Shown: positions 1-64,000 of the stretch, one piece after another
Layout: every line of letters starts with the position of its first letter
Position numbering within the stretch: position 1 is the stretch's first letter
NCBI RefSeq assembly: GCF_024296665.1
Contig: NZ_CP100762.1
Span: 2,046,001 to 2,110,000, forward strand
Reading direction: 5' to 3'
DNA: 64,000 bases
Origin: Salinilacihabitans rarus
GTDB taxonomy: Archaea > Halobacteriota > Halobacteria > Halobacteriales > Natrialbaceae
Program-made: the position numbers and the translations under genes
The notes under the pieces: model-generated
Databases searched by the model: none
Told to the model about the DNA's origin: nothing
What the model saw: only the letters and a program-made list of their open reading frames with translations

Positions 1-131
1 GCGAGCGCCTGCAGGAGGCGGGCATCGCCACCCTCGACGACCTCGCCGCGGCCGATCCGGCGACCGTCGCCGCCGCCGCGGCCGTCACGGAGAAACGCGC
101 CGAGAGCTGGATCGAGCAGGCCAGCGCGTAG
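1..131 (+). CDS. C-terminal end of a helix-hairpin-helix protein (partial)
   Basis: The open frame enters from the left edge (first full codon at base 3) and stops with TAG at 129-131. The visible 42 residues read as a helix-hairpin-helix repeat: an 'EAGIATLDDLAAADP' segment, then an Ala-rich helix and 'RAESWIEQA'. Such repeats bind DNA backbone and end several archaeal DNA enzymes, including topoisomerase I and helicases. Which one this is cannot be told from the tail; topoisomerase I is only a guess. It converges on argS with a 59-base gap. Confidence 0.7.
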   Translation, partial: ERLQEAGIATLDDLAAADPATVAAAAAVTEKRAESWIEQASA

Positions 132-190
132 GAGTCTACGAGACGACGTCGGGTCGGCGGGGAGAAATCGGGTAGAGCGGACTCGCGCCG

Positions 191-1969
191 TTACATCGAG
201 CGCGGCGCGGCGATGCCCAGCGCCGACAGCGCGTTGGCGACCGTGTGCCGGGAGGCCGCGACCAGCGCGAGGCGCGCCTCGCGCAGGTCGGGGTCGACGT
301 CGTCGGCGAGGACGGGGCACTCGCGGTAGAAGGCGTTGAACCGCTCGGCGAACGTGCGCGTGTAGGTCGCGACCTGGTGGGGTTCGAGGTCCTCGGCGGC
401 GGCCTCGATCACCGCGGGGAAGCGGGCGATCGTCTCCAGCAGGGCGCGCTCCTCGGGGGTTTCGAGCAGGCTCGCGTCGACGTCGTCGAGCCCCGCGGGG
501 CCCTCGTCGAGGTCGACGCCGGCCCCCTCAAGGATGCCACAGCAGCGCGCGTGGACGTACTGGACGTACGGGGCGGACTGGGCCTCGAAGTCGAGCGCGC
601 GGTCCCACTCGAAGGTGATCGCCTTCGTCGGCTGCTTGGCGACGATGTCGTAGCGGACGGCGCCGACGCCGACCTGGTAGGCGATGCGGGCGACGTCCGC
701 CTCGTCTAAGTCGTCGTCGCGGATGCGGTCGTCCATGCGCGACTCGACCTCCTCGCGGGCGCGGTCGATCGCCTCGTCGAGCAGGTCGTCGAGCATGATG
801 CCGGTGCCGCGGCGAGTGGACATTCCTTCGCCGCCCGGGAGGTTGACCCACGAGTAGTGGATCGAGTCGAGGACGTCGGTGTCGTTGCCGAGGATCTGCA
901 GCGCCGCGTCGAGCTGTCTGGCCTGTAGCTTGTGGTCCTCGCCGAGGACCGTCACCGCGCGGTCGAAGTTGTCGAACTTCCACTCGTGGTGGGCCAGATC
1001 GCGGGTAGTGTACAGCGACGTGCCGTCGGAGCGCAGGAAGACGAGGTCCTTGTCGATGCCGAACTCGTCGAGTTCGACCTTCCACGCCTCGTCCTCGTAG
1101 GTGGCGGACTCGGTCTCCTTGAGGCGCTCGGCGAGGTCCTCCGTCGAGCCGTCGCGCATGAACCGCGTCTCCTTGACGAACTCGTCGAACTCGGCGGGGA
1201 GGCGTTCGAGACACTCCCGCATGCCGCCGAGGACCTGATCGACGACCTCGCTGACCCGCTCGTAGACCTCGTCGTCGCCCGCCTCGAGGCCGCGCATGAT
1301 CGCCTCGATCTCGGCTTCCGCCGCCTCGACCTCCTCCTCGGAGGCGTCTTCGAGGAAGGCGTTGCCCTTGCGGTAGTAGCGCACGAGGTCGTACTCGATG
1401 CGGTCGCGCGAGGGCTCCTCGTCGAGGTCGTCCTCGTCGAACGTCTCGTAGGCCCACGTGAAGACGGCCATCTGGCGGCCGGCGTCGTTGACGTAGTAGT
1501 GACGCTCGACGTCGTAGCCGGCGAACGCGAGGACGTTCGCGAGCGCGTCGCCGATGATCGGGTTGCGCGCGCGGCCGACGTGGACCGGCCCCGTCGGGTT
1601 CGCGCTGGTGTGTTCGACGACGACCGACTCGCCGCGGTCGGCGAGGTGGCCGTACTCCTCGTCGACGCCGGCGTCGAGCGTCTCGGCGAAGTAGGTCTCG
1701 TTCGGCAGGAAGTTCAGGTACGCCCCCTCGGTGTCGACCCGGGAGACGTACGTCAACTCGTCGACGTCGATCGCGTCGGCGACGTCGGCGGCGACTTCCG
1801 GCGGCGGGGAGCCGACCTCGCCGGCCAGCCGGAAGGCCGCGCTGGAGGCGACGACGGCGGGGACGTCCTCCGGCGGCTCTTCGATACCGAGGTCGTCCGT
1901 CGGCAGATCGAGCGACGAGAGTGCAGCCTCGAGAGCTTCGGCGACTTCCGAACGCAGGGAGAGGATCAT
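191..1969 (-). CDS. argS: Arginyl-tRNA synthetase
   Basis: This 592-residue class I aminoacyl-tRNA synthetase charges tRNA-Arg with arginine in the cytoplasm. The N-terminal additional domain covers about residues 1-100. The HIGH-type signature is HVGR at 130-133, preceded by 'ANPTGPVH', and the KMSKS equivalent is 'GEGMSTRRG' in the middle of the protein. The C-terminal DALR anticodon-binding domain begins near '[11 protein letters not shown]'. Length is normal for archaeal ArgS. A CTTTAG-type TATA element on the minus strand (1993-1998) sits about 26 bases before the ATG, fitting a leaderless mRNA. It is a single gene; the next gene on this strand ends 94 bases upstream. Confidence 0.98.
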
Positions 1970-1989
1970 ACGAGTGGGTTTCGGGGCCA

Positions 1990-2000
1990 GAACTAAAGGA
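1990..2000 (-). promoter_or_regulatory. Likely argS TATA box
   Basis: The minus strand reads TCCTTTAGTTC here, centred about 26 bases before the argS ATG. This is the expected archaeal TATA spacing for a transcript that starts at or next to the start codon. Confidence 0.5.
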
Positions 2001-2063
2001 ATATCGGGTTTCGTCCGTTCGGCGGTGGCGTCGGTCGCCGTCGCGCCGGGACGGGGGCGGCGA

Positions 2064-3164
2064 CTAGAGCGTCTTCAGCCCGCTACCCGTCAGCGGCACG
2101 ACGACGTCCTCGTCGTCGTCGACGACGCCCTCCTCGCGGTAGCGCCGGAGCGCGGCGGGCGCGACGGCGGCCGTCGGTTCGACGTAGAAGCCGCCGCGGT
2201 GGAGGCGGTCGAGCGCGCTCTCGACGGGGTCCGGCCCGAGCGCGATCACCTCGCCGTCGGTCGCCTCGAGGGCGTCGAGGATCTGGGTGCCGCGGGCGGG
2301 TTCGGTGATCTGGATGCCGTCGGCGATCTCGTTCGGTCCGTCCTCGACGGTCGCCTCGCCGCCGAGCGCGCCCACGATCGGGGCGTAGCCCGCGGCCTGA
2401 GCGCCCAGCAGGCGGGGCATCCCGTCGACGATGCCGGCCTCGTTGAGCAGCGAGAAGCCGCGGTAGGCGCCGAGAAAGAGCGTCCCGTGGCCAAGCGGGA
2501 GGACGACCGCGTCGGGGACCGACCACTCGCGCTGGGCGGCCACCTCGAAGGCGAACGTCATCGTGCCGGCGAAAAAGGCGGGGTTCCAGGCGTGGGAGGC
2601 GTACCAGCCCTCGCCGGACTCGACGGCGTCGGCGCAGGCGGCCGTGACGTCCTCGCGGGCGCCCTCGACGCGGACGGGGCGGGCGCCCGCCCGCTGGATC
2701 GCCATCAGTTTCGACTGCTTGACGTCCGCGGGGACGTAGATGTCGGCTTCGAGGCCCGCCCGGGCGGCGTAGGTCGCGATGGCGGCGCCCGCGTTGCCCG
2801 AGGAGTCCTCGATGACCTTCTCGACGCCGAGTTCGAGCGCCCGCGAGAGCGTCGTCGTCGCGCCGCGGTCCTTGAACGACCCCGTCGGGAAGACGTACTC
2901 CAGTTTGAACCGGGCGTCCCACTCCGGCGCGTCGACCAGCGGGGTAAACCCCTCGTGGAAGGAGACGCGCTTCTCGATCGGGAGGAACTCGAAGAACGTC
3001 CAGAGCCCCTCGTGGGTGTCGAGTTGCGATAGCGACAGCGGGTCCCCGTTGGGGTGGGGGCGCTCGGTGAACTCGAGGGCGTGCCCGCAGTTACAGCGCC
3101 ACGGCTCGTCCGGGCCGGATTCGTAGACGATTCCACACTCGGGACAGGTGAGATCGGATGGCAT
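2064..3164 (-). CDS. thrC: Threonine synthase (PLP-dependent)
   Basis: This 366-residue fold-type II PLP enzyme probably makes threonine from O-phosphohomoserine. An N-terminal zinc-ribbon-like Cys set (C7, C10, C24, C26) is typical of archaeal threonine synthases. The PLP lysine lies in 'PTGSFKDRG' (K98), followed by the 'SSGNAGAA' phosphate loop and a C-terminal '[10 protein letters not shown]'. The start ATG leaves the metal-binding Cys intact. A deacylase gene ends two bases upstream (stop at 3167), so the two are surely co-transcribed. A second paralogue lies at 32816-33748. Other substrates (cysteate synthase, diaminopropionate-type lyases) are possible within this family. Confidence 0.88.
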
Positions 3165-3166
3165 TG

Positions 3167-4126
3167 TCAGTAGGAGTCGATGTCGGTGCCGACCGAGCAG
3201 ACGTACTCGCCGGTGGCGACCTGCGGGAGTCGGCGCGTCCGCCAGAGGATGCCGTCGCCGTCGGCGGTCACCTCGGCTTTCGGCTCGCCGAAGGTGGTCG
3301 TCACCTCGAACAGCGTCTCGCCGGCGCGGACGGCGTCGCCGAGGTCCTTGTGAAAGCGGACGAGGCCGCCGTTGGGCGCGCCGTACTGCTCGAAGCCTTT
3401 CGCGCGGGTCTGGGGGTCACGGGAGACGTCGCCGTCGAGGAAGCCGTAGTAGCGGAGGACGTTGAAGACGCCCGCGACGCCCTTCTCGATGCTCGTCTCG
3501 TCCCAGCCGACGCAGCCGCCGAGTTCGGGGTCGACAGTCGGGATGCCCTCGTCGGGGGCCGTGCGGGCGAGTTGGCCGTCGGGGCCTTTCTGGTCCAGGA
3601 CGTAGCCACAGCCGAAGACCTTCGCGAGTTCGAGACACTCGTCGTGGAGGCGGTGGCGCCGGCCACAGCGGACGCGCACCTCGTCGATCATCCGGCTGGT
3701 CGAACCCTGGTGGAGGTCGAGGATGAGGTCCGCGCGGGTGGCCGCCTCGAACGTCGCGTGGGCGATGCGCTCGCTCGAGGTCCCCGTCTCGTTGCCGGGG
3801 TAAGCGCGGTTCATCTTCGTGTCGTCGATGGGGTTGCGGTGTTCGGCCACCTGGAAGGCGTGGTAGTTGACGATGCCCACGACGAGGATCGTCCCCGAGA
3901 GTTCGGCGGGGTCGAGCCGCGGGAGTACGCGCTGGAGGACGCCGACGCCGTTGAGTTCGTCGCCGTCGCTGACCGCCTGCACGTAGAGCGTCTTCCCCGG
4001 GGTCGCGCCGTTCACCACGGCGACGGGGAGCCCCGCCGGGCTCCCGTCTCTGGTCTCGCCGACCTCGAGACGGCCCGTGGCGAGTTCGCCGGGAGCCGCG
4101 CTCGCCGTGCCGAGCGTGGTCGTCAT
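3167..4126 (-). CDS. Succinylglutamate desuccinylase/aspartoacylase-family deacylase
   Basis: This 319-residue M14-like metallo-deacylase hydrolyses an N-acyl amino acid or similar amide; the substrate is unknown. Family marks are 'GDELNG', 'NYHAFQ', 'MNRAYPG' and 'LDLHQGS', with a beta-rich C-terminal half. The first metal motif is normally HGDE or HGNE, but here it reads DGDE ('AVSDGDELNG'), so one expected His ligand is Asp; the later His in 'DLHQG' is present. The ATG at 4126 starts MTTTLG just before the conserved fold; the longer open frame upstream is out of keeping. It is first in an operon with the threonine synthase-like gene, two bases apart. Confidence 0.85.
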   Translation of the reverse strand: MTTTLGTASAAPGELATGRLEVGETRDGSPAGLPVAVVNGATPGKTLYVQAVSDGDELNGVGVLQRVLPRLDPAELSGTILVVGIVNYHAFQVAEHRNPIDDTKMNRAYPGNETGTSSERIAHATFEAATRADLILDLHQGSTSRMIDEVRVRCGRRHRLHDECLELAKVFGCGYVLDQKGPDGQLARTAPDEGIPTVDPELGGCVGWDETSIEKGVAGVFNVLRYYGFLDGDVSRDPQTRAKGFEQYGAPNGGLVRFHKDLGDAVRAGETLFEVTTTFGEPKAEVTADGDGILWRTRRLPQVATGEYVCSVGTDIDSY

Positions 4127-4286
4127 GTCCCCGTGGACGGGCCGGCCCGCCTTTATTGGTTCGGTCTCCGACGCCACACACCGCGACGCCGGCCGGGGAT
4201 TCCGGGCCCGTTCGCACCCCCCGCTCCCGCCGCCGGAGGGGGTCGTAACACGAACACATTTGGACCTCGGGCGGGCACGCGAACGT

Positions 4287-5645
4287 ATGAGCGTCGAGGA
4301 AGGTCCGACGGCGGAGGAAGCCGACCCGCTGGACGCGTTCCGCCAGTTCTTCGCGCTCGAACGGGACGTCCTCGTCCTCTCGCTGGCGATGTTCGCGTTC
4401 AGCCTCGGCTTCCAGATGACCAGCCGGTACATGGCCGAGTACCTCTACGCGCTGGGGACGGGCGCGGTGATCGTCGGCGTCTTCGGCTCGGTCGGCAACG
4501 TCATCAGCGCGCTCTACCCCTACCCCGGCGGGGCGATCTCGGACCGGATCGGCTCGCGGTACGCCCTGACCGTCTTCGGCCTGCTCTCGACGGTCGGCTT
4601 CGCCGTCTGGCTCGTCGCCCCGTGGCTGGGCCCGCTTGCGGTCCCGGCGGTCTTCCTCGGGTTGTTCCTCTCGCAGGCGTGGAAGTCCTTCGGCCTCGGG
4701 GCCTCCTTCGCAATCGTCAAACAGGCCGTCCCGCCCTCGCAACTGGCCGCGGGGTTCGCCAGCACCGAGACGTTCCGCCGGACGGCGTTCCTCGTCGGCC
4801 CGCTGATCGCCGCGGCCCTCTTCTACCCGTTCGGTTCGGGCGACGCCGACGTCGTCCTCGCGTTCCAGTTGATCCTCCTCGTCGCGGTCGTCTTCGGCGT
4901 CCTCGGCACCGCCGCCCAACATCTCCTCTACGACCCCGGCGGCGACAGCTTCGGCACGGAGTTCGAGGGCGTCTCGCAACTGGTCGCGGACCTGCGGAAC
5001 CTGCCCGCCGAGTTGCGCCCGCTGCTCGTGGCCGACACGCTCGTCCGGTTCGCCAACGGCATGGTCTACGTCTTCTTCGTCGTCGTCGTCACCCGCTTCC
5101 TCGGGACCGGCCTCGACCTCGCGGCCCCCGCCGTCGGCGACCTCTCGCTCTCCCCGCAGTCGTACTTCGGAGTGTTGCTCGGCCTCGAGATGCTCGTCGC
5201 GTTGCTCACGATGGTCCCCGTCGCGAAGGCCGCCGAGCGCGTCGGCCTGAAACCCGTCGTCGCGCTGGGCTTTTTCGTCTACGCGATCTTTCCGATCCTG
5301 CTGATCAACGCGCCGCCGGGCGACGCCGCCGTCCTCGCCGCGCTGTTCGCGTTCTCCGGGCTCCGCTTTGCGGGCCTGCCCGCGCACAAGGCGCTGATCG
5401 TCGGCCCCGCCGAGACCGGCGCCGGCGGCCGCGTGACGGGCGCGTACTACCTCGTGCGCAACCTGATCGTCATCCCGAGCGCCGCGCTCGGCGGCCTCCT
5501 CTGGGCGGGCTTCTCGAACCCGCTCACCGGCGAGGAGGTCTTCGCGGGCGACCCCACCGTCGCGTTCGGGATCGCGACCGCCGTCGGCCTCGTCGGGACG
5601 GGCTACTTCGCGCTGTTCGGCGAGGAGTTCGAGGCCTACACCTGA
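4287..5645 (+). CDS. Major facilitator superfamily transporter
   Basis: The 452-residue protein has about 12 hydrophobic segments, beginning at 'VLVLSLAMFAFSLGF' after a soluble acidic N-terminus. The loop 'GAISDRIGSRYAL' between segments 2 and 3 matches the MFS A-motif. The substrate cannot be read from sequence; this type is usually annotated as a drug or sugar exporter. The ATG at 4287 begins MSVEEG and lies 25-30 bases after an AT-rich stretch at 4252-4262. It is divergent from the deacylase operon and convergent with the MOSC gene, six bases apart. Confidence 0.88.
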   Translation: MSVEEGPTAEEADPLDAFRQFFALERDVLVLSLAMFAFSLGFQMTSRYMAEYLYALGTGAVIVGVFGSVGNVISALYPYPGGAISDRIGSRYALTVFGLLSTVGFAVWLVAPWLGPLAVPAVFLGLFLSQAWKSFGLGASFAIVKQAVPPSQLAAGFASTETFRRTAFLVGPLIAAALFYPFGSGDADVVLAFQLILLVAVVFGVLGTAAQHLLYDPGGDSFGTEFEGVSQLVADLRNLPAELRPLLVADTLVRFANGMVYVFFVVVVTRFLGTGLDLAAPAVGDLSLSPQSYFGVLLGLEMLVALLTMVPVAKAAERVGLKPVVALGFFVYAIFPILLINAPPGDAAVLAALFAFSGLRFAGLPAHKALIVGPAETGAGGRVTGAYYLVRNLIVIPSAALGGLLWAGFSNPLTGEEVFAGDPTVAFGIATAVGLVGTGYFALFGEEFEAYT

Positions 5646-5651
5646 CGGGAC

Positions 5652-6125
5652 TCAGAACTCGACGGCGTCGCCGGCCGCGACCGTCCCCGACTCGACGATC
5701 GTCGCCTCCAGCCCGCCGCGGTGGACGAGCGCGGAGACGGCGCCGTCGACGCCGGCGAGCGACTGCATGTAACTGCAGGGTTCACAGAGTCGGTCGCCGA
5801 CGAGCGTCGCGTCGCCGGCCCGGAACTCGCGGTCGACGAGGTGGTTCAGCGGGACGTCGCGCGTGAGGAGGTTCCGCCGGGTGTCGGCGGGGTCGAGCGC
5901 CGTCTCCTCGTCCCGGCGGGCCGCTTCCAGCGCCTCGACCTCGATCAGCGTCACGTCGGCGCCCGGCGGGAGGTCCTCGCGGCGGTCGTAGAGCCCCCGC
6001 TCGTCGAAGTAGCGGTCCCCGCGGAGGCCGCGGCCGGCGACCGCCTCGACAGACTCGACGCGCTCCATCGGTTCGCCCGCGTCCGGGGCGACGAATATCC
6101 CCTCGATCGTTCCGCGTCGGCTCAT
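5652..6125 (-). CDS. MOSC domain protein
   Basis: This 157-residue protein consists almost entirely of a MOSC (molybdenum cofactor sulfurase C-terminal) domain, as in YiiM- and MOCOS-type proteins that handle sulfur carried on a Cys. Signs are 'GRGLRGDRYF' near residue 30, 'RRNLLTRDV' in the middle, and the conserved Cys pair in 'LCEPCSYMQ'. The ATG at 6125 begins MSRRGTIEGIFVAPDAGEPM, the usual MOSC N-terminus. Its sulfur acceptor is unknown. It stands alone, convergent with the MFS gene. Confidence 0.88.
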   Translation of the reverse strand: MSRRGTIEGIFVAPDAGEPMERVESVEAVAGRGLRGDRYFDERGLYDRREDLPPGADVTLIEVEALEAARRDEETALDPADTRRNLLTRDVPLNHLVDREFRAGDATLVGDRLCEPCSYMQSLAGVDGAVSALVHRGGLEATIVESGTVAAGDAVEF

Positions 6126-6215
6126 ATCGGCCCCTCGCGTCAGCGGGACAAAAACCGATCGGGTGGCGGGCCGCCGTGACGATACCCCTTTGGCTCGCCG
6201 GCGAGTAGCGCCCGC

Positions 6216-6566
6216 ATGGACGACGACGCGAAACCGACTCGACTCGCCGACGGCGACGAACTGGACGCGTTCCTCGACGACAACCCCGTCGCGCTCGTGG
6301 AGTTCTACACCAGCGGCTGTGCGGCGTGTCAGGCGATGGAACCCGTGCTGGGCAACGTCGCCCGCGGGACCGACGTCGCGGTGGGGATGCTCAACCCCGG
6401 CGAGGACCTCTCGCTCGTCGACCGCTTCGACGTCCGCTCGGTCCCGACGCTCGTGCTGGTCCGCGACGGCGAGGAGGTCGCCCGACTGGCCGACGGGTTC
6501 CAGGGGGCGAGCGACGTGGTCGCGTTCCTCGAAGAACACGCTCCCGAGGCGGTCGAGGCGCAGTAG
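6216..6566 (+). CDS. Thioredoxin-fold protein with CAAC active site
   Basis: This 116-residue protein has one thioredoxin fold: the beta strand 'VALVEFYTSGCAACQAME' carries the active-site pair spaced as C-A-A-C, and the cis-Pro loop is 'SVPTLVLV'. Classical thioredoxin has CGPC; an uncharged CAAC is unusual and will shift the redox potential. There is no signal peptide, so it acts in the cytoplasm, probably as a general disulfide reductase or a partner to one enzyme. It is divergent from the MOSC gene with 90 bases between them. Confidence 0.88.
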   Translation: MDDDAKPTRLADGDELDAFLDDNPVALVEFYTSGCAACQAMEPVLGNVARGTDVAVGMLNPGEDLSLVDRFDVRSVPTLVLVRDGEEVARLADGFQGASDVVAFLEEHAPEAVEAQ

Positions 6567-6772
6567 AACGGCGGGAGGTGGTGGTCGGTGGCCGACGGTC
6601 GGCCGCCCGTCGCTCATCGCCACCCCGCACCGCGGACGGCGCTCTCGGGCGTTCTGGCCGGGGCAGTTCGGCGCATGTCCCCTGCGACCGGGTGGAGCGT
6701 GGCTTCCGTCCCGTAGTTACGGATCTCCATCGGGACGAGCGCGCTCGTGACGGCCGGCGTCGCGCGACGTCC
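6567..6772. other. Intergenic gap, no gene seen
   Basis: These 206 bases lie between the converging thioredoxin-like and lipoprotein genes. No start-stop pair with plausible coding bias and no clear terminator was found. Confidence 0.5.
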
Positions 6773-7459
6773 TCACGCGTCGGGACCCGTGGGAGCGTCG
6801 CGTTCGGAGGAGGAGCCGAGTTCGAGGGTGTCCCGATCAGCGACGCGGACCGTCTTTCCCAGCAGGCCGGGACGGGAAGCCTGTACCGTGAACGCGCAGT
6901 TGAGGTACTCGGGGAGCGGCTTCATCCCCGGATCGAACACGGCGGGGATCATGATCGTACCCTGGGTATCGACGTTCCGGAGTTCGACGGTGGATCGGCG
7001 AACCTGGTCCCGAATATCGTAGTACGCGGAGAAGTCTTCCCACTGACCGGGCGGTTCGACCCGCAGGTGGTACTGGAGGCGGCCCTCGTACGCCGTCGGC
7101 GGCCAGATGCGAAACCGGAACCAGTCGGGGCGATACCCGCTGTACGGTTCGCCGGCGGCGATACGCCCGACAGTCGAGTTACACGTGAAGTGGATCGCTG
7201 GTGGCTGCGTGTCCCGTCGGGCGACGTGATCGATCCCGACAGCGGCGTACCCGATGCCTTTCTTGTCGCCTTCTCGCCGTGGATACCGCCACAGGATCCG
7301 GTCGCTCTCCACCGTCGTTTCGGCGTCGACGCGAGCGGGCCGCGTACCGGGGACGCGACCGCTACAGCCGGCGAGAGTTCCCGCGACTGCCGTTCCCAAG
7401 CCAGCGAGGACGCGTCTCCGGGTTCTGCTACCGTCGTCGGGGCGGAGTTCGGAGGGCAT
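6773..7459 (-). CDS. Predicted Tat lipoprotein, unknown function
   Basis: I do not recognise the family. The 228-residue protein starts with a twin-arginine signal ('SRTRRRVLAGLG') and a lipobox 'LAGC' at about residues 28-31, so it is probably exported folded and lipid-anchored. The mature part is beta-rich and aromatic ('GYRPDWFRFRIWPP') with a single later Cys in 'HFTCNS'. The ATG at 7459 was chosen because it places the Tat motif near residue 12; the open frame upstream has no signal character. Codon use is looser than in neighbouring genes, with AGA and T-ending codons, which hints at recent acquisition or weak selection. Confidence 0.75.
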   Translation of the reverse strand: MPSELRPDDGSRTRRRVLAGLGTAVAGTLAGCSGRVPGTRPARVDAETTVESDRILWRYPRREGDKKGIGYAAVGIDHVARRDTQPPAIHFTCNSTVGRIAAGEPYSGYRPDWFRFRIWPPTAYEGRLQYHLRVEPPGQWEDFSAYYDIRDQVRRSTVELRNVDTQGTIMIPAVFDPGMKPLPEYLNCAFTVQASRPGLLGKTVRVADRDTLELGSSSERDAPTGPDA

Positions 7460-7597
7460 CGGACTCTGTCGCGGCCAGGAGATGTCGGCAGAAAAACCTT
7501 CTGTGTTTGAACGATCGCCGTTTCCCGGGCGGAGACGCCGGAATCGGCCTCCGGAACACCGACGGTCCGCCGGCGTTCCGCGCGAAATCGCCCCCAC

Positions 7598-9118
7598 TCA
7601 GACGAACGGCCGCCAGTAGTACGGGCTCACGAAGCCCTCGATCACCGCCGCGAGCGCGAGCGCGACCCCGAGGCCGACACAGACCCAGAACGCCCGTTCG
7701 AGGGCGTCGGCGAAGGCCGCGCGGGTGGCCCGGCCGCGGAGGGTCCGCCACCAGGCGACCCCGAGGAAGATGCCCACCGCCCCCGAGACGACGATCGCCG
7801 GCAGTTCGACGACGCCGTGGGGAGCGATAAACGCCAGCAACGCCCGGAGGTCGACTTCGAGGCGGGCGAGCGCGCCGACGAAGAGGCCGTTGAACCACAG
7901 CGACGCGATCGCCGGCACGGCCAGCGCGACGCCGCTGTAGGCCGTCACGAGCGCGACGGCCCAGTTGTTGCCGAAGTACTCGAACGCGGCCCGCGGCGGG
8001 ATCTGACCGTCGATGCGGGCGGCGATCGAGGCGTCGACGGCGCCGGCGAGCGGGTCGGCGACGATCCAGCCGGTCGCCAGACCCGCGACCATCGAGGCGA
8101 CGGCGACGAGGTGGGTTCCGGGCGTCTCGCGGACGAACGCGAGCAGTTCGCGGACGCCGCGGCGGAGGCCGCCGACGAACTGGCGGCGGACCGGTTCGGC
8201 CGTCGGCTCCGGGGGCGAGAGGACGTCCCGGTAGTCGGCGTACAGCGCCGTCTTCAGCAGGTCGAGCGCCGGCGGGAGGGCGATCGACAGCGCGAGCGAG
8301 ATGACGATCCCGACCCCGAGGACCGCCAGCGTCGACGCGAGGGTCGCGACCGCGAGGGTCGACCCCAGCGCGACGGCATAGTAGAAGCCGGCCGCGACGG
8401 GCCGGCGGCGGACGAACCGGACGGCCTCGCGCAGCGAGGCGAGGACGCCCGCGTCGTCGACGACGACCGCCACGGGGGCGAGCGCGAAGAGCGCGCGGAC
8501 GACGGCGACGAGCGCGAGCCACGGCGGCACCGCGAGGAGGACGACGAACAGGGCGACCGACCCCGAGAGGAGGGAGAGGGGGACGAAAACCACCGCGACG
8601 AGCGCGACGAGCGCCGCCGTCGCCGCGATCCAGAGGGCCAGTTCGAGGACGGCCAGCCCGAGAAACCGGGGCCAGTAGCGTCTGACGCCGACGATCCCCG
8701 CGGTCAGCCCGCGGCCGCCCCTGAGCCGGCCGTCGCAGGCCGCGAGTTCCCCGGCGGAGACGACGGCCGAGAGGACGGCGGCGACGAGGACGGTCGCGAG
8801 CACCGAGCCGACGAGGATCACCGCGACGACCGGCGAGAACAGCGGGTCCAGCGCCGGCGCGATCGCCTCGGACCACTCGGCGAACGCCGCCGGTTCGGCC
8901 TCGGGGTCCGGCGGGGTCGCGTCGACGGCGGCGAGTTCGGCCCGAGCGGTCGCGAGCCGACCGGTCGCTTCGAGGTAGAGGTACGCGACGGCGAGACCGA
9001 GAAACGTGAGGACGCGGGCGATCGCCGGCACGGCCGCGCCGAGCAGGTAGAAAGGCAGGACGTCGGCGGGTCGACGGAGGGTCGCGACGACGGCACCGGT
9101 GGCCGCGGAGAGGCGCAT
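7598..9118 (-). CDS. Membrane protein with C-terminal SpoIIM (DUF95) domain
   Basis: This 506-residue integral membrane protein has two parts. Residues 1 to about 290 hold some six hydrophobic segments and resemble the general haloarchaeal membrane domains of unknown role. Residues about 320-506 form a stage II sporulation protein M-like domain, shown by 'FGNNWAVALVTAYSG', 'WFNGLFVGA', 'APHGVVELPAI' and a closing Gly-rich helix. SpoIIM proteins drive membrane and wall remodelling in sporulating bacteria; archaea do not sporulate and the role there is unknown. The TATA-like CCCTTAACTG (minus strand, about 9141-9150) precedes the ATG by 25-30 bases. Confidence 0.8.
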   Translation of the reverse strand: MRLSAATGAVVATLRRPADVLPFYLLGAAVPAIARVLTFLGLAVAYLYLEATGRLATARAELAAVDATPPDPEAEPAAFAEWSEAIAPALDPLFSPVVAVILVGSVLATVLVAAVLSAVVSAGELAACDGRLRGGRGLTAGIVGVRRYWPRFLGLAVLELALWIAATAALVALVAVVFVPLSLLSGSVALFVVLLAVPPWLALVAVVRALFALAPVAVVVDDAGVLASLREAVRFVRRRPVAAGFYYAVALGSTLAVATLASTLAVLGVGIVISLALSIALPPALDLLKTALYADYRDVLSPPEPTAEPVRRQFVGGLRRGVRELLAFVRETPGTHLVAVASMVAGLATGWIVADPLAGAVDASIAARIDGQIPPRAAFEYFGNNWAVALVTAYSGVALAVPAIASLWFNGLFVGALARLEVDLRALLAFIAPHGVVELPAIVVSGAVGIFLGVAWWRTLRGRATRAAFADALERAFWVCVGLGVALALAAVIEGFVSPYYWRPFV

Positions 9119-9260
9119 GACGTCCCGTTGGATCGTCTATCAGTTAAGGGAAGCGATACGATCGGCAGGGGCCGCGAGCGCCCCGGCCGGCGCTCGCGTG
9201 GTCGACCGCCCGCGAACCGCCGACGGCGTTTTGGTCCCTCACCGAGTACTACGCACGTTC

Positions 9261-9527
9261 GTGTCACAGGATCGTCCGGACCGGCCGTCGGTCGCCCGGT
9301 TCCTCGCCGCCCTCAGGGTCAAGCGCAACGCGACGATCGGTCTGGCCGTCGGTACCGGGTTCGCCGCCGTCGTCTACCTGTTCTTCGTCGTCCTCGCGCC
9401 CGGGACGACCCGGGATCCGTCGTACTACCTCGTGCTCGCGTTCACGCTCGCGCTGGCGACCGCGGGCACCGTCGCGCTCGCGCTGACGCTGCGCTCGGCG
9501 ATCAGACTCTCGCGGGACCGCGACTAG
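9261..9527 (+). CDS. Small two-helix membrane protein, unknown function
   Basis: The 88-residue protein has a basic N-terminus ('LRVKRNATIG') and two hydrophobic segments, about residues 25-45 and 55-75. No family is recognised. The GTG at 9261 is chosen because the upstream part of the frame is not coding-like and this start yields a compact membrane protein. Its last four bases overlap the end of the convergent PhoU/TrkA-C gene. It lies divergently from the SpoIIM-type gene, 142 bases away. Confidence 0.65.
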   Translation: MSQDRPDRPSVARFLAALRVKRNATIGLAVGTGFAAVVYLFFVVLAPGTTRDPSYYLVLAFTLALATAGTVALALTLRSAIRLSRDRD

Positions 9528-10732
9528 GAGAGCAACGCTTCGAGGCGTTCGGCGCCCGTCCGCGTCCCCTTCGCGAGGACGACGTCGCCCGCGTCGAGGT
9601 CCGTCTCGGGGCCGGGCTGGATCGCCCACTCGTCGTCGTGGGTGCCCGCCGACCCGCGGGGGCGACGGACGGCAATGATGCGCATCCCCGTCTCGGTGCG
9701 GACCATCTGATCGCCGATGGTCGTCCCGTCGAGGTCGCTCCCCGCGGCGACGGTAAAGCGGACGATCACCTCGTCGCTCTCGAAGACGGCCTCGGCGACG
9801 ACCGGGTGGGTCCCCAGCCCCCGGAGGACGCCCTCGGCGAGTTCGAGCGCCGCGTCGCTGATGACCTCGGTACTGCCCGCGAGGTGGACCAGCCCCCGGA
9901 GGGCGACCGGTTCCTCGACGCGGCCGGCCGCGCGCAGCGTCCACGCCTCGAAGCGCGACTCGAGTTGGTCGACCTCGGCTTCGAGGGCGGCGACCTCCTC
10001 GGCGAGGTCCGTGCTGTCGTAGAGCACCGAGCCGTACGCGAGGTCGACGGCGAGTTCGCTCATGTTCTTCATCAGGACGATGGCGTCGACCGCCCGTTCG
10101 AGGTCCTCGATGCGGGGTTCGACCTGCTCGCCGGACTCGTAGGGCTCGCCGGAGACCGTCTCGTACACCGGCCCGAGGTTGTCCTCGGAGCCGCGCATGA
10201 AGACGACGTCGTCGGGTTCGAGCACCGTCTCCCGGTCGGGGTTGAGGAGCCACTCGCCGGCCCGCCGGATGGCGATCACGCGGACGCCGGTCTCGGTTTC
10301 GAGGGTGAGGTCGCCGAGACTCCGGCCGGCGAACCGGGAGTCGGCGTCGACGGTCGCGCGGACGACCGACTCGACGGCCTCGGGGAGGGCGGTCCGCATC
10401 GCGTCCGGGAGGCCGATCTCCTCCAGGACGACCTTCGCGATGTCGCCGGCGGCGTCGGAGATCTTCTCGGCGGCCCCGACGACGCCGAGGACCGGCGCGA
10501 GCTGTTCGGCGTCCTCCGTATTGCGGGCGGCCATCAGCAGGCTCATCCGGGCCTGCAGCTGCAGGACGTCCATGCGCTCTTCGAGGTCGAGGACCTCCTC
10601 GGCGACTTCCTCGCTGCCGAACAGCACGGCCGAGTACGAGAGGTCGATCAACAGCTCGGCCGTGTCTTTCATCTCCGCGAGCACCGCCTTGACGCCGATC
10701 GGCCGGTACTCGACCTCGCGGGACCCGTCCAT
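9524..10732 (-). CDS. PhoU / TrkA-C tandem-repeat regulator of cation transport
   Basis: This 402-residue cytoplasmic protein is an internal duplication. Each half has an alpha-helical PhoU-like region (about residues 15-110 and 215-310) followed by a TrkA-C/RCK-C beta domain (about 115-200 and 315-395). Matching sentences are 'MKDTAELLIDLSYSAVLFGSEE' shortened as 'AELLIDLSYSAVLFG' in half one and 'SELAVDLAYGSVLYD' in half two; both TrkA-C parts carry 'TETG-R-IAIRR'. TrkA-C domains bind ligands such as cyclic di-AMP or nucleotides and gate K+ or Mg2+ transporters. No channel gene lies beside it, so its partner is elsewhere. Confidence 0.85.
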   Translation of the reverse strand: MDGSREVEYRPIGVKAVLAEMKDTAELLIDLSYSAVLFGSEEVAEEVLDLEERMDVLQLQARMSLLMAARNTEDAEQLAPVLGVVGAAEKISDAAGDIAKVVLEEIGLPDAMRTALPEAVESVVRATVDADSRFAGRSLGDLTLETETGVRVIAIRRAGEWLLNPDRETVLEPDDVVFMRGSEDNLGPVYETVSGEPYESGEQVEPRIEDLERAVDAIVLMKNMSELAVDLAYGSVLYDSTDLAEEVAALEAEVDQLESRFEAWTLRAAGRVEEPVALRGLVHLAGSTEVISDAALELAEGVLRGLGTHPVVAEAVFESDEVIVRFTVAAGSDLDGTTIGDQMVRTETGMRIIAVRRPRGSAGTHDDEWAIQPGPETDLDAGDVVLAKGTRTGAERLEALLS

Positions 10733-10874
10733 GTACCCGCAGTTACGTCGGCGGCGAGAAAAACGTTACCGAGGTCACCTCGCGGCGACCGTCGTCCGGC
10801 CGCCGACCGGCGTATTTCCACGCGGCGGGAATCGGCGACCCTTCTTATGGCGGCTCAGACGGAAGGTACGAGTA

Positions 10875-11528
10875 ATGACAGGGTATCGCGCGACGGTCGC
10901 GATCCGCGAACCGGCGGACTGTCCGGTCGCCCTTGCCTCCGCGGAGACCGGCAAGGCGGTCGACGACGTCGCTCGCTCGTCGCGACCGACCACCGACGGA
11001 GCGGTCCTCGAAGAGTTCCGGGTCACGGGCGACGGCAACGGCGTCGACGCGGGGACGGTCGGCGTCGACGTCGAACCGGTCACCGAGTCCGAAACGGAGA
11101 GCGTCTACCGGTTCGAACGCGACTGGCGGGAGGGCTGTGTCTGTGACGTCATCGAGTCGTGTGGGACCCCAGTCGCCTCGGTCCGGGCCGACGACGGCGC
11201 GCTGTTGGTGTCGCTTCGCAGCGGCGACCTCGAATCCATCTCGGACATCGTCGGCGACCTCAAAGGGCAGTTCGAGGGCGTCCACCTCCGGGAACTCGCC
11301 GAGACCGGCGACGGCTCCTCGTCGGATCTGGTGCTCGTCGACCGCGGACGGCTCACCGACCGCCAGCGGGAGGTCCTTGAGACCGCCCACGAGATGGGCT
11401 ACTTCGAGTACCCGAAGCGGTCGAACGCCGGCGAGGTCGCCGAGGCGCTCGGCATCTCCGGCTCGACGTTCGCCGAGCACCTCGCGGCCGCCCAGCGCAA
11501 GCTCATGGACGCGCTCGTCGAGTTCTGA
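10875..11528 (+). CDS. HTH_10 (bacterio-opsin activator family) transcription regulator
   Basis: This 217-residue regulator ends with the HTH_10 DNA-binding domain of haloarchaeal Bat-type proteins: 'LTDRQREVLETAHEMGYFEYP' shortened as 'LTDRQREVLETAHEMGYFE', followed by 'VAEALGISGSTFAEHLAAAQRKL' as the recognition part, about residues 155-215. The N-terminal 150 residues form the usual sensor-like beta domain with two Cys ('GCVCDVIESCG', about residues 92-102) that could bind metal or sense redox. A TATA-like CTTCTTATGG (10840-10849) lies about 28 bases before the ATG, so the transcript is leaderless. Targets are unknown. Confidence 0.88.
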   Translation: MTGYRATVAIREPADCPVALASAETGKAVDDVARSSRPTTDGAVLEEFRVTGDGNGVDAGTVGVDVEPVTESETESVYRFERDWREGCVCDVIESCGTPVASVRADDGALLVSLRSGDLESISDIVGDLKGQFEGVHLRELAETGDGSSSDLVLVDRGRLTDRQREVLETAHEMGYFEYPKRSNAGEVAEALGISGSTFAEHLAAAQRKLMDALVEF

Positions 11529-11609
11529 GCGCCGAACGGGGGCGTCTCTGCCCCGCCGCCGACGAGAGCGGCCGCGCCGCACGCGTTTCGAGCGGGGGTT
11601 CGCCGCGGA

Positions 11610-11622
11610 AACGATAATGCTT
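11610..11622 (+). promoter_or_regulatory. Likely citrate synthase promoter
   Basis: The AT-rich stretch ACGATAATGCTTT here lies about 30 bases before the ATG of the citrate synthase gene in an otherwise GC-rich gap, matching archaeal TATA spacing. Confidence 0.45.
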
Positions 11623-11649
11623 TTCCATGGGCGACTGAAATCCATCAAT

Positions 11650-12798
11650 ATGGCTGACGACCTCAGGAAAGGGCTGGAGGGTGTGCTGGTCGCCGAATCC
11701 GAACTCAGCTCGATCGACGGCGACGCGGGTCGGTTGATCTACCGCGGCTACGCCATCGAGGACCTCGCCCGGGGCGCGAGCTACGAGGAGGTGCTCTACC
11801 TGCTCTGGCACGGCCACCTCCCCGACGAGGGCGAACTCGCCGAGTTCACCGAGGCGATGGCGGCCGAGCGCGAGGTCGACGACGACCTCCTCGAGACGGT
11901 GCGCACGCTCGCCGACGCCGGCGAGAAGCCGATGGCCGCGCTCCGGACGGCGGTGTCGATGCTGTCGGCGACCGAACCCGAGGCCGACGCGGACGCCGCG
12001 GACCTCGAGGCGAGCCTCCGGAAGGGGCGCCGGATCACCGCCAAGATCCCCACGGTGCTCGCGGCGTTCGAGCGGTTCCGCCTCGGCGAGGAGCCCGTCG
12101 AGCCCGACCCCGACCTCGGGCTGGCCGCGAACTTCCTCTACATGCTCACCGGCGAGGAGCCCGACGAGGTCGCCGCCGAGACGTTCGATCAGGCGCTGAT
12201 CCTCCACGCCGACCACGGCCTGAACGCCTCGACGTTCACGGCGATGGTGATCGGCTCGACGATGGCCGACCTCTACGGCGCCGTCACCGGCGGCATCGGC
12301 GCCCTCTCGGGCCCGCTGCACGGCGGCGCCAACCAGGACGTGATGGAGGTGCTCATGGAGATCGACGAGAGCGACCTCGACCCCCGCGACTGGGTCGAGC
12401 AGGCGACCGACGAGGGTCGTCGCATCCCCGGCTTCGGCCACCGGGTCTACAACGTCAAGGACCCCCGCGCGAAGATCCTGCAGGAGCGCAGCCGCGAACT
12501 CGCCGAGAACGGCGAGTCGAAGTGGTACGAGATCACGACCACGATCGAGGAGTACCTCACCGGGGAGAAGGGCCTCGTCAAGAAGGGCATCGCCCCGAAC
12601 GTCGACTTCTACTCCGGGTCGGTCTACTACCAGCTCGGCATCCCGATCGACATGTACACGCCCATCTTCGCGATGTCCCGCGCGGGCGGCTGGATCGCCC
12701 ACGTCCTCGAATACCAGGAGGACAACCGGCTCATCCGGCCCCGCGCCCGCTACACCGGGCCCGGGGACGAGGCGTTCGTCCCGCTGGAAGAGCGCTGA
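11650..12798 (+). CDS. gltA: Citrate synthase
   Basis: The 382-residue enzyme condenses acetyl-CoA and oxaloacetate to citrate at the entry of the TCA cycle. Catalytic residues are visible: the His of 'PLHGGANQDV', the His of 'GFGHRVYNV' and the Asp of 'NVDFYSGSVYY'. The N-terminal 'GRLIYRGYAIEDLA' is typical of the short archaeal/Gram-positive form. The ATG giving MADDLRKGLEGV was preferred to an upstream in-frame ATG at about 11617 because it matches the family start and the promoter spacing. Single gene. Confidence 0.96.
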   Translation: MADDLRKGLEGVLVAESELSSIDGDAGRLIYRGYAIEDLARGASYEEVLYLLWHGHLPDEGELAEFTEAMAAEREVDDDLLETVRTLADAGEKPMAALRTAVSMLSATEPEADADAADLEASLRKGRRITAKIPTVLAAFERFRLGEEPVEPDPDLGLAANFLYMLTGEEPDEVAAETFDQALILHADHGLNASTFTAMVIGSTMADLYGAVTGGIGALSGPLHGGANQDVMEVLMEIDESDLDPRDWVEQATDEGRRIPGFGHRVYNVKDPRAKILQERSRELAENGESKWYEITTTIEEYLTGEKGLVKKGIAPNVDFYSGSVYYQLGIPIDMYTPIFAMSRAGGWIAHVLEYQEDNRLIRPRARYTGPGDEAFVPLEER

Positions 12799-12906
12799 AC
12801 TCGTCGACCCGAACCCGCTCTTTTCGACGGCCGTTCGTCACTGCAGTTCCCACAGCAGCCGCGAGGTCGCCGCCAGCGAGACGAGCAACCCGGCGAGGCC
12901 CCCGGC
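12799..12906. other. Short gap between converging genes
   Basis: A CTCTTTTC tract at about 12818-12826 could end citrate synthase transcription. On the minus strand, bases 12839-12906 read 'LAGLLVSLAATSRLLWELQ' and a stop, which looks protein-like, but no start codon fits and it directly follows the MATE stop codon. Confidence 0.4.
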
Positions 12907-14289
12907 TCAGTCGTCCGAGACGGTCCCGCGGTCTTCCATCAGCCGCGCGGCCTTCCCCGCCCAGTCGCCGCGGACGTAGCCGGCCGCGACGACGGCGAAC
13001 GCCCACGCGTAGAAGAGGACGATGCCGGCACAGATGCCGACGACGCCCCAGCCAAGCGGGACCGCCGCGACGTACGAGAACCCGAGGAAGAACAGCACGA
13101 GGCCGCTCGCGCGGGCGAGAAACGGGACGGTCGTCTCGCCGGCCCCCTGCAGGGAGCCCGCGATGACGACGTAGACGACGAGGAAGGGCGCGCTCAGGCC
13201 GTACGCCCGCGCGAAGGCGATCGCGTGGCCGACCGTCTCGGCGTCGTCGGTGAAGACGGCTACGAACCGATCGGCCTCGACGGCGAGCGCGACGCCGACG
13301 ACGCCCACCGTGGCCAGTCCGAGGCCGGCGATGGCCCACCCCTCGAACCGGGCGGCGTCGGGGCGGCCCTCGCCGAGACGCTGGCCGACGACGACGCTCG
13401 CGGCGACGTTGTACCCCCGCGAGAACGGGCTGGTGACCTGCTGGTAGAGCCGGCGACCGATCTGGTAGGCCGCGTTGACCTCCGTCCCGAGGAGCAACAG
13501 CAGCGAGTTGAACGGGAACTCGACGGCCGTCGCGACCAGCCCCTCGGCGACCCGGGGCGTGCTGACGGCGACCAGCTGGCGCGCGACGACCGCGTCGGAG
13601 GGCCGGACGAGCGAGCCCTGTCGCCACGGCCCCGCGATGACGCCGACGAGCGCGACCGCGGTGAAGACGTTGGCGGCCGCCGTCGCGACGCCGACGCCGA
13701 CGATTTCGAGCCGCGGCGCGCCGAACAGCCCGAGACCCAGGACGAACGACCCGGTGGCGTTGAGCACGTTCGCGACCACGTTGACGACCATCGGCGAGAC
13801 GGTGTCGCCGGTCCCCTGCAGCGAGCGGGCGGCGATCAGGCCGACGTGGCGCGCGGGCGCCGTCGCCATGACGATCAGCAGGTAGATCGAGCCGAGTTCG
13901 ACGGTCCGGGACTCGGCACCCAGCACCGCGATGGCGAACTCGTTGGCGACGAAGGCGAGCGCGACGAACGGAACTCCAGCCACCGCGCCGATCAGCAGCG
14001 CCTGCGTGATCGCCTCGTCCCGGGTGGCCGTCGCCCCGCTGCCGGTGTCCTGACTGGAGAGCGCGATCGCACCGCCGCCGAGGCCGAGGCCGATCCGCAG
14101 CGGGAGGCGGGCGTAGAGGTCCGCGAGCCCGATGGCGGCGATGGCCGCGGGCGAGAAGAGGCCGGTGACGACGATGTCGACGGTCCGCATCAGCGTCCGC
14201 GTCGTCTGTTCGGCCATAATCGGCCACGCGAGCGCCAGCACGCGCTTCCAGACGGCGAGCGTGCGCGCGCGGACGCCGTGACCGGCCAT
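12907..14289 (-). CDS. MATE family multidrug/cation antiporter
   Basis: This 460-residue membrane protein has about 12 hydrophobic segments in two halves, the layout of MATE exporters that expel organic cations against Na+ or H+. Family features include 'LALAWPIMAEQTTRTLMRTVDI' (cited here in part: 'LAWPIMAEQTTRTLM'), 'RSLQGTGDTVSPM' in half one and the parallel 'GSLQGAGETTVPF' in half two. The ATG at 14289 gives MAGHGVRARTLAVWKRVL before the first segment. Its substrate cannot be predicted. It runs divergently from the cyclotransferase remnant. Confidence 0.9.
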   Translation of the reverse strand: MAGHGVRARTLAVWKRVLALAWPIMAEQTTRTLMRTVDIVVTGLFSPAAIAAIGLADLYARLPLRIGLGLGGGAIALSSQDTGSGATATRDEAITQALLIGAVAGVPFVALAFVANEFAIAVLGAESRTVELGSIYLLIVMATAPARHVGLIAARSLQGTGDTVSPMVVNVVANVLNATGSFVLGLGLFGAPRLEIVGVGVATAAANVFTAVALVGVIAGPWRQGSLVRPSDAVVARQLVAVSTPRVAEGLVATAVEFPFNSLLLLLGTEVNAAYQIGRRLYQQVTSPFSRGYNVAASVVVGQRLGEGRPDAARFEGWAIAGLGLATVGVVGVALAVEADRFVAVFTDDAETVGHAIAFARAYGLSAPFLVVYVVIAGSLQGAGETTVPFLARASGLVLFFLGFSYVAAVPLGWGVVGICAGIVLFYAWAFAVVAAGYVRGDWAGKAARLMEDRGTVSDD

Positions 14290-14360
14290 ACGAATCGAAA
14301 TACGGTCGGCCAGTTTACCGTGTCGGTACGAGCAAGGCGCTCGCGACCGTACGTCCGAAC

Positions 14361-14510
14361 GTGACCCGCGAGACCGTCTTCGTCTACGGGACGCTGACCG
14401 ATCCGGCGCGCGCGGACGGCGACGCGGTCTGGACGTACGTCGGCGACCCGGACCGACTGGGGGTGAGCGAGCGCGTCGACTGGCCGCCGGGCGACGAGTT
14501 CCGCGCGTCC
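14361..14510 (+). pseudogene. Internally deleted gamma-glutamylcyclotransferase (AIG2-like) remnant
   Basis: Translation from the GTG at 14361 begins 'TVFVYGTLTDPARA', the exact N-terminal signature of haloarchaeal AIG2/GGCT proteins. It then jumps after some ten residues to 'YVGDPDRLGVSERVDWPPGDEF', which resembles the C-terminal end of the same family. About 80 central residues that form the active site, including the catalytic Glu, are missing. The frame continues to 14792 but the later part does not look like protein and runs through a promoter. I infer a one-event internal deletion that left an inactive gene. Confidence 0.7.
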
Positions 14511-14636
14511 GGCGGGACCTCCGGCGTCGCGGGATCGTGGTACGCACTCGCGAATGACGGCCGAACGACGGGCGTCAGACGCCAGTTCTACCCCGCTCTC
14601 GTCCGGCGATTCCACTTCCGGCGCGGAGGGATGAAA

Positions 14637-14644
14637 TTTATATA
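14637..14644 (+). promoter_or_regulatory. Strong TATA box with no assigned gene
   Basis: TTTATATA with an upstream purine-rich GATGAAA is one of the two best TATA boxes in the window; the other belongs to the thermosome gene. A transcript should start near 14665. ilvA starts at 14812 and has its own closer TATA-like box, so this promoter either gives ilvA a long leader or makes a separate short RNA. Confidence 0.65.
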
Positions 14645-14664
14645 CTCCCCGTTCCCCTATACAG

Positions 14665-14735
14665 TCGCACGTCACACGCCGTGCATCCCTGTATTCCCTG
14701 TCGTGCTGCCCGCGCCCGGCAGCACGAGTTTCCAC
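14665..14735 (+). ncRNA. Candidate small RNA or ilvA leader with perfect 10-bp hairpin
   Basis: Downstream of the TATA box at 14637, bases 14701-14710 (TCGTGCTGCC) and 14718-14727 (GGCAGCACGA) are perfect inverted repeats with a seven-base loop, followed by GTTT. This could be a terminator-like or protected 3' hairpin of a roughly 65-base RNA, or part of a leader controlling ilvA. A GTG-started 32-codon frame (14681-14779, beginning with His-Pro-Cys-Ile-Pro-Cys) crosses the hairpin, so a leader peptide is another option. No known RNA family was recognised. Confidence 0.4.
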
Positions 14736-14782
14736 GTCGACCAGCCGCGGCGCTCGCGCCGGTCCGCGGCGGAAAGTAACCC

Positions 14783-14792
14783 TTTACAATAA
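14783..14792 (+). promoter_or_regulatory. TATA-like box of ilvA
   Basis: TTTACAATAA lies about 25 bases before the ilvA ATG, which suits a leaderless ilvA transcript. Confidence 0.5.
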
Positions 14793-14811
14793 TTGCCGAG
14801 TAATCGAGGGC

Positions 14812-16023
14812 ATGCTCGAACTCGCGGACATCCTCGAGGCGCGCGAGCGGGTGCGCGAGACCGCCCGGCACACGCCGCTGTCGTACTCGCACACCTACTC
14901 GGAGATGACGGGGGCGGAGGTCCACCTCAAACTGGAGAACTTCCAGCGGACGGGCGCGTTCAAGATCCGCGGGGCGACCAACCGGATCGCGACGCTCTCG
15001 GCGGCCGAGAAGGAGGCGGGCGTCGTCACGGCCAGCGCGGGCAACCACGCGCAAGGCGTCGCGCTCGCGGCCTCGCGGGCCGGCGTCGACTCGAAGATCG
15101 TCATGCCCGAGGACGCCCCCATCTCGAAGGTCAAGGCCACGCGCAGTTACGGCGCCGAGATCGTCCTCCACGGCGCCGACTACGCCGAGGCCGCCGAGCG
15201 CGCCCACGAGATCGAACGCGAGGAGGGGCGCACCTACGTCCACGCCTTCGACGACGAGTACGTGATGGCCGGTCAGGGGACGCTCGGCCTCGAAATCCTC
15301 GAGGACTGCCCCGACGTCGACACCGTCGTCGTCCCGATCGGCGGCGGCGGCCTGATCGGCGGCATCGCGACCGCGATCGAGGCGAAAGCGCCCGACGTCC
15401 GCGTGATCGGCGTCCAGTCCGAGGGGGCGTCGAGCGTCGCCGACTCCCTCGAAAAGGGTGAGGTCGTCTCGCTCGACGGCGTCGAGACGATCGCCGACGG
15501 CATCGCCACCCGCAGCGTCGGCGAGCGAACGTTCCCGATCATCGACGAGCGCGTCGACGAGGTCGTCACCGTCTCCGACGAGGAGGTCGCGATGGCCGTC
15601 GTCTACCTCCTCGAACGGTCGAAGACGATGGTCGAGGGGGCTGGCGCGGTGCCGCTCGCGGCCCTGCTGTTCGAGCGGTTCGACGTCGACCCCGGCGAGA
15701 CGGTCGTCCCCGTCCTCTCCGGGGGCAACATCGACCTCAACCTGCTCACGACCGTCATCGTCCGCGGGCTGGTCGAGACCGGCCGCTACCTGAAGATCCG
15801 CACCGTCCTGAAAGACCGCCCCGGCGCGCTCGAGGAACTGCTCGCGGTCATCTCCGCCCACCGGGCGAACATCTACGCCATCCAGCACGACCGCACCTCG
15901 CGGGATATCGGCATGAGCGACACCGAAGTCGAGATCGACCTCGAAACCCGCGGCCACGAACACGTCGCGGACCTCATCGCGGCGATCGAGGAGCGCGGCT
16001 ACGAGGTCGAGGCGCTCGTCTGA
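14812..16023 (+). CDS. ilvA: Threonine dehydratase (ammonia-lyase) with ACT domain
   Basis: This 403-residue PLP enzyme deaminates threonine to 2-oxobutanoate, the first step to isoleucine, and can also act on serine. PLP lysine K51 is in 'RTGAFKIRGA'; the phosphate-binding loop is 'IGGGGLIGG' near residue 178; a C-terminal ACT domain (about 325-403, 'LKDRPGALEELLAVIS') points to allosteric control by an amino acid. The ATG at 14812 fits the family start. ridA follows 41 bases downstream and removes the reactive enamine/imine products of this enzyme, so the pair is functionally coupled. Confidence 0.95.
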   Translation: MLELADILEARERVRETARHTPLSYSHTYSEMTGAEVHLKLENFQRTGAFKIRGATNRIATLSAAEKEAGVVTASAGNHAQGVALAASRAGVDSKIVMPEDAPISKVKATRSYGAEIVLHGADYAEAAERAHEIEREEGRTYVHAFDDEYVMAGQGTLGLEILEDCPDVDTVVVPIGGGGLIGGIATAIEAKAPDVRVIGVQSEGASSVADSLEKGEVVSLDGVETIADGIATRSVGERTFPIIDERVDEVVTVSDEEVAMAVVYLLERSKTMVEGAGAVPLAALLFERFDVDPGETVVPVLSGGNIDLNLLTTVIVRGLVETGRYLKIRTVLKDRPGALEELLAVISAHRANIYAIQHDRTSRDIGMSDTEVEIDLETRGHEHVADLIAAIEERGYEVEALV

Positions 16024-16064
16024 GTTCGCCGGTGTTTAAGTCCCGGCGCGCGGATGGGGCGCAC

Positions 16065-16445
16065 ATGAAACGCGTCGTGAGCACGGACGAGGCCCCCGAG
16101 GCCGTCGGTGCGTACAGTCAGGCGACGACGAACGGCTCGCTGCTCTTTACCGCGGGGCAGATCCCGCTGACCCCCGACGGCGAGTTGCTCGACGACGAAC
16201 CGATCGCGGTCCAGACCGAGCGGGCCCTCGACAACCTCGTCGCGATCCTCGAAGCGGAGGGCGCGAGCGCCGCGGACGTCCTCAAGGTGACGGTGTTCCT
16301 CGACGACATCGACGACTTCGAGGCGATGAACGAGACGTACGCGGGCTACTTCGACGAGGCGCCGCCGGCCCGCAGCGCCGTCGAGGTCGCGGCCCTCCCG
16401 AAGGGCGTCGGCGTCGAGATCGAGGCCGTCGCGGCGCTGGAGTGA
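16065..16445 (+). CDS. ridA: RidA family enamine/imine deaminase
   Basis: The 126-residue protein matches RidA (YjgF/UK114): N-terminal 'EAVGAYSQAT', middle 'FTAGQIPLTPDGEL', conserved Arg in 'PPARSAVEVAALPKG' and a closing 'VEIEAVAAL'. RidA hydrolyses 2-aminoacrylate and 2-iminobutanoate to release ammonia, protecting PLP enzymes. Placement directly after ilvA matches this role. The ATG giving MKRVVSTDEAPEA was chosen over an upstream start that would add 11 non-conserved residues. A sequence GTTTAAG at 16034-16040 could be its own TATA box. It overlaps the next gene by four bases. Confidence 0.95.
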   Translation: MKRVVSTDEAPEAVGAYSQATTNGSLLFTAGQIPLTPDGELLDDEPIAVQTERALDNLVAILEAEGASAADVLKVTVFLDDIDDFEAMNETYAGYFDEAPPARSAVEVAALPKGVGVEIEAVAALE

Positions 16446-16690
16446 GCGGGAGTCGACGGCGTCCGCGCGCGAAGTCCGCCCTGCTGTGGGGCGCAGTCGG
16501 CGCCGTGGCGTTCCTCGCGCTCGTCCAGGGCTACGCCCTGCTCGCCGACCCGCTGGTCTCGCTCGGTCAGGGCGCGGCCGTCGCCGTCCTCGTCGGCGCC
16601 GCGACCGCCGGGACGGCCTACGCCCTCGAACACCGGGTGGCCGCGTGGGCGGCCCGCCGGACCGGGGACGGGCCCGGGCCGGACGAGTAG
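16442..16690 (+). CDS. Small membrane protein coupled to ridA, unknown function
   Basis: The 82-residue protein starts at a GTG overlapping the ridA stop (GTGA). It has a basic N-terminus ('SRRRPRAKSALLWG') and two hydrophobic segments, about residues 13-35 and 41-62, with a charged tail. The overlap implies translational coupling with ridA. No family is recognised, and its link to threonine catabolism is unknown. Confidence 0.7.
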   Translation: MSGSRRRPRAKSALLWGAVGAVAFLALVQGYALLADPLVSLGQGAAVAVLVGAATAGTAYALEHRVAAWAARRTGDGPGPDE

Positions 16691-16743
16691 CCCCGATCCG
16701 GTCTCGTAACAGTTAAACGACCGACCCGGCTATCATCGACCGA

Positions 16744-16825
16744 GCCAGGATGGCCGAACGGTAAGGCGCACGCCTGGAAAGCGTGTTCCCTTTCGGGATT
16801 CAGGGTTCAAATCCCTGTCCTGGCG
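16744..16825 (+). tRNA. tRNA-Ser (GGA)
   Basis: The 82-base gene folds as a class II tRNA. The acceptor arms GCCAGGA (16744-16750) and TCCTGGC (16818-16824) pair perfectly, with G discriminator at 16825. The anticodon stem CACGC/GCGTG holds the loop CTGGAAA, giving anticodon GGA for UCC/UCU serine codons. A long variable arm with CCC/GGG stem and the T-arm AGGGTTCAAATCCCT follow. CCA is not encoded and no intron is present. A GTTAAAC TATA-like element lies at about 16711-16717, some 30 bases upstream. Confidence 0.96.
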
Positions 16826-16826
16826 C

Positions 16827-16830
16827 TTTT
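16827..16830 (+). terminator. Oligo-T terminator after tRNA-Ser
   Basis: GCTTTTGC directly follows the tRNA 3' end; a short T run is a normal archaeal tRNA terminator. Confidence 0.5.
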
Positions 16831-17425
16831 GCGAAGTCGACCCGCCAGCGGCGCGTGGCTGCGCGGGAATCACGAAACGGCGGTGGCGGGTCGAACGCGG
16901 ACGAGTCGCGGCCCGCGTCGCTCCCGCCGGGAGGACTGGTCCGACCTGCGGTCGGAAGAACGGTCGCCGCGGCCGTCGATTCCGAGAGCCCGCTCACACA
17001 CCACCTCGGCCGCGACGACCCATCGGGCGTTCGCGCGTCCCCCGTAAGGTAACAAGGCGCTTACGCCGCGGTTGGGGGCGCGTACTCCCGCCGGCGACCG
17101 GGGTAGGCGGCCCGTACGCGCCCCGCGCGAGCACCGCCCCGGGGGAGACATTACGCGGCGGGCACGAACCGGCGCGCGTGAGCGGCGCGCTCCGGCACCG
17201 ACCGTCGGGGAGACACTGCGTTCGAGACGGTGGCGGTGCCCCGTCTCGACGAGATCGAACGGACGGCGCTGATCGTGGTCCGTCACGCCTCGACGACGAA
17301 GGCGATCCGGGACCGCGGCTGCCGGCCGGACGACCGCGAACCCGAGGCGGCGCCGCCGGCGCGGCGGACGTGAGCGAGTCGAGCGAGTAGACAGCGGTTT
17401 GTCCCCGGGGCGCCTACGTCGGCGC
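16831..17425. other. About 600-base gene-poor gap
   Basis: No complete gene is recognised. A small inverted repeat CGTAAG/CTTACG sits at 17043-17065. A short plus-strand frame, GTG 17236 to TGA 17373 (45 codons), reads in part 'LDEIERTALIVVRHASTTKAI'; it has coding-like composition and may be the remnant of a regulator, but no family could be assigned. The rest shows no consistent coding bias on either strand. Confidence 0.5.
17236..17373 (+). pseudogene. Possible small or decayed gene, unidentified
   Basis: The 45-codon frame from GTG contains a convincing amphipathic stretch 'LDEIERTALIVVRHASTTKA' but then decays into Arg/Pro/Ala-rich sequence typical of a wrong frame. A short regulator whose 3' half was lost would look like this. 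It could equally be chance. Confidence 0.2.
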
Positions 17426-18124
17426 ATGTGCGGCCGGTACACCCTCTTCGTCGACCCGGACGACCTCGAGGAGCGGTTCGACGCGACGTTCGCCGAACCG
17501 TTCGAGCCGCGGTACAACGCGGCGCCGGGCCAGCGTCTGCCGGTGATCGCGGACGACGAACCCGAGACGATCCACACGCTGGAGTGGGGGTTCGTCCCGC
17601 CGTGGGCCGACGACGACGCGAACGCGCCGATCAACGCGCGGGCCGAGACCGTCGCGGAGACGCCGACCTTCCGGGACGCCTACCGCCGCGACGGCGCCGC
17701 GGGCCGGTGTCTCGTCCTCGCGGACGGCTTCTACGAGTGGGTCGAGACCAAAGACGGCAAGCGGCCCTACCGGGTCGCCTTCGAGGACGGCCGGCCGTTC
17801 GCGATGGCGGGGCTGCGCGCGCGGTGGGAGCCGCCGACGACGCAGGCGAGCCTCGCCGCGTTCGGCGACGGCGCCGATCCCGAGGACGACGGCCGGGAGA
17901 CGTTCGCCGTCGTCACGACCGAGCCCAACGACCTCGTCGCCGACCTGCACCACCGGATGGCGGTCGTCCTCGACCCCGGCGACGAGCGCCGCTGGCTGAC
18001 GGGGGACGACCCGAGCGACCTGCTCGCACCCCACCCAGCCGAGGAGATGCGGGCCGACCCGGTGTCGACGGCGGTGAACAGTCCGGCCAACGACGACCCG
18101 TCGCTGGTGGAACCGGTCGAGTAG
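17426..18124 (+). CDS. SRAP family protein (HMCES/YedK), abasic-site DNA crosslinker
   Basis: This 232-residue protein carries the SRAP domain that traps abasic sites in single-stranded DNA through its N-terminal Cys. It starts 'MCGRYTLF', so removal of Met exposes the catalytic Cys2. Other active-site features are the Asn of 'APINARAET', the Glu of 'LADGFYEWVE' and the His of 'LHHRMAVVL'. The ATG at 17426 is fixed by the need for Cys at position 2; nine upstream in-frame codons must be excluded. It is convergent with the iron permease gene, with no bases between the two stops. Confidence 0.95.
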   Translation: MCGRYTLFVDPDDLEERFDATFAEPFEPRYNAAPGQRLPVIADDEPETIHTLEWGFVPPWADDDANAPINARAETVAETPTFRDAYRRDGAAGRCLVLADGFYEWVETKDGKRPYRVAFEDGRPFAMAGLRARWEPPTTQASLAAFGDGADPEDDGRETFAVVTTEPNDLVADLHHRMAVVLDPGDERRWLTGDDPSDLLAPHPAEEMRADPVSTAVNSPANDDPSLVEPVE

Positions 18125-19759
18125 TCAGAGCCCGCCGCGCCCGCCCTCCTGGGAGAGCAGGACGACCATCGAGAGCGCCGAGACCGCGAGCAACAGCAGC
18201 GAGGGGATCGCGGCGTACTGGAAGAACGCGCCCTCCTGGGCCTGCCAGACGAGCGTCACGAGCGTCTCGAACTCGTTGGGCCGGAGCAACAGCGTCACCG
18301 GCAGTTCCTTCATCGTGGTGAGGAAGACGAGCGCGGCGCCGGCGACGACCCCCGGCGCGATCAGCGGGAGGGTGACCGACCGGAAGGCGCGCAGCGGCGA
18401 CTTCCCGAGCGTCCGGGCGGCCTCGACGAGGCGGGGATCGACCTGCAGGGTCGTCGTGCGGATCGAGCCGACCGCCTGCGGCACGAAGCGGACGACGTAG
18501 GCGAAGACGAGCAGGGGGAGCGTCTGGTAGATCGGCGGCGCGTAGGGGAGGCCGAGCGCGTCGAACCGCGTGCCGAAGTAGACGAGCGCGAGTCCGAGGA
18601 CGACCCCGGGGACGGCGAAGCCGACGTAGGTCACCCGCTCGAACAGGTCGGCGAGGCGCGAGTCGGTCCGCGCGGCGAGGTAGGCGACCGGCAGCGCGGC
18701 GACGATGGCGACGAACGCGGCGGCGCCGGCGACCAGCACGGAGTTCGTCGCGTAGTGCAGTTCGAAGCCGAGTTGCGGGCGGGCGTTCGGGTCCGCGGTC
18801 ACGAGCCAGAGCCCGAGGATCCACAGCGGGACCGCCAGCGCGAGGCCGGCGACCGCCGCCGGCAGGAGCGTCGCCGGCCACCGCCACGCGCCGAGGGAGA
18901 CGACGGGGTCGGCGTCGCCGCCGACGCCGTCGCCGTGGATCGACTCGTCCCGGCGGACGCGCGATTCGAGCGCCAGCACGACGAGCACGATGGCGAGCAG
19001 TTGCAGCGAGAGCATCGCGGCGTAGTCGGCCGCGAACCGGTGGAACTCGACGAAGATCTGGCGGGTGAACACCGGCAGGCGCATGATCGCGGGCGTCCCG
19101 AAGTCGGAGACGGCGTACAGCGCCGCGAGCAGCGCACCGGCGACGATCGCGGGCTGGACGTGTGGCAGGGTCACCCGGCGAAACGCCCCCCACCGGCCGT
19201 GGTTGAGCGTCCGGGCGGCCTCGAGCAGCGTCGTGTCGAACGAGAGCAGCCCCGCCCGGACGGTGAGGTAGACGTACGGGTAGGTGTAGAGGGTGATGAC
19301 GAGGATCGCCCCCGGCAGGCCGTAGATCTCCGGCAGGCGCTCGATCCCGAGCGGTTCGAGGATCGACTGGAACTCGCCGCGGGGGCCGAACGCGGAGACG
19401 AACGCGAACGCCCCGATGTAGCTCGGGACGACCAGCGGGAGCGCGACGACGACCGACCAGAACCGCCGGAACGGCAGGTCGGTCTGGACGGTCAGCCACG
19501 CGAGCGGAACGCCGAGCAACACGGACAGAGCCGTCACGCCGGCCATCAGCAGGAGGCTGTTGACGACGACGTCGACGGTGGCCGGCCGGACCAGCATGGA
19601 CCACGCCCGGCCGAGGTCGACCGTCGCCGCCTCGACGACGAGCCACGTGAGGGGAAACAGCATGCTCGCGGCGACGGCGCCGGCAAGCAGCGTCAACCCG
19701 AGCGGAAGCTCGTCGGTACCGCTCGCGGAGCGTCGCAGCCGTCTGACGGTAGATTTCAT
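18125..19759 (-). CDS. Ferric iron-type ABC transporter permease (fused double permease)
   Basis: The 544-residue membrane protein has about 12 segments and two binding-protein-dependent permease domains in one chain, the layout of FbpB/SfuB iron(III) permeases; related thiamine permeases are built alike. Two EAA loops that contact the ATPase are visible, 'EAARTLNHGRWGAFRRVTLP' and 'EAARTLGKSPLRAFRSVTLP'. A matching binding protein is at 25118-26239, and no ATPase lies nearby. The start ATG (19759) is 84 bases from a palindromic iron-type operator shared with the divergent oxidoreductase operon. Confidence 0.88.
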   Translation of the reverse strand: MKSTVRRLRRSASGTDELPLGLTLLAGAVAASMLFPLTWLVVEAATVDLGRAWSMLVRPATVDVVVNSLLLMAGVTALSVLLGVPLAWLTVQTDLPFRRFWSVVVALPLVVPSYIGAFAFVSAFGPRGEFQSILEPLGIERLPEIYGLPGAILVITLYTYPYVYLTVRAGLLSFDTTLLEAARTLNHGRWGAFRRVTLPHVQPAIVAGALLAALYAVSDFGTPAIMRLPVFTRQIFVEFHRFAADYAAMLSLQLLAIVLVVLALESRVRRDESIHGDGVGGDADPVVSLGAWRWPATLLPAAVAGLALAVPLWILGLWLVTADPNARPQLGFELHYATNSVLVAGAAAFVAIVAALPVAYLAARTDSRLADLFERVTYVGFAVPGVVLGLALVYFGTRFDALGLPYAPPIYQTLPLLVFAYVVRFVPQAVGSIRTTTLQVDPRLVEAARTLGKSPLRAFRSVTLPLIAPGVVAGAALVFLTTMKELPVTLLLRPNEFETLVTLVWQAQEGAFFQYAAIPSLLLLAVSALSMVVLLSQEGGRGGL

Positions 19760-19833
19760 CGGTGAGAGGTCGTCGGGCGCGGCCGCCGGGGGCGACCGCG
19801 TCGCTCGATGTATCGACGGTCTCGTTCCAACGG

Positions 19834-19856
19834 GTATAAGGTTTAGGTTTGCCTAA
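19834..19856. promoter_or_regulatory. Promoter and DtxR-type operator 1 (divergent permease / oxidoreductase)
   Basis: GTATAAG at 19834-19840 is a TATA box for the plus-strand oxidoreductase operon, 26-32 bases before its ATG. TTAGGTTTGCCTAA (19843-19856) is a near-perfect palindrome between that TATA box and the start codon, so a bound repressor would cover the start site. The TATA box also reads TTATAC on the other strand and could serve the permease gene. Confidence 0.65.
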
Positions 19857-19865
19857 TCCCTCCGC

Positions 19866-20411
19866 ATGGAGCTGACCAGGCGCGACGCGGTCGCCGCGCT
19901 GGCCGCGGTCGGGGCCGGCGGCGCCGCCGCGGTCGGCGTCCGCCGGCGCGGCCGGCCCGACGGGGCCGTAGACGCCGGGGCCGACGCCGCCGACGACGAG
20001 ACGGTCCGCGAGACGCTCGTCGCCGCCGCCGAGGTCGTCTACCCGTCTAACGTGACCGGCGTCGAGGCGTTCGTCGAGGCGTTTCTCGACGGGCGACTCG
20101 CGGGCGAGCGCCACGCCGCGGGGCTTCGCGAGGCGGTCGCCGACCTCGACCGGCGCGCGGCGGCGTGGTACGGCGACGCCTTCGCCGCGCTGCCGGCGGC
20201 CGACCGCGACTCGCTGCTGGGCGAGGTCGGCGCCGACGCCGCGGCGGAAGACCCCGACGGGACGACCGCCGAGCGAGTCCGGTACTACGTCGTGAACGAC
20301 CTGCTGCTGGCGCTGTACGCCTCCCCGGCGGGCGGCGAACTGGTCGGGATCGAGAACCCGCAGGGCCACCCGGGCGGGACCGACACCTACCAGCGGGGGC
20401 CGTCGCCGTGA
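19866..20411 (+). CDS. Gluconate 2-dehydrogenase subunit 3-like protein (Tat exported)
   Basis: The 181-residue protein begins with a twin-arginine-like signal ('MELTRRDAVAALAAVGAGG') and continues as the helical small subunit found with membrane-bound FAD sugar-acid dehydrogenases ('LVAAAEVVYPSNVTGVEAFV', and 'RYYVVNDLLLALYASPAGGELVG' in part). This subunit carries the large subunit across the membrane on its Tat signal. The large subunit gene overlaps its stop codon by four bases. The third, cytochrome c, subunit of bacterial complexes is absent. An iron-type operator sits in its promoter. Confidence 0.83.
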   Translation: MELTRRDAVAALAAVGAGGAAAVGVRRRGRPDGAVDAGADAADDETVRETLVAAAEVVYPSNVTGVEAFVEAFLDGRLAGERHAAGLREAVADLDRRAAAWYGDAFAALPAADRDSLLGEVGADAAAEDPDGTTAERVRYYVVNDLLLALYASPAGGELVGIENPQGHPGGTDTYQRGPSP

Positions 20412-22039
20412 GCGGCGGTCGCCCGCCCGCCGAAGATACGGGGGTCGCGACGGACGCGGACGCCGACCGCACGCCCGTCGAGGGCGCCGACGTCTGCGTG
20501 ATCGGTGCGGGACCGGCCGGCGCGCTGGTCGCCGACCGCCTCGCCGCGGCCGGCCGCGAGGTCGTCGTCCTCGAAGCCGGGCCGCGGTTCGACCCCGTGG
20601 ATCGGCTCGCCCGTCAGGAGCGGGCCATCCGGCCGGCCTACGACCGGCCGGACGTCTGGGACGGCGACCCCGAACGGGACGCCCACTCGGCGTCGGGCGA
20701 GCGGTTCTACCCGCTGAACCACGCCCGCGTGAAGGGCGTCGGGGGGTCGACGCTGCACTGGCAGGGGATGGTGATGCGGCTGCACGAGGACGATTTCAAC
20801 TCCGCGAGCGCCCGCGGCGTCGGCGTCGACTGGCCGCTCGACTACGAGGACCTGCGGCCCTACTACGCCGCGGCGGAGCGCGAACTGGGCGTCGCCGGCG
20901 CCGACACCCCCTTCGGACCGCCCCGGGAGGAGCCCCACCCGATGCCCCCCTTCCCGCCCTCCTACAGCGACGGCCTGTTCGCCGAGGCCTGCGACGAACT
21001 CGGGATCGCGATGCACCCGGTACCCAACGCCCGCAACTCCGAGGCCTACGACGGCCGCAGCGCCTGCGTCGGCTACGGCACCTGCCAGCCCGTCTGTCCC
21101 GCCGGCGCGAAGTACGACGCCACGGTGCACGTAGAGCGCGCGGCGGAGCGAGGCGCGACGGTGATCGACCGCGCGCCGGTCCGGTACCTCGAACACGGCG
21201 CCGACCGGGTCGAAGCGGCCGTCTACGCGACCCCCGACGGCGAGCACCGACAGGAGGCCGACGCCTTCGTGCTCGCCTGCGGCGGCGTCGAGACGCCCCG
21301 CCTGCTGTTGCTCTCGGCGTCGGATCGGTATCCGGACGGGCTGGCCAATTCGAGCGGTCTCGTCGGTCGGTTCTTCATGGACCACCTATTCGCGGGGGTC
21401 GGCGGACGGCTGGACGAACCCACCCGCCAGAACCACGTCGGCTTCCTCACCAGCGAGTCCCACCAGTTCTACGACGACGCCGACGCGGAGGTCGGCCCGT
21501 TCAAACTCGAGTTCTTCAACTACGCCGGCCCCTCGCCCGTCGAACTGGCGCTGACCGGCGACGACTGGGGCGACGCCCTGCTCGACCGCCTCCGGGACGA
21601 GTACGGCACCCACGTCGCGGTGGGCGCGCTGGTCGAGCAACTCCCCCGCGAGGACAGCTACGTCGCGCTCGACCCCGAGCGCACCGACGACCGCGGCGAC
21701 CCCGTCCCGGACGTCCACTGGACCGTCGGCGAGCGTGCCCGGCGAACGATCGAACGGGCGAACGAGGTCCAGGCGGAGATCCTCGGGGAACTCGGCGCCG
21801 AGATCACGTGGCAGGTCGGCCCCGAGGACACGGGTCCCGCCTACCACCACATGGGGACGACCCGGATGGGGACGGATCCCGCCGAGAGCGTCGTCGGCCC
21901 CGACCTGCGCGCGCACGACCTCGAGAACCTGTGGGTCGCCTCCAGTTCGGTCTTCCCGACCGGCGGCGCGATGAACCCGACGCTGACGATCGCCGCGCTC
22001 GCGCTGAAGTGTGCAGACGCCGTCGAGGCGGCGCTGTGA
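20408..22039 (+). CDS. GMC-family FAD oxidoreductase (gluconate/choline dehydrogenase-like)
   Basis: This 543-residue flavoenzyme is the catalytic partner of the preceding small subunit. The N-terminal dinucleotide fold is 'CVIGAGPAGALVADRLA' at about residues 31-47; the FAD-contact loop is 'GVGGSTLHWQGMVMR'; four Cys in 'SACVGYGTCQPVCPAGAKYD' (partly) could bind a metal; and the C-terminal catalytic segment is 'AYHHMGTTRMG' with 'TGGAMNPTLTIAAL'. Its substrate is an alcohol, sugar or sugar acid, unknown here. It has no signal of its own and probably rides across the membrane with subunit 3. The GTG start overlaps the upstream stop (GTGA). Confidence 0.9.
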   Translation: MSGGRPPAEDTGVATDADADRTPVEGADVCVIGAGPAGALVADRLAAAGREVVVLEAGPRFDPVDRLARQERAIRPAYDRPDVWDGDPERDAHSASGERFYPLNHARVKGVGGSTLHWQGMVMRLHEDDFNSASARGVGVDWPLDYEDLRPYYAAAERELGVAGADTPFGPPREEPHPMPPFPPSYSDGLFAEACDELGIAMHPVPNARNSEAYDGRSACVGYGTCQPVCPAGAKYDATVHVERAAERGATVIDRAPVRYLEHGADRVEAAVYATPDGEHRQEADAFVLACGGVETPRLLLLSASDRYPDGLANSSGLVGRFFMDHLFAGVGGRLDEPTRQNHVGFLTSESHQFYDDADAEVGPFKLEFFNYAGPSPVELALTGDDWGDALLDRLRDEYGTHVAVGALVEQLPREDSYVALDPERTDDRGDPVPDVHWTVGERARRTIERANEVQAEILGELGAEITWQVGPEDTGPAYHHMGTTRMGTDPAESVVGPDLRAHDLENLWVASSSVFPTGGAMNPTLTIAALALKCADAVEAAL

Positions 22040-22055
22040 GTCCCCGACGGACCTG

Positions 22056-22073
22056 TTTTAGGTAAACCTAAAA
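22056..22073. promoter_or_regulatory. DtxR-type operator 2, perfect 18-bp palindrome
   Basis: TTTTAGGTAAACCTAAAA is a perfect palindrome. Its right end runs into AAAGTATAAG, the TATA box of the glycosyltransferase gene (ATG at 22105), so repressor binding would block TBP. The core matches the other four boxes in this block. Confidence 0.8.
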
Positions 22074-22104
22074 GTATAAGCCCGAGCGCTCGCAACGCCC
22101 GGTA

Positions 22105-22821
22105 ATGAGAGGACGCCTGACCCGCGGCGGCGCGGCCGCGGACGAGTACACCTTCGAGGACGTCAGCGTCGTGATGGGCACGTACAACGAGGAGGAAGCG
22201 ATCGGGACGGTGCTCTCGGACGTCGAGGAGGTGACCGACGGGAAAGCCGAGGTCGTCTGCGTCGACGGTTCCTCCGATCGGACCCCCGAAATCGCCCGCG
22301 AGCACGGCGCGACGGTGATCGAACAGGAGCCACGGGGCTACGGCGTCGCCGTCCGCGAGGCCATCCTCGCGCCCGACCGGCCGGTCGTCGTCACGACCGA
22401 CTGCGACGACACCTACCCGATGGAGCAACTGCCGGAGTTTCTCGCCCTCGTCAACGAAGGCTACGACGTCGTCAGCGGCGACCGCCTCTACCACGGCGCC
22501 GACGCGATGCCGGCGTTCAACCGGTCCGGGAACCACGCCTTCGCCGCCCTCGCGAGCGTCCTGATGGGCACCCGCGTCCACGACACCACGACCGGGATGC
22601 GCGCGTACCGCCGCGAGGTCGTCGAGTCGATCGAGTGGACCGAGAACACCGGCCTCTCCGCGGAACTGCTGATCCGGCCCCTGCTGCGCGGCTACGACGT
22701 CCGCGAGCACCCCATCGAGTACCGCGAGCGCGCCGGCGAGACGAAACTCGATCCGATCAAAGGCGGGGCCGCCATCGCGAAGTCGATCGTGAAGGTCTGT
22801 CTCGAAGAACGGGTCCGGTAG
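22105..22821 (+). CDS. Family 2 glycosyltransferase (dolichyl-phosphate sugar synthase-like)
   Basis: This 238-residue GT2 enzyme most resembles archaeal dolichyl-phosphate hexose synthases, which load a sugar on to a lipid carrier at the inner membrane face. Motifs: 'VVMGTYNEEEAIG' near residue 22, 'VDGSSDRTPEIA', the metal-binding 'TDCDDTYP', and the acceptor-side 'DTTTGMRAYRRE'. No transmembrane segment is present, unlike AglD-type enzymes; a separate flippase-like membrane gene lies at 27497-28612. Operator 2 in its promoter predicts induction in iron shortage. Confidence 0.88.
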   Translation: MRGRLTRGGAAADEYTFEDVSVVMGTYNEEEAIGTVLSDVEEVTDGKAEVVCVDGSSDRTPEIAREHGATVIEQEPRGYGVAVREAILAPDRPVVVTTDCDDTYPMEQLPEFLALVNEGYDVVSGDRLYHGADAMPAFNRSGNHAFAALASVLMGTRVHDTTTGMRAYRREVVESIEWTENTGLSAELLIRPLLRGYDVREHPIEYRERAGETKLDPIKGGAAIAKSIVKVCLEERVR

Positions 22822-22965
22822 TCGTCCGTTTCTAATCTCGTTTCGTCCCGCGGACGGTAGTCGAACGACCGGTCCCTCGTCGCGAAGCCACGGCGGGGAC
22901 ACGTCCGGAGCGACTCCCGCGACCGCTCACGCGTCGACCGCCCCGAGGTCGCGATGCCACGCCGG

Positions 22966-25107
22966 TCACCGCTCCTCGAGTCGCGTCTCGAACTCGGCCC
23001 ACGCCGGGTTGGCCTCGGGGTCGTCGGGGAGGTAGGTGCCCTCGCTCCCGCAGGCGGTCACGAGGGTGCAGACGGTCCGCTCGGGCGGCCAGACCGCCTC
23101 GACGCCGTCGTCGGTCGTCCGGACGGTCGCCACCTGACGGTAGGTGGCGGAACTCCCGTCCGGCTGGACCACCGTCACCGAGAGCGCCACCTCGTCGGTC
23201 CCGTTCGCGGGGACCGCCGCGGCGCCGTCGGGCGTCTCCAGTCGGGCCTCGCCGGGTTCGAGCGCCCAGTCGACGGCGACCGTCTCGCCGGGGTCGTCGA
23301 TCCCGTAGGTGGCGTACCCCGCGTCGGTCTCCAGCCTGACGGTCGCACGCGAGACGCGGTCGGGGACGGCGACGGTCGTCTCGCCCGCGAGCGACGCGCC
23401 CTCGCGGACCGCCAGCGGTTCGAGCGTCGGGACGACGCGGTCGTGTGGGTTCGGCGTCCACTCGCCGCGGTAGGCGTAGCGATAGACCGTCCGGTCGGGG
23501 TAGGCGTCGAGCACGGCGAAATCACCCGCGGGGCCGCGGTCGAGCGCGTAGACGACCTCGCCGTCGAGGTCCGGGTCGTTGCGCAGGGGCTGGAACGGGT
23601 GGTTCTGCCACGGCCCGTACGGCGTCGGGAGGAAGACCAGCGCGTCGTCGAGGTCGGTCTCCTCGAAGGGCTCGTAGGCCGCCTCGAACCGCTCGGTGTG
23701 GGCGGCGTTGCGTTCGAGCGGGGCCGCCACGGCGGCCGCGTTGGCCCCGCCGAGGACGAGCGCGCTCGCGACGAGCGCGGCGATGGCGACCCGCCGCGCG
23801 GCACCGGGCGAGGTCCGGGCGGCGAGGCGGTCGGGGAGCGTCCGCCAGCCGGTCACGAGCGCGAGCGCGGCGAAGATCGACAGCGGCGCCAGCAGGTCGA
23901 AGTGGTAGAACGGGCCGAACTGCGCGACGAGGCCGTCGGTCGGGTCCGAGAGCGTCGCGAGGACGTTGTAGTTGCCCCAGAAGGGGACGTTCCCGACGGG
24001 GACGGAGACGAGCAGGCCGGCGAGGAGGACGGGCGCGGGGTTCCGGCCGTCGCGACCCCGGCGCCACCGGCGCGCGGCGACCGCGAGGCCACAGAGCGCC
24101 GCGAGGGTGCCGAGCGCGCCCGCGGCGACCCACCGGGTCGCGAGGTACCGGAGGGCGTAGCCGTTCGCCCGCAGGGCGAGTTCGGGGGTGTACTCGATCG
24201 AGTGGCCGAGGATCCGCCGGCGGCCGAAGCCGGGGCCGTCCAGCGGCGCGAACGCCTCGTACGGAAAGAGCAGCGGCGACCCGGTGAGTCGGGCGTTGTA
24301 CGCGAGCGCGACGCCGACGAACGCGAGGCCGCCCGCGGCCGTGAGGGCGTTCCGCCGGACGGGGTCGGGCAGCGGGCGGACTCCCTCCCGGCGGAGCGAA
24401 CGGCCGACCGTCCAGAGCGCGTGGCAGACGAAGGGCGCGGCGAAGAGGACGGCGGTGTACGGCCGCGCGAAGAACGCGAGGCCGACGACGACGCCCGCGG
24501 CGGCCGCGCTCGGGAGCGACCCCTCGCGGACGCCCCGGAGGTAGCAGACGGCGAACGCGAGGTTCAGGAGGGTCGTCGGCGCGTACGGGAGGAACACCGA
24601 GGAGGTGAGCAGCGTCATCGGCGAGGCGGCGAACAGCGCCGCGGCGACGACGCCGACCCGGCGGTCGAACGCCGTCGCGCCGAGGACGTAGACGAGCGCG
24701 GCGTTGCCCGCGGCGACGAGCGCGAGCGTCACCCGCGGCTCGCCGAACAGCGCCATCGAGACGGCGTACGTCGCGGCCGGGACGGGCGCGTACTTGGGGT
24801 AGAGTCGGCCGCCGTCCGCGACGAAGAACCACGGCCGGAACGCGCCCGCGAGGTCGCCCGCGTGGAGTTCGAGTTGGCCGTCGAGCAGCATCGCCGCCTG
24901 CAGCAGGTAGACGGCCTCGTCGTCGTTGTTCGAGTGGTAGGGGAACAGCTCCGTCGCGAGCAGGAAGACGGCGAGGCCCGCGAGGACGGCGACCGCGGCC
25001 GCGTACGCCCGGTCGCGGCCCGGAGGGTCGCGGGCGCGGCGAACCGATCGTCGAACCGACCGGCGGAGGCGGGCGAGCGGACGCGGGCGGGGGTCGGACG
25101 GGGCCAC
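22966..25107 (-). CDS. GT-C type membrane glycosyltransferase (ArnT/PMT-like), unknown substrate
   Basis: The 713-residue protein has some 10-11 membrane segments in residues 40-460 and a beta-rich C-terminal domain (about 470-713) likely outside the cell. The first outer loop contains 'HSNNDDEAVYLLQ', the Asp-rich catalytic motif of GT-C enzymes that use lipid-linked sugars. It would transfer a sugar from a dolichol carrier to a surface acceptor. The gene begins ten bases after the stop of the iron-binding lipoprotein gene, so both share one iron-regulated promoter. The precise family is uncertain. Confidence 0.75.
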   Translation of the reverse strand: MAPSDPRPRPLARLRRSVRRSVRRARDPPGRDRAYAAAVAVLAGLAVFLLATELFPYHSNNDDEAVYLLQAAMLLDGQLELHAGDLAGAFRPWFFVADGGRLYPKYAPVPAATYAVSMALFGEPRVTLALVAAGNAALVYVLGATAFDRRVGVVAAALFAASPMTLLTSSVFLPYAPTTLLNLAFAVCYLRGVREGSLPSAAAAGVVVGLAFFARPYTAVLFAAPFVCHALWTVGRSLRREGVRPLPDPVRRNALTAAGGLAFVGVALAYNARLTGSPLLFPYEAFAPLDGPGFGRRRILGHSIEYTPELALRANGYALRYLATRWVAAGALGTLAALCGLAVAARRWRRGRDGRNPAPVLLAGLLVSVPVGNVPFWGNYNVLATLSDPTDGLVAQFGPFYHFDLLAPLSIFAALALVTGWRTLPDRLAARTSPGAARRVAIAALVASALVLGGANAAAVAAPLERNAAHTERFEAAYEPFEETDLDDALVFLPTPYGPWQNHPFQPLRNDPDLDGEVVYALDRGPAGDFAVLDAYPDRTVYRYAYRGEWTPNPHDRVVPTLEPLAVREGASLAGETTVAVPDRVSRATVRLETDAGYATYGIDDPGETVAVDWALEPGEARLETPDGAAAVPANGTDEVALSVTVVQPDGSSATYRQVATVRTTDDGVEAVWPPERTVCTLVTACGSEGTYLPDDPEANPAWAEFETRLEER

Positions 25108-25117
25108 GGGGTGCCGA

Positions 25118-26239
25118 TCAGGTGTCGATGCCGACCTCGCGCATGAGGTCGATCGTCGGTTCGAGGTCCGACAGTTGCGAGAGGTCGAGGTCCGGCACGT
25201 CGAGTTCGTCGATCGTGGGCAGGTCGCCGACGGGGTCGACCTCGGGGATCAGCGGGTACTCGAACGTCTCGACGGCGAAGTACTCCTGGGCCTCGGCCGA
25301 CAGCAGGTGGCGGACGAAGTTCGCCGCCAGTTCGGGGTCGTCGGCGGCGTCGAGGACGGCCGCGCCGGCGACGTCGAAGACCGCGCCCGCGTCGCCGTTC
25401 GTGAACGCCGTGTCGATGGGCGCGTCGGGCGAGCCGTCGAGGACGCGCTGGACGTAGTAGTGGTTGGTGAAGCCGGCGTCGATCTCGCCGTTGGCGATCG
25501 CCTGACAGATCGCGAACTCGTCGGGGTAGTCGCGGATGCCGGCGTCGACGACGCCTTCGAGCCACTCGCGGGTGGCCTCGGGCCCTTCGAGCAGGCGCAT
25601 CGCCGTGACGAAGCCCTGACAGGAGGGGTAGGAGGGCGCCCAGCCGAGGTCGGCGTCGAACTCGGGGAACGCCATGACGTCGTCGGGGACGTCGTCGGCG
25701 GAGAACGCGTCGGTGTTGTAGGGGACCGTCCGGGCGCGCCCGGAGGTGCCGATCCAGCGGTCGGTGCGGAACTCCTCGCGGACGAGGTCGAGGAGGTCGG
25801 CGGGGAGTTCGCGGGTGCGTCCCTCGTCGGCGAGCGTCCCGAGGCCGCCGGCGTCGACGGTGTAGAAGACGTCGGCGTTCGTCCCCTGACCCTCGTTGAG
25901 GATCTGGTTGACGAGGGTGCTCCCGTCGTCGTAGCGCGGGACGACGGTGAAGTCGTCGTAGAGGTCGTCGATGTAGCCGAGGAGTTCGTCGACGAGCAAC
26001 TTCCCCCGCCCGGAGTAGACGGTCAGTTCGCCCTCGAGGTCCGGCATCTCCTCCATCGACGTGCCCCCCGGCGGGTCGCGCCCCTCGCGGCCGGAGCCGA
26101 TCTGGCCGATCGACGAGTCGTCGTCCTCGCTGCCGATCAACCCGGTACAGCCAGCCAGCGAGACCGCTCCGAGCGCGGCCGAACCGGCGAGAAACCGCCG
26201 ACGGCCCGCGCGTCCGGCGGAGTCGTTTCGTCGCGTCAT
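25118..26239 (-). CDS. Ferric iron-type ABC transporter substrate-binding lipoprotein
   Basis: The 373-residue protein has a Tat signal ('GRRRFLAGSAALGAVSLAGC') with lipobox Cys, then an acidic linker, then an FbpA/SfuA-type binding fold ('LTVYSGRGKLLVDELLGYI'). The pair of neighbouring Tyr in 'FTNHYYVQR' corresponds to the ferric-ion tyrosines of FbpA. 'LSAEAQEYFA' near the C-terminus is another family mark. It probably delivers Fe3+ to the permease at 18125-19759. The operator at 26244-26259 lies between the TATA box (CCTATAAG, minus strand) and the ATG. It is the first gene of an operon with the GT-C transferase. Confidence 0.9.
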   Translation of the reverse strand: MTRRNDSAGRAGRRRFLAGSAALGAVSLAGCTGLIGSEDDDSSIGQIGSGREGRDPPGGTSMEEMPDLEGELTVYSGRGKLLVDELLGYIDDLYDDFTVVPRYDDGSTLVNQILNEGQGTNADVFYTVDAGGLGTLADEGRTRELPADLLDLVREEFRTDRWIGTSGRARTVPYNTDAFSADDVPDDVMAFPEFDADLGWAPSYPSCQGFVTAMRLLEGPEATREWLEGVVDAGIRDYPDEFAICQAIANGEIDAGFTNHYYVQRVLDGSPDAPIDTAFTNGDAGAVFDVAGAAVLDAADDPELAANFVRHLLSAEAQEYFAVETFEYPLIPEVDPVGDLPTIDELDVPDLDLSQLSDLEPTIDLMREVGIDT

Positions 26240-26243
26240 AGTT

Positions 26244-26273
26244 TTTAGGCTCGCCTAAATCAACTTATAGGCG
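26244..26273 (-). promoter_or_regulatory. Promoter and DtxR-type operator 3 (iron-binding protein operon)
   Basis: TTTAGGCTCGCCTAAA (26244-26259) is a perfect palindrome. The minus-strand TATA box CCTATAAG lies at 26266-26273, 30 bases before the ATG, so the operator covers the transcription start. Confidence 0.8.
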
Positions 26274-26287
26274 TCGGTTCGTGGCCG

Positions 26288-27484
26288 TCAGTCCGCCGTC
26301 GCGGGGACCGTCCGTTCGAGCGCGTCGAGGCAGGCCAGCCACTCGATCATGTACTCGCCGACGTAGTTGAGGAACGCGCCGTTGTTGTAGTCGGACCAGT
26401 CGCCGTCGCGGAGTTCGCGCGCCATCGCCTCGAAGACCGCGGCGTAGGAGTCGGCGCCGTCGGACGGCCCGGCCGTCCGACCGTCCCGTGGAACCGCCGG
26501 TTCCACGCCGTCGACTATCCGCCAGAGGTGTTCGTTGAGTTCGAGCCCCGGCACCTCGTTGTTGAGGTCGTCGAAGGTGCTTCGCGGGGCCTTGTTGTGT
26601 TCACACAGCGGGGCGCCGTTGTAGATGCGCTTGCCGAGGACGTCGCAGGCGCGCTTGAGGAAGACGCCGCTCCAGATGTCGTCGAACCGGCCGACGTCCC
26701 AGCGGTTGTCGTCCATCGGTAGCTGGTAGAAGGCGGGGATCACCTCGCGGCGGAACGCGAGGTTCATCGAGCAGACGGTGAGGTAGTTCCCGCGGGCGGC
26801 GACGAAGTCCTCGCCGAAGTCCTCGCGGGTCGTCCGGGTCCGGGCCTGTCCCTGCAGGTCGCCGTCCATGAGGATGCGCACGGCGTCGAGGTCGGGGACG
26901 TTCGTCCACAGCCCCTGCGAGGCGACGACCGCGCCCGATTCGACCTCGGCCGTCCCGGTTTCGACGGTCTCGCCCATCGCCGAGTAGGGGTAGCCCCGCG
27001 GGTAGAGGCCGTGTTCCGCTGCGTTCCGGTAGAGGACGTTGACCCAGTTTTCGTCCGAGGAGACCGCCTCGATCTCGCCCTCGAAGGCGAGGTTTTGCAT
27101 GTGCGTGCCGAAGAAGTCCACGTCCTCGTGCGGGAGGGTGTCGTCGTCGAGGAAGAAGCCGTACTCGAACTCGGGGTTCGCCCACATGTACAGCAGGCCG
27201 AAACTCGTCTCGGCGTGACTCGCCGCCGGGACGACGTGGGCGAACTCCGCGACGCCGTGGTCCTCGTACCACTCCTCGCGGCGCGTACCGTCGAAGACCT
27301 CGCCGGAGACCCCCTCCTCGTCGAGCATCGCCGCCATTTCTTCGGTCTCACAGAAGTCCTCGGTGACGAGGACGACGTGCAGCCGCGAGACGTCGAACCC
27401 GTGCTCGCGGGCGTTTCGGACGTACGAGCGCACGCACTCGTACTCCCGGATCGTCGGGACGATCACGCAGATATCCTGGCTCAT
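26288..27484 (-). CDS. Reversibly glycosylated polypeptide / UDP-arabinopyranose mutase-like (GT75) protein
   Basis: The 398-residue cytoplasmic protein matches the RGP family known from plants, which self-glycosylate and interconvert UDP-arabinopyranose and UDP-arabinofuranose. Signs: N-terminal 'CVIVPTIREYECV', the metal-binding 'GFFLDDDTLPHED', 'GLWTNVPDLDAVR', 'CSMNLAFRREVIPAFYQLP' (part) and 'RFDDIWSGVF'. In this setting it may make an unusual sugar nucleotide or act as a transferase for a surface glycan. Operator 4 lies 18 bases before its ATG. The flippase-like gene ends 12 bases upstream, so it can be read from two promoters. Confidence 0.8.
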   Translation of the reverse strand: MSQDICVIVPTIREYECVRSYVRNAREHGFDVSRLHVVLVTEDFCETEEMAAMLDEEGVSGEVFDGTRREEWYEDHGVAEFAHVVPAASHAETSFGLLYMWANPEFEYGFFLDDDTLPHEDVDFFGTHMQNLAFEGEIEAVSSDENWVNVLYRNAAEHGLYPRGYPYSAMGETVETGTAEVESGAVVASQGLWTNVPDLDAVRILMDGDLQGQARTRTTREDFGEDFVAARGNYLTVCSMNLAFRREVIPAFYQLPMDDNRWDVGRFDDIWSGVFLKRACDVLGKRIYNGAPLCEHNKAPRSTFDDLNNEVPGLELNEHLWRIVDGVEPAVPRDGRTAGPSDGADSYAAVFEAMARELRDGDWSDYNNGAFLNYVGEYMIEWLACLDALERTVPATAD

Positions 27485-27496
27485 CTGGCTGCCCGA

Positions 27497-28612
27497 CTAT
27501 CTTTTAGGCGAGCCTAAAAATCTGCCGGTCCCCGTCTCGGCCTCGCGATCGGCCGCCGACGGGGAGATGCCGAGCGCGGCGACCGCGCCCGCGCCGCCGA
27601 CGAGCGTCACCGCGTTCTTCAGCGCGTGGTCGACCACCGCGGCCGCCAGCGCCGTGCTCGCGCCGACGGGGGTGAGGCCGACGACCAGCGCGGTGAACGC
27701 CGCCTCGTAGAGGCCGACGCCGCCCTGCGAGAGCGGCAACACCTTCGCGAGGTTGCCGACGCTCACCGCGAGCGCGCCGACGGCGAGCAGGGGGCCGGCC
27801 GCGAGGCCGCTGTCGAGCGCCGCGAGCACCAGCACGGCGGTGAGGACGTCGAGCGCCCAGACGAGGAGGCTCCCCGCGCCGACGACGACCATCGCCCGCG
27901 GGTTCCGCGCGACGACGGCTACGGTCCGGGCGAACCGGAGGGCGGCCTCGACCGGGCCGCGAAGCCGCGGGAACCGCGAGCACCGCGCCCGGAGGCCCGC
28001 CCCGAGCGGGCGGTCCGACCGGGCGACGACGACGGTGGCGGCCCCCAGCGTCAGGGTCGTCGCGGTCACGCCCCCCGCGGCAGCCAGCGCCGTCCGCGCG
28101 CCGCCGGCCTCGCCGGCGAGGGCGAGCGGCCCCGCGTCGCCGGCGAGGGCGAGCCAGCACGTCGCCGCCCCCGCGAGCGTCGCGATCGCCGCGAGGTCGA
28201 AGCCCCGCTCGACGGCCAGCGAGGCGGCCCCCGCGGGGTACGGCACGTCCCGGCGGGCGTTCATCGCGTACGCGCGGACGCCGTCGCCCGCCCGCGCCGG
28301 GAGCGCGAGGTTCCCCGTCTGGCTGAGGAAGACGACCAGCGTGAGAAACCCCGTCCCGGTCGGGTGACCGATCGCCGCCAGCACGTCGCCGTACCGGCGG
28401 CCCCGCAGCGGCCACGAGACGGCGTAGACGCAGACGGCGGCGGCGAGGAGCGCGGGGTCGGCGCCCGAGACCTCGGCGGCGACCGCCCGGAGGTCGACCT
28501 CACGGAGCGCGACCAGCAGGCCGGCGAAGACGAGGACCGTCCCCGCGAGCGCCACCCGCCGGCGCGTCAGCGCGGCCCGGAGTCGGTTCGATCGGTCGCC
28601 CGCCTCGTCCAT
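27497..28612 (-). CDS. UPF0104/AglD-C-type flippase-like membrane protein
   Basis: This 371-residue protein has about eight hydrophobic segments and resembles the lysylphosphatidylglycerol synthase transmembrane (UPF0104) family, seen beside glycosyltransferases and proposed to move lipid-linked intermediates. Family features are 'WPLRGRRYGDVLAAIG', 'LALPARAGDGVRAYAM', 'AVERGFDLAAI' and the late 'LPLSQGGVGLYEAAF'. Its final codons (AGA TTT TTA GGC TCG CCT AAA AGA) overlap the operator of the next gene and use codons that are otherwise rare here. Its own promoter has an imperfect iron-type operator over the TATA box. Confidence 0.82.
   Translation of the reverse strand: MDEAGDRSNRLRAALTRRRVALAGTVLVFAGLLVALREVDLRAVAAEVSGADPALLAAAVCVYAVSWPLRGRRYGDVLAAIGHPTGTGFLTLVVFLSQTGNLALPARAGDGVRAYAMNARRDVPYPAGAASLAVERGFDLAAIATLAGAATCWLALAGDAGPLALAGEAGGARTALAAAGGVTATTLTLGAATVVVARSDRPLGAGLRARCSRFPRLRGPVEAALRFARTVAVVARNPRAMVVVGAGSLLVWALDVLTAVLVLAALDSGLAAGPLLAVGALAVSVGNLAKVLPLSQGGVGLYEAAFTALVVGLTPVGASTALAAAVVDHALKNAVTLVGGAGAVAALGISPSAADREAETGTGRFLGSPKR
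27502..27519. promoter_or_regulatory. DtxR-type operator 4, inside the 3' end of the flippase-like gene
   Basis: TTTTAGGCGAGCCTAAAA is a perfect palindrome, 18 bases before the ATG of the GT75-like gene on the minus strand. It lies within the last eight codons of the upstream gene, giving the GT75-like gene its own iron-controlled promoter. Confidence 0.78.
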
Positions 28613-28633
28613 GCACGAGCGGTTCGAGCGCAG

Positions 28634-28653
28634 ATATTTAAGCCCACCTAAAA
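28634..28653 (-). promoter_or_regulatory. Promoter and imperfect DtxR-type operator 5 (flippase-like gene)
   Basis: On the minus strand TTTTAGGTGGGCTTAAAT (28636-28653) matches the block's palindrome with two mismatches in the right arm, which runs into the TATA element CTTAAATATC. The ATG is 25 bases beyond the TATA centre, so the transcript is leaderless and repressor and TBP would compete. Confidence 0.65.
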
Positions 28654-28702
28654 CGAGTGTGAACGGCCACGTCGGCGTCTCTCGTCGCGATTCCGGCAGC
28701 CG

Positions 28703-29632
28703 TCAGCGGAGTTCGGCGACCAGTTCGCGCGCGGCCCGGCGGACGGCCTCGTCGCTCGACAGGGCGGGTTCCCAGCCGAGCGCGGCGAGTTTCTCGATGG
28801 AGAGGCGCATCTTCGGCACGTCGCCGGTCCAGCCGCGGTCGCCGCCGGTGTACTCGTAGTCGGGGTCGAGGCCCATCTCGTCGGCGACGATGGCCGCGAT
28901 TCGGTCGACCGAGGTCGTCGTCCGCGTCCCGAGGTTGTAGGTGTTCATCGCGTCGTCCGCGTGCGCGACGACGTGGCACATCGCGTCGACGCAGTCGGTG
29001 ACGTGCAGGTAGGACTTCTCCTGACGGCCGTCGCCGAGGATCGTCAGCGTCTCGGGGTCGTCGCGGAGTTTCTCGACGAAGTCGGGGATCACGGCCCCGC
29101 GCAGGCCCGGCCCGACGACGTTCGCGAACCGAACGTTCCAGACGGTGAGGTCGTGGCTGTGTGCGCGCGCCGAGAGCAGTCCCTCGTCGGCGAGTTTGCT
29201 CGCGCCGTAGGCGCTGATCGGTTCGAGCGGCGCGTAGTCCTCGGGAGTGGGCCGGGGCGCCTCGCCGTAGACCGTCGACGAGGAGGTGTAGGCGACCTCG
29301 GTCACGCCCGCCTCGGCCATCGCCTCCAGTACCTCGCGGGTCATCCGGGTGTTGTCCTCGAACTGACCGTGCGGGCGGTCCGTGTCGACGACCTTCGACG
29401 CCGCGAGGTGCCAGACGCGGTCGACGCCGTCGAGGAGGCCGTCGAGCGCGCCGGGGTCGGTCAGGTCCGCCTCGACGAACCGGGCCCCCCCGGGCACCCG
29501 CTCGCGCGAGCCGTTCGAGCAGTCGTCGACGACCGTCACGTCGACCCCGTCGTCGAGCAACCGCTCGACGAGGTGCGAGCCGACGAACCCCGCGCCGCCG
29601 GTGACGAGCGCGCGGCGATCCGAGCCGTTCAT
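28703..29632 (-). CDS. NAD-dependent epimerase/dehydratase (UDP-glucose 4-epimerase-like)
   Basis: This 309-residue short-chain extended dehydrogenase acts on a nucleotide sugar. The NAD fold is 'ALVTGGAGFVGSHLVERLL' at residues 7-25; the catalytic set is 'YTSSSTVYGEA' and 'YGASK' (YxxxK). The substrate-side 'RFANVVGPGLRG' and 'DGRQEKSYLHVTD' are typical of GalE-like enzymes. The ATG at 29632 gives MNGSDRRALVTGG. It lies upstream of the flippase-like gene on the same strand but outside the operator-bearing block, so it supplies precursors without obvious iron control. A GTTAAC element at about 29656-29661 and a TTTATATG at 29728-29735 (minus strand) are promoter candidates. Confidence 0.9.
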   Translation of the reverse strand: MNGSDRRALVTGGAGFVGSHLVERLLDDGVDVTVVDDCSNGSRERVPGGARFVEADLTDPGALDGLLDGVDRVWHLAASKVVDTDRPHGQFEDNTRMTREVLEAMAEAGVTEVAYTSSSTVYGEAPRPTPEDYAPLEPISAYGASKLADEGLLSARAHSHDLTVWNVRFANVVGPGLRGAVIPDFVEKLRDDPETLTILGDGRQEKSYLHVTDCVDAMCHVVAHADDAMNTYNLGTRTTTSVDRIAAIVADEMGLDPDYEYTGGDRGWTGDVPKMRLSIEKLAALGWEPALSSDEAVRRAARELVAELR

Positions 29633-29910
29633 GCCCGAACGGTTCACCGACTGGTGGTTAACGGTTCCGCTGCGCGACGCCGTGTGGCCTCGGCCGGTCG
29701 CCCCGGCGCAGACCCCGGACCCGGACATATAAACGACCGCGTTCGTCAACGGTTCACACCCGGCGGTGGGCCGTCGCGGGCCGCGTCGAACCGTCGGGAG
29801 CGGCGCGCACTGGTGCGGTTTCCGTCGCTGCGACGGGCGTCGGCGGCGGCGATCGGGCCCCGCGATAACGAAGCATTTATATAGAATCACAATCAATCTC
29901 TCGACCGATC
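29633..29910. promoter_or_regulatory. Divergent promoter region, galE-like gene and thermosome
   Basis: This 278-base gap holds the thermosome TATA box TTTATATA (29876-29883), preceded by CGAAGCA; a CGAA-type sequence next to TTTATA is typical of haloarchaeal heat-shock promoters. The transcription start would be within a few bases of the ATG at 29911. An ATATAAA element at 29728-29735 faces either strand. No gene is seen. Confidence 0.6.
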
Positions 29911-31584
<1,674 letters not shown>

Positions 31585-31763
31585 GCGTCGGCCAGTAGCC
31601 CACGCCAGCCAACCGACACCCGAACCGCTTTCGAACCGACTCGCGACCGTACCCGACGTCGGCCCGATTCCTCCCCGCTCGCTCCGGTACGCAGCGGCGA
31701 CCCCGCGATTCGAACCGTCGTGTGCCGGGCCGACGCGCGATTCCGGCCCGACGGCGGAGGCCC

Positions 31764-32438
31764 TTACTCCTCGCCCCACCAGCCGCCGGAACACGGCGAC
31801 CGGGCCGCCTCGTCGACGTTGCGTTCGATGTCGACGTCGTCCCGCGAGACGACGAGCAGGGCGTCGGCGAACGCCGGGTCGACGGAGAGGCCGACCCGGG
31901 TGTAGAGTTTCTCGCCGTCCTCGACGTCGACGGTGACGTCGTACTCGCCGAAGGCCTCGGCGAACGCGACCGTCGGGAGGTCGTCGCCCTCGGCGGCGGG
32001 GTCGACGGTCAGTTCCTCGTCGGTGACCGTCTCGCCGTCGCGCTCGACGGTCACGCGCACGGAGAGGGGGTCGGCCTCCGCGTTCGAGAGGCGGAGTTCG
32101 GCCGGCGAGGGGCGACTCGGCGAGACGGCCTCGAACGAGAGGGTCGTCGCGTCGCCGTCGTCGTCGATCCGGTGAACGTAGTAGTCCTCGCCTTTCCAGA
32201 GGACGACGCCGTCGGCGACGGCCCGCTCGTAGTACAGTTTGCCCCGGGTGTCGTAGGCCCCGTCTTCGAGGGCGGCGTCGACCTCGGCCGCGGCGTCGTC
32301 GGGCAGGCGGTCGTACGGGACGTACGCGGCCTCGCAGGTCACGTAGTAGTTCTCCTCGAGCGAGCGCTTGCTCACCGACCAGAAGCCGGCCCCGCCGAGG
32401 CCGGCGCCGGTCGCGGCGAGGAGCGTCCGTCGTCGCAT
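31764..32438 (-). CDS. Predicted exported protein, unknown function
   Basis: The 224-residue protein starts with a twin-arginine signal-like N-terminus ('MRRRTLLAATGAGLGGAGFW') without a lipobox Cys, so it may be an anchored or secreted Tat substrate. The mature part is acidic and beta-rich, with 'ENYYVTCEAAYVPYDRLP' near its start and two isolated Cys (one in 'CEAAY', one in 'SPCSGGWWGEE'). No family is recognised. The 179 bases to the thermosome stop contain no gene. Confidence 0.7.
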   Translation of the reverse strand: MRRRTLLAATGAGLGGAGFWSVSKRSLEENYYVTCEAAYVPYDRLPDDAAAEVDAALEDGAYDTRGKLYYERAVADGVVLWKGEDYYVHRIDDDGDATTLSFEAVSPSRPSPAELRLSNAEADPLSVRVTVERDGETVTDEELTVDPAAEGDDLPTVAFAEAFGEYDVTVDVEDGEKLYTRVGLSVDPAFADALLVVSRDDVDIERNVDEAARSPCSGGWWGEE

Positions 32439-32545
32439 GGTGGCTCTCTCGGGGCGGGCGATAAATGCCTTCGGGGCCGCCTGCGGACCGTCCGCGCGAG
32501 TCGCGCGTCGCAGGCCGACGAGTTACGGGATCCTGCCGTGGCGGT

Positions 32546-32812
32546 ATGACCGCTCGAACGACGGTCGGCCGGTCGCTGCTCTCCTCGGGAATCGTCACGC
32601 TCGTCCTCGAGGCGCTGCCCGGCGACTCGCTCTGGTGGGGGCGCTTGCTGCTCGCGCTCGGTCTGACCGTCCTCTACGCGCGGTGCCCCGCCCCGTCGCC
32701 GCGGCCCGACCACCCGCCATTTTCGGGATTTGGCGTTCGTACAGTTCAGACGGCTATAGAGTACATAGTTGAACCAGCAGAGGTTTGTGAGACGAGAGTC
32801 GACGGTCGATAG
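32546..32812 (+). CDS. Small hydrophobic protein, unknown function
   Basis: Starting from ATG at 32546, residues 1-38 ('GIVTLVLEALPGDSLWWGRL') form one or two membrane helices. The remaining 50 residues, up to the TAG at 32810, look non-coding and run through a TATA-like GCTATAGAG at 32752-32760 that probably serves the next gene. The true gene may have been shortened by a frameshift or this may be a chance frame. Confidence 0.35.
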   Translation: MTARTTVGRSLLSSGIVTLVLEALPGDSLWWGRLLLALGLTVLYARCPAPSPRPDHPPFSGFGVRTVQTAIEYIVEPAEVCETRVDGR

Positions 32813-32815
32813 GGG

Positions 32816-33748
32816 ATGAAGGATGACGAACGCGGATGGAGTCGTCGCGAGCGAGACGGGAGGTCGACGACGAACCTCGGGGAAGGACGGACGCCGTTGA
32901 TACGGAGCGTGCGGGACGAGACCCTGTACTACAAACACGAGGGGCTCAACCCCTCCGGCAGTTTCAAGGACCGGGGCACCGCGCTCACGGTGTCGAAGGC
33001 GCTCGACGAGGGGGTCGAACGGCTCCACGTCTGCTCGTCCGGCAACGCGGCTCTCTCGCTTGCGGTCTACACGCGGCGGGCGGGGCTGGAGTGTGTCTGT
33101 CACGTGCCGGAGCGGACCTCCGAGAGCAAGAAGCAACTGATGGAGGCGCTGGGGGCGACGCTCGTGGAGTACGACGGCGTCTACGAGGACGTCTTCCACG
33201 AACTCCGGGGGAAGGACCTGGACGGGTGGAACGTCACCCCCGGCGTCTCGAACACCTCCCTCGAAGCCTACGAGGACATCGCGGTCGAGATACTGGAGCG
33301 GGTCGTTCCCGATCAGGTCGTCGTGCCGTGTGGCAACGGGACGAATCTGGCGGGGATCTGGCGGGGGTTCGAGAAGCGCGGCGAATCGCCGGCGATGATC
33401 GGCGTCCAGATGGAAGGGGCCGCCCCGATACGGAAGGCCCTCCGGGAGGGCACCTCCCACGCCGTCGTCGAGGACCCCGGGGAGAGTCTGGCGGAGGGGA
33501 TCATCGCCTCCGAGTCGTTCAACTGCGCGGAGGCGACGGAGGCGATAACGGCGTCCGACGGACGGCTGGAGGTCGTCACCGAGGCCGAACTCGAAGCCGG
33601 ACTGCGAGAACTGACCCGGGAGGGCATCCTCGCGGAACCGACCTCCGCCGTCGTCACGCCGGTGGCAGACAGGTACGACGGCGTGACCGTCGCGGTCGTC
33701 ACCGGTTCCGGGCTCAAAAACTACGCCGAACTCAGGGACCTGTGCTGA
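32816..33748 (+). CDS. Threonine synthase-like PLP enzyme (second paralogue)
   Basis: This 310-residue fold-type II PLP enzyme has the lysine motif 'PSGSFKDRGTALT' (near residue 50), the loop 'CSSGNAALS', 'PCGNGTNLAGI' and an end 'VTGSGLKNY'. It lacks the N-terminal zinc ribbon of the thrC gene at 2064-3164 and is about 55 residues shorter, so it may use another substrate (for example cysteate, diaminobutyrate or a secondary-metabolite amino acid). It uses the isoleucine codon ATA at least four times ('TTGATACGG', 'GAGATACTG', 'CCGATACGG', 'GCGATAACG'), which neighbours avoid; that suggests horizontal arrival. Confidence 0.83.
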   Translation: MKDDERGWSRRERDGRSTTNLGEGRTPLIRSVRDETLYYKHEGLNPSGSFKDRGTALTVSKALDEGVERLHVCSSGNAALSLAVYTRRAGLECVCHVPERTSESKKQLMEALGATLVEYDGVYEDVFHELRGKDLDGWNVTPGVSNTSLEAYEDIAVEILERVVPDQVVVPCGNGTNLAGIWRGFEKRGESPAMIGVQMEGAAPIRKALREGTSHAVVEDPGESLAEGIIASESFNCAEATEAITASDGRLEVVTEAELEAGLRELTREGILAEPTSAVVTPVADRYDGVTVAVVTGSGLKNYAELRDLC

Positions 33749-33766
33749 CGGGGTGGTGCCGCTGGC

Positions 33767-34228
33767 TCACTCCTCGTCGATGTCGAGTTCGAACTGCTCG
33801 TTCTCGGTGACGGCGTTGAGGACGACGCTGGTGTTCGACTCCTTGATGTCCGGGTCGGTCAGCAACGCCTTGATCTGGTCGTTCATCCCGTCGGTGTCGG
33901 TGAACTTGCCGACGGCGATCACGTCGTAGTCGCCGGTGACCTCGTAGACGGAGATCATCTGGCGGTGCTCCCTGAGCGTCTCGGTGATGTCGGGGAGGGC
34001 GTTGCCCTCGACTTTCAGTTGGATGACCGCCGTGACGTCGTAGCCGAGCGCGTCGTAGTCGACCTGCGGGGTGTAGCCCTCGATCACGCCCTCCGCTTCG
34101 AGGTCGGAGAGGTGGTTCGAGACCGTGGTCACCGAGACGTCGAGTTCCTCCGCGAGACTGCGCAGACTGGCGCGTCCGTCGCCGAGGAGTGCATTCACCA
34201 ACTTTGCGTCGAGATTTTCGTACGTCAT
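33767..34228 (-). CDS. lrp: Lrp/AsnC family transcription regulator
   Basis: This 153-residue regulator has an N-terminal winged-helix domain ('[20 protein letters not shown]', residues about 22-42) and a C-terminal RAM/ACT-like ligand-binding domain ('[20 protein letters not shown]'). It lies divergently from glnA, an arrangement known from Halobacterium salinarum, where Lrp controls glnA. The ATG at 34228 was preferred over the TTG one codon upstream. The 125-base shared gap should hold its binding sites. It probably senses an amino acid such as glutamine. Confidence 0.93.
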
Positions 34229-34353
34229 CAACCGTACCCACTCACCCCACCCATTAGAAGTTTACGAATATCCAGTTTCGCGACGTAGAGAGAAGATTTG
34301 CTCGGAACAGCAGGACTTTAGTAGTAGACGTAGTTGGATACGCCGACGAGAAG
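34229..34353. promoter_or_regulatory. Divergent lrp-glnA control region
   Basis: Two promoters are suggested: a minus-strand ACTTCTAATGG (about 34249-34259) about 25 bases before the lrp ATG, and a plus-strand GACTTTAGTAG (34314-34324) some 35 bases before the glnA ATG. AT content is raised throughout. I could not define an Lrp operator with confidence. Confidence 0.5.
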
Positions 34354-35709
34354 ATGACAAGCGGAAATCTTACGACCGCGGAACAGGCGGTTCTGGACGA
34401 GATCGAGGAGAAGGACGTCGACTTCCTCCGGCTCCAGTTTACCGACATTCTGGGGACCGTAAAAAACGTCTCGGTCCCGGCACGTCAGGCGGAGAAGGCG
34501 TTCACCGAGGGGATCTACTTCGACGGCTCCTCGATCGAGGGGTTCGTCCGCATCCAGGAGTCGGACATGCGGCTCAAACCCGACCCGGAGACGTTCGCGG
34601 TCCTCCCGTGGCGGACCAACGACGAGAGCGCCGCCGCGCGGATGATCTGCGACGTGATCGACACCTCGACGGGCGAACCGTTCGAGGGCGACCCGCGGTA
34701 CGTCCTCAAGCGGGCGCTCGACCGCGCCAAGGAGATGGGCTACACCGTCAACGCCGCCCCCGAACCCGAGTTCTTCCTCTTCGAGGAGGACGAGGAGGGG
34801 CGCGCGACCACGACGACCAACGACGCCGGCGGCTACTTCGACCTCGCGCCGAAGGACCTCGCCTCCGACGTCCGCCGGGACATCATCTACGGGCTCGAAG
34901 ACATGGGCTTCGAGGTCGAGGCCAGCCACCACGAGGTCGCCGAAGGGCAACACGAGATCAACTTCACCTACGACGACGCGCTGTCGACGGCGGACAACGT
35001 CGCCACCTTCCGGACGGTCGTCCGCGCCATCGCCGCCGAGCACGGCCTCCACGCGACGTTCATGCCCAAACCGATCGCGCGCATCAACGGCTCGGGGATG
35101 CACACCCACGTCTCGCTGTTCACCGAGGACGGGGAGAACGCCTTCCACGACGGCGACGACGAGTTCGACCTCAGCGAGGAGGCCCACGCCTTCCTCGCCG
35201 GCGTCCTCGAACACGCCCCGGCGATCACCGCGGTCGCGAACCCCACCGTCAACAGCTACAAGCGCCTCGTGCCGGGCTACGAGGCACCCGTCTACGTGGC
35301 GTGGTCCGACCGCAACCGCTCGGCGCTGATCCGCAAGCCCGCCGCGCGCGTCCCGGCGGCCTCGCGCATCGAACTGCGCTCGCCCGACCCCTCCTGTAAC
35401 CCCTACCTCGCGCTCGCGGCGATCATTCAGGCCGGCCTCGACGGCATCGAGCGCGGCCTCGACGCGCCCGACCCGGTCCGCGAGAACATCTACGAGTTCG
35501 ACGAGGCCAAACGCGAGGAGTACGGCATCGATACCCTGCCGGCCAACCTCGGCGACGCCGTCGACGCGCTCGACGAGGACGAACTCGTCCAGCAGGCCCT
35601 CGGCGAGCACGTCTACGAGAAGTTCGTCCAGGCGAAACGCCACGAGTTCTCCGAGTACATCGTCGAAGTCTCCGAGTGGGAACTCGACCGCTACCTCGAG
35701 ACGTTCTAG
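34354..35709 (+). CDS. glnA: Glutamine synthetase, type I
   Basis: The 451-residue enzyme makes glutamine from glutamate, ammonia and ATP. The beta-grasp N-terminal domain covers about residues 20-105; the catalytic domain shows '[10 protein letters not shown]' (metal ligands), '[13 protein letters not shown]', '[11 protein letters not shown]', '[19 protein letters not shown]' in part, and '[15 protein letters not shown]'. The adenylylation-loop Tyr motif of the enterobacterial enzyme is absent, so the enzyme is of the short GSI-alpha type that is inhibited by glutamine or by PII-type contacts. It is divergent from lrp. Confidence 0.97.
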
Positions 35710-35874
35710 GCTCGCGGTCGACCTCTCCTTTCTGCCGATAGCTCCCGTCGCGAAACCGAGGCAGACGCCACAGCACGCGATGGCCGGGACGACGGCGAGC
35801 GAGCGAGTTCTCGACACCGCTTCACCGCCGCCGCGGGCGCGCGAACGCGCCGTTGCCCGCCCCGCGTCGACCGC

Positions 35875-37194
35875 TCAGGACCGGCGCTCGCCGATGGCGT
35901 CGCGCAGGCGACCCGGAACGTCGAGCAGCGAGAGGCCGGCGCCGAACAGCACCATCAGCACGTAGAGGCCGAGCGTCGAGGTCCAGACGACGAACATCGC
36001 GAGGATGGCCCAGGGACCGTCGAGGAAGTAGAACGCCCCGATCGTCATCGCGGTGCCGTAGAGCAACACGAGGTACGGCCCCCAGTCGCGGGCGTGTCCG
36101 CGGCGGATCCGACGGCGGACGTACCGCCTGATGTCGGCTTCGAGGGAGTCGCGCTCGACGGTTCGGCGCTCGACGCTCTCCTCGAACGTCTCGACCCGGT
36201 CGCGGAGGCGCTCTACCTCCTCGCGGAGGGCCTCGGGGTCGGCCGACCGGTCCCGGGTGCGGGCGCTGGCGCTCGCGCGCGTCCCCGTCTCCGCTCCAGT
36301 CCGCTCGCGGTCGTCGGCCGACCCCTCGTCGGCCCCCGTGGCGTCGTCGGTCATCGCTCCTGTCGGGATCTGTCGAGTGCCGGGACTTTGTAGCTGCCGG
36401 TCCACGTCAACCCCGGCGAGCACCGCGTTCAGCACCGCGCCGAAGACGAGGATCACCGCACCGACGTAGAGCCACGCGAGCACGAGAAACACCGCTCCGA
36501 GCGCGCCGTAGACGGTGAACTCGCCGGCGATCCGGGTGTAGAGCGCGAACGCGCGACTCAGCGCGAGCCAGCCGACCGCCGCGAGGACCGTCCCCGGCAG
36601 CGCCCGGCGGACGTCGACGCCGGCGTCCGGGAAGACGACGTACAGCGGGAGGAACGCGGCCACGAGCCCCAGCAGTACGAGGGCGTAGCCGACCGGCAGG
36701 AGCCCGCCGACCGGCACGAGGTCGACGATCATCTCGAGGACGGCGACGAGCGCGAGTCCGGCCGTGATCGCCAGAAAGACGATCGTCGAGTCCCAGAACG
36801 TGTCGACGAGCGACTTCGAGGCCGCGGTGCCGTACACCTCCGAGAACGCCCGGTCGAGCCCCCGGAGGACGCGACTCGACCCCCAGAGCAGGCCGAGGGC
36901 GCCGACGACGGTCGCCCCCGTCCGGCCGGACTCGTCGAGGACGGTTTCGGTGAGCAGTTCCTGTGCCTGCGGCGTGAGGACGTCGCTGGCGGCGGTGGTG
37001 AGCCGGTCCGCGAGCGCCTCGCCGCCGATCGAGGCCGCGAGCGCCACCGCCAGCAGCGACAGGGGTACGAGCGAGACGAACGCGTAGTAGGCGACGCCGG
37101 CCGCCAGCAGCGTCAGCTGTTCGGTGCGGGCGAGCCTGATCGCGTCGAGCGCGAGGTCGCGCCACCGTCCGGTCCAGTTCCTGTGGGCGAGCAC
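35875..37194 (-). CDS. YihY/UPF0761 family membrane protein with coiled-coil tail
   Basis: The 439-residue protein has the six-helix YihY domain in residues about 20-270 ('LLAAGVAYYAFVSLVPLSLL', 'GLLWGSSRVLRGLDRAFSEV'). It then has a charged linker with a predicted coiled coil ('LREEVERLRDRVETFEESV', about residues 325-365) and two further C-terminal membrane helices. YihY was once called RNase BN in error and has no settled function. GTG at 37194 was chosen because a TATTTGG box lies about 30 bases upstream, giving a leaderless message; a TTG nine codons earlier is an alternative. The tail is longer than in bacterial YihY. Confidence 0.83.
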   Translation of the reverse strand: MLAHRNWTGRWRDLALDAIRLARTEQLTLLAAGVAYYAFVSLVPLSLLAVALAASIGGEALADRLTTAASDVLTPQAQELLTETVLDESGRTGATVVGALGLLWGSSRVLRGLDRAFSEVYGTAASKSLVDTFWDSTIVFLAITAGLALVAVLEMIVDLVPVGGLLPVGYALVLLGLVAAFLPLYVVFPDAGVDVRRALPGTVLAAVGWLALSRAFALYTRIAGEFTVYGALGAVFLVLAWLYVGAVILVFGAVLNAVLAGVDVDRQLQSPGTRQIPTGAMTDDATGADEGSADDRERTGAETGTRASASARTRDRSADPEALREEVERLRDRVETFEESVERRTVERDSLEADIRRYVRRRIRRGHARDWGPYLVLLYGTAMTIGAFYFLDGPWAILAMFVVWTSTLGLYVLMVLFGAGLSLLDVPGRLRDAIGERRS

Positions 37195-37245
37195 GCGTGA
37201 ACGTACGGCGCGGCGGCCCAAATAGTCGGACGACGAGTCGAACGC

Positions 37246-38361
37246 TCACTCGAGGCCGTCGGCCGTCGCCGCGCGGATCTCGCCGACGCTCGCGTCCGTC
37301 TTGAACGTCGTCCCGCCGTAGTGGGCCCGCGAGGCCGCAAAGCCGGCCGCCCGGAGATCCGCGAGGAAGTCGTCCATCGCGTTGGCGGGCAGCCCCCAGT
37401 TCTTGCAGAGTTTGTGCTGGTCGTAGTGGGTCGGCTCGTCGAGTTCGGTCGCCAGCGTCTCACAGAGGTCGCGGGCCTTCTCGGCGGTGCCGAACTCGTC
37501 GGGGACCCGCTCGCGCACCGCCCCGACGAACTCGCGGTCGCGGATCGGGCCGAGCCAGACGGGGCCCGCAGTCAACAGCCGCTCGCCCCCGCAGTGCGGG
37601 CAGGTTTCGAGCGGATCGGCGACCAACCCGGGATCGGCCTCGCGGTAGAAGCAGTCCTCGCAGCCGTAGAGGTGGCCGAGTTCGTCGACGGCGGCGTCGG
37701 CCGCGGTCGGCCGGCGGTCCAGTTCGAGGTAGGTCCGGACGTAGTGGCTCGTCGCGTGGGTGAGCAGGGGCGTCACGCCGACGTCGAAGCGGGCGGCGCT
37801 GCGCGCGAGCGCCGACAGCAGGATCCGGACGCCCATCTCGGGGTGGTAGTCGGTGTTCCGGGGGACGGCGGAGTACGACCGGATGCCGCTGCGGAAGTGC
37901 GCGCCACAGAGCGGCGCGGTGTCGGTGGCCGTGACACAGACGAGATCGCGGGCGCGGGCGAAGGCGGCGTCGGCGAACGGCATCGGCGTCCCGTACGGGT
38001 CGAGGTCGACGACGTCGAAGGCGCGTTCGTGCAGGAGGGCGTTGACGTTGCGGCGTTCGACGGTCGCCTCGCGGTCGTTGCGTTCGAGGTTCTCGCGGGC
38101 CAGTTCGACGGCTGCCTCGTCGACGTCACAGCAGGTCACGTCCCAGCCGTCGGCGGCGGCCCGGACGCCGCGGACGCCGCTTGCGGTCATCGCGTCGAGG
38201 TACGTCTCCGCGCGCGGTTCGCGCTCGCGGAACGCCCGCAGCGTCGCGACCGTCAGGTCGCGGTTCAGTTCCTGACGCGGGTTGTAGAACACCGACGCCT
38301 CGACCCCCTCGGTCTGTTCGGCGGGCACCTCGAGTTCGATCCCGCCCTCGGTGACGCGCAT
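37246..38361 (-). CDS. trm1: tRNA (guanine26-N2)-dimethyltransferase
   Basis: The 371-residue enzyme methylates G26 of tRNA using SAM. The N-terminus 'EGGIELEVP' and '[15 protein letters not shown]' are Trm1 marks; the SAM fold has '[14 protein letters not shown]' and the catalytic '[15 protein letters not shown]'. A C-terminal zinc site shows two Cys pairs, 'CEDCFYRE' and 'CPHCGGE', near residues 230-265. The ATG at 38361 fits the family. The neighbouring membrane gene starts 51 bases downstream on the same strand. Confidence 0.95.
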
Positions 38362-38457
38362 ACCACGACTCGGGGGCCGAGGCCGAAAAAACGCCGCGTT
38401 CCGCGCGCCGGGTCCGACAACCGAACCAACTTTACAGTTCGGCGCCGAGTTCCGCCC

Positions 38458-38814
38458 GTGCCGGAGACGAACCCCGTCGAGCGCTGGGAAGCCCGCCTCG
38501 AGGAGACCGGCGAACTGACGCCGGAGATCGTCGAGCGGATCTCGCGGCTACACGGCGACCGCGGGGTGCGCGCGATCGAGGCCGTCGCCGAGGGCCGGGT
38601 CAAGGCCTACCGCGATTTCACCGTCGTCGTCGGCTACGGGGACGAGTACATCGTCGAGGACCGGGGCTGTACCTGCAAGGACAGCGAGTACAACCTCGAC
38701 CCCGACGACCCGACCGACCTCTGCTGGCACGCCATCGCGGTCGCCGTCGCCCGCCGCGTCGGCCACGTCGACTACCACGACATGTGGTACTCCGACGTCC
38801 GGGAGTTCCTCTAG
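38458..38814 (+). CDS. SWIM zinc-finger protein
   Basis: The 118-residue protein ends in a SWIM zinc finger: the first pair is '[10 protein letters not shown]' and the second '[14 protein letters not shown]' (CxC...CxH). SWIM fingers bind DNA or proteins and occur in recombination and repair factors; small stand-alone versions are common in haloarchaea and unstudied. The GTG at 38458 lies about 25 bases after a TTTACAG TATA box (38431-38437), giving a leaderless mRNA. It converges on hisH with no gap. Confidence 0.87.
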
Positions 38815-39480
38815 CTATCGCTCCGCGCAGATGTCGACGAAGTTCCGCAGGATCTGCAACCCCGTCTCCCCGCTCTTCTCCGGGTGGAACTGCGTCCCGA
38901 AGACGGTCCCGTCCTCGTCGGCGACGATCGAGGGGAACTCGCGGCCGTACTCGGTGGTCGCGACGGTCGCCGCGTCGTCGTCGGGGACGGCGTAGTAGGA
39001 GTGGACGAAGTAGGCGTACTGTCCATCTACGCCCTCGACCAGCGGGTGTTCGCGTTCGACCGACAGTTCGTTCCAGCCCATGTGGGGCACCTTCTGCCCC
39101 TCGGCGAACCGGGCGTTGGTCCCCGGGATCAGGTCCAGCCCCTGGACGGCCGACTCGCCCTCGTTGTCGCCCTCCTCGCTGGTCGTGAGCAGCATCTGCA
39201 TCCCGAGGCAGATGCCGAACAGCGGCTGGCCGCGCTCGGCGACCGCGAGGAGGTCCTCGCGGAGCGGGTCGGCGTTCTCGACGCCCTCGCGGAACGCGCC
39301 CACGCCGGGGAGGACGACGCCGTCTGCCGCGGCGAACGCCTCGGGGTCGTCGGTGATCGTCACGTCGGCGCCCGCCCGTTCGAGGCCGCGGGTGACGCTG
39401 CGGAGGTTCCCGAGGCCGTAGTCGACGACGACCACGGAGGCGAGGGTCTCCTCGGGTGGCGAGGTGATCGTTCGATCCAT
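38815..39480 (-). CDS. hisH: Imidazole glycerol phosphate synthase, glutamine amidotransferase subunit
   Basis: The 221-residue class I amidotransferase supplies ammonia to HisF in histidine synthesis. Catalytic Cys is in 'FGICLGMQMLL' (near residue 90); the His-Glu pair is in 'GTQFHPEKSG' near residue 200. 'VVDYGLGNLRSV' at the start of the fold is typical. The ATG at 39480 begins MDRTITSPPEE. No other his gene lies here, as is normal for the scattered his genes of haloarchaea. Confidence 0.95.
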   Translation of the reverse strand: MDRTITSPPEETLASVVVVDYGLGNLRSVTRGLERAGADVTITDDPEAFAAADGVVLPGVGAFREGVENADPLREDLLAVAERGQPLFGICLGMQMLLTTSEEGDNEGESAVQGLDLIPGTNARFAEGQKVPHMGWNELSVEREHPLVEGVDGQYAYFVHSYYAVPDDDAATVATTEYGREFPSIVADEDGTVFGTQFHPEKSGETGLQILRNFVDICAER

Positions 39481-39581
39481 GCGGTACCGTCGGGACGGCG
39501 GGGGCAAGTGACTTTCCGTCGGGGCCGTCCCTGCCGAGTCGGCGTGCGAGCGAGGACGCCTGCGCCGTTCACGCCGTTCGA

Positions 39582-39639
39582 TACGTACCTCTACGTAGAA
39601 CGATTAGGAAGATTTATCCGTACTTTCAAGGATTTGAAA
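39582..39639 (+). promoter_or_regulatory. phnDCE promoter region with two candidate operators
   Basis: A TATA-like GATTTATCC lies at 39611-39619. Upstream, the hexamer TACGTA occurs twice, at 39582 and 39592, exactly one helical turn apart. Downstream, TTTCAAGGATTTGAAA (39624-39639) is a perfect inverted repeat that would cover the transcription start before the ATG at 39650. Either could bind a phosphate- or phosphonate-responsive regulator. Confidence 0.5.
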
Positions 39640-39649
39640 ACGATTCGTC

Positions 39650-40672
39650 ATGGTGAATCGACGACGGTTTATGCGATCGACGGGCGCCGTGGGAACGATC
39701 GGACTCGCCGGACTCGCCGGCTGTCTCGGCGACGAGGACGAGGACGGCGACGACGGCGCCGACGGATCGGGTACCGACGGCGACGACGGCGAGAACGGGG
39801 GCGACGAGGACGGGGAGCAGAGTACGGACGGGGAACCGCTCCCCGACGAACTGGACTTCCTCATGTCGCCCACCGAGCCCCAGGACGAGATGGAGGCCCA
39901 GTACGGGCCGATGGCCGACTACCTCTCGGAGGAACTGGGCTCGGAGATCAACCTCCAGTACGCCCAGGGGTACAGCGCGGTCATCTCGGCGCTCGGCAGC
40001 GGCTCCGGCCACATCGGCGAGATGGGGCCGTTCGCCGCGGCCCTCGGCGTCCGCTCCGACGAGGTCGACATCATCCTCCAGCGCTACGCGTACGGAAGCT
40101 GGGAGTACGCGAGCGTCATCGTCACCCGCGAGGACACCGACGTCGAGAGCCTCGAAGACCTCGAGGGCAAGACCATCGCCTTCGCCGACCGGCTGAGTTC
40201 CAGCGGTTCGCTGTACCCGCTGTACATGCTCAAACAGGCGGGCCTCGACATCGGCGGCCTCCCGGAGGACGACAGTGGCGCCGACTTCGAGGCGACGTTC
40301 TCGAGCCACACCGCCGCGATCGAGTCCCTGCAGGCCGGACAGGCCGACGCGGCCGGCGTCGGCATGTTCATCGCCGTCGAGGACGGCGACGAGGAGCGCG
40401 AGGAGTACCTCGACGGCATCGAACTCGTCCAGAAGGAAGACGGCATCCCGCGTGCGCCGATCGCCGTCAGCCCGGAACTCGGCCAGGACGCCCGCGACGA
40501 CATCCAGCAGGCGTTCCTCGACGCCCCCGACGAGGCGTACGAGGGCGACGGCGACGAGAACCAGCTGTGGTTCAGCGACGTCCGCGAGGCCGACGCGGAG
40601 GCCTACGAGCCGGTCGTCGAGGTCGCACGTGACCTCGGCATCTCCGCGGACCTGCTCGACGAGGACCTGTAG
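39650..40672 (+). CDS. phnD: Phosphonate/phosphate-type ABC transporter binding lipoprotein
   Basis: The 340-residue PhnD-family protein has a signal with basic start and lipobox ('GLAGLAGC', about residues 18-25), a long Asp/Gly/Glu linker (about 26-65), then the binding fold ('LDFLMSPTEPQDEMEAQYGP', 'LEDLEGKTIAFAD'). PhnD proteins bind phosphonates, phosphite or phosphate outside the cell. It leads an operon with phnC (48 bases later) and phnE. No phosphonate-cleaving genes lie nearby, so phosphate or phosphite uptake is equally possible. Confidence 0.9.
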   Translation: MVNRRRFMRSTGAVGTIGLAGLAGCLGDEDEDGDDGADGSGTDGDDGENGGDEDGEQSTDGEPLPDELDFLMSPTEPQDEMEAQYGPMADYLSEELGSEINLQYAQGYSAVISALGSGSGHIGEMGPFAAALGVRSDEVDIILQRYAYGSWEYASVIVTREDTDVESLEDLEGKTIAFADRLSSSGSLYPLYMLKQAGLDIGGLPEDDSGADFEATFSSHTAAIESLQAGQADAAGVGMFIAVEDGDEEREEYLDGIELVQKEDGIPRAPIAVSPELGQDARDDIQQAFLDAPDEAYEGDGDENQLWFSDVREADAEAYEPVVEVARDLGISADLLDEDL

Positions 40673-40719
40673 GCGGTCCGTTCACCAGATTTGTAACCCT
40701 CGATATGAACCGATAGACA

Positions 40720-41511
40720 ATGCCGAAAGTATCACTGACGAACGTTACAAAAGTGTACGGCGAGGACACGGTCGCCCTCGACGGGATCTCCTTCGACGTC
40801 CCCGCGGGCGAGTTCGTCGTCGTCCTCGGGCCGTCCGGGGCCGGGAAGTCGACCCTGTTGCGGATCCTCAACGGGCTGACGGCGCCCACGGAGGGGAGCG
40901 TCTACATCGGGGACGAGCAGGTGACGGGGGCCCGGGAGGACGTCGGGATGGTGTTCCAGATGCACTACCTCATCGAGAGCCTGAGCGCCTACCGGAACGC
41001 GCTCACCGGCGCGCTCTCGCGGACCGACCTCCTCCGGAGCCTGCTGACGATGTACGACCGCGAGGACAAGCGGGCGGCCCTGGAGGCGCTCGAGACCGTC
41101 GGCCTGCTGGAGGCCGCGCCCCAGCGCGCCGGGTCGATGAGCGGCGGGCAGAAACAGCGCGTCGGCATCGCCCGCGCGCTCGTCCAGGACCCGAACCTCC
41201 TGCTCGCCGACGAACCCGTCGCCAGCCTCGACCCGAAAGCCGCGAAGGACGTGATGGGGTACATGAAACAGGCCGCACGCGAGCGCGAGTTGACGACCAT
41301 CGCCAGCCTCCACCAGGTCAACATCGCCCGGGAGTTCGGCGACCGGTTCCTCGGCGTCCGCGACGGCGAACTGATCTTCGACGGCACCGCCGACGAGTTG
41401 ACGATGTCGGTCGTCGACGAGATTTACTACGGCGACGGCGAGCGCCGCGGGGACGGGATCGGCGAGCCGTCGTCGCAGCGCTCCGCCGCGAACGGGGTGA
41501 GCGACGCGTGA
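40720..41511 (+). CDS. phnC: Phosphonate/phosphate-type ABC transporter ATPase
   Basis: This 263-residue ATPase energises the PhnE permease. Walker A is 'GPSGAGKST' (near residue 37), the Q-loop is 'GMVFQMHYL', the ABC signature is 'MSGGQKQRV', Walker B is 'LLLADEPVASLDP' and the switch His is in 'ASLHQVN', all typical of PhnC. The GTG start of phnE overlaps the stop codon. Confidence 0.93.
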   Translation: MPKVSLTNVTKVYGEDTVALDGISFDVPAGEFVVVLGPSGAGKSTLLRILNGLTAPTEGSVYIGDEQVTGAREDVGMVFQMHYLIESLSAYRNALTGALSRTDLLRSLLTMYDREDKRAALEALETVGLLEAAPQRAGSMSGGQKQRVGIARALVQDPNLLLADEPVASLDPKAAKDVMGYMKQAARERELTTIASLHQVNIAREFGDRFLGVRDGELIFDGTADELTMSVVDEIYYGDGERRGDGIGEPSSQRSAANGVSDA

Positions 41512-42509
41512 GCACCGACGCCGGACGGGGCGTCGAGGAGATGCTCGCGTTCCTCGAACGCCGGCTACTGATCCGCCGGGTGCTGACGGTCGCCGGCCTC
41601 GCGGCGCTGCTGGTCGCGACCTACTTCGGCGGGCAGTTCATCGGCGTCGACCTCGGGGAGTTGCTCGAACAGCGCGAGGTCTTCTTCGAGTACCTGCAGG
41701 CGTACTTCAACCCCGACTTCGTCGACTTCACGACCTACTCGAGCGACCGCGGCCACGACGGCTGGAACGGCTTCTTCCAGAGCCTCGCGAACCCCGTCTC
41801 GATCTACGAGAGCCTCCTCGAACAGGACGGGATCGTCGGGCTCAGCGTCACGACGATCGTGATCGGCTTCACCGGGACCGTCATCGGCTTCCCGTTCGCG
41901 CTCCTGTTCGGCGTGCTCGGCTCCGAGCGCGTCGTCCCCTTCCCGTTTAACTTCCTCTTCCGCGGGACGATGAGCACCATCCGGGCCATCCCCGCGCTGG
42001 TGTGGATCCTCATCTACGTGCCGCTCACGAGCGTCTCGCCGGTCGGGGCGATGCTCGCCATCGCGACCGACACCGTCGGCAACCTCGGGCGGCTGTTCAC
42101 CGACGAACTCGAAGAGATCGACGACGGCCCGATCGAGGCGATCGGTTCGACCGGCGCCTCGCGACCACAGATCGTCGGTTTCGGGATGCTCAGTCAGGTG
42201 TCGACCTCCTTCATCGCGTGGACGCTGTACATCCTCGAGATCAACGTCCGGATCGCGATCAGCCTCGGCGTCTACGGCGCCGGCGGCATCGGCGAGTACA
42301 TCGAACTCCGGACGCAGTTCCGCGAGTTCGAGAAGGTCGCCGCGGGCATCTTCATGGTCATCCTCATCGTCCTCACGGTGGAACTCGTCTCCTCGCGCAT
42401 CCGCGCCCGGCTCCGTCCCGGCGAACACGAGAGCAAGGGGCTGCTCGAGAGCATCCGCGGGCTCGGCGACGCCGGTAGCTGGCTCGGGATCGGCGGGCGC
42501 CGCGACTAG
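41508..42509 (+). CDS. phnE: Phosphonate/phosphate-type ABC transporter permease
   Basis: The 333-residue permease has six or so membrane segments, with a long N-terminal outer region (about residues 60-105) between the first and second segments. The EAA-type loop is 'AIGSTGASRPQIVGFGMLSQ', followed by 'YGAGGIGEYI'. It starts at GTG 41508, overlapping the phnC stop by four bases, so the two are translationally coupled. It converges on the uracil-DNA glycosylase gene, overlapping it by four bases. Confidence 0.92.
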   Translation: MSTDAGRGVEEMLAFLERRLLIRRVLTVAGLAALLVATYFGGQFIGVDLGELLEQREVFFEYLQAYFNPDFVDFTTYSSDRGHDGWNGFFQSLANPVSIYESLLEQDGIVGLSVTTIVIGFTGTVIGFPFALLFGVLGSERVVPFPFNFLFRGTMSTIRAIPALVWILIYVPLTSVSPVGAMLAIATDTVGNLGRLFTDELEEIDDGPIEAIGSTGASRPQIVGFGMLSQVSTSFIAWTLYILEINVRIAISLGVYGAGGIGEYIELRTQFREFEKVAAGIFMVILIVLTVELVSSRIRARLRPGEHESKGLLESIRGLGDAGSWLGIGGRRD

Positions 42510-43105
42510 AACTCGCCGAGGCGCGTCTGCCCGCTCTCCGCGCCCGAGACGCCCGCCAGTTCGGCGGCCGTCGTCAGCGTCCGCTCGAACGTCCCCGTCT
42601 GACTGCGATCGTACAGCGTCGCCGCCGGGTGCAGACAGATCAGCACCCGCCGGGGCGTCCCGTCGATCCGCACCTCCTCGACCGTCCCCGCCTCCTTCGT
42701 CACGGCGACCGACCGCCCGAGCAGGTGCTCGGAGGGGACCTTCCCGAGCGCGACGATCACGTCGGGGTCGAGCAGTTCGATCTCCCGTTCGAGGTAGCCC
42801 CGGCAGTTCGCGAGTTCCTCCGTCGTCGGGTCGCGGTTCTCCGGGGGGCGACACCGCACGCAGTTGGCGATCCGGACCGTCTCGCGGTCCAGACCGACGG
42901 TCCGCAGCGTCTCGTCGAGCACCGACCCGCTGCGACCGACGAACGGTTCGCCCTGCGCGTCCTCCTCGGCGCCGGGTCCCTCGCCGACGAAGAGCACGTC
43001 GGCGTCCTCGGGGCCGGTCCCGTCGACGATCCGGCTCCGGGACTCGACGAGCGCCGGGCAGCGCTCGCAGGCGGTCACCTCGAGGCCCTCTCTCTCCTCG
43101 TCCAT
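42506..43105 (-). CDS. udg: Uracil-DNA glycosylase, family 4 (iron-sulfur)
   Basis: The 199-residue enzyme removes uracil from DNA at the start of base-excision repair. Motif A is 'FVGEGPGAEEDAQGEPFVGR' and motif B is 'CLHPAATLY'. Four Cys that hold a 4Fe-4S cluster in this family are visible: two in 'TACERCPAL' (residues 13 and 16) and two further along around 'NCVRCRPPENRDP' and 'ELANCRGYL'. The ATG at 43105 gives MDEEREGLEV. It is a single gene. Confidence 0.94.
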   Translation of the reverse strand: MDEEREGLEVTACERCPALVESRSRIVDGTGPEDADVLFVGEGPGAEEDAQGEPFVGRSGSVLDETLRTVGLDRETVRIANCVRCRPPENRDPTTEELANCRGYLEREIELLDPDVIVALGKVPSEHLLGRSVAVTKEAGTVEEVRIDGTPRRVLICLHPAATLYDRSQTGTFERTLTTAAELAGVSGAESGQTRLGEF

Positions 43106-43157
43106 GGTCGTCGCTGGGGCGGACGGCTACTACGTCTTTTGGGTCGCCGCCGGCCGC

Positions 43158-43718
43158 TCAGTCGTCCCGGTAGGCGTCGGCGGCGCGCGCGGCCACCCGG
43201 GCGACGCGAACCGGCTCCGGGCGCCCGCCCTCGGGCGTGAACGCCCGCAGGACCTCGTCGGCTTCCGCGGGGTCGACGCCGACGGCCCGGACGTAGACCG
43301 TCTCGTCGTTCAGCCGTAGCTCCCGGCGCGGCGGCAGCGAGCGGTACGTCGCGAGGCGGCGTGCGAGCGCGTCGCCGTCGAACGCCTCGCGCAGGCCCGT
43401 TTCGAGGCCGTCGCTCTCCTCGAAGGTGACGGCGACGACGGGCCGGTCGGCCGCCTCGGCGATCGCTTCGAGGTCGAGCAGGTTGTACCACGCGGGCGCG
43501 ACGGCGCCGAGCAGGAGCCAGCGGGCGTCGGGGCGTGCGAGGTCGTCGACCAGCGAGACGACGGCGTCGGTGGCGTCGGTCCCGCCGACGGCACAAGACG
43601 AGAAGACGAGGCCGTCGACGACGCGGTCGGCGCGGACGACGGCGCCGGCGAGGGTGCTCCGGCTCCGGTCGCCGCGGTACGACTCGGCGACCCCCAGTGC
43701 CCGAACCCCGGGTTTCAT
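43158..43718 (-). CDS. DUF99 family protein
   Basis: The 186-residue protein matches the archaeal DUF99 family: start 'KPGVRALGVAESYRGD', then 'STLAGAVVRADRVVDG' and 'LLLGAVAPAWYNLLDL'. DUF99 proteins resemble endonuclease V-like folds and have no proven role. The final basic/Ala-rich helix ends 'ARAADAYRDD'. It runs in the same direction as udg (52 bases apart) and behind the DUF5786-like gene (16 bases), so the three may share a transcript. Confidence 0.85.
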   Translation of the reverse strand: MKPGVRALGVAESYRGDRSRSTLAGAVVRADRVVDGLVFSSCAVGGTDATDAVVSLVDDLARPDARWLLLGAVAPAWYNLLDLEAIAEAADRPVVAVTFEESDGLETGLREAFDGDALARRLATYRSLPPRRELRLNDETVYVRAVGVDPAEADEVLRAFTPEGGRPEPVRVARVAARAADAYRDD

Positions 43719-43734
43719 CGCTCGACCGGCGCGC

Positions 43735-43908
43735 TCACTCCTCGTCTTTGATCTCCTTCAGGCGGTCGAGGAGTTCGTCGTTCGAGGCGCCGTTCTCGAA
43801 CTCGATGGTACCCCGGTGTTCGGTTTCGGACGATTGCACGGCGTCTTCCTCGTCGAAGTCGGCCTCGACGTCGCGCTGTTCGGACTCGTCGTAACTCCCG
43901 AATCCCAT
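43735..43908 (-). CDS. Small acidic haloarchaeal protein (DUF5786-like)
   Basis: The 57-residue highly acidic protein (MGFGSYDESEQ... ending 'ELLDRLKEIKDEE') is of a small, well conserved haloarchaeal type without a known function. It has a helical C-terminus and a disordered centre. A GAATTTATCC TATA box on the minus strand (about 43932-43941) lies 25-30 bases before the ATG, and a second TATA-like CTATACG is closer. It heads a possible operon with DUF99. Confidence 0.8.
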   Translation of the reverse strand: MGFGSYDESEQRDVEADFDEEDAVQSSETEHRGTIEFENGASNDELLDRLKEIKDEE

Positions 43909-44010
43909 GTGTGCGTATAGTAACTTGTGACGGATAAATTCACCGCGTATCACGTCGCCAACAGCTCTCGCGAGACAGCGTTTTTGCCGCCGGCGGTCGA
44001 GGCTCCCCGC

Positions 44011-44625
44011 ATGGAGGTTCACCACGTCACCGAGGACGCGGAGACGTTCACCTGCAACGCCTACCTCGCGCGCGCCGACGGCAACGCGACGCTCGTCGAC
44101 GCGGGCGCCTACGAGGGCGTCGTCGACGCGATCCGGCGGCGCGTCGACGACCTCGACGCGGTCGTCCTCACCCACCAGCACGGCGATCACGTCGCCGAAC
44201 TCGACGCCGTCTGCGAGGCGTTCGACCCCGAGGTGTACGCCTACGCCGACCACCCGCGGCGGACGCGCGCCCTCGGGGACGGCGACGCCGTCGCGATCGG
44301 CGACGAAGCGTTCGAGGTCGTCCACACGCCGGGCCACGCCGACGACCACGTCTCGCTCGTCTCCGAGACGACGCTGTTCTCCGGCGACGTGGTCGTCCAC
44401 GACGACGGCGCCTTCGACTACGGCAGTTTCGGGCGCACCGACATGCCCGGCCAGTCCCGCGAGGCCCTCATTCAGAGCATCGAGACCCTCCTCGACCGGA
44501 TGCCCGACGCCGTCGAGCACATGTACGCGGGTCACGGTGGCGTCTTCCACGGGGACGTCCGCGACGTCGTCGAGACCGCGTTAGAGCGGGCGGAGAAACG
44601 GGAGCCGAAGTATCCGGAGGAATAA
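44011..44625 (+). CDS. MBL-fold metallo-hydrolase (glyoxalase II-like)
   Basis: The 204-residue hydrolase has the metal motif 'LTHQHGDHVAEL' (HxHxDH), a third His in 'TPGHADDHV', the bridging Asp in 'LFSGDVVV' and a last His in 'AGHGGVFHGD'. Such small enzymes hydrolyse thioesters or related esters. The ATG at 44011 starts MEVHHVTEDAETFTCNAYL, a typical N-terminus of this group. It is divergent from the DUF5786-like gene. Confidence 0.9.
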   Translation: MEVHHVTEDAETFTCNAYLARADGNATLVDAGAYEGVVDAIRRRVDDLDAVVLTHQHGDHVAELDAVCEAFDPEVYAYADHPRRTRALGDGDAVAIGDEAFEVVHTPGHADDHVSLVSETTLFSGDVVVHDDGAFDYGSFGRTDMPGQSREALIQSIETLLDRMPDAVEHMYAGHGGVFHGDVRDVVETALERAEKREPKYPEE

Positions 44626-44674
44626 CGGAGCCGACGCTGTCCGTTCTCGTCCGAGACGCGAGAGGAGACTCCGA

Positions 44675-44824
44675 TCAGGCCGCGCGGGCTTCCTTCGCCT
44701 TCGGGCGGAGCTTCGAGTAGCCGCACTTGCGGCACTTGTCGGCTCGCGCCGGGTTGCGCGCGTTGCACTTCATGCAGATCATCTTCTCGAGGGTCCGCTT
44801 CTCGGCGGCGTCGAAACTGGCCAT
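44675..44824 (-). CDS. rpl40e: 50S ribosomal protein L40e
   Basis: This 49-residue protein has the L40e zinc ribbon: 'CMKCNARNP' and '[12 protein letters not shown]' (Cys17, Cys20, Cys31, Cys34). It is basic and ends 'KAKEARAA'. In archaea it is a free ribosomal protein, whereas in eukaryotes it is made as a ubiquitin fusion. A minus-strand GATTATATGC-type TATA box lies at about 44848-44857, some 28 bases before the ATG. It follows tsr3 on the same strand, so two ribosome-related genes are adjacent. Confidence 0.96.
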
Positions 44825-44870
44825 GTCGTCCGGTTGGCCGCTGACGCATATAATCGCTGTGATCCACGCG

Positions 44871-45371
44871 TTACTCGTCGGCGAGGTAGTCCGCCTGGAC
44901 GGCGACGACCTCGCTCGAATCCGCGCAGTCGGCGTACCGCCGCAGGGGCTCCTCGTTGAGCGTCAGGAAGGTCTCGCCCCAGCGGAACGGTTCGAGCAGG
45001 TCCTCGGCCCCGGCCCGGTCGCCGAAGATCCGGAGCGCGGCGGCCAGCGCTTCGGCGGTCGTCAGCCGGAAGGGCCGGCCGTAGTTGACGGGGTTGGCCG
45101 CGACGAGAAAGGGCAGCGCGCGGTGGACGCCGTTCATCCGGAACGACGCCGCCTCGGCGGACTCCCACGAGCAGTCGAGCGCGACGAGCGTTTCGAGCCC
45201 CGCCTCGGCGTCGGCGGGCGAGAGCGCCCGCTCGGCGTGGGGGTTGAGCACGACGCCGTAGGGCACCCCCCGCATCGACCGGTGGAGCGTCGCCCGGTCG
45301 AAGCGTTCGAGGCGCCGGGCGGTGCACTTGTCGGGGTCGTCGTCGCCCTCGTAGTAGACGTGGACCTCCAC
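44871..45371 (-). CDS. tsr3: Tsr3-like (DUF367) rRNA aminocarboxypropyltransferase
   Basis: The 166-residue enzyme is of the Tsr3 type, which transfers an aminocarboxypropyl group from SAM to a modified uridine of small-subunit rRNA. Family marks: '[15 protein letters not shown]', '[14 protein letters not shown]', '[15 protein letters not shown]' and '[15 protein letters not shown]'. The GTG at 45371 (VEVHVYY) is preferred to a TTG nine codons upstream, because family members begin here and a GCTTTTGCC element lies about 28 bases before it. It is next to rpl40e, consistent with ribosome biogenesis. Confidence 0.9.
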
Positions 45372-45416
45372 GCCCGGCGGTAGGGGCGAGCGGGGCAAAA
45401 GCGGACCGACTCGTCG

Positions 45417-47249
45417 CTACCCCTCGTGGATCGTCTCGCCGCGGTTCAGCCGCGCCGCGATGGTGAACGTCTGCTCGGCCTCGCGTCTGGTGGGGGTGTG
45501 TGCGGCCACGTACCGGGCGGTCGCGATCATCGGGATCCGACGGGTGCGCTCGTCGACCGCGTCGTCGGCGCGCGCCGTCTCACGGCCGTCGTCCGTTCGA
45601 CCGTTCGCGGCGCGTGGCGCCGCGCGGTCGTACTGCCGGAACGCCGCCTCGACGTTCTGGAGGGTGTGGAAGCCGGCGTCCTCGCGCAGCAGGCCGTGCC
45701 CGAGCGTCCGCTTCAGGGCCGCGGGGTCGCCCCCGCAGTCGAAGAACTCGGCGACGAGGCGCCCCGCCTCGTTCACCGCGCCCTCGCGGTCGAAGGTCCC
45801 GAGCAGGTCCTCGCGGATCCGGTCGGGGTCGCGGCCCGACGCCTCGTCGCCGGGGTCGGGGATCGGCGTCGGCGGCGTGTTGAGAAAGCGGTCGAGGTAG
45901 ACGTTCATCGCCGCGTCGAAGACCCCGCGGTAGAGTTCGACCGCGTCGGTCCGACGGGTCGCCCCGTGGACCGCGTTCGCGTAGGTGAACGTGTGGTGGA
46001 CGGTGTTCCAGTCGTCGAACTCGTTTGCGACGCCGAACTGCGCGACCCGGGTCGCGGCGGCGCGGGCGACCGCGGCCGCGAGCGCCTCGGTCCTCGCCCC
46101 CTCGCGGATCGCCCCGGTCAGGGCGTCGACGATCGCCTCGGGGTCGTCCGAGAGCAGCGTCTCCCGGAACCCGGCGGGTGGCTCCCACGTCTGCCCCTCG
46201 CCCTCGCGGGCGAGGGCTTCGAGTCCGGAGGTCTCGGTGACGTCGCCGCCGTAGACGTCCGCGAGCAGCGCCACGAGGTCGACCGGCTGGCGCCACGCGG
46301 AGCGCTCGTCGCTGCGGGCGGCGGTCGCCAGCGGTTCGACGAGGGCCGCGAGCGCGTCGCCCGCGAACGCCCAGCCGACGTGGTCGAGGGTCTCGAACGC
46401 CGTGTTCGCGAAGTCGAGGACGTGGCCCGTCGAGAGGTAGGGGTGGTCGGTCGCGGCGGCGAAGACGATCTCCGCCACCTCGGCCTCCGAGTGGCCGGCG
46501 GCGACCGCGGTGCGGAGACAGCGCTCGGCGCCGTCGGCGTCCCGGACCTCGATGCAGTCGCGGAACCACGACTTGAGGCGGTCGAACGCGACCGCCTCGG
46601 TCGAGAACGACGGCTGGTCGAAGTGTGGCGACTCGTCGGCGCAGTCGCTCGCGACGTGGCGGGCGCCGGTGTAGAGCGCGCGCTTTCGGTCCTCCGCGGC
46701 GAGGTCGTCGAACAGGTTCGCCGCACAGCCGAGGATCGTCAGCCCGCGGCCCCAGCCCGACTCCCGGTAGCGGGTGCCGAACTCGAGGGTCGCGGCCGTC
46801 GGCTCCGCGAAGTCGACGCCGGCGTCGAGCAGGCCGATCGTCGACTTCGCGGTCACCAGCCGCAGGTTCTCCTCGAGGCCCGTCTCCAGTCGCTCGGCCC
46901 AGTGCTCGGCCGGGGGCTTCTCGCGGGGCGGGTCGGGGTCCACGTAGACGGTGCCGTCGCGGACCTCGACGGGATAGGTCCGCACGTCGTCGGCCCACGG
47001 GTCGAACGTGTCGCCACAGGAGAGTTCGAACCGGGCGTGGTGCCAGTGACAGGTGAGGATGCCGTCGTCGACGGTCCCCTCGGCGAGGGGAAAGCCCATG
47101 TGCGGACAGCGGTTGTCCACCGCCCGGACCTCCCCCTCGTGGTAGAACAGCGCGATCGCGGTGCCGTCCGCCGAGACCAGCGCTCGCCCGTCGGCTCGCA
47201 ACTCGTCGAGGTCGACCGCTTCGACGAGGTCGGTGTCACTCGTTGCCAT
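45417..47249 (-). CDS. Rieske 2Fe-2S domain fused to a large His-rich helical domain
   Basis: The 610-residue protein has an N-terminal Rieske domain (about residues 8-105) with complete cluster ligands: C48 and H50 in 'NRCPHMGFPL', and C67 and H70 in 'LTCHWHHARF'. The other 500 residues are almost all helical, acidic and rich in His, for example 'AGHSEAEVAEIVFAAATDHP', 'STGHVLDFAN', 'NTVHHTFTYANAVHG'. I cannot assign that domain; conserved His/Asp/Glu could form a metal centre fed with electrons by the Rieske cluster. No signal peptide is present. It is divergent from a SnoaL-like gene. Confidence 0.82.
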   Translation of the reverse strand: MATSDTDLVEAVDLDELRADGRALVSADGTAIALFYHEGEVRAVDNRCPHMGFPLAEGTVDDGILTCHWHHARFELSCGDTFDPWADDVRTYPVEVRDGTVYVDPDPPREKPPAEHWAERLETGLEENLRLVTAKSTIGLLDAGVDFAEPTAATLEFGTRYRESGWGRGLTILGCAANLFDDLAAEDRKRALYTGARHVASDCADESPHFDQPSFSTEAVAFDRLKSWFRDCIEVRDADGAERCLRTAVAAGHSEAEVAEIVFAAATDHPYLSTGHVLDFANTAFETLDHVGWAFAGDALAALVEPLATAARSDERSAWRQPVDLVALLADVYGGDVTETSGLEALAREGEGQTWEPPAGFRETLLSDDPEAIVDALTGAIREGARTEALAAAVARAAATRVAQFGVANEFDDWNTVHHTFTYANAVHGATRRTDAVELYRGVFDAAMNVYLDRFLNTPPTPIPDPGDEASGRDPDRIREDLLGTFDREGAVNEAGRLVAEFFDCGGDPAALKRTLGHGLLREDAGFHTLQNVEAAFRQYDRAAPRAANGRTDDGRETARADDAVDERTRRIPMIATARYVAAHTPTRREAEQTFTIAARLNRGETIHEG

Positions 47250-47363
47250 GCCACAGGCTTCGACGAGGCGTCACAAAACCGTTCGCTGAAGCGCGTTTTT
47301 GAAAGCGCGGCGAGGGGTCGGGGCGACCGTAGCGTTTCTGTCCCGGGGAGACGAAAGGGAGCC

Positions 47364-47723
47364 ATGGCCGAAGCGACGGACGACGGCGGCGCCGACGGAC
47401 CCGAATCGATCGCCCGCGCGTACTACGACGCCCTCGACGGGGGCGACTACGACGCGCTCGCGTCGCTGCTCGCACCCGAGTTCGTCCAGCGCCGCCCGGA
47501 CCGGACGTTCGAGGGCCGCGAGGCGTTCGTCCGGTTCATGCGCGAGGGGCGGCCGAACCCCGACACCCGCCACGAACTGCGCGAGGTCGTCGGCGACGAG
47601 GGCCGGGTGGCCGTCCGCGGGCGCCTGCTCGACCGCGAGAGCGGCGCGGAACTGCTGGCGTTCGCCGACCACTTCGCCGTCGCGGACGGCCGGATCGTCC
47701 GGATCGAGACCTACACGCGGTGA
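47364..47723 (+). CDS. SnoaL/NTF2-like protein
   Basis: The 119-residue protein has the cone-shaped NTF2/SnoaL fold: 'SIARAYYDALDGGDYDALAS', then 'FVQRRPDRTFEGREAFVRFM', then the final strand pair 'FADHFAVADGRIVRIETYTR'. Small members act as isomerases, hydratases or ligand binders; no substrate can be assigned. It is divergent from the Rieske fusion gene (114-base gap) and convergent with the rhodanese-MBL gene, so a shared pathway with the Rieske protein is possible but unproven. Confidence 0.85.
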   Translation: MAEATDDGGADGPESIARAYYDALDGGDYDALASLLAPEFVQRRPDRTFEGREAFVRFMREGRPNPDTRHELREVVGDEGRVAVRGRLLDRESGAELLAFADHFAVADGRIVRIETYTR

Positions 47724-47724
47724 G

Positions 47725-48903
47725 TCAGGCCGAGCAGTTGTTCGGCCCCAGTTCGAGTTCGACGCGGTCCTCCGGAGGCTCCTCGCGGACGCCGCGGTTG
47801 AGTTCGATGATCTCCTCGTAGTTGGCCGGCTTCTCGCCCGCGTCGGCCATCCGGTCGACGAACGCCGCCTCGTCGAGCGAGAGCAGGTCGATCCCCGTCC
47901 GGGCCTCGCCGACCGTCGTCGCGATCGGTTCGCCCGGCGAGCCGTGGCCGAACTCGCCCTCGGAGGTGACCTCGACGTGGCCGGGGAGGATCGTGATCCC
48001 GTCGGGTTCGGCGAGGAGCGTCCGGTGGAGCGAGCCGTAGAGCAGCCGCGCACCCCTCTCGGCCCCCTCGTTCGCGGCGTCGCCGCTCGCGTCTTCCGAG
48101 TCGCCCTCTCCGAACTCGAGTTCCGTCCGCCCCACCGAGTCGACGTGGAGCGTGTCGGCCGTCAGCAGGGCGGCGTCGTCGACGAGCAGCGAGAGCGACT
48201 CGCTCGTGTGCCCCGGCGTGTGCAACGCCTTCACGTCGAGGTCGCCCACGTCGAGCACCTCGTTGCGCGCGAGCGGTTCGTACTCGTAGGCGAGGTCCCG
48301 TTCTTCGGCGTGCTCGCCGAGGTAGTAGGGGACGCCGAGGTCGCCGGCGAGCCGTCGGCCGCCCGTGAGGTGGTCGGCGTGGACGTGCGTGTCGATCACG
48401 GCCTCGATCGTCAGCCCGTGCTCGGCGGCGGCCACCTCGAACTCGCCGGTGTCCTCGGTGGGGTCGACGACGACCGCCGCGCCCGTCTCCCCGCCGACGA
48501 CGTAGCCCAGACAGCCCTTCGCCCGGCGCTGGACCTGTACGACCGTCGGGCCGCCGACGTCGACCGCGACGTGGTCGTAGACGCCGCTCCAGTCTTTCAT
48601 GCCGCCCTCGACGGCCTGAACCTCGAACTCGTCGGTCGCGGACGCGAGTTGCGTCGCGAGGTTGCCCGACGAGAGCCCCTTCGCGCAGATGGCGACGATC
48701 CGGTCGTGGTCGCCGACGACCGCCCGCAGGTCGTCTAGCTGGCCGTCCTCGTCCAGATCCTCCTCGGGGCCGAAGGGGAAGTTCGTCGCGCCCTTCACGT
48801 GCCACGCCTCGAAGCTCTCCTCGGGGCGGGTGTCCAGCAACACGAACTCCGCGTCCTCGTCCTGGAGTTCCGCGAGCCGTTCGGCGGTGAGCGTGGTGAC
48901 CAT
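47725..48903 (-). CDS. Rhodanese-MBL fusion (persulfide dioxygenase-like)
   Basis: The 392-residue protein has an N-terminal rhodanese domain (residues about 5-105) with active-site Cys in 'AICAKGLSS', then an MBL domain with 'DTHVHADHLTGG' (HxHxDH), 'HTPGHTSESLS', 'LLTADTLHVDSVGR' and 'LPGHVEV', as in ETHE1-type enzymes that oxidise glutathione or other persulfides. The order rhodanese-then-MBL is the reverse of many bacterial fusions. A C-terminal extension follows ('NRGVREEPPEDRVELELGP'). It probably handles sulfane sulfur in the cytoplasm. Confidence 0.88.
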   Translation of the reverse strand: MVTTLTAERLAELQDEDAEFVLLDTRPEESFEAWHVKGATNFPFGPEEDLDEDGQLDDLRAVVGDHDRIVAICAKGLSSGNLATQLASATDEFEVQAVEGGMKDWSGVYDHVAVDVGGPTVVQVQRRAKGCLGYVVGGETGAAVVVDPTEDTGEFEVAAAEHGLTIEAVIDTHVHADHLTGGRRLAGDLGVPYYLGEHAEERDLAYEYEPLARNEVLDVGDLDVKALHTPGHTSESLSLLVDDAALLTADTLHVDSVGRTELEFGEGDSEDASGDAANEGAERGARLLYGSLHRTLLAEPDGITILPGHVEVTSEGEFGHGSPGEPIATTVGEARTGIDLLSLDEAAFVDRMADAGEKPANYEEIIELNRGVREEPPEDRVELELGPNNCSA

Positions 48904-49003
48904 GTCGCCGGCTACGTCCCGAGTCGCCCTAAACGCGGACGCTGTGTACGAAGGCACCGGGTCGAGACCGAAAGCTGATGCCGCTTCGCTGATACGATCG
49001 CCC

Positions 49004-50134
49004 ATGGATCCCCGCGAACTGCGCGACGAAGCCGACGAGTGGGTCGACGCCGGCATCGTCAGCCGCGAGCAGGCAGACGCCATCGTCGCCCGCTACGAGG
49101 GCGACGGGGGCGGGCGCTCGCGTCTCGTCGTCGGCCTCGCACTGATGGGCGCCGTCCTCGTCGGCGCCGGCCTGTTCTGGCTGCTGGCGGACGTCTGGGA
49201 CGGCCTCGGCCGGGCGGCCCGGACCGCGGTGCTCGTCGCGGTCCCCCTCGGGGCCGCGGCTGCCGGCGAGGCGGCCTCGCGCAACCGCGCGCCGCGGGTG
49301 GGCCACGCGCTCCGGTTTCTGGCGGCGGCGTTCGTCGGCCCGTCGGTGTTCATGCTCGCGGACGTCTGGTCGCTGTCGGTCTCCGTCGAGTGGCTCCTGC
49401 TCGTCTGGGCCGCGGTCGCCCTGCCGGTCGGCCACGTCCGGACCTCCCGGCCGACGGTCGCACTCGGGTTGCTCGTCGCGGGCGCGACGGTGTTCACGCT
49501 CGAAGCGGGTGTGGACCTCCCCGTCGCGGTCGGCCTCTTCGGCGTCGTCGTCTTCGCGCTCGGGTCCCGGTACCGCCGCCGCGGCGAGCGCCGCCTCGCC
49601 GACGCCTACCGGATCGTCGGCGCCCTCCTCGCGATCGGGACGCTGCTCGCGCTCTCGTTCGAGGGGTGGGGGTACGACCGGCGGACGCTGGAAGCGAGTG
49701 CCGTCCTCGTCGCCGCGGCCCTCGCGGCCGTCGGGGCCGCCCTCGCGACGCGACGCGCCGCCGCGGGCCGGGGCGGGCGCGCCGAGTGGACGTGGACCGC
49801 CGCCGCGGCCGCGGGCGTGCTCGTCGCCGCGGGCGTGATCTCGCTGGTGCCGCCGCTGCCCGGCTTCGCCGCCCTGCTGGCCGTCCACGCCCTCTCGCTC
49901 GCGGCCCTCGTCGCGACCGTCGGCGTCGCGGCGGCGACCGACTCGCCGGCGTTCGCGAACCTCGTGGCGGTCGCGCTGTTCGTCCAGATCGCCTCCTTCT
50001 TCGCCTCCACCCTGATCGAGGCGATGCCCGGCGCGACCGCGCTCGTCGTCGTCGGGACGTTGCTGTTGCTGGTCGCGCTCGCTCTCGAACGCGGCCGCCG
50101 GCGCCTGCTCGAACGGATCGCGGACGAAGAGTGA
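49004..50134 (+). CDS. DUF2157 membrane protein
   Basis: The 376-residue protein starts with a soluble helix pair ('ELRDEADEWVDAGIVSREQA') of the DUF2157 type and continues with about ten short hydrophobic segments rich in Ala, Val and Leu. DUF2157 proteins are widespread and have no known function. The ATG at 49004 gives MDPRELRDEADEW. It is divergent from the rhodanese-MBL gene with 100 bases between. Confidence 0.83.
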   Translation: MDPRELRDEADEWVDAGIVSREQADAIVARYEGDGGGRSRLVVGLALMGAVLVGAGLFWLLADVWDGLGRAARTAVLVAVPLGAAAAGEAASRNRAPRVGHALRFLAAAFVGPSVFMLADVWSLSVSVEWLLLVWAAVALPVGHVRTSRPTVALGLLVAGATVFTLEAGVDLPVAVGLFGVVVFALGSRYRRRGERRLADAYRIVGALLAIGTLLALSFEGWGYDRRTLEASAVLVAAALAAVGAALATRRAAAGRGGRAEWTWTAAAAAGVLVAAGVISLVPPLPGFAALLAVHALSLAALVATVGVAAATDSPAFANLVAVALFVQIASFFASTLIEAMPGATALVVVGTLLLLVALALERGRRRLLERIADEE

Positions 50135-50140
50135 CGGAGA

Positions 50141-51520
50141 TCAGTCGCGTTCGCCGGCGCCAAGCGCGCTCTCGCCGACTTTCCGGTGGCCCTCGATGGC
50201 CTCCTGACCGTCCATGTACGGCCGCAGCGCCTCGGGAATCGTGACGGTGCCGTCGTCGTTCTGGTAGTACTCGAGGACGGCCACCATCACGCGCGGCAGG
50301 GCGAGGCCGGAGGCGTTCAGCGTGTGGAGGTACTCGGCGCTCTCGTGGCGCTCGGGGCGGTAGCGCAGGCCGGCCCGTCGGGCCTGGAAGTCCTCGAAGT
50401 TCGAGGCACTCGAGACTTCGAGCCAGCGGCCGCCGTCCTCGGGGCCGTCGTCCATGTCGTCGCCGGGCGCCCAGACCTCGATGTCGTAGGTCTTGGCCGA
50501 GGCGAACGTGAGGTCGCCGGTGCAGAGTTCGATGACCCGGTAGGGGAGGTCGAGACGCCGGAGGACCTCCTCGGCCTCGTCGACGAGTTCTTCGAGGCGG
50601 TCGTAGCTGGTCTCGGGTTCGACGAAGTTGACGAGTTCGACCTTGTTGAACTGGTGGACCCGGACGATGCCGCGGGTCTCGGTGCCGTGCTCGCCGGCCT
50701 CGCGCCGGAAGTTGGGCGTGTACGCCTGATGTTTCAACGGGAGGTCCTCTTTCAGCAGGATCTCGTTGGCGTACATGTTCGTCACGGGGACCTCCGCGGT
50801 CGGGCAGAGCCAGAGGTCCTCGTCGTCGTACTCCTCCTCGTTGCTCCCGCCGAGGCGGTAGGCGTCGTCGACGAACTTGGGGAACTGGCCGGTGCCGCGC
50901 ATCGACGCGCTCTTGACGGGGACCGGCGGGAAGACGTCGACGTAGTCCTGCTCGCGGTGGACGTCCATCATGAACTGGATCAGGGCGTGTTCGAGGCGCG
51001 CGCCGTCGCCCTTGAGGAAGTAGAAGCCGGACCCGGTGGTCTTCGCGGCGCGGGCCTCGTCGATGATATCGAGGTCCTCGCCGAGGTCGTAGTGGGGGGT
51101 GACCTCGTCGGCGTCGACGCGGAGGTCCTCGAACCCCTCGCGGCGGACCTCCTCGTTGAACCGCTCGTCGAGGCCGAGCGGGACGCTCTCGTGGGGCACC
51201 TGCGGAATGTCGAGCAGTCGCTCCCGCAGTTCGGTCGCGAGTTCGTCGGCCTCGGACTCGACGGCCTCGATCTCGTCTTTGAGTTCGCGGGAGCGCTCGA
51301 TCGCCGCCTCCCGCTTCTCGTCCTCGCCCGCGGCGACGAGCTTTCCGATCCGCTCTGTCACCTCGTTTCGCTCGTGGCGGAGGTCGTCCCCGCGGGCTTT
51401 CAGTTCGCGCCAGCGTTCGTCGAGGTCGAGTACCGCGTCGAGGTCGACGTCGGCGCCCCGGTTGTCGAGGGCCGTGCGCACCTCGTCGGGGTGCTCGCGC
51501 AGGTAGGTCCGGTCGATCAT
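50141..51520 (-). CDS. serS: Seryl-tRNA synthetase
   Basis: The 459-residue class II synthetase charges tRNA-Ser. The N-terminal long antiparallel coiled coil (about residues 30-110, 'HERNEVTERIGKLVAAGEDE') grips the long variable arm. The catalytic domain has motif 2 'YTPNFRREAGEHGTETRGI' and motif 3 near 'ASGLALPRVMVAVLEYYQN'. The ATG at 51520 gives MIDRTYLREHPDEVRTALDN. It is of the common bacterial/haloarchaeal type, not the rare methanogen type. Confidence 0.97.
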   Translation of the reverse strand: MIDRTYLREHPDEVRTALDNRGADVDLDAVLDLDERWRELKARGDDLRHERNEVTERIGKLVAAGEDEKREAAIERSRELKDEIEAVESEADELATELRERLLDIPQVPHESVPLGLDERFNEEVRREGFEDLRVDADEVTPHYDLGEDLDIIDEARAAKTTGSGFYFLKGDGARLEHALIQFMMDVHREQDYVDVFPPVPVKSASMRGTGQFPKFVDDAYRLGGSNEEEYDDEDLWLCPTAEVPVTNMYANEILLKEDLPLKHQAYTPNFRREAGEHGTETRGIVRVHQFNKVELVNFVEPETSYDRLEELVDEAEEVLRRLDLPYRVIELCTGDLTFASAKTYDIEVWAPGDDMDDGPEDGGRWLEVSSASNFEDFQARRAGLRYRPERHESAEYLHTLNASGLALPRVMVAVLEYYQNDDGTVTIPEALRPYMDGQEAIEGHRKVGESALGAGERD

Positions 51521-51594
51521 CGGACGTGGATTCTTTGCGGCCGGCAAAAACCGTGTCGGAAGTGTGCGACGGACGGACACGGCGTCGCGGGCGC

Positions 51595-52026
51595 TCAGAG
51601 CGTGCCGACGGCCGCGCGGGCGAGACCGATCGCGACGAGCGAGACCAGCAGGTTCGCCCCGGCGGTGGCGACGGCGAGGCGGCGGTCGCCGCGCTCCCAC
51701 AGGCCGACGGTCTCGACCGAGAACGACGAGAACGTCGTGAACGAACCGCAGACGCCGGTACCGAACAGCAACAGCGCGGAGCCGTCCGCGCCGGCGAAGA
51801 CCGCCGCGCCGAGGGCGAAACTCCCGAGCGCGTTGACGGTCAGCGTCGCCGCCGGGAACCGGCCGGCAGACACCCGGAGCGAGACCCAGTGTCGGAGGAC
51901 GGCGCCGAGCGCGCCGCCGGTGCCGACGACGTGTGCGGGGTCGGGGTCGAGCGAGACCGCCGCCGCGGGGTCGATGGGGGCGACGGCGAGCGCGGCGGCG
52001 AGGGCGGCCGCGACCGCCGCGCTCAC
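51595..52026 (-). CDS. crcB: CrcB/Fluc fluoride channel subunit (second)
   Basis: The 143-residue four-helix protein shows the Fluc signature 'LTVNALGSFALGAAVFAG' and 'GTGVCGSFTTFSSFSVET', whose Phe and Thr/Ser residues line the fluoride pore. The first 35 residues are longer and more hydrophobic than usual, and the GxxxRY-like segment is weak ('GALGAVLRHWVSLR'). The GTG start overlaps the stop of the preceding crcB by four bases; the two subunits probably form a heterodimer. Confidence 0.88.
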   Translation of the reverse strand: MSAAVAAALAAALAVAPIDPAAAVSLDPDPAHVVGTGGALGAVLRHWVSLRVSAGRFPAATLTVNALGSFALGAAVFAGADGSALLLFGTGVCGSFTTFSSFSVETVGLWERGDRRLAVATAGANLLVSLVAIGLARAAVGTL

Positions 52027-52436
52027 GCGCTCTCACCTCCGAGCGGCCGCGGCCGGACGTCGCCGATCCGGCCGGCGAACGCCCGGCCGACGAGGACGCC
52101 GGCGAACCCCAGTCCGTAGTTGGCCGCGACGATTCCGGCCGCGAGGCCCGCGCTCGCGGCGGTCGCCGTCAGGAGGGCGAACGTGCTGTAGGTCGTCAGC
52201 GACGAGAGAAAGCCCGTCGTGAAGACCAGCCGGGACTTGCGGTCGAGGACGCCCGCGTAGCGGGCCTCGTAGACCACGAAGCCGAGGACGGCGCTGCCGA
52301 GGACGTTGACGAGCAGGATCGCCGCCGTCTCGGGGAGCAGGTCGGTCGCGAAGTACCGCAGGTTCGAACCGGCGAAACCGCCGATTCCGATCAGGGCGAG
52401 CGTCTCGAGTCGAGCGAGGGGGTGATCGCGTGACAT
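52023..52436 (-). CDS. crcB: CrcB/Fluc fluoride channel subunit (first)
   Basis: The 137-residue subunit carries the canonical 'GIGGFAGSNLRYFATDLL' and 'LVNVLGSAVLGF', then 'TTGFLSSLTTYSTFALLT'. Two adjacent crcB genes with overlapping ends are the heterodimer arrangement seen in many prokaryotes; the channel expels toxic fluoride. I looked for a crcB/fluoride riboswitch upstream and saw none. The ATG at 52436 fits the family start. Confidence 0.92.
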   Translation of the reverse strand: MSRDHPLARLETLALIGIGGFAGSNLRYFATDLLPETAAILLVNVLGSAVLGFVVYEARYAGVLDRKSRLVFTTGFLSSLTTYSTFALLTATAASAGLAAGIVAANYGLGFAGVLVGRAFAGRIGDVRPRPLGGESA

Positions 52437-52592
52437 GGCTGACTGGACAGGGACCGTCAGCCGGCGTCCCGTACGGGAGACGCGTCCGGCAGTTGGGTCG
52501 GGCGGGCCCCATCGCCCGGCTGGCTCGACGTTCGAAGATGGCGCGGTTGAAGTTTGCGAATCGCCGCCGCCCGCCGAAAGGAAAAGACACAA

Positions 52593-52611
52593 GTTTAGAC
52601 TGTATCTAAAC
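52593..52611. promoter_or_regulatory. Palindromic operator before the CDF exporter gene
   Basis: GTTTAGACTGTATCTAAAC has perfect seven-base arms around a five-base centre. It ends seven bases before the ATG at 52618, so it should cover the transcription start. The arm sequence (TTTAGA/TCTAAA) and centre differ from the TTTAGGC boxes at 18-28 kb, which suggests a different metal regulator, such as an MntR-, SirR- or ArsR-type protein. Confidence 0.7.
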
Positions 52612-52617
52612 GGCCCC

Positions 52618-53514
52618 ATGGACGGAGCCGACCGCCGCGGATTCGCCCGGGCCGCGTGGGCCAACGTGTTCGGGAACGTGGCGAAGATCCTCGTCGAGGG
52701 CGCCGCCGGCCTCGCGTTCGGCAGCGTCGCTCTGCTGGCCGACGCCGCCCACTCCGTGGCGGACCTCGTCGCGAGCGTCGTCGTCCTCGTCTGGGGCCGG
52801 AGTTCGTTCGACGAACCCGACGCGACCCACCCGCACGGACACGACCGGATCGAACCGCTGACCGCGCTGTTCGTCGGCGCCGTGATCGTCCTGCTGGGGC
52901 TGAACCTGCTGTACGAGTCCGTCCAGGGGATCGTCGTCGGCGTCGAGATCCGGTTCAGCTACCTCCTGATCGGCGCGCTCGGCTTCGCGATCGTCGACAT
53001 GTACGTCGTCTACCGCTACACCGTGGCGGTCAACGAGTCGATCGGCTCGACGGGTCTGGCGGCGCTCGCGACCGACTGTCTCAACGACATCTACACCTCC
53101 GCCGCGGCGATCGCCGGCGTCTTCGGCGTCCTGCTGGGCGCCCCCACGCTCGACCCCGTCGCCGGCGGCCTCGTCAGCCTGCTGGTCGTCTACCAGGGCG
53201 TCGAGATCGGCCGCGAGAACGTCACCTACCTCGTCGGGGCCGCCCCGCCGAACGAGAAGCGCGCCGAGATCACCGAGACGCTCCGCTCGCATCCCGACGT
53301 CGAGGGCGTCCACGACCTGACGGTGTTCTACGACGGCACCGCCCTCGAGGTCGAGGTCCACGTCGAGGTCGACGGCGACATGCCGTTCCGGGAGGCCCAC
53401 GACATCGAGACGACCCTCGTGGGGGCCTTGCGGGACATCGAGGACGTCGGTGACGCCCACGTCCACCTCGACCCCTCGGGGATCGGCGAGTGGAAAGAAC
53501 GCGCGGGGGGGTGA
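52618..53514 (+). CDS. Cation diffusion facilitator (metal exporter)
   Basis: This 298-residue protein has six membrane segments and the CDF metal site, 'ADAAHSVADLVAS' (HxxxD) in segment 2 and 'LATDCLNDIYTS' (DxxxD) in segment 5, which is the Mn/Fe-type rather than the Zn-type HxxxD pair. The His-rich loop is 'DATHPHGHDRIEP'. The C-terminal domain (about residues 215-298, 'VHDLTVFYDGTALEVEVHVE') senses metal as a dimer. It exports Mn2+, Fe2+ or Zn2+; site residues favour Mn or Fe. A palindromic operator is in its promoter. Confidence 0.92.
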   Translation: MDGADRRGFARAAWANVFGNVAKILVEGAAGLAFGSVALLADAAHSVADLVASVVVLVWGRSSFDEPDATHPHGHDRIEPLTALFVGAVIVLLGLNLLYESVQGIVVGVEIRFSYLLIGALGFAIVDMYVVYRYTVAVNESIGSTGLAALATDCLNDIYTSAAAIAGVFGVLLGAPTLDPVAGGLVSLLVVYQGVEIGRENVTYLVGAAPPNEKRAEITETLRSHPDVEGVHDLTVFYDGTALEVEVHVEVDGDMPFREAHDIETTLVGALRDIEDVGDAHVHLDPSGIGEWKERAGG

Positions 53515-53518
53515 CGAC

Positions 53519-54808
53519 TCAGGGCCAGAGCCCGCGGGCGTCGTGGGCGGCCGCCAGCCGCGAGAGCGCGACGACGTACGCCGCCTCCCGCCAGGAGACG
53601 CCGTCGGCGCTCGCGAACTCGCGGGCGACCTCGTTCCACGCGCCGAGCATCTCCGTCTCGAGTTCCTCGCGGACGCGCTCGATGGGCCAGCTACGGCGGT
53701 TGATGTCCTGGAGCCACTCGAAGTAGGAGACGGTGACGCCGCCGGCGTTCGCGAGGATGTCGGGGACGACCGGGACGCCGCGCTCTTCGAGAATCTCGTC
53801 GGCGCGGGCGGTCGTGGGGCCGTTCGCCCCCTCGACGATCAGGTCGGCCCGGACGGCGCCGGCGTTGTCGGCGGTCAGGACGTTGCCGACCGCCGCGGGG
53901 ACGAGTACGTCGACGTCGAGGGCGAGCAACTCGGCGTTCGAGACGGGGTCGCCGTCGCCGCGGGAGACGGCCTCGGGTTCCTCCTGGTGGGTCGGGATCG
54001 AGGCGACGTCGAGGCCGTCGGGGTCGTAGACGCCGCCGGTGACGTCGCTGACCGCGACCACGTCCGCGCCCCACTCCTCGAGGAGGCGGGCGGCGTTGGC
54101 GCCGACGCTGCCGAACCCCTGGACCGCGACGGTCGCACCCTCCAGCGGGCGGTCGTAGTAGTCGAGGGCCTCGCGGACGACGATGGCGACCGACCGGCCG
54201 GGGGCCTCCTCGCGGCCGTAGGAGCCGCCGACGGCGGGCGGCTTGCCGGTGACGACGCCGGGGGTCGTCTCGCCTTCCTGCATCGAGTAGGCGTCCATGA
54301 ACCACGCCATCTCCCGGCCGCCGGTGCCCATGTCCGGCGCCGGGATGTCGTGGTTGGGGCCGACGACGGTCCGCAGTTCCTGGGCGAGCCTGCGGGTGAG
54401 CCGCTCGGTCTCGTCGTCGCTCAGCGTCTTGGGGTCGACGACGACGCCGCCTTTGGCCCCGCCGAACGGGATGTCCATCACGGCACACTTCCAGGTCATC
54501 CACATCGAGAGGCCCACGCACTCGTCTTCCGTGACGTCGGGGTGGTAGCGCATCCCGCCCTTGTACGGGCCGCGGACGCTGTCGTGCTGGGCGCGGTAGC
54601 CGGTGACGATCTCGACGTCGCCGTCGTCGCGCTCGAAGGGGATCGTCACCCGGTGGACCCGCGACGGGTGGCGGAGCCGTTCGAGGATGGCCTCGTCGAC
54701 GTCGACCAGCGCCGCGGCGCGTTCGAGCTGGCGGCGGGCCGTCGCGAGGATGCCGTCGTCCGCCGCCGACGCGTCGGCGGCCGACACGGCGTGCGGTTCC
54801 GACGCCAT
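53519..54808 (-). CDS. gdhA: Glutamate dehydrogenase (Glu/Leu/Phe/Val family)
   Basis: The 429-residue dehydrogenase converts glutamate and 2-oxoglutarate using NAD(P). '[12 protein letters not shown]' and '[13 protein letters not shown]' hold the substrate lysines, '[14 protein letters not shown]' is the active-site loop, and '[17 protein letters not shown]' is the cofactor fold. The residue after the second nucleotide-binding strand is acidic/neutral ('[10 protein letters not shown]'), which favours NAD+. It is a paralogue type of which haloarchaea often have several. It starts one base after the stop of a zinc-ribbon mini-gene, so it is translationally coupled to it. Confidence 0.94.
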
Positions 54809-54951
54809 CACTCGATGGGCATCGCGCGGTTTCGGAACGTCGCGTCGCAGTTGGGGCACGTGCCGGGGTGGCCCTCTGAGACGACGGTCCGGCCGCACTC
54901 GAGGCACTCGTAGGTCGATTCGGTCTCGGGGTCGTAGGGAGCGTCGATCAT
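54808..54951 (-). CDS. Zinc-ribbon mini-protein coupled to glutamate dehydrogenase
   Basis: The 47-residue protein ([20 protein letters not shown]...) has two Cys pairs, 'CLECGRTV' and 'CPNCDATF', forming a rubredoxin/rubrerythrin-like zinc ribbon. Its stop TGA shares one base with the GDH start ATG (TGATG). Short ribbons of this type are common in haloarchaea and may bind nucleic acid or a protein partner. The tight coupling suggests it may act with or regulate GDH, which is inference. A CGTTAGCC element about 25 bases upstream may be its TATA box. Confidence 0.85.
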
Positions 54952-55061
54952 GGGTGTGAGACGGACGGCTAACGGCGGTCCGGTGGGGCAATTTTTGCGG
55001 GCTACGGGGTAACGATGGGAGTTGAGTTGTGAACCAACCGCCGAGCCGGATGGTTTACTGT

Positions 55062-57857
55062 TCAACCCCCCGCCGCGTCGTCGAACAGCGCGGCGAACAG
55101 TTTCCGCTGGACCGCCCGCAGGTGGTTCGAGAACGCCGTCGGCGAGATGTCCAGCGAGTCGGCGACCTCGCTGCCGGTCCGCTCGCGCGGCGTCCGGAAG
55201 AAGCCGGCGTGGTAGGCCGTCCTGACCACCTCGAGTTGCCGGTCGGTCAGCGCCGCGAGCACGTCGGCCGCGAGGCGCTCGCGGGTCGCCGGCGGGCCGT
55301 CGCGCTCGCGTCGGGCGACGAGCGTCGCGTCGGGGCAGGTCGTCCGCACCAGATCGTCGACCGAGCGGGTCTCGACCGACGACGGGACGTCGATGGCCAT
55401 CGTCGTCCCGCCGGGGTCGGCCGCGAGCGTGCCGACGACCGCGCCGTGTTCGACCAGCCGCGTCGCGAGGAACGGCCGCGAGAGGTGCAGGCGGATCAGC
55501 CCGCCGTCCTCGCCCTCGCTCACGACGCGGGCGTCGGCGATCGACGCCGACTCGTTCGCCAGCGCGACCACCCGTTCGGCCGGCGCGCCCGCGACCGTCG
55601 CGAACGCGAGCACGCCGTCGGAGACCCGCTGTAGCCCGCCTTCGAGTTCGACCTCGCAGTCGGCCCGCCGGGCGAGGCGGCCGAACACCGTGCTCGTCCC
55701 GTCGAGTTCGTAGGCGAGTTCGACGCTCCGGCCGCCGAGCAGGGCGTCGGTGCGCTCGACCGAGCCGATGCCGGCGGCGATCGTCTCGCCGAGTTCCCGG
55801 AGGACGGACCGGGTCGTCTCGTCGAATGCGTCCGCGCGCTCGGCGTAGACGGTCAGCGCGCCGTAGCCGAACTCGTCGTACGCCAGCGGGACGCTCGCGA
55901 CCGACTGGAAGCCGCGGGTGAGCGCCGCCGACCGCCACGGGGCCTTGCGCAACCCCGTGGCGACGTTCTCGACGACGGTCGGTTCGCCGCTCTCGAGGGT
56001 CCGCTCGCCCGGGTCCGTCCCCTCGGTCCCCGCCCCGAGGACGTCGAGATAGCCCCGCTCGTCGCCGGCCCACGCCCGCGGCCGGACGGCGCCGTCGCGG
56101 ACGTCGACGTCGCCGATCCACGCGAACGCGAACCGGTCGGCCTCGGTCAGCCGTTCGCAGACCGCCGCCTCGATCCCCTCGCGCGTGTCGGCGTCGACGA
56201 CGTCCTGCCCGATGCCGCGGATGATCTCGTTGACCCGGTTGAGGTCGGTCAGCCGGCGGTTCTGCCGTTCGAGTTCGCGGTCCCGCTCGCGGAGGGCGGA
56301 CTCGCGCTCGACGCGGTCCATGGCGGCCTCGGCGGTGGCCGCGAGCAGGTCCGCCACCTCCCTCGTCACGTCGTCGATCGCGTCGGGGTCGCCGGAGCCG
56401 ACGACGAAGACCCCGTGGTCGCCAAGCGGGACGACGACCGCGCTGCGAAGGCGGAGGTCGGTCTCGCCCCACCGGCCGAGGTTCTCGAACGTCCGCGCGT
56501 CGTTGCCCACGAACGCCGTGGAGATCACGCTCCCGTCGCCCGGCCACCGGGGCCGGGGCCGGCCGCCGTCGGCGACGAGCGACCCCGCGTACGCCGCCGG
56601 TTCGAGGACGCTCTCCTCGGCGTCGAAGAGGTAGACCGCCGCCGCGGGGAGGTCGAGGACGGCCGCCGCGTCGTCGACGACGCGGCCCGCGATCTCCGGC
56701 TTGCTCTCGGCGTACAGCAGTTCGCGGGTCGTGTCGTGCAGCGACGTGAGCGCGCGCTCGCGCTGCTTGCGCCGTGTCACGTCCCGGCAACTGAACAGCG
56801 TCGTCCCGTCCTGAATCGACACCCGGCGGACGTTGACCAGCAGGGCGTGCTCGTCCCCGTCGCGGTCCTCGGCCGTACACTCGACGTTCGTCAGCACGCC
56901 CTCGGCGTCGAGTTCGGCCTCGTCGTAGAGGTCCTCGCCGAGCAAGGCGTCGATCGTCCCCATCTCGTGGATCTCCTCGGCCGTGTAGCCGAAGATGAAG
57001 TGGACGTTCGGGCAGACGTAGGTGAACTCGCCGTCGTCGTTCGTGAGCAACACCGTGTCGGTCATGTGCGCGAGCGTCACCCGGTGGAGTTCCTCCGAGC
57101 GGCGCAGTTCGCGTTCGAGGCGCTCGCGCTCGGTGACGTCCCGGCCGTAGACGAGGACGCCGGCGGGGCGGTCGCCCTCGATCGGCCGGAACGACAGCGA
57201 GAGCGTCGTCTCGCCGTCTGCCGTCTCGACCGTCCGGTCGACCCGTTTTCCGTCCCGCGCGCGCTCGACCGCCGCGCGGATCGTCCCGCGGGCCGACTCG
57301 CTCCAGCGGTCGAGCGCGTCGAAGCGCGCCGCCGTCGCGTCGCCGTCGCCGTCGGTCGCCTCCGCGACGCGGCCGTCGCGGTCGAGCGTCCACAGGAAGG
57401 TGTCCGGATCGTCGACGAGGGCGTCGAACCGGCGGGCCCGCGCCGCGCGCTCGCCGGCGTCGGTCGCCCGCTCGATCCGGTCGACCAGCGCCGCCTCCCG
57501 CTCGTCGAACGGGACGTACGCCGTCGCGCCCGCCTCGACGGCGGCCCCGGCGAGGGCCTCGTCGCCCTCGCGCGGGACGAACGCGACGGGGAGGTCGGGG
57601 CGTCCCTCGCGGACGGTTTCGAGGAACGAGAGGCCGCGATCCGCCGAGGTCGAGTCGTCACAGACCAGACACCGCGGGCCGTCGCCGTCGAGGGCGTCGA
57701 CCGCGTCGCCGTCGGCGAGCGCGTCGCGGAGGGCCGGCGCCGACGCCTCGTGGACCGCGACCGCCGCGTCGGCGGCCGAGAGGACCTCGCGGACGGCGGC
57801 GGTCCAGTCGGGGGCGCCGACGAGGACGACCCCGCGTTCCGCACCGGTGGTTGCCAT
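55062..57857 (-). CDS. Multi-sensor PAS/GAF regulator with HTH_10 domain (Bat family)
   Basis: This 931-residue cytoplasmic sensor-regulator is built as: receiver-like domain (about 8-130, lacking a clear phospho-Asp pattern), PAS (about 137-240), PAS (about 245-365, 'NDDGEFTYVCPNVHFIFGYT'), GAF (about 375-525), GAF (about 545-695), a Bat-type sensor module (about 700-860) and HTH_10 (about 870-925, 'LTDRQLEVVRTAYHAGFF' and 'VADSLDISPTAFSNHL'). Such proteins read redox, light or metabolites and activate target genes directly. The ATG at 57857 was chosen because it starts the first domain, the longer frame being uncharged Arg/Pro sequence. Targets are unknown. Confidence 0.9.
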   Translation of the reverse strand: MATTGAERGVVLVGAPDWTAAVREVLSAADAAVAVHEASAPALRDALADGDAVDALDGDGPRCLVCDDSTSADRGLSFLETVREGRPDLPVAFVPREGDEALAGAAVEAGATAYVPFDEREAALVDRIERATDAGERAARARRFDALVDDPDTFLWTLDRDGRVAEATDGDGDATAARFDALDRWSESARGTIRAAVERARDGKRVDRTVETADGETTLSLSFRPIEGDRPAGVLVYGRDVTERERLERELRRSEELHRVTLAHMTDTVLLTNDDGEFTYVCPNVHFIFGYTAEEIHEMGTIDALLGEDLYDEAELDAEGVLTNVECTAEDRDGDEHALLVNVRRVSIQDGTTLFSCRDVTRRKQRERALTSLHDTTRELLYAESKPEIAGRVVDDAAAVLDLPAAAVYLFDAEESVLEPAAYAGSLVADGGRPRPRWPGDGSVISTAFVGNDARTFENLGRWGETDLRLRSAVVVPLGDHGVFVVGSGDPDAIDDVTREVADLLAATAEAAMDRVERESALRERDRELERQNRRLTDLNRVNEIIRGIGQDVVDADTREGIEAAVCERLTEADRFAFAWIGDVDVRDGAVRPRAWAGDERGYLDVLGAGTEGTDPGERTLESGEPTVVENVATGLRKAPWRSAALTRGFQSVASVPLAYDEFGYGALTVYAERADAFDETTRSVLRELGETIAAGIGSVERTDALLGGRSVELAYELDGTSTVFGRLARRADCEVELEGGLQRVSDGVLAFATVAGAPAERVVALANESASIADARVVSEGEDGGLIRLHLSRPFLATRLVEHGAVVGTLAADPGGTTMAIDVPSSVETRSVDDLVRTTCPDATLVARRERDGPPATRERLAADVLAALTDRQLEVVRTAYHAGFFRTPRERTGSEVADSLDISPTAFSNHLRAVQRKLFAALFDDAAGG

Positions 57858-57948
57858 CGTCCCCCGTAACTCCCGGGGAACCAAAACGGTTGATCATCCG
57901 CGGTACCGCGACGCCAGCATTTATCGGCTCGCGGCACCCTCACCCGGT

Positions 57949-58872
57949 ATGGAAGTCGGAGACGTCCGCGAGGTGACGGTCGGCGACTGTGCCGACCTCC
58001 ACTACGTCGACACCGGGATGTACGGCACGAGCGAGTACGGCGCGGTCTACCTCCTCGACGACGAGCGCCCGGCCATCGTCGAGTCCGGCATCGGGACGAA
58101 CTACGAGGCGATCCTCGCGGCGCTGGACGAGGTCGGGATCGACCGCGAGGCCGTCGAAGCGATCGCCGTCACGCACGTCCACCTCGACCACGCAGGCGGC
58201 GCGGGCTACCTCGCCGAGGCCTGCCCGAACGCCGACGTCTACGTCCCCGAGGTCGGCGCCGAGCACCTCGTCGACCCCTCGCGACTCGTCGCCGGCACGA
58301 AAGCCGCCGTCGGCGACCAGTGGGAGTTCTACGCCGAACCGAAGCCGATCCCCGAGGAGCGGGTCGTCCCGGTCGCCGACGGCGACGCGATCGACCTCGG
58401 CGAGCACGAACTCCGCGTCCACGAGGCGCCGGGCCACGCCCCCCACCAGGCCGTCTTCGAGGACCCCGAAAACGACGCGGTGTTCACCGGCGACGCCGCC
58501 GGCATCTGGGTCCCCTCCGTCGAGGAGATCCGCGAGACCTCCCCGCCAGCGCAGTTCGACCTCGAACGGTGTCTGGAGGACGTCGAGACGCTCACGGAGA
58601 TCGATCCGGACGTCCTGCTCTACACCCACTTCGGCCCCCGCGAGGTGGGCGAGGACGCGGCCGACGTCCTCGACGAGTACGCGCGGGTGCTCACCGAGTG
58701 GGTCGAGGCGGTCGAGGCCGCGCGCGCGGAACTCGGCGACGACGAGGCCGTGATCGAACACTTCGCGAGCGAGACGGAGATGAGCGACGTCTGGGGCGAG
58801 CGCAAGGCCCGCGCCGAGGCCGCGATGAACGTCCGCGGCGTGCTGGGCTACCTCGACTGGCGCGAGGGGTAG
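57949..58872 (+). CDS. MBL-fold metallo-hydrolase
   Basis: The 307-residue hydrolase has 'VTHVHLDHAGGAGYLA' (HxHxDH), third metal His in 'EAPGHAPHQ', bridging Asp in 'FTGDAAGI' and last His in 'LYTHFGPRE'. A helical C-terminal extension of about 60 residues follows the fold ('VLTEWVEAVEAARAELGDDE'). The substrate is unknown; lactonase- and thioesterase-like activities are possible. The CATTTATC TATA box (57918-57925) lies about 28 bases before the ATG. Confidence 0.9.
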   Translation: MEVGDVREVTVGDCADLHYVDTGMYGTSEYGAVYLLDDERPAIVESGIGTNYEAILAALDEVGIDREAVEAIAVTHVHLDHAGGAGYLAEACPNADVYVPEVGAEHLVDPSRLVAGTKAAVGDQWEFYAEPKPIPEERVVPVADGDAIDLGEHELRVHEAPGHAPHQAVFEDPENDAVFTGDAAGIWVPSVEEIRETSPPAQFDLERCLEDVETLTEIDPDVLLYTHFGPREVGEDAADVLDEYARVLTEWVEAVEAARAELGDDEAVIEHFASETEMSDVWGERKARAEAAMNVRGVLGYLDWREG

Positions 58873-59020
58873 CCGTCCGCTCGGCGGCCGAACGCGGGCG
58901 TGACGGCCCCGACGCGCCCCGACCGCCGCGGACGACGAGGGCGCGACGTCGAAATAAACTGCCGGCGGGGTGAAAGTCGTTCCCTCACGTTTTATCGCAC
59001 GGGACGTGCTGGCGACGACC

Positions 59021-60976
59021 ATGGACTGGCGGGACGCCGAACGCGAGTACGACGACGAGGTGATCGGGTTCACGACGCTCGGGCGGATGTTCGAGGACGC
59101 CGTCGAGCGTCACCCGAACCGACCGGCCCAGCGGTACAAGGGGGGCGTCTACGATCGTTCGCTCGCCGGGACCGCCGTGGAGGCCGCCGAACCGGGGCGG
59201 TTCCGCGCGATCTCCTACGCCGAGATGCGCGACCTCGTCCGGAAGCTCTCGGCCGGCTTCGTCGACCTCGGGGTCGAGCAGGGCGACCGGATCGGCATCT
59301 TCGCGGACACGCGCATGGAGTGGGGCCAGTGTGACTTCGCGCTGCTGTCGGCCGGCGCGGTCATCACGACCGTCTACCGGAGTTCCTCGCCCGACCAGGT
59401 GCGGTACCTGCTCGACGATCCGGGGGCGTCGGGCGTCGTCGTCGAGAACGAGGACTCGCTCGACCGCGTCCTCGCCGTCGAGGACGACCTCGACCTCGAG
59501 TTCATCGTCACGATGGACGACGTCGAGGGGTACGACGACCGCGACGACGTCCTGACGCTGGCGGACGTCTACGCCCGCGGCGAGGAGACGTTCGACCTCG
59601 ACGCACACATGGAGCGCGTCGACGCGCCGTCGATGGACGACGTGGCGAGTCTGATCTACACGAGCGGGACGACCGGCAAGCCGAAGGGGGTACGGCTGTC
59701 ACACGGGAACTTCCGGTCGAACGTCAATCAGGTACGCAAGCGGTGTGGCCCCCGACCGGACAAGGCCGACGACGTGCCGACCATCGACGCGGGGACCCAG
59801 ACGGTGTCGTACCTGCCGCTGGCACACGTCTTCGAGCGACTGGCCGGCCACTTCCTGATGTTCGCCAGCGGGGCCTGCGTCGCCTACGCCGAGACCCCGG
59901 ACACCCTGCAGGAGGACTTCAGCGCGGTCCAGCCGACGGCGGCGACGAGCGTCCCCCGGGTGTACGAGAAGATCTACGACGCCATCCGCGAGCAGGCCAG
60001 CGAGTCCGGACTCAAACAGCGCATCTTCGAGTGGGCGACCGACGTCGGCCGCGAGTATCAGGCGGCCGACTCCCCCGGCGTCGTCCTGCGGACCAAGCGG
60101 GCGCTCGCGGACAGACTCGTCTTCTCGCAGGTGCGCGACGCCCTCGGCGGCGAGGTGGAACTGCTCATCAGCGGGGGCGGGAGCCTCTCGCCGGAACTCT
60201 GCGCGCTCTACCACGGGATGGGCCTGCCCATCTTCGAGGGCTACGGCCTCACCGAGACGGCCCCCGTACTCACGGTGAACCCGCCGGAGGCGCCGAAGAT
60301 CGGTACCATCGGCCCCGCGCTCCCGAACGTCAAACTGAAAGTCGACGAGTCGGTCGCCGACCAGGACGCCTTCGACGACCCCGGCGACGTCGGCGAGTTG
60401 CTCGTGAAGGGGCCGAACGTCACCGACGGCTACTGGAACAAACCCGGCGCGACCGAACGCGCGTTCACCGACGACGGCTGGTTCCGAACCGGCGACATCG
60501 TCCACATCCGCCCCGACGGCTACGTCGAGTTCCGCGAGCGGGCGAAACAGATCCTCGTGCTCTCGACGGGGAAGAACGTCGCGCCCGCCCCCATCGAGGA
60601 CGCCTTCGCCGCCAGCGAGGTCGTCGAGCAGGCGATGGTCGTCGGCGACGGCGAGAAGTTCGTCTCCGCCCTGCTCGTCCCGAACACCGACAACCTCCGG
60701 GAGTGGGCCGCCGAGGAGGGCATCGACCTGCCCGACGACCCCGAGGAAGTCTGCGAGGACGAGCGGGTCATCGAGTACATCCAGAAGGAGGTCGACCGCG
60801 TCAACGAGAACTTCGAGAAACACGAGACGATCAAGGAGTTCCGCCTCGCCCCCGAGGAGTTCACCGAGGAAAACGAGATGCTCACCCCCACCATGAAGAA
60901 GAAGCGGCGGGTGATCCTCGACCGCTTCGAGGACAAGATCGAGGACATCTACGCGGAACCGGTCACCGCCGAGTGA
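59021..60976 (+). CDS. Long-chain acyl-CoA synthetase (first tandem copy)
   Basis: The 651-residue AMP-forming ligase activates fatty acids with ATP and CoA. The phosphate loop is 'LIYTSGTTGKPKGVRLSHGN', the adenylate motif is 'YGLTETAP' and the C-terminal hinge is 'FRTGDIVHIRPDGYV'. A lid helix 'STGKNVAPAPIED' contains the catalytic Lys region. The ATG at 59021 (MDWRDAEREYDDEV) matches the second copy and lies 28 bases after a TTTTATCG box (58989-58996). It is the first of two direct repeats. Confidence 0.93.
   Translation: MDWRDAEREYDDEVIGFTTLGRMFEDAVERHPNRPAQRYKGGVYDRSLAGTAVEAAEPGRFRAISYAEMRDLVRKLSAGFVDLGVEQGDRIGIFADTRMEWGQCDFALLSAGAVITTVYRSSSPDQVRYLLDDPGASGVVVENEDSLDRVLAVEDDLDLEFIVTMDDVEGYDDRDDVLTLADVYARGEETFDLDAHMERVDAPSMDDVASLIYTSGTTGKPKGVRLSHGNFRSNVNQVRKRCGPRPDKADDVPTIDAGTQTVSYLPLAHVFERLAGHFLMFASGACVAYAETPDTLQEDFSAVQPTAATSVPRVYEKIYDAIREQASESGLKQRIFEWATDVGREYQAADSPGVVLRTKRALADRLVFSQVRDALGGEVELLISGGGSLSPELCALYHGMGLPIFEGYGLTETAPVLTVNPPEAPKIGTIGPALPNVKLKVDESVADQDAFDDPGDVGELLVKGPNVTDGYWNKPGATERAFTDDGWFRTGDIVHIRPDGYVEFRERAKQILVLSTGKNVAPAPIEDAFAASEVVEQAMVVGDGEKFVSALLVPNTDNLREWAAEEGIDLPDDPEEVCEDERVIEYIQKEVDRVNENFEKHETIKEFRLAPEEFTEENEMLTPTMKKKRRVILDRFEDKIEDIYAEPVTAE
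60530..60685 (+). repeat. 156-base identical block, copy 1 (acyl-CoA synthetase pair)
   Basis: These 156 bases, within the C-terminal hinge region, are identical to 62631-62786 in the second acyl-CoA synthetase gene, including all third codon positions. They run from TTCCGCGAGCGGGCGAAACA to CTGCTCGTCCCGAAC. Confidence 0.88.
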
Positions 60977-61061
60977 GCGGACGGCGGGACTGGCGTTTTT
61001 CGGCCGCTGGTGTCGCCTAGCCGAACGATTAATCACACACAATGCCATGGTAGTACACGCC

Positions 61062-63089
61062 ATGGACTGGAGGGACGCGGAACGGGAGTTCGAACACGAG
61101 GTGCTAGAGATCGACACCCTCGGTCGGATGTTCCGGAAGACGGTCGAGCGAAACGCCGACAGACCCGCCCAGAAGTACAAAGGCGGGGTCCACGACCGGT
61201 CGCTCGTCGCGACGGCGGTCGACCCCGCACCCGAAGGCGAGTTCGAGACGCTCACCTACCGGGAGATGGGTGCCATCGTCCGCGCGCTGACCGGCGGCTT
61301 CCGCGCGCTCGGGGTCGAACCCGGCCAGCGGGTCGGCATCTTCGCGGACACGCGCATGGAGTGGGCCCAGTGTGACTTCGCGCTGCTGTCGGCCGGCGCG
61401 GTCGTCACGACCGTCTACGAGAGTTCCTCGCCCGATCAGGTGCGGTACCTGCTCGACGACCCCGACGCGACGGGCGTCGTCGTCGAGAACGAGGAGCTAC
61501 TGGAACGGGTCGTCGCCGTCGAGGACGACCTCGACCTCGAGTTCATCGTCACGATGGACGACCTGCCCGCGGGCTCCGAGTACGCCGACCGGCGGGACGT
61601 CCACACCCTCGGCGAGGTGTACGAGCGGGGGCTCGAACGCGCCGACCCGGAGACCTACGAGGAGTGGCTCGACGAGCGCGACCCCGGGGACCTCGCGAGC
61701 CTGATCTACACGAGCGGGACGACCGGCCAGCCCAAGGGCGTCAAACTCACCCACCGCAACTTCCGGGCGAACGTCAATCAGGTCTACCGCCGCTACGGGC
61801 CGCGCCCGGACAAGGGCAGCGACGTGCCGACCATCGACGAGGAGACCCAGACGGTGTCGTACCTGCCGCTCGCGCACGTCTTCGAGCGCACCTGCGGACA
61901 CTTCTTCAACTTCGCCGCCGGCGCCTGCGTCGCCTACGCCGAGAGCGTCGACACCCTGCAGGAGGACTTCCAGCTCGTCGAGCCGACGACGGCCACGAGC
62001 GTCCCACGGGTGTACGAGAAGATCTACGACGCCATCCGCGAGCAGGCCAGCGAGTCCGCGTTCAAAGAGCGCATCTTCGAGTGGGCGACCGAGGTGAGCA
62101 AGGACTACTACCGCGCCGACCGGCCGGGGCCGGGGCTGAAACTGAAGATGAAACTCGCCGACGCGCTCGTCTTCTCGCAGGTCAAGGAGGCGCTCGGGGG
62201 GAACGTCGAGGTGCTCGTCAGCGGCGGCGGCACCCTCTCGTCGGACCTCTGTACGCTCTACCACGGGATGGGGCTGCCCATCTACGAGGGTTACGGCCTC
62301 ACCGAGACCGCGCCGGTCGTGACGACGAACCCGCCCGAGGACCCGAAGATCGGCACCATCGGCCCGGTCGTCCCCGGCTGCGAGGTGAAGATCGACCGGA
62401 GCGTCGTCCCCGAGAGCGAGGTCTCCGACACCCTCGGCGACGTGGGCGAGTTGCTCGTGAAGGGGCCAAACGTCACCGACGGCTACTGGAACAAACCCGA
62501 GGCGACCGAACGCGCGTTCACGGAGGACGTCCCCGCGAGCGACGCGAGCGAGGAGTCGGAAGACGCGTCTTCCGGAAGGTGGTTCCGTACCGGCGACATC
62601 GTTCACCTGCGCCCCGACGGCTACCTCGTCTTCCGCGAGCGGGCGAAACAGATCCTCGTGCTCTCGACGGGGAAGAACGTCGCGCCCGCCCCCATCGAGG
62701 ACGCCTTCGCCGCCAGCGAGGTCGTCGAGCAGGCGATGGTCGTCGGCGACGGCGAGAAGTTCGTCTCCGCCCTGCTCGTCCCGAACGTCAACGGCCTGCA
62801 GTCGATCGCCGACGAATCGGGGATCGACCTGCCCGACGACCCCGAGGGACTCTGCGAGTCCGACCTCGCCCGCGAAATCGTCGCCCGCGAGGTCGGCCGG
62901 ATCAACGAGCGCTTCGAGGCCCACGAGACGATCAAGGAGTTTCGCCTCGTCCCCGAGGAGTTCACCGAGGAAAACGAGATGCTCACCCCCACCATGAAGA
63001 AAAAGCGGCGGACGATCCGCGACTACTACGCCGAGGAGATCGAGGACATCTACGAGGAGCCCACCGCCGAGGGGATCGAGGCCAGTTGA
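61062..63089 (+). CDS. Long-chain acyl-CoA synthetase (second tandem copy)
   Basis: The 675-residue paralogue repeats all motifs of the first copy ('LIYTSGTTGQPKGVKLTH', 'YGLTETAP', 'STGKNVAPAPIED'). Near residue 490 it has an extra acidic/Ser insert of about 18 residues ('EDVPASDASEESEDASSGR') just before 'WFRTGDIVHLRP', absent from the first copy. The ATG at 61062 matches the first copy's start and lies about 28 bases after a GATTAATC box (61027-61034). Long stretches are identical in DNA, so gene conversion probably acts between the copies. Confidence 0.93.
   Translation: MDWRDAEREFEHEVLEIDTLGRMFRKTVERNADRPAQKYKGGVHDRSLVATAVDPAPEGEFETLTYREMGAIVRALTGGFRALGVEPGQRVGIFADTRMEWAQCDFALLSAGAVVTTVYESSSPDQVRYLLDDPDATGVVVENEELLERVVAVEDDLDLEFIVTMDDLPAGSEYADRRDVHTLGEVYERGLERADPETYEEWLDERDPGDLASLIYTSGTTGQPKGVKLTHRNFRANVNQVYRRYGPRPDKGSDVPTIDEETQTVSYLPLAHVFERTCGHFFNFAAGACVAYAESVDTLQEDFQLVEPTTATSVPRVYEKIYDAIREQASESAFKERIFEWATEVSKDYYRADRPGPGLKLKMKLADALVFSQVKEALGGNVEVLVSGGGTLSSDLCTLYHGMGLPIYEGYGLTETAPVVTTNPPEDPKIGTIGPVVPGCEVKIDRSVVPESEVSDTLGDVGELLVKGPNVTDGYWNKPEATERAFTEDVPASDASEESEDASSGRWFRTGDIVHLRPDGYLVFRERAKQILVLSTGKNVAPAPIEDAFAASEVVEQAMVVGDGEKFVSALLVPNVNGLQSIADESGIDLPDDPEGLCESDLAREIVAREVGRINERFEAHETIKEFRLVPEEFTEENEMLTPTMKKKRRTIRDYYAEEIEDIYEEPTAEGIEAS
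62631..62786 (+). repeat. 156-base identical block, copy 2 (acyl-CoA synthetase pair)
   Basis: This is the partner of 60530-60685. Flanking sequence diverges on both sides (GAG versus GTC before, ACCGAC versus GTCAAC after), so the identity is local. Confidence 0.88.
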
Positions 63090-63181
63090 TCGCGGAGTTC
63101 GACCGAACGGCTCTTGCGGGTTCGGGCCCGAAAGGCGACCGAATGGGAGCCGTCGTCACCGTCGCGGCCGCCGACCGTCCC

Positions 63182-63189
63182 GGAGGTGA
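63182..63189 (+). promoter_or_regulatory. Shine-Dalgarno-like site of the ABC ATPase gene
   Basis: GGAGGTGA, a full match to the 16S 3' end, lies five bases before the GTG at 63195. It supports that start over the in-frame GTG at 63186 inside the site itself. Such sites are rare at leaderless-dominated haloarchaeal genes and suggest co-transcription with the upstream acyl-CoA synthetase. Confidence 0.55.
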
Positions 63190-63194
63190 GCCCG

Positions 63195-64000
63195 GTGGGC
63201 ACTGACGACCCGGGCCGGAGCGTCGGCGGGGCCGTCGGCGCGGAGACCGTCGAGGCCGCCGATCCGGACGCGCCGGTCGCGCTCGAACTCGACGGGGTGA
63301 CGAAGCGATACGGCGGGACGGCCGCCGTCGAGGACGTCACGCTCGCGGTCCGCGAGGGGGAGTTTTTCACCCTCGTCGGGCCGTCGGGCTGTGGCAAGAC
63401 CACGACGCTGCGGCTGATCGCCGGCTTCGAGGAGCCGACCGCGGGAACGATCCGGTTTCGGGGGACCGACGTCGCGGGCGTCCCCCCGGAGGAGCGCGAC
63501 GTCGGCGTCGTCTTCCAGAACTACGCGCTGTTCCCGCACATGACCGTCGGCGAGAACGTCGCCTACGGCCTGCGCTTCTCGGCGCCGCCGGGCGGCGTCT
63601 CGACGGACGAGCGCGTCGCCGAGTTGCTGGAACTCGTCGACCTCGCGGGGATGGAAGACCGCGAGCCCGACAGCCTCTCGGGCGGCCAGCAACAGCGGGT
63701 CGCCATCGCCCGCGCGCTGGCACCCGGCCCGGACGTGCTGTTGCTCGACGAGCCGATGAGCGCGCTGGACGCCCGCCTGCGCGAGCGCCTCCGGGTGCAG
63801 GTGCGGGCCATCCAGTCGGAACTCGACATCACGACCGTCTACGTCACCCACGATCAGGAGGAGGCGCTTGCCATCTCCGACCGCGTCGCCGTGATGGCCG
63901 CGGGCGGCCTCGAACAGGTCGCGAGCCCGCGGACGGTCTACCGCCGGCCCGCGACGCGGTTCGTCGCGGAGTTCGTCGGGGACAACAACGTCTTCGAGGG
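63195..64000 (+). CDS. ABC transporter ATPase, FbpC/PotA type (3' end outside window)
   Basis: The visible 268 residues include Walker A 'GPSGCGKTTT' (near residue 60), Q-loop 'VVFQNYALFPHMTV', signature 'LSGGQQQRVAIARAL', Walker B 'VLLLDEPMSALDA' and switch His 'YVTHDQEEAL'; 'RDVGVVFQNYALFPH' and 'FVAEFVGDNNVFEG' are typical of iron(III), spermidine and thiamine importers. The regulatory C-terminal domain is cut off by the window edge. It could be the missing ATPase of the iron transporter at 18-26 kb, or belong to genes beyond the window. Confidence 0.9.
   Translation, partial: MGTDDPGRSVGGAVGAETVEAADPDAPVALELDGVTKRYGGTAAVEDVTLAVREGEFFTLVGPSGCGKTTTLRLIAGFEEPTAGTIRFRGTDVAGVPPEERDVGVVFQNYALFPHMTVGENVAYGLRFSAPPGGVSTDERVAELLELVDLAGMEDREPDSLSGGQQQRVAIARALAPGPDVLLLDEPMSALDARLRERLRVQVRAIQSELDITTVYVTHDQEEALAISDRVAVMAAGGLEQVASPRTVYRRPATRFVAEFVGDNNVFE

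Follow-up and report, generated by a model that had tools for sequence, protein, structure and literature searches.

A set of short palindromic boxes in a 64,000-nucleotide stretch of the Salinilacihabitans rarus genome (the window) can be assigned, with a probability of roughly 0.8, as operators of a haloarchaeal iron regulon that is governed by a DtxR-family repressor and unites ferric uptake with a glycan pathway running from GT75 through GT2 to GT-C. Most likely, the repressor silences ferric uptake and this polyprenyl-phosphate-sugar pathway as long as the cell has ample iron. In iron-sufficient cells it would sit on or beside the TATA element and block TBP/TFB, and at low iron it would leave, switching on all units together. 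The products would be an FbpA-type binding protein, a permease and an ATPase, which make up a ferric ABC transporter, and an obligate three-enzyme pathway, in which GT75 probably yields the furanose form of an NDP-sugar by isomerisation, GT2 would put the sugar on dolichyl phosphate, the carrier would be flipped (in some lineages perhaps via a boxed UPF0104 protein) and GT-C would transfer the sugar to an outside acceptor; a sugar dehydrogenase (Gluconate_2-dh3 plus GMC) would join in some lineages. The boxes themselves are observed directly, whereas the identity of the regulator, iron as the metal and repression as the direction of control are inferred, there being no expression or binding data.

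Table 1. Boxes and genes of the iron cluster, in window coordinates
Feature	Position	Strand	Remarks
Ferric-type ABC permease	18125..19759	-	two BPD_transp_1 stretches
Iron box 1, TTAGGTTTGCCTAA	19843..19856		common to divergent permease (-) and Gluconate_2-dh3/GMC (+) units
Gluconate_2-dh3 subunit	19866..20411	+	N-terminal signal; optional member
GMC oxidoreductase	20408..22039	+	conserved Cys220/226/230
Iron box 2, TTAGGTAAACCTAA	22058..22071		directly ahead of the TATA (AGTATAAG) of the GT2 gene
GT2, dolichyl-phosphate hexose transferase (NF041391)	22105..22821	+	trio core
GT-C transferase (PMT_2 + DUF7846)	22966..25107	-	final gene of ferric operon; trio core
Ferric-binding lipoprotein, FbpA type	25118..26239	-	conserved N-H-Y-Y metal motif
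Iron box 3, TTAGGCTCGCCTAA	26245..26258		ATG-TATA interval of ferric-binding-protein/GT-C operon
GT75 (RGP family) protein	26288..27484	-	main NDP-pyranose-mutase catalytic residues
UPF0104 / LPG_synthase_TM flippase-like membrane protein	27497..28612	-	optional member
Iron box 4, TTAGGCGAGCCTAA	27504..27517		overlaps GT75 promoter and 3' end of UPF0104 gene
Iron box 5, TTAAGCCCACCTAA	28638..28651		one mismatch; overlaps TATA of UPF0104 gene
NAD-dependent sugar epimerase/dehydratase	28703..29623	-	adjoins UPF0104 gene in some relatives

Boxes and promoters in the window

The first-pass annotation had claimed five palindromes, starting at 19843, 22056, 26244, 27502 and 28636. A pattern scan of the window recovered four of them as exact matches to TTAGGYNNRCCTAA (boxes 1 to 4), but the fifth has one mismatch and is an imperfect palindrome, its one-mismatch form being kept in related genomes as well; the starts were about right, off by 0-2 bases. 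Its gene list (BPD permease, Gluconate_2-dh3 and GMC, GT2, GT-C, FbpA-type binding protein, GT75 and UPF0104) was confirmed throughout, but instead of the seven transcription units that it counted, six were found, served by five boxes. Its placement of the boxes at promoters is borne out by a TATA-to-box register that is fixed within each gene class, the boxes lying at or beside the TATA element; at box 1, the TATA (GTATAAGG) stands 8 nt ahead of the box on the + side.

Could such palindromes have arisen by chance? Allowing up to two mismatches to TTAGGYNNRCCTAA, the window holds 6 matches against 0.71 expected, a number reached in 0 of 100 shuffles. A genome-wide scan with the box returned only 10 exact and 5 one-mismatch sites in the entire 3.6 Mb, with a Poisson P of 3e-8 for four exact sites falling within 10.5 kb, and in 768 kb of related loci exact TTAGG-N4-CCTAA occurred 120 times while six control palindromes did not occur at all. 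Window shuffles, genome rarity and control palindromes together rule out a chance origin. Because a reversed-pattern control gave 8 sites per strand in the genome scan against 15 for the box pattern, one-mismatch sites outside the cluster are individually weak.

The glycan enzymes and the possible role of their product

The GT75 protein retains the catalytic apparatus of an NDP-pyranose mutase, namely the DDD motif (D113-115), the acceptor Arg (R163), the base Asp (D269) and the Mn-binding His (H296); these residues, along with Asp198, Ser239 and Arg266, are intact in 40 of 40 sequences. It shares sequence and catalytic residues with the GT75 mutases MtdL and plant UAM/RGP. At three substrate-side positions, however, corresponding to MtdL Gln229, Arg289 and His292, the residues differ, and its substrate is for that reason undetermined. 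Pyranose-furanose mutase activity is thus inferred, and a furanose product only predicted, from the GT75 sequence. The GT2 protein (238 aa) scores 415.7 bits on NF041391, above the curated cut-off of 375 bits. In the GT-C protein, an acidic pair (D63, E64) following the first membrane span is invariant, and the predicted structural model matches the folds of AftA/EmbB, with AglB, ArnT and ALG9 matching about equally well. A lipid-phosphate sugar used by a GT-C enzyme beyond the membrane is also found in the mycobacterial polyprenyl-phosphate-arabinofuranose system (GT-C Emb/Aft), from which the window differs in that its furanose is no more than a prediction based on GT75.

The nearest solved relatives of the GMC oxidoreductase are FAD glucose and fructose dehydrogenases. 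The epimerase/dehydratase gene, which possibly supplies the donor sugar, usually has no box of its own (one was found in 1 of 9 cases). The UPF0104 gene is boxed wherever it was scored (11/11), yet it occurs only in some lineages and was not retained as a core member. According to PMC11349517, the UPF0104 protein HVO_1859 is 11.6-fold up in iron-starved Hfx. volcanii; the window protein is not equated with it, since the best UPF0104 relatives in Haloferax, Halobacterium, Halorussus and Halogranum fall in long open frames of 619-711 aa with no box nearby.

What purpose would such a glycan serve? Perhaps the glycan genes do belong to the iron regulon, and their product renews the surface coat or decorates transport proteins that starvation exposes, for instance against viruses or in adhesion, without any part in iron acquisition. 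This is a plausible reading, if still short of an even bet: a polyprenyl-phosphate-sugar and GT-C pathway delivers its sugar to an outside acceptor whose identity is undetermined, and a GT2 relative, AepG of Haloarcula hispanica, is described in PMC9943897 as a DolP-glucuronosyltransferase for acidic exopolysaccharide, likened there to HVO_1613. AepG is, like the window protein, a GT2 dolichyl-phosphate sugar synthase, and one that does not act in N-glycosylation. The C terminus of AepG carries two membrane spans, and its gene belongs to an agl-type cluster (HAH_1202-1214) without a reported iron link; no cluster of that type surrounds the window GT2, whose neighbours form an iron cluster. The window GT2 was not identified as AepG. 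Against a mere coating stands the tight association of GT-C with the ferric operon, which suggests a role in uptake without proving it. A glycan arm of iron acquisition remains the more doubtful proposal. Here, a surface glycan or glycoconjugate that is derived from polyprenyl phosphate, is probably furanosyl and is built during starvation would bind ferric iron or pass it to the FbpA-type transporter, and in some lineages the sugar dehydrogenase would make acidic chelating groups. That the glycan aids iron acquisition is an inference, as are its structure, its acceptor and its surface location.

Metal and regulator

The FbpA-type protein finds its closest PDB matches among ferric-binding proteins (7w3w, E=9e-49; 4elo, E=1e-41), with the paired Tyr ligands present and N259-H260-Y261-Y262 nearly invariant. 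Elsewhere in this genome, exact box sites were observed at genes for an FhuD-like binding protein and a ferric-type ABC ATPase, and one-mismatch sites at FeoAB and DpsA. The same box stands ahead of the siderophore diaminobutyrate transaminase (dat), FhuD and FecCD genes in other haloarchaea, and it is therefore regarded as an iron box, in agreement with the iron-type operator first proposed. A pattern scan across the whole sequence collection gave mainly unrelated bacteria, and of its matches the haloarchaeal ones alone entered the analysis. An operator for a DtxR-family regulator that senses Mn or another signal such as oxidative stress, which would place the glycan genes outside iron control, is consequently very unlikely with siderophore synthesis, FeoAB, FhuD, FecCD and ferric ABC genes all behind the box, even though DpsA is also a stress gene and the best NCBIfam matches of a 226-aa DtxR protein, under the cut-off, are MntR-like.

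This genome encodes two DtxR-family proteins (PF01325 plus PF02742). The regulator has not been tied to the box, and Mn sensing is possible among proteins of this family. Actinobacterial DtxR/IdeR boxes, bound by DtxR-family regulators, are palindromes of the TTAGG...CCTAA type; the window differs in having a 14-bp core at archaeal TATA/BRE positions, with no binding data. The haloarchaeal DtxR-type iron regulons, with Idr1/Idr2/SirR in Halobacterium and Idr/SirR/TroR and the ferR signal in Haloferax, resemble the present system in placing a palindromic box ahead of iron-uptake, siderophore and ferritin-like genes. A ferR signal ahead of fhu genes and three DtxR proteins are cited in PMC11349517. 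No report of glycan genes in these regulons was found in the literature searched, and Schmid 2011, Leyn & Rodionov 2015 and Martinez Pastor 2017 and 2024 could still list them.

Conservation of the boxes and co-inheritance of the trio

Across 41 syntenic loci, a box was observed ahead of the GT75 gene in 40, of the ferric-binding-protein gene in 39 and of GT2 in 29 of 32, and never directly ahead of the operon-internal GT-C gene (0/41) or the GMC gene (0/14). Where GT2 is located apart from the transporter, it has its own box in 18 of 18 genomes, Haloferax included. Many GT2 boxes across genomes carry one mismatch (TTTGGCRAACCTAA form), and regulator binding there may for this reason be weaker, although binding data are lacking. 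Because related genomes have a common history, the counts are not independent events.

GT75, GT2 and GT-C (DUF7846) were found in an identical set of genomes (78 of 117), and GT75 and GT-C again shared one and the same set, of 115 genomes in 145. These three constitute the conserved core of the glycan arm, with UPF0104 and the GMC pair as optional additions. Least credible, and largely refuted by isolated GT2 genes that are still boxed, is the notion that the boxes serve the ferric transporter only and the glycan genes merely hitchhike on iron promoters, for although the loci are mostly compact and GT-C sits in the transporter operon without a box of its own, GT75 and GT2 have theirs, the trio is co-inherited exactly, and trio-negative genomes examined still have the ferric transporter, often boxed. 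The view of the first-pass annotation that the glycan genes are true members of the iron regulon is supported by boxes of their own that are conserved across the order and by the box that GT2 retains away from the transporter.

The module is also present in H. salinarum and Haloferax, which makes the proposed regulon directly testable. Since the trio combines the box of iron genes with an identical genome distribution, the comparison suggests, in the absence of expression data, that production of a surface sugar coat may be part of the haloarchaeal iron-starvation response. Three glycan enzymes that have not been characterised, and whose perfect co-inheritance across haloarchaea extends to model genera, would thereby gain a functional context, and archaeal envelope glycans would be connected with iron status.

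Boxes at the promoters of the ferric cluster

The first-pass annotation had placed five palindromes in the 18-29 kb cluster, four of them at a TATA box or expected start site, and a pattern scan of the window bears the palindromes out: four are exact copies of TTAGGYNNRCCTAA and the fifth carries one mismatch, although the start positions originally assigned deviate by up to 2 bases and the five boxes serve six transcription units rather than seven. With two mismatches allowed, the window holds 6 sites, against 0.71 expected from shuffles. The exact motif occurs at only 10 sites in the 3,622,565 bases of the genome, and the Poisson probability of four exact sites within 10.5 kb is ~3e-8.

These 14-bp boxes were followed through 41 syntenic loci, comprising the window and single loci from 40 further genomes of the order, an upstream box with at most one mismatch being counted as conserved (see table). 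Exact TTAGG-N4-CCTAA was found at 120 sites in the 768 kb of these loci, as opposed to 0 for six control palindromes, and box and TATA register were retained while the flanking DNA diverged. The TATA element lies 8-11 nt upstream of the box at the binding protein and Gluconate_2-dh3 genes and 17-18 nt downstream of the box start at GT2, whereas the box overlies TATA at UPF0104 and apparently also at GT75. These positions fit repression, which is inferred, of TBP/TFB access or of initiation.

Box conservation and coordinates of features (L and G numbers label loci and genomes)
Feature	Position	Box	Syntenic loci with box
GT75			40/41
Ferric-binding protein			39/41
GT2			29/32
UPF0104			11/11
Gluconate_2-dh3			12/19
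Permease, heading its own unit			8/37
GT-C, operon-internal			0/41
GMC	window 20408-22039		0/14
Thermosome			0/2
Window boxes	19843, 22058, 26245, 27504	exact	
Window box	28638	one mismatch	
DUF5059-plastocyanin, S. rarus	L001:1501-1514; genome 25404	exact	
DUF5059-plastocyanin, Halorutilus	L021:321	boxed	
Methyltransferase, S. rarus	L009:1501-1514; genome 2416626	exact	
Macro-domain-like, S. rarus	L002:1501-1514	exact	
Macro-domain-like, Natronorubrum	L112:643-656	exact	
dpsA, S. rarus	L011:1501-1514; genome 472074	one mismatch	
Short DtxR-family protein	L135:1438-1869		
DUF892-like protein	L135:1952-2446		
Second GT75, Halorutilus	L234:8748	none nearby	
Second GT75, other genome	G011:C38:6266		
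Duplicated GT-C	L190:8844-13998; G099:C40; G201:C3		
GT2, asymmetric box	L261, L262, L270, L272-L274	asymmetric	

A probable haloarchaeal iron box

Which other genes carry the box? Elsewhere in S. rarus, exact boxes precede an FhuD-like Peripla_BP_2 lipoprotein (two in tandem), a TOBE-domain ABC ATPase, which is the ATPase absent from the window's ferric cluster, and the gene of a SAM-dependent methyltransferase whose role is unknown. Another precedes a DUF5059-plastocyanin protein; boxed in two distant haloarchaea, this plastocyanin-type copper protein is conserved in the iron regulon but has not been characterised. An exact box also separates a small ORF from a macro-domain-like gene, lying ~100 nt upstream of the latter both here and in Natronorubrum. 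FeoA-FeoB and the ferritin-like DpsA have single-mismatch boxes; on their own, such sites lack significance (8 for the reversed control versus 15, per strand), and they count because of their gene company, not their number. The dpsA box lies far upstream of its TATA, in contrast to those of uptake and glycan genes, a position consistent with the same regulator acting here as an activator of iron storage.

In named haloarchaea, exact TTAGGCTCGCCTAA or a nearby exact box precedes a siderophore-synthesis diaminobutyrate transaminase, FhuD-like proteins, an FecCD permease and the Halobacterium salinarum Gluconate_2-dh3/GMC pair. Because iron genes carry the box in S. rarus and in these species alike, we conclude from sequence comparison that it is the haloarchaeal iron box, as the iron-type operators initially proposed would require; no particular DtxR protein has been linked to it. 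The genome encodes two DtxR-family proteins. At locus L135, a short (143 aa) DtxR-family protein adjoins a 164-aa protein with a weak match to DUF892 (ferritin-like).

The glycosyltransferase trio within the regulon

Do GT75 (RGP family), GT2 and GT-C merely hitchhike on iron promoters of the transporter? This possibility was rejected, since GT2 has its own box in 18/18 genomes (including three Haloferax, Halorubrum and Halogranum) in which it is separated from the transporter locus or sits at its edge, and since 20 transporter loci of GT75-less genomes contain no GT75, GT2 or GT-C, while retaining the binding protein, nearly always the permease, and in most cases boxes. The proposed membership of the glycan genes in the iron-box regulon is thus supported. 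These GT2 boxes often have the form TTTGGCRAACCTAA; the asymmetric TTTGG(C/T)(A/G)AACCTAA, frequent at GT2 and conserved across families, suggests a graded or different affinity.

GT75, GT2 and DUF7846 (GT-C) occur in an identical set of 78/117 genomes, and GT75 and DUF7846 coincide again in 115/145 of a partly overlapping sample; among 14 control genomes, DUF7846 matched only in Haloferax volcanii. H. salinarum (L200) shows the common arrangement: a boxed GT75, a boxed FbpA-permease-ATPase-GT-C operon, and a GT2 that runs convergently from a box of its own; in the window, permease and ATPase are relocated, both still boxed. An additional GT75 copy, more diverged, is present in two genomes, and a few have almost adjacent GT-C duplicates.

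The closest solved relatives of GT75 are the NDP-pyranose mutase MtdL and a UDP-arabinopyranose mutase. Aligned to MtdL (PMC9937993), 40/40 orthologues keep DDD, the sugar-accepting Arg, Asp195, Ser228, Arg257, Asp260 and His287 (MtdL numbering), with Gln229, Arg289 and His292 replaced. GT2, related to DolP-mannose synthase, exceeds the cut-off of NF041391 (dolichyl-phosphate hexose transferase). The AlphaFold model (pLDDT 83) of the PMT_2 + DUF7846 protein matches AglB, ArnT, AftA/EmbB, ALG9/12 and Pmt4, confirming the GT-C class without establishing the sugar. The binding protein belongs to the ferric-binding family with conserved N-H-Y-Y. FAD glucose and fructose dehydrogenases are the nearest relatives of the GMC protein, which retains Cys220, Cys226 and Cys230, a set of the kind that could hold an iron-sulphur cluster.

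A proposed iron-controlled glycan pathway

No iron-regulated archaeal glycan pathway is described in the literature searched, with glycan genes in the regulon tables (Schmid; Leyn and Rodionov; Martinez Pastor) not excluded. In iron-starved Hfx. volcanii, a ferR signal lies upstream of fhu genes, and the UPF0104 protein HVO_1859 (+11.6) and GalE-family HVO_0655 (+12.7) are among the most induced (PMC11349517); neither could be tied to window genes.

GT75 would convert an NDP-sugar to the NDP-furanose, which GT2 would transfer to give a dolichyl-P-sugar that, once flipped, GT-C would use to modify an acceptor outside. Mycobacterial polyprenyl-phosphate-arabinofuranose chemistry works alike, as an analogy only and not as a sign of membership; the furanose, the acceptor and the purpose of the pathway are inferred. 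The regulatory part of this preferred reading is well supported, as far as sequence can tell: an iron-loaded DtxR-type repressor would block every unit, loss of iron would release them all, and the sugar pathway would then be made along with the ferric transporter.
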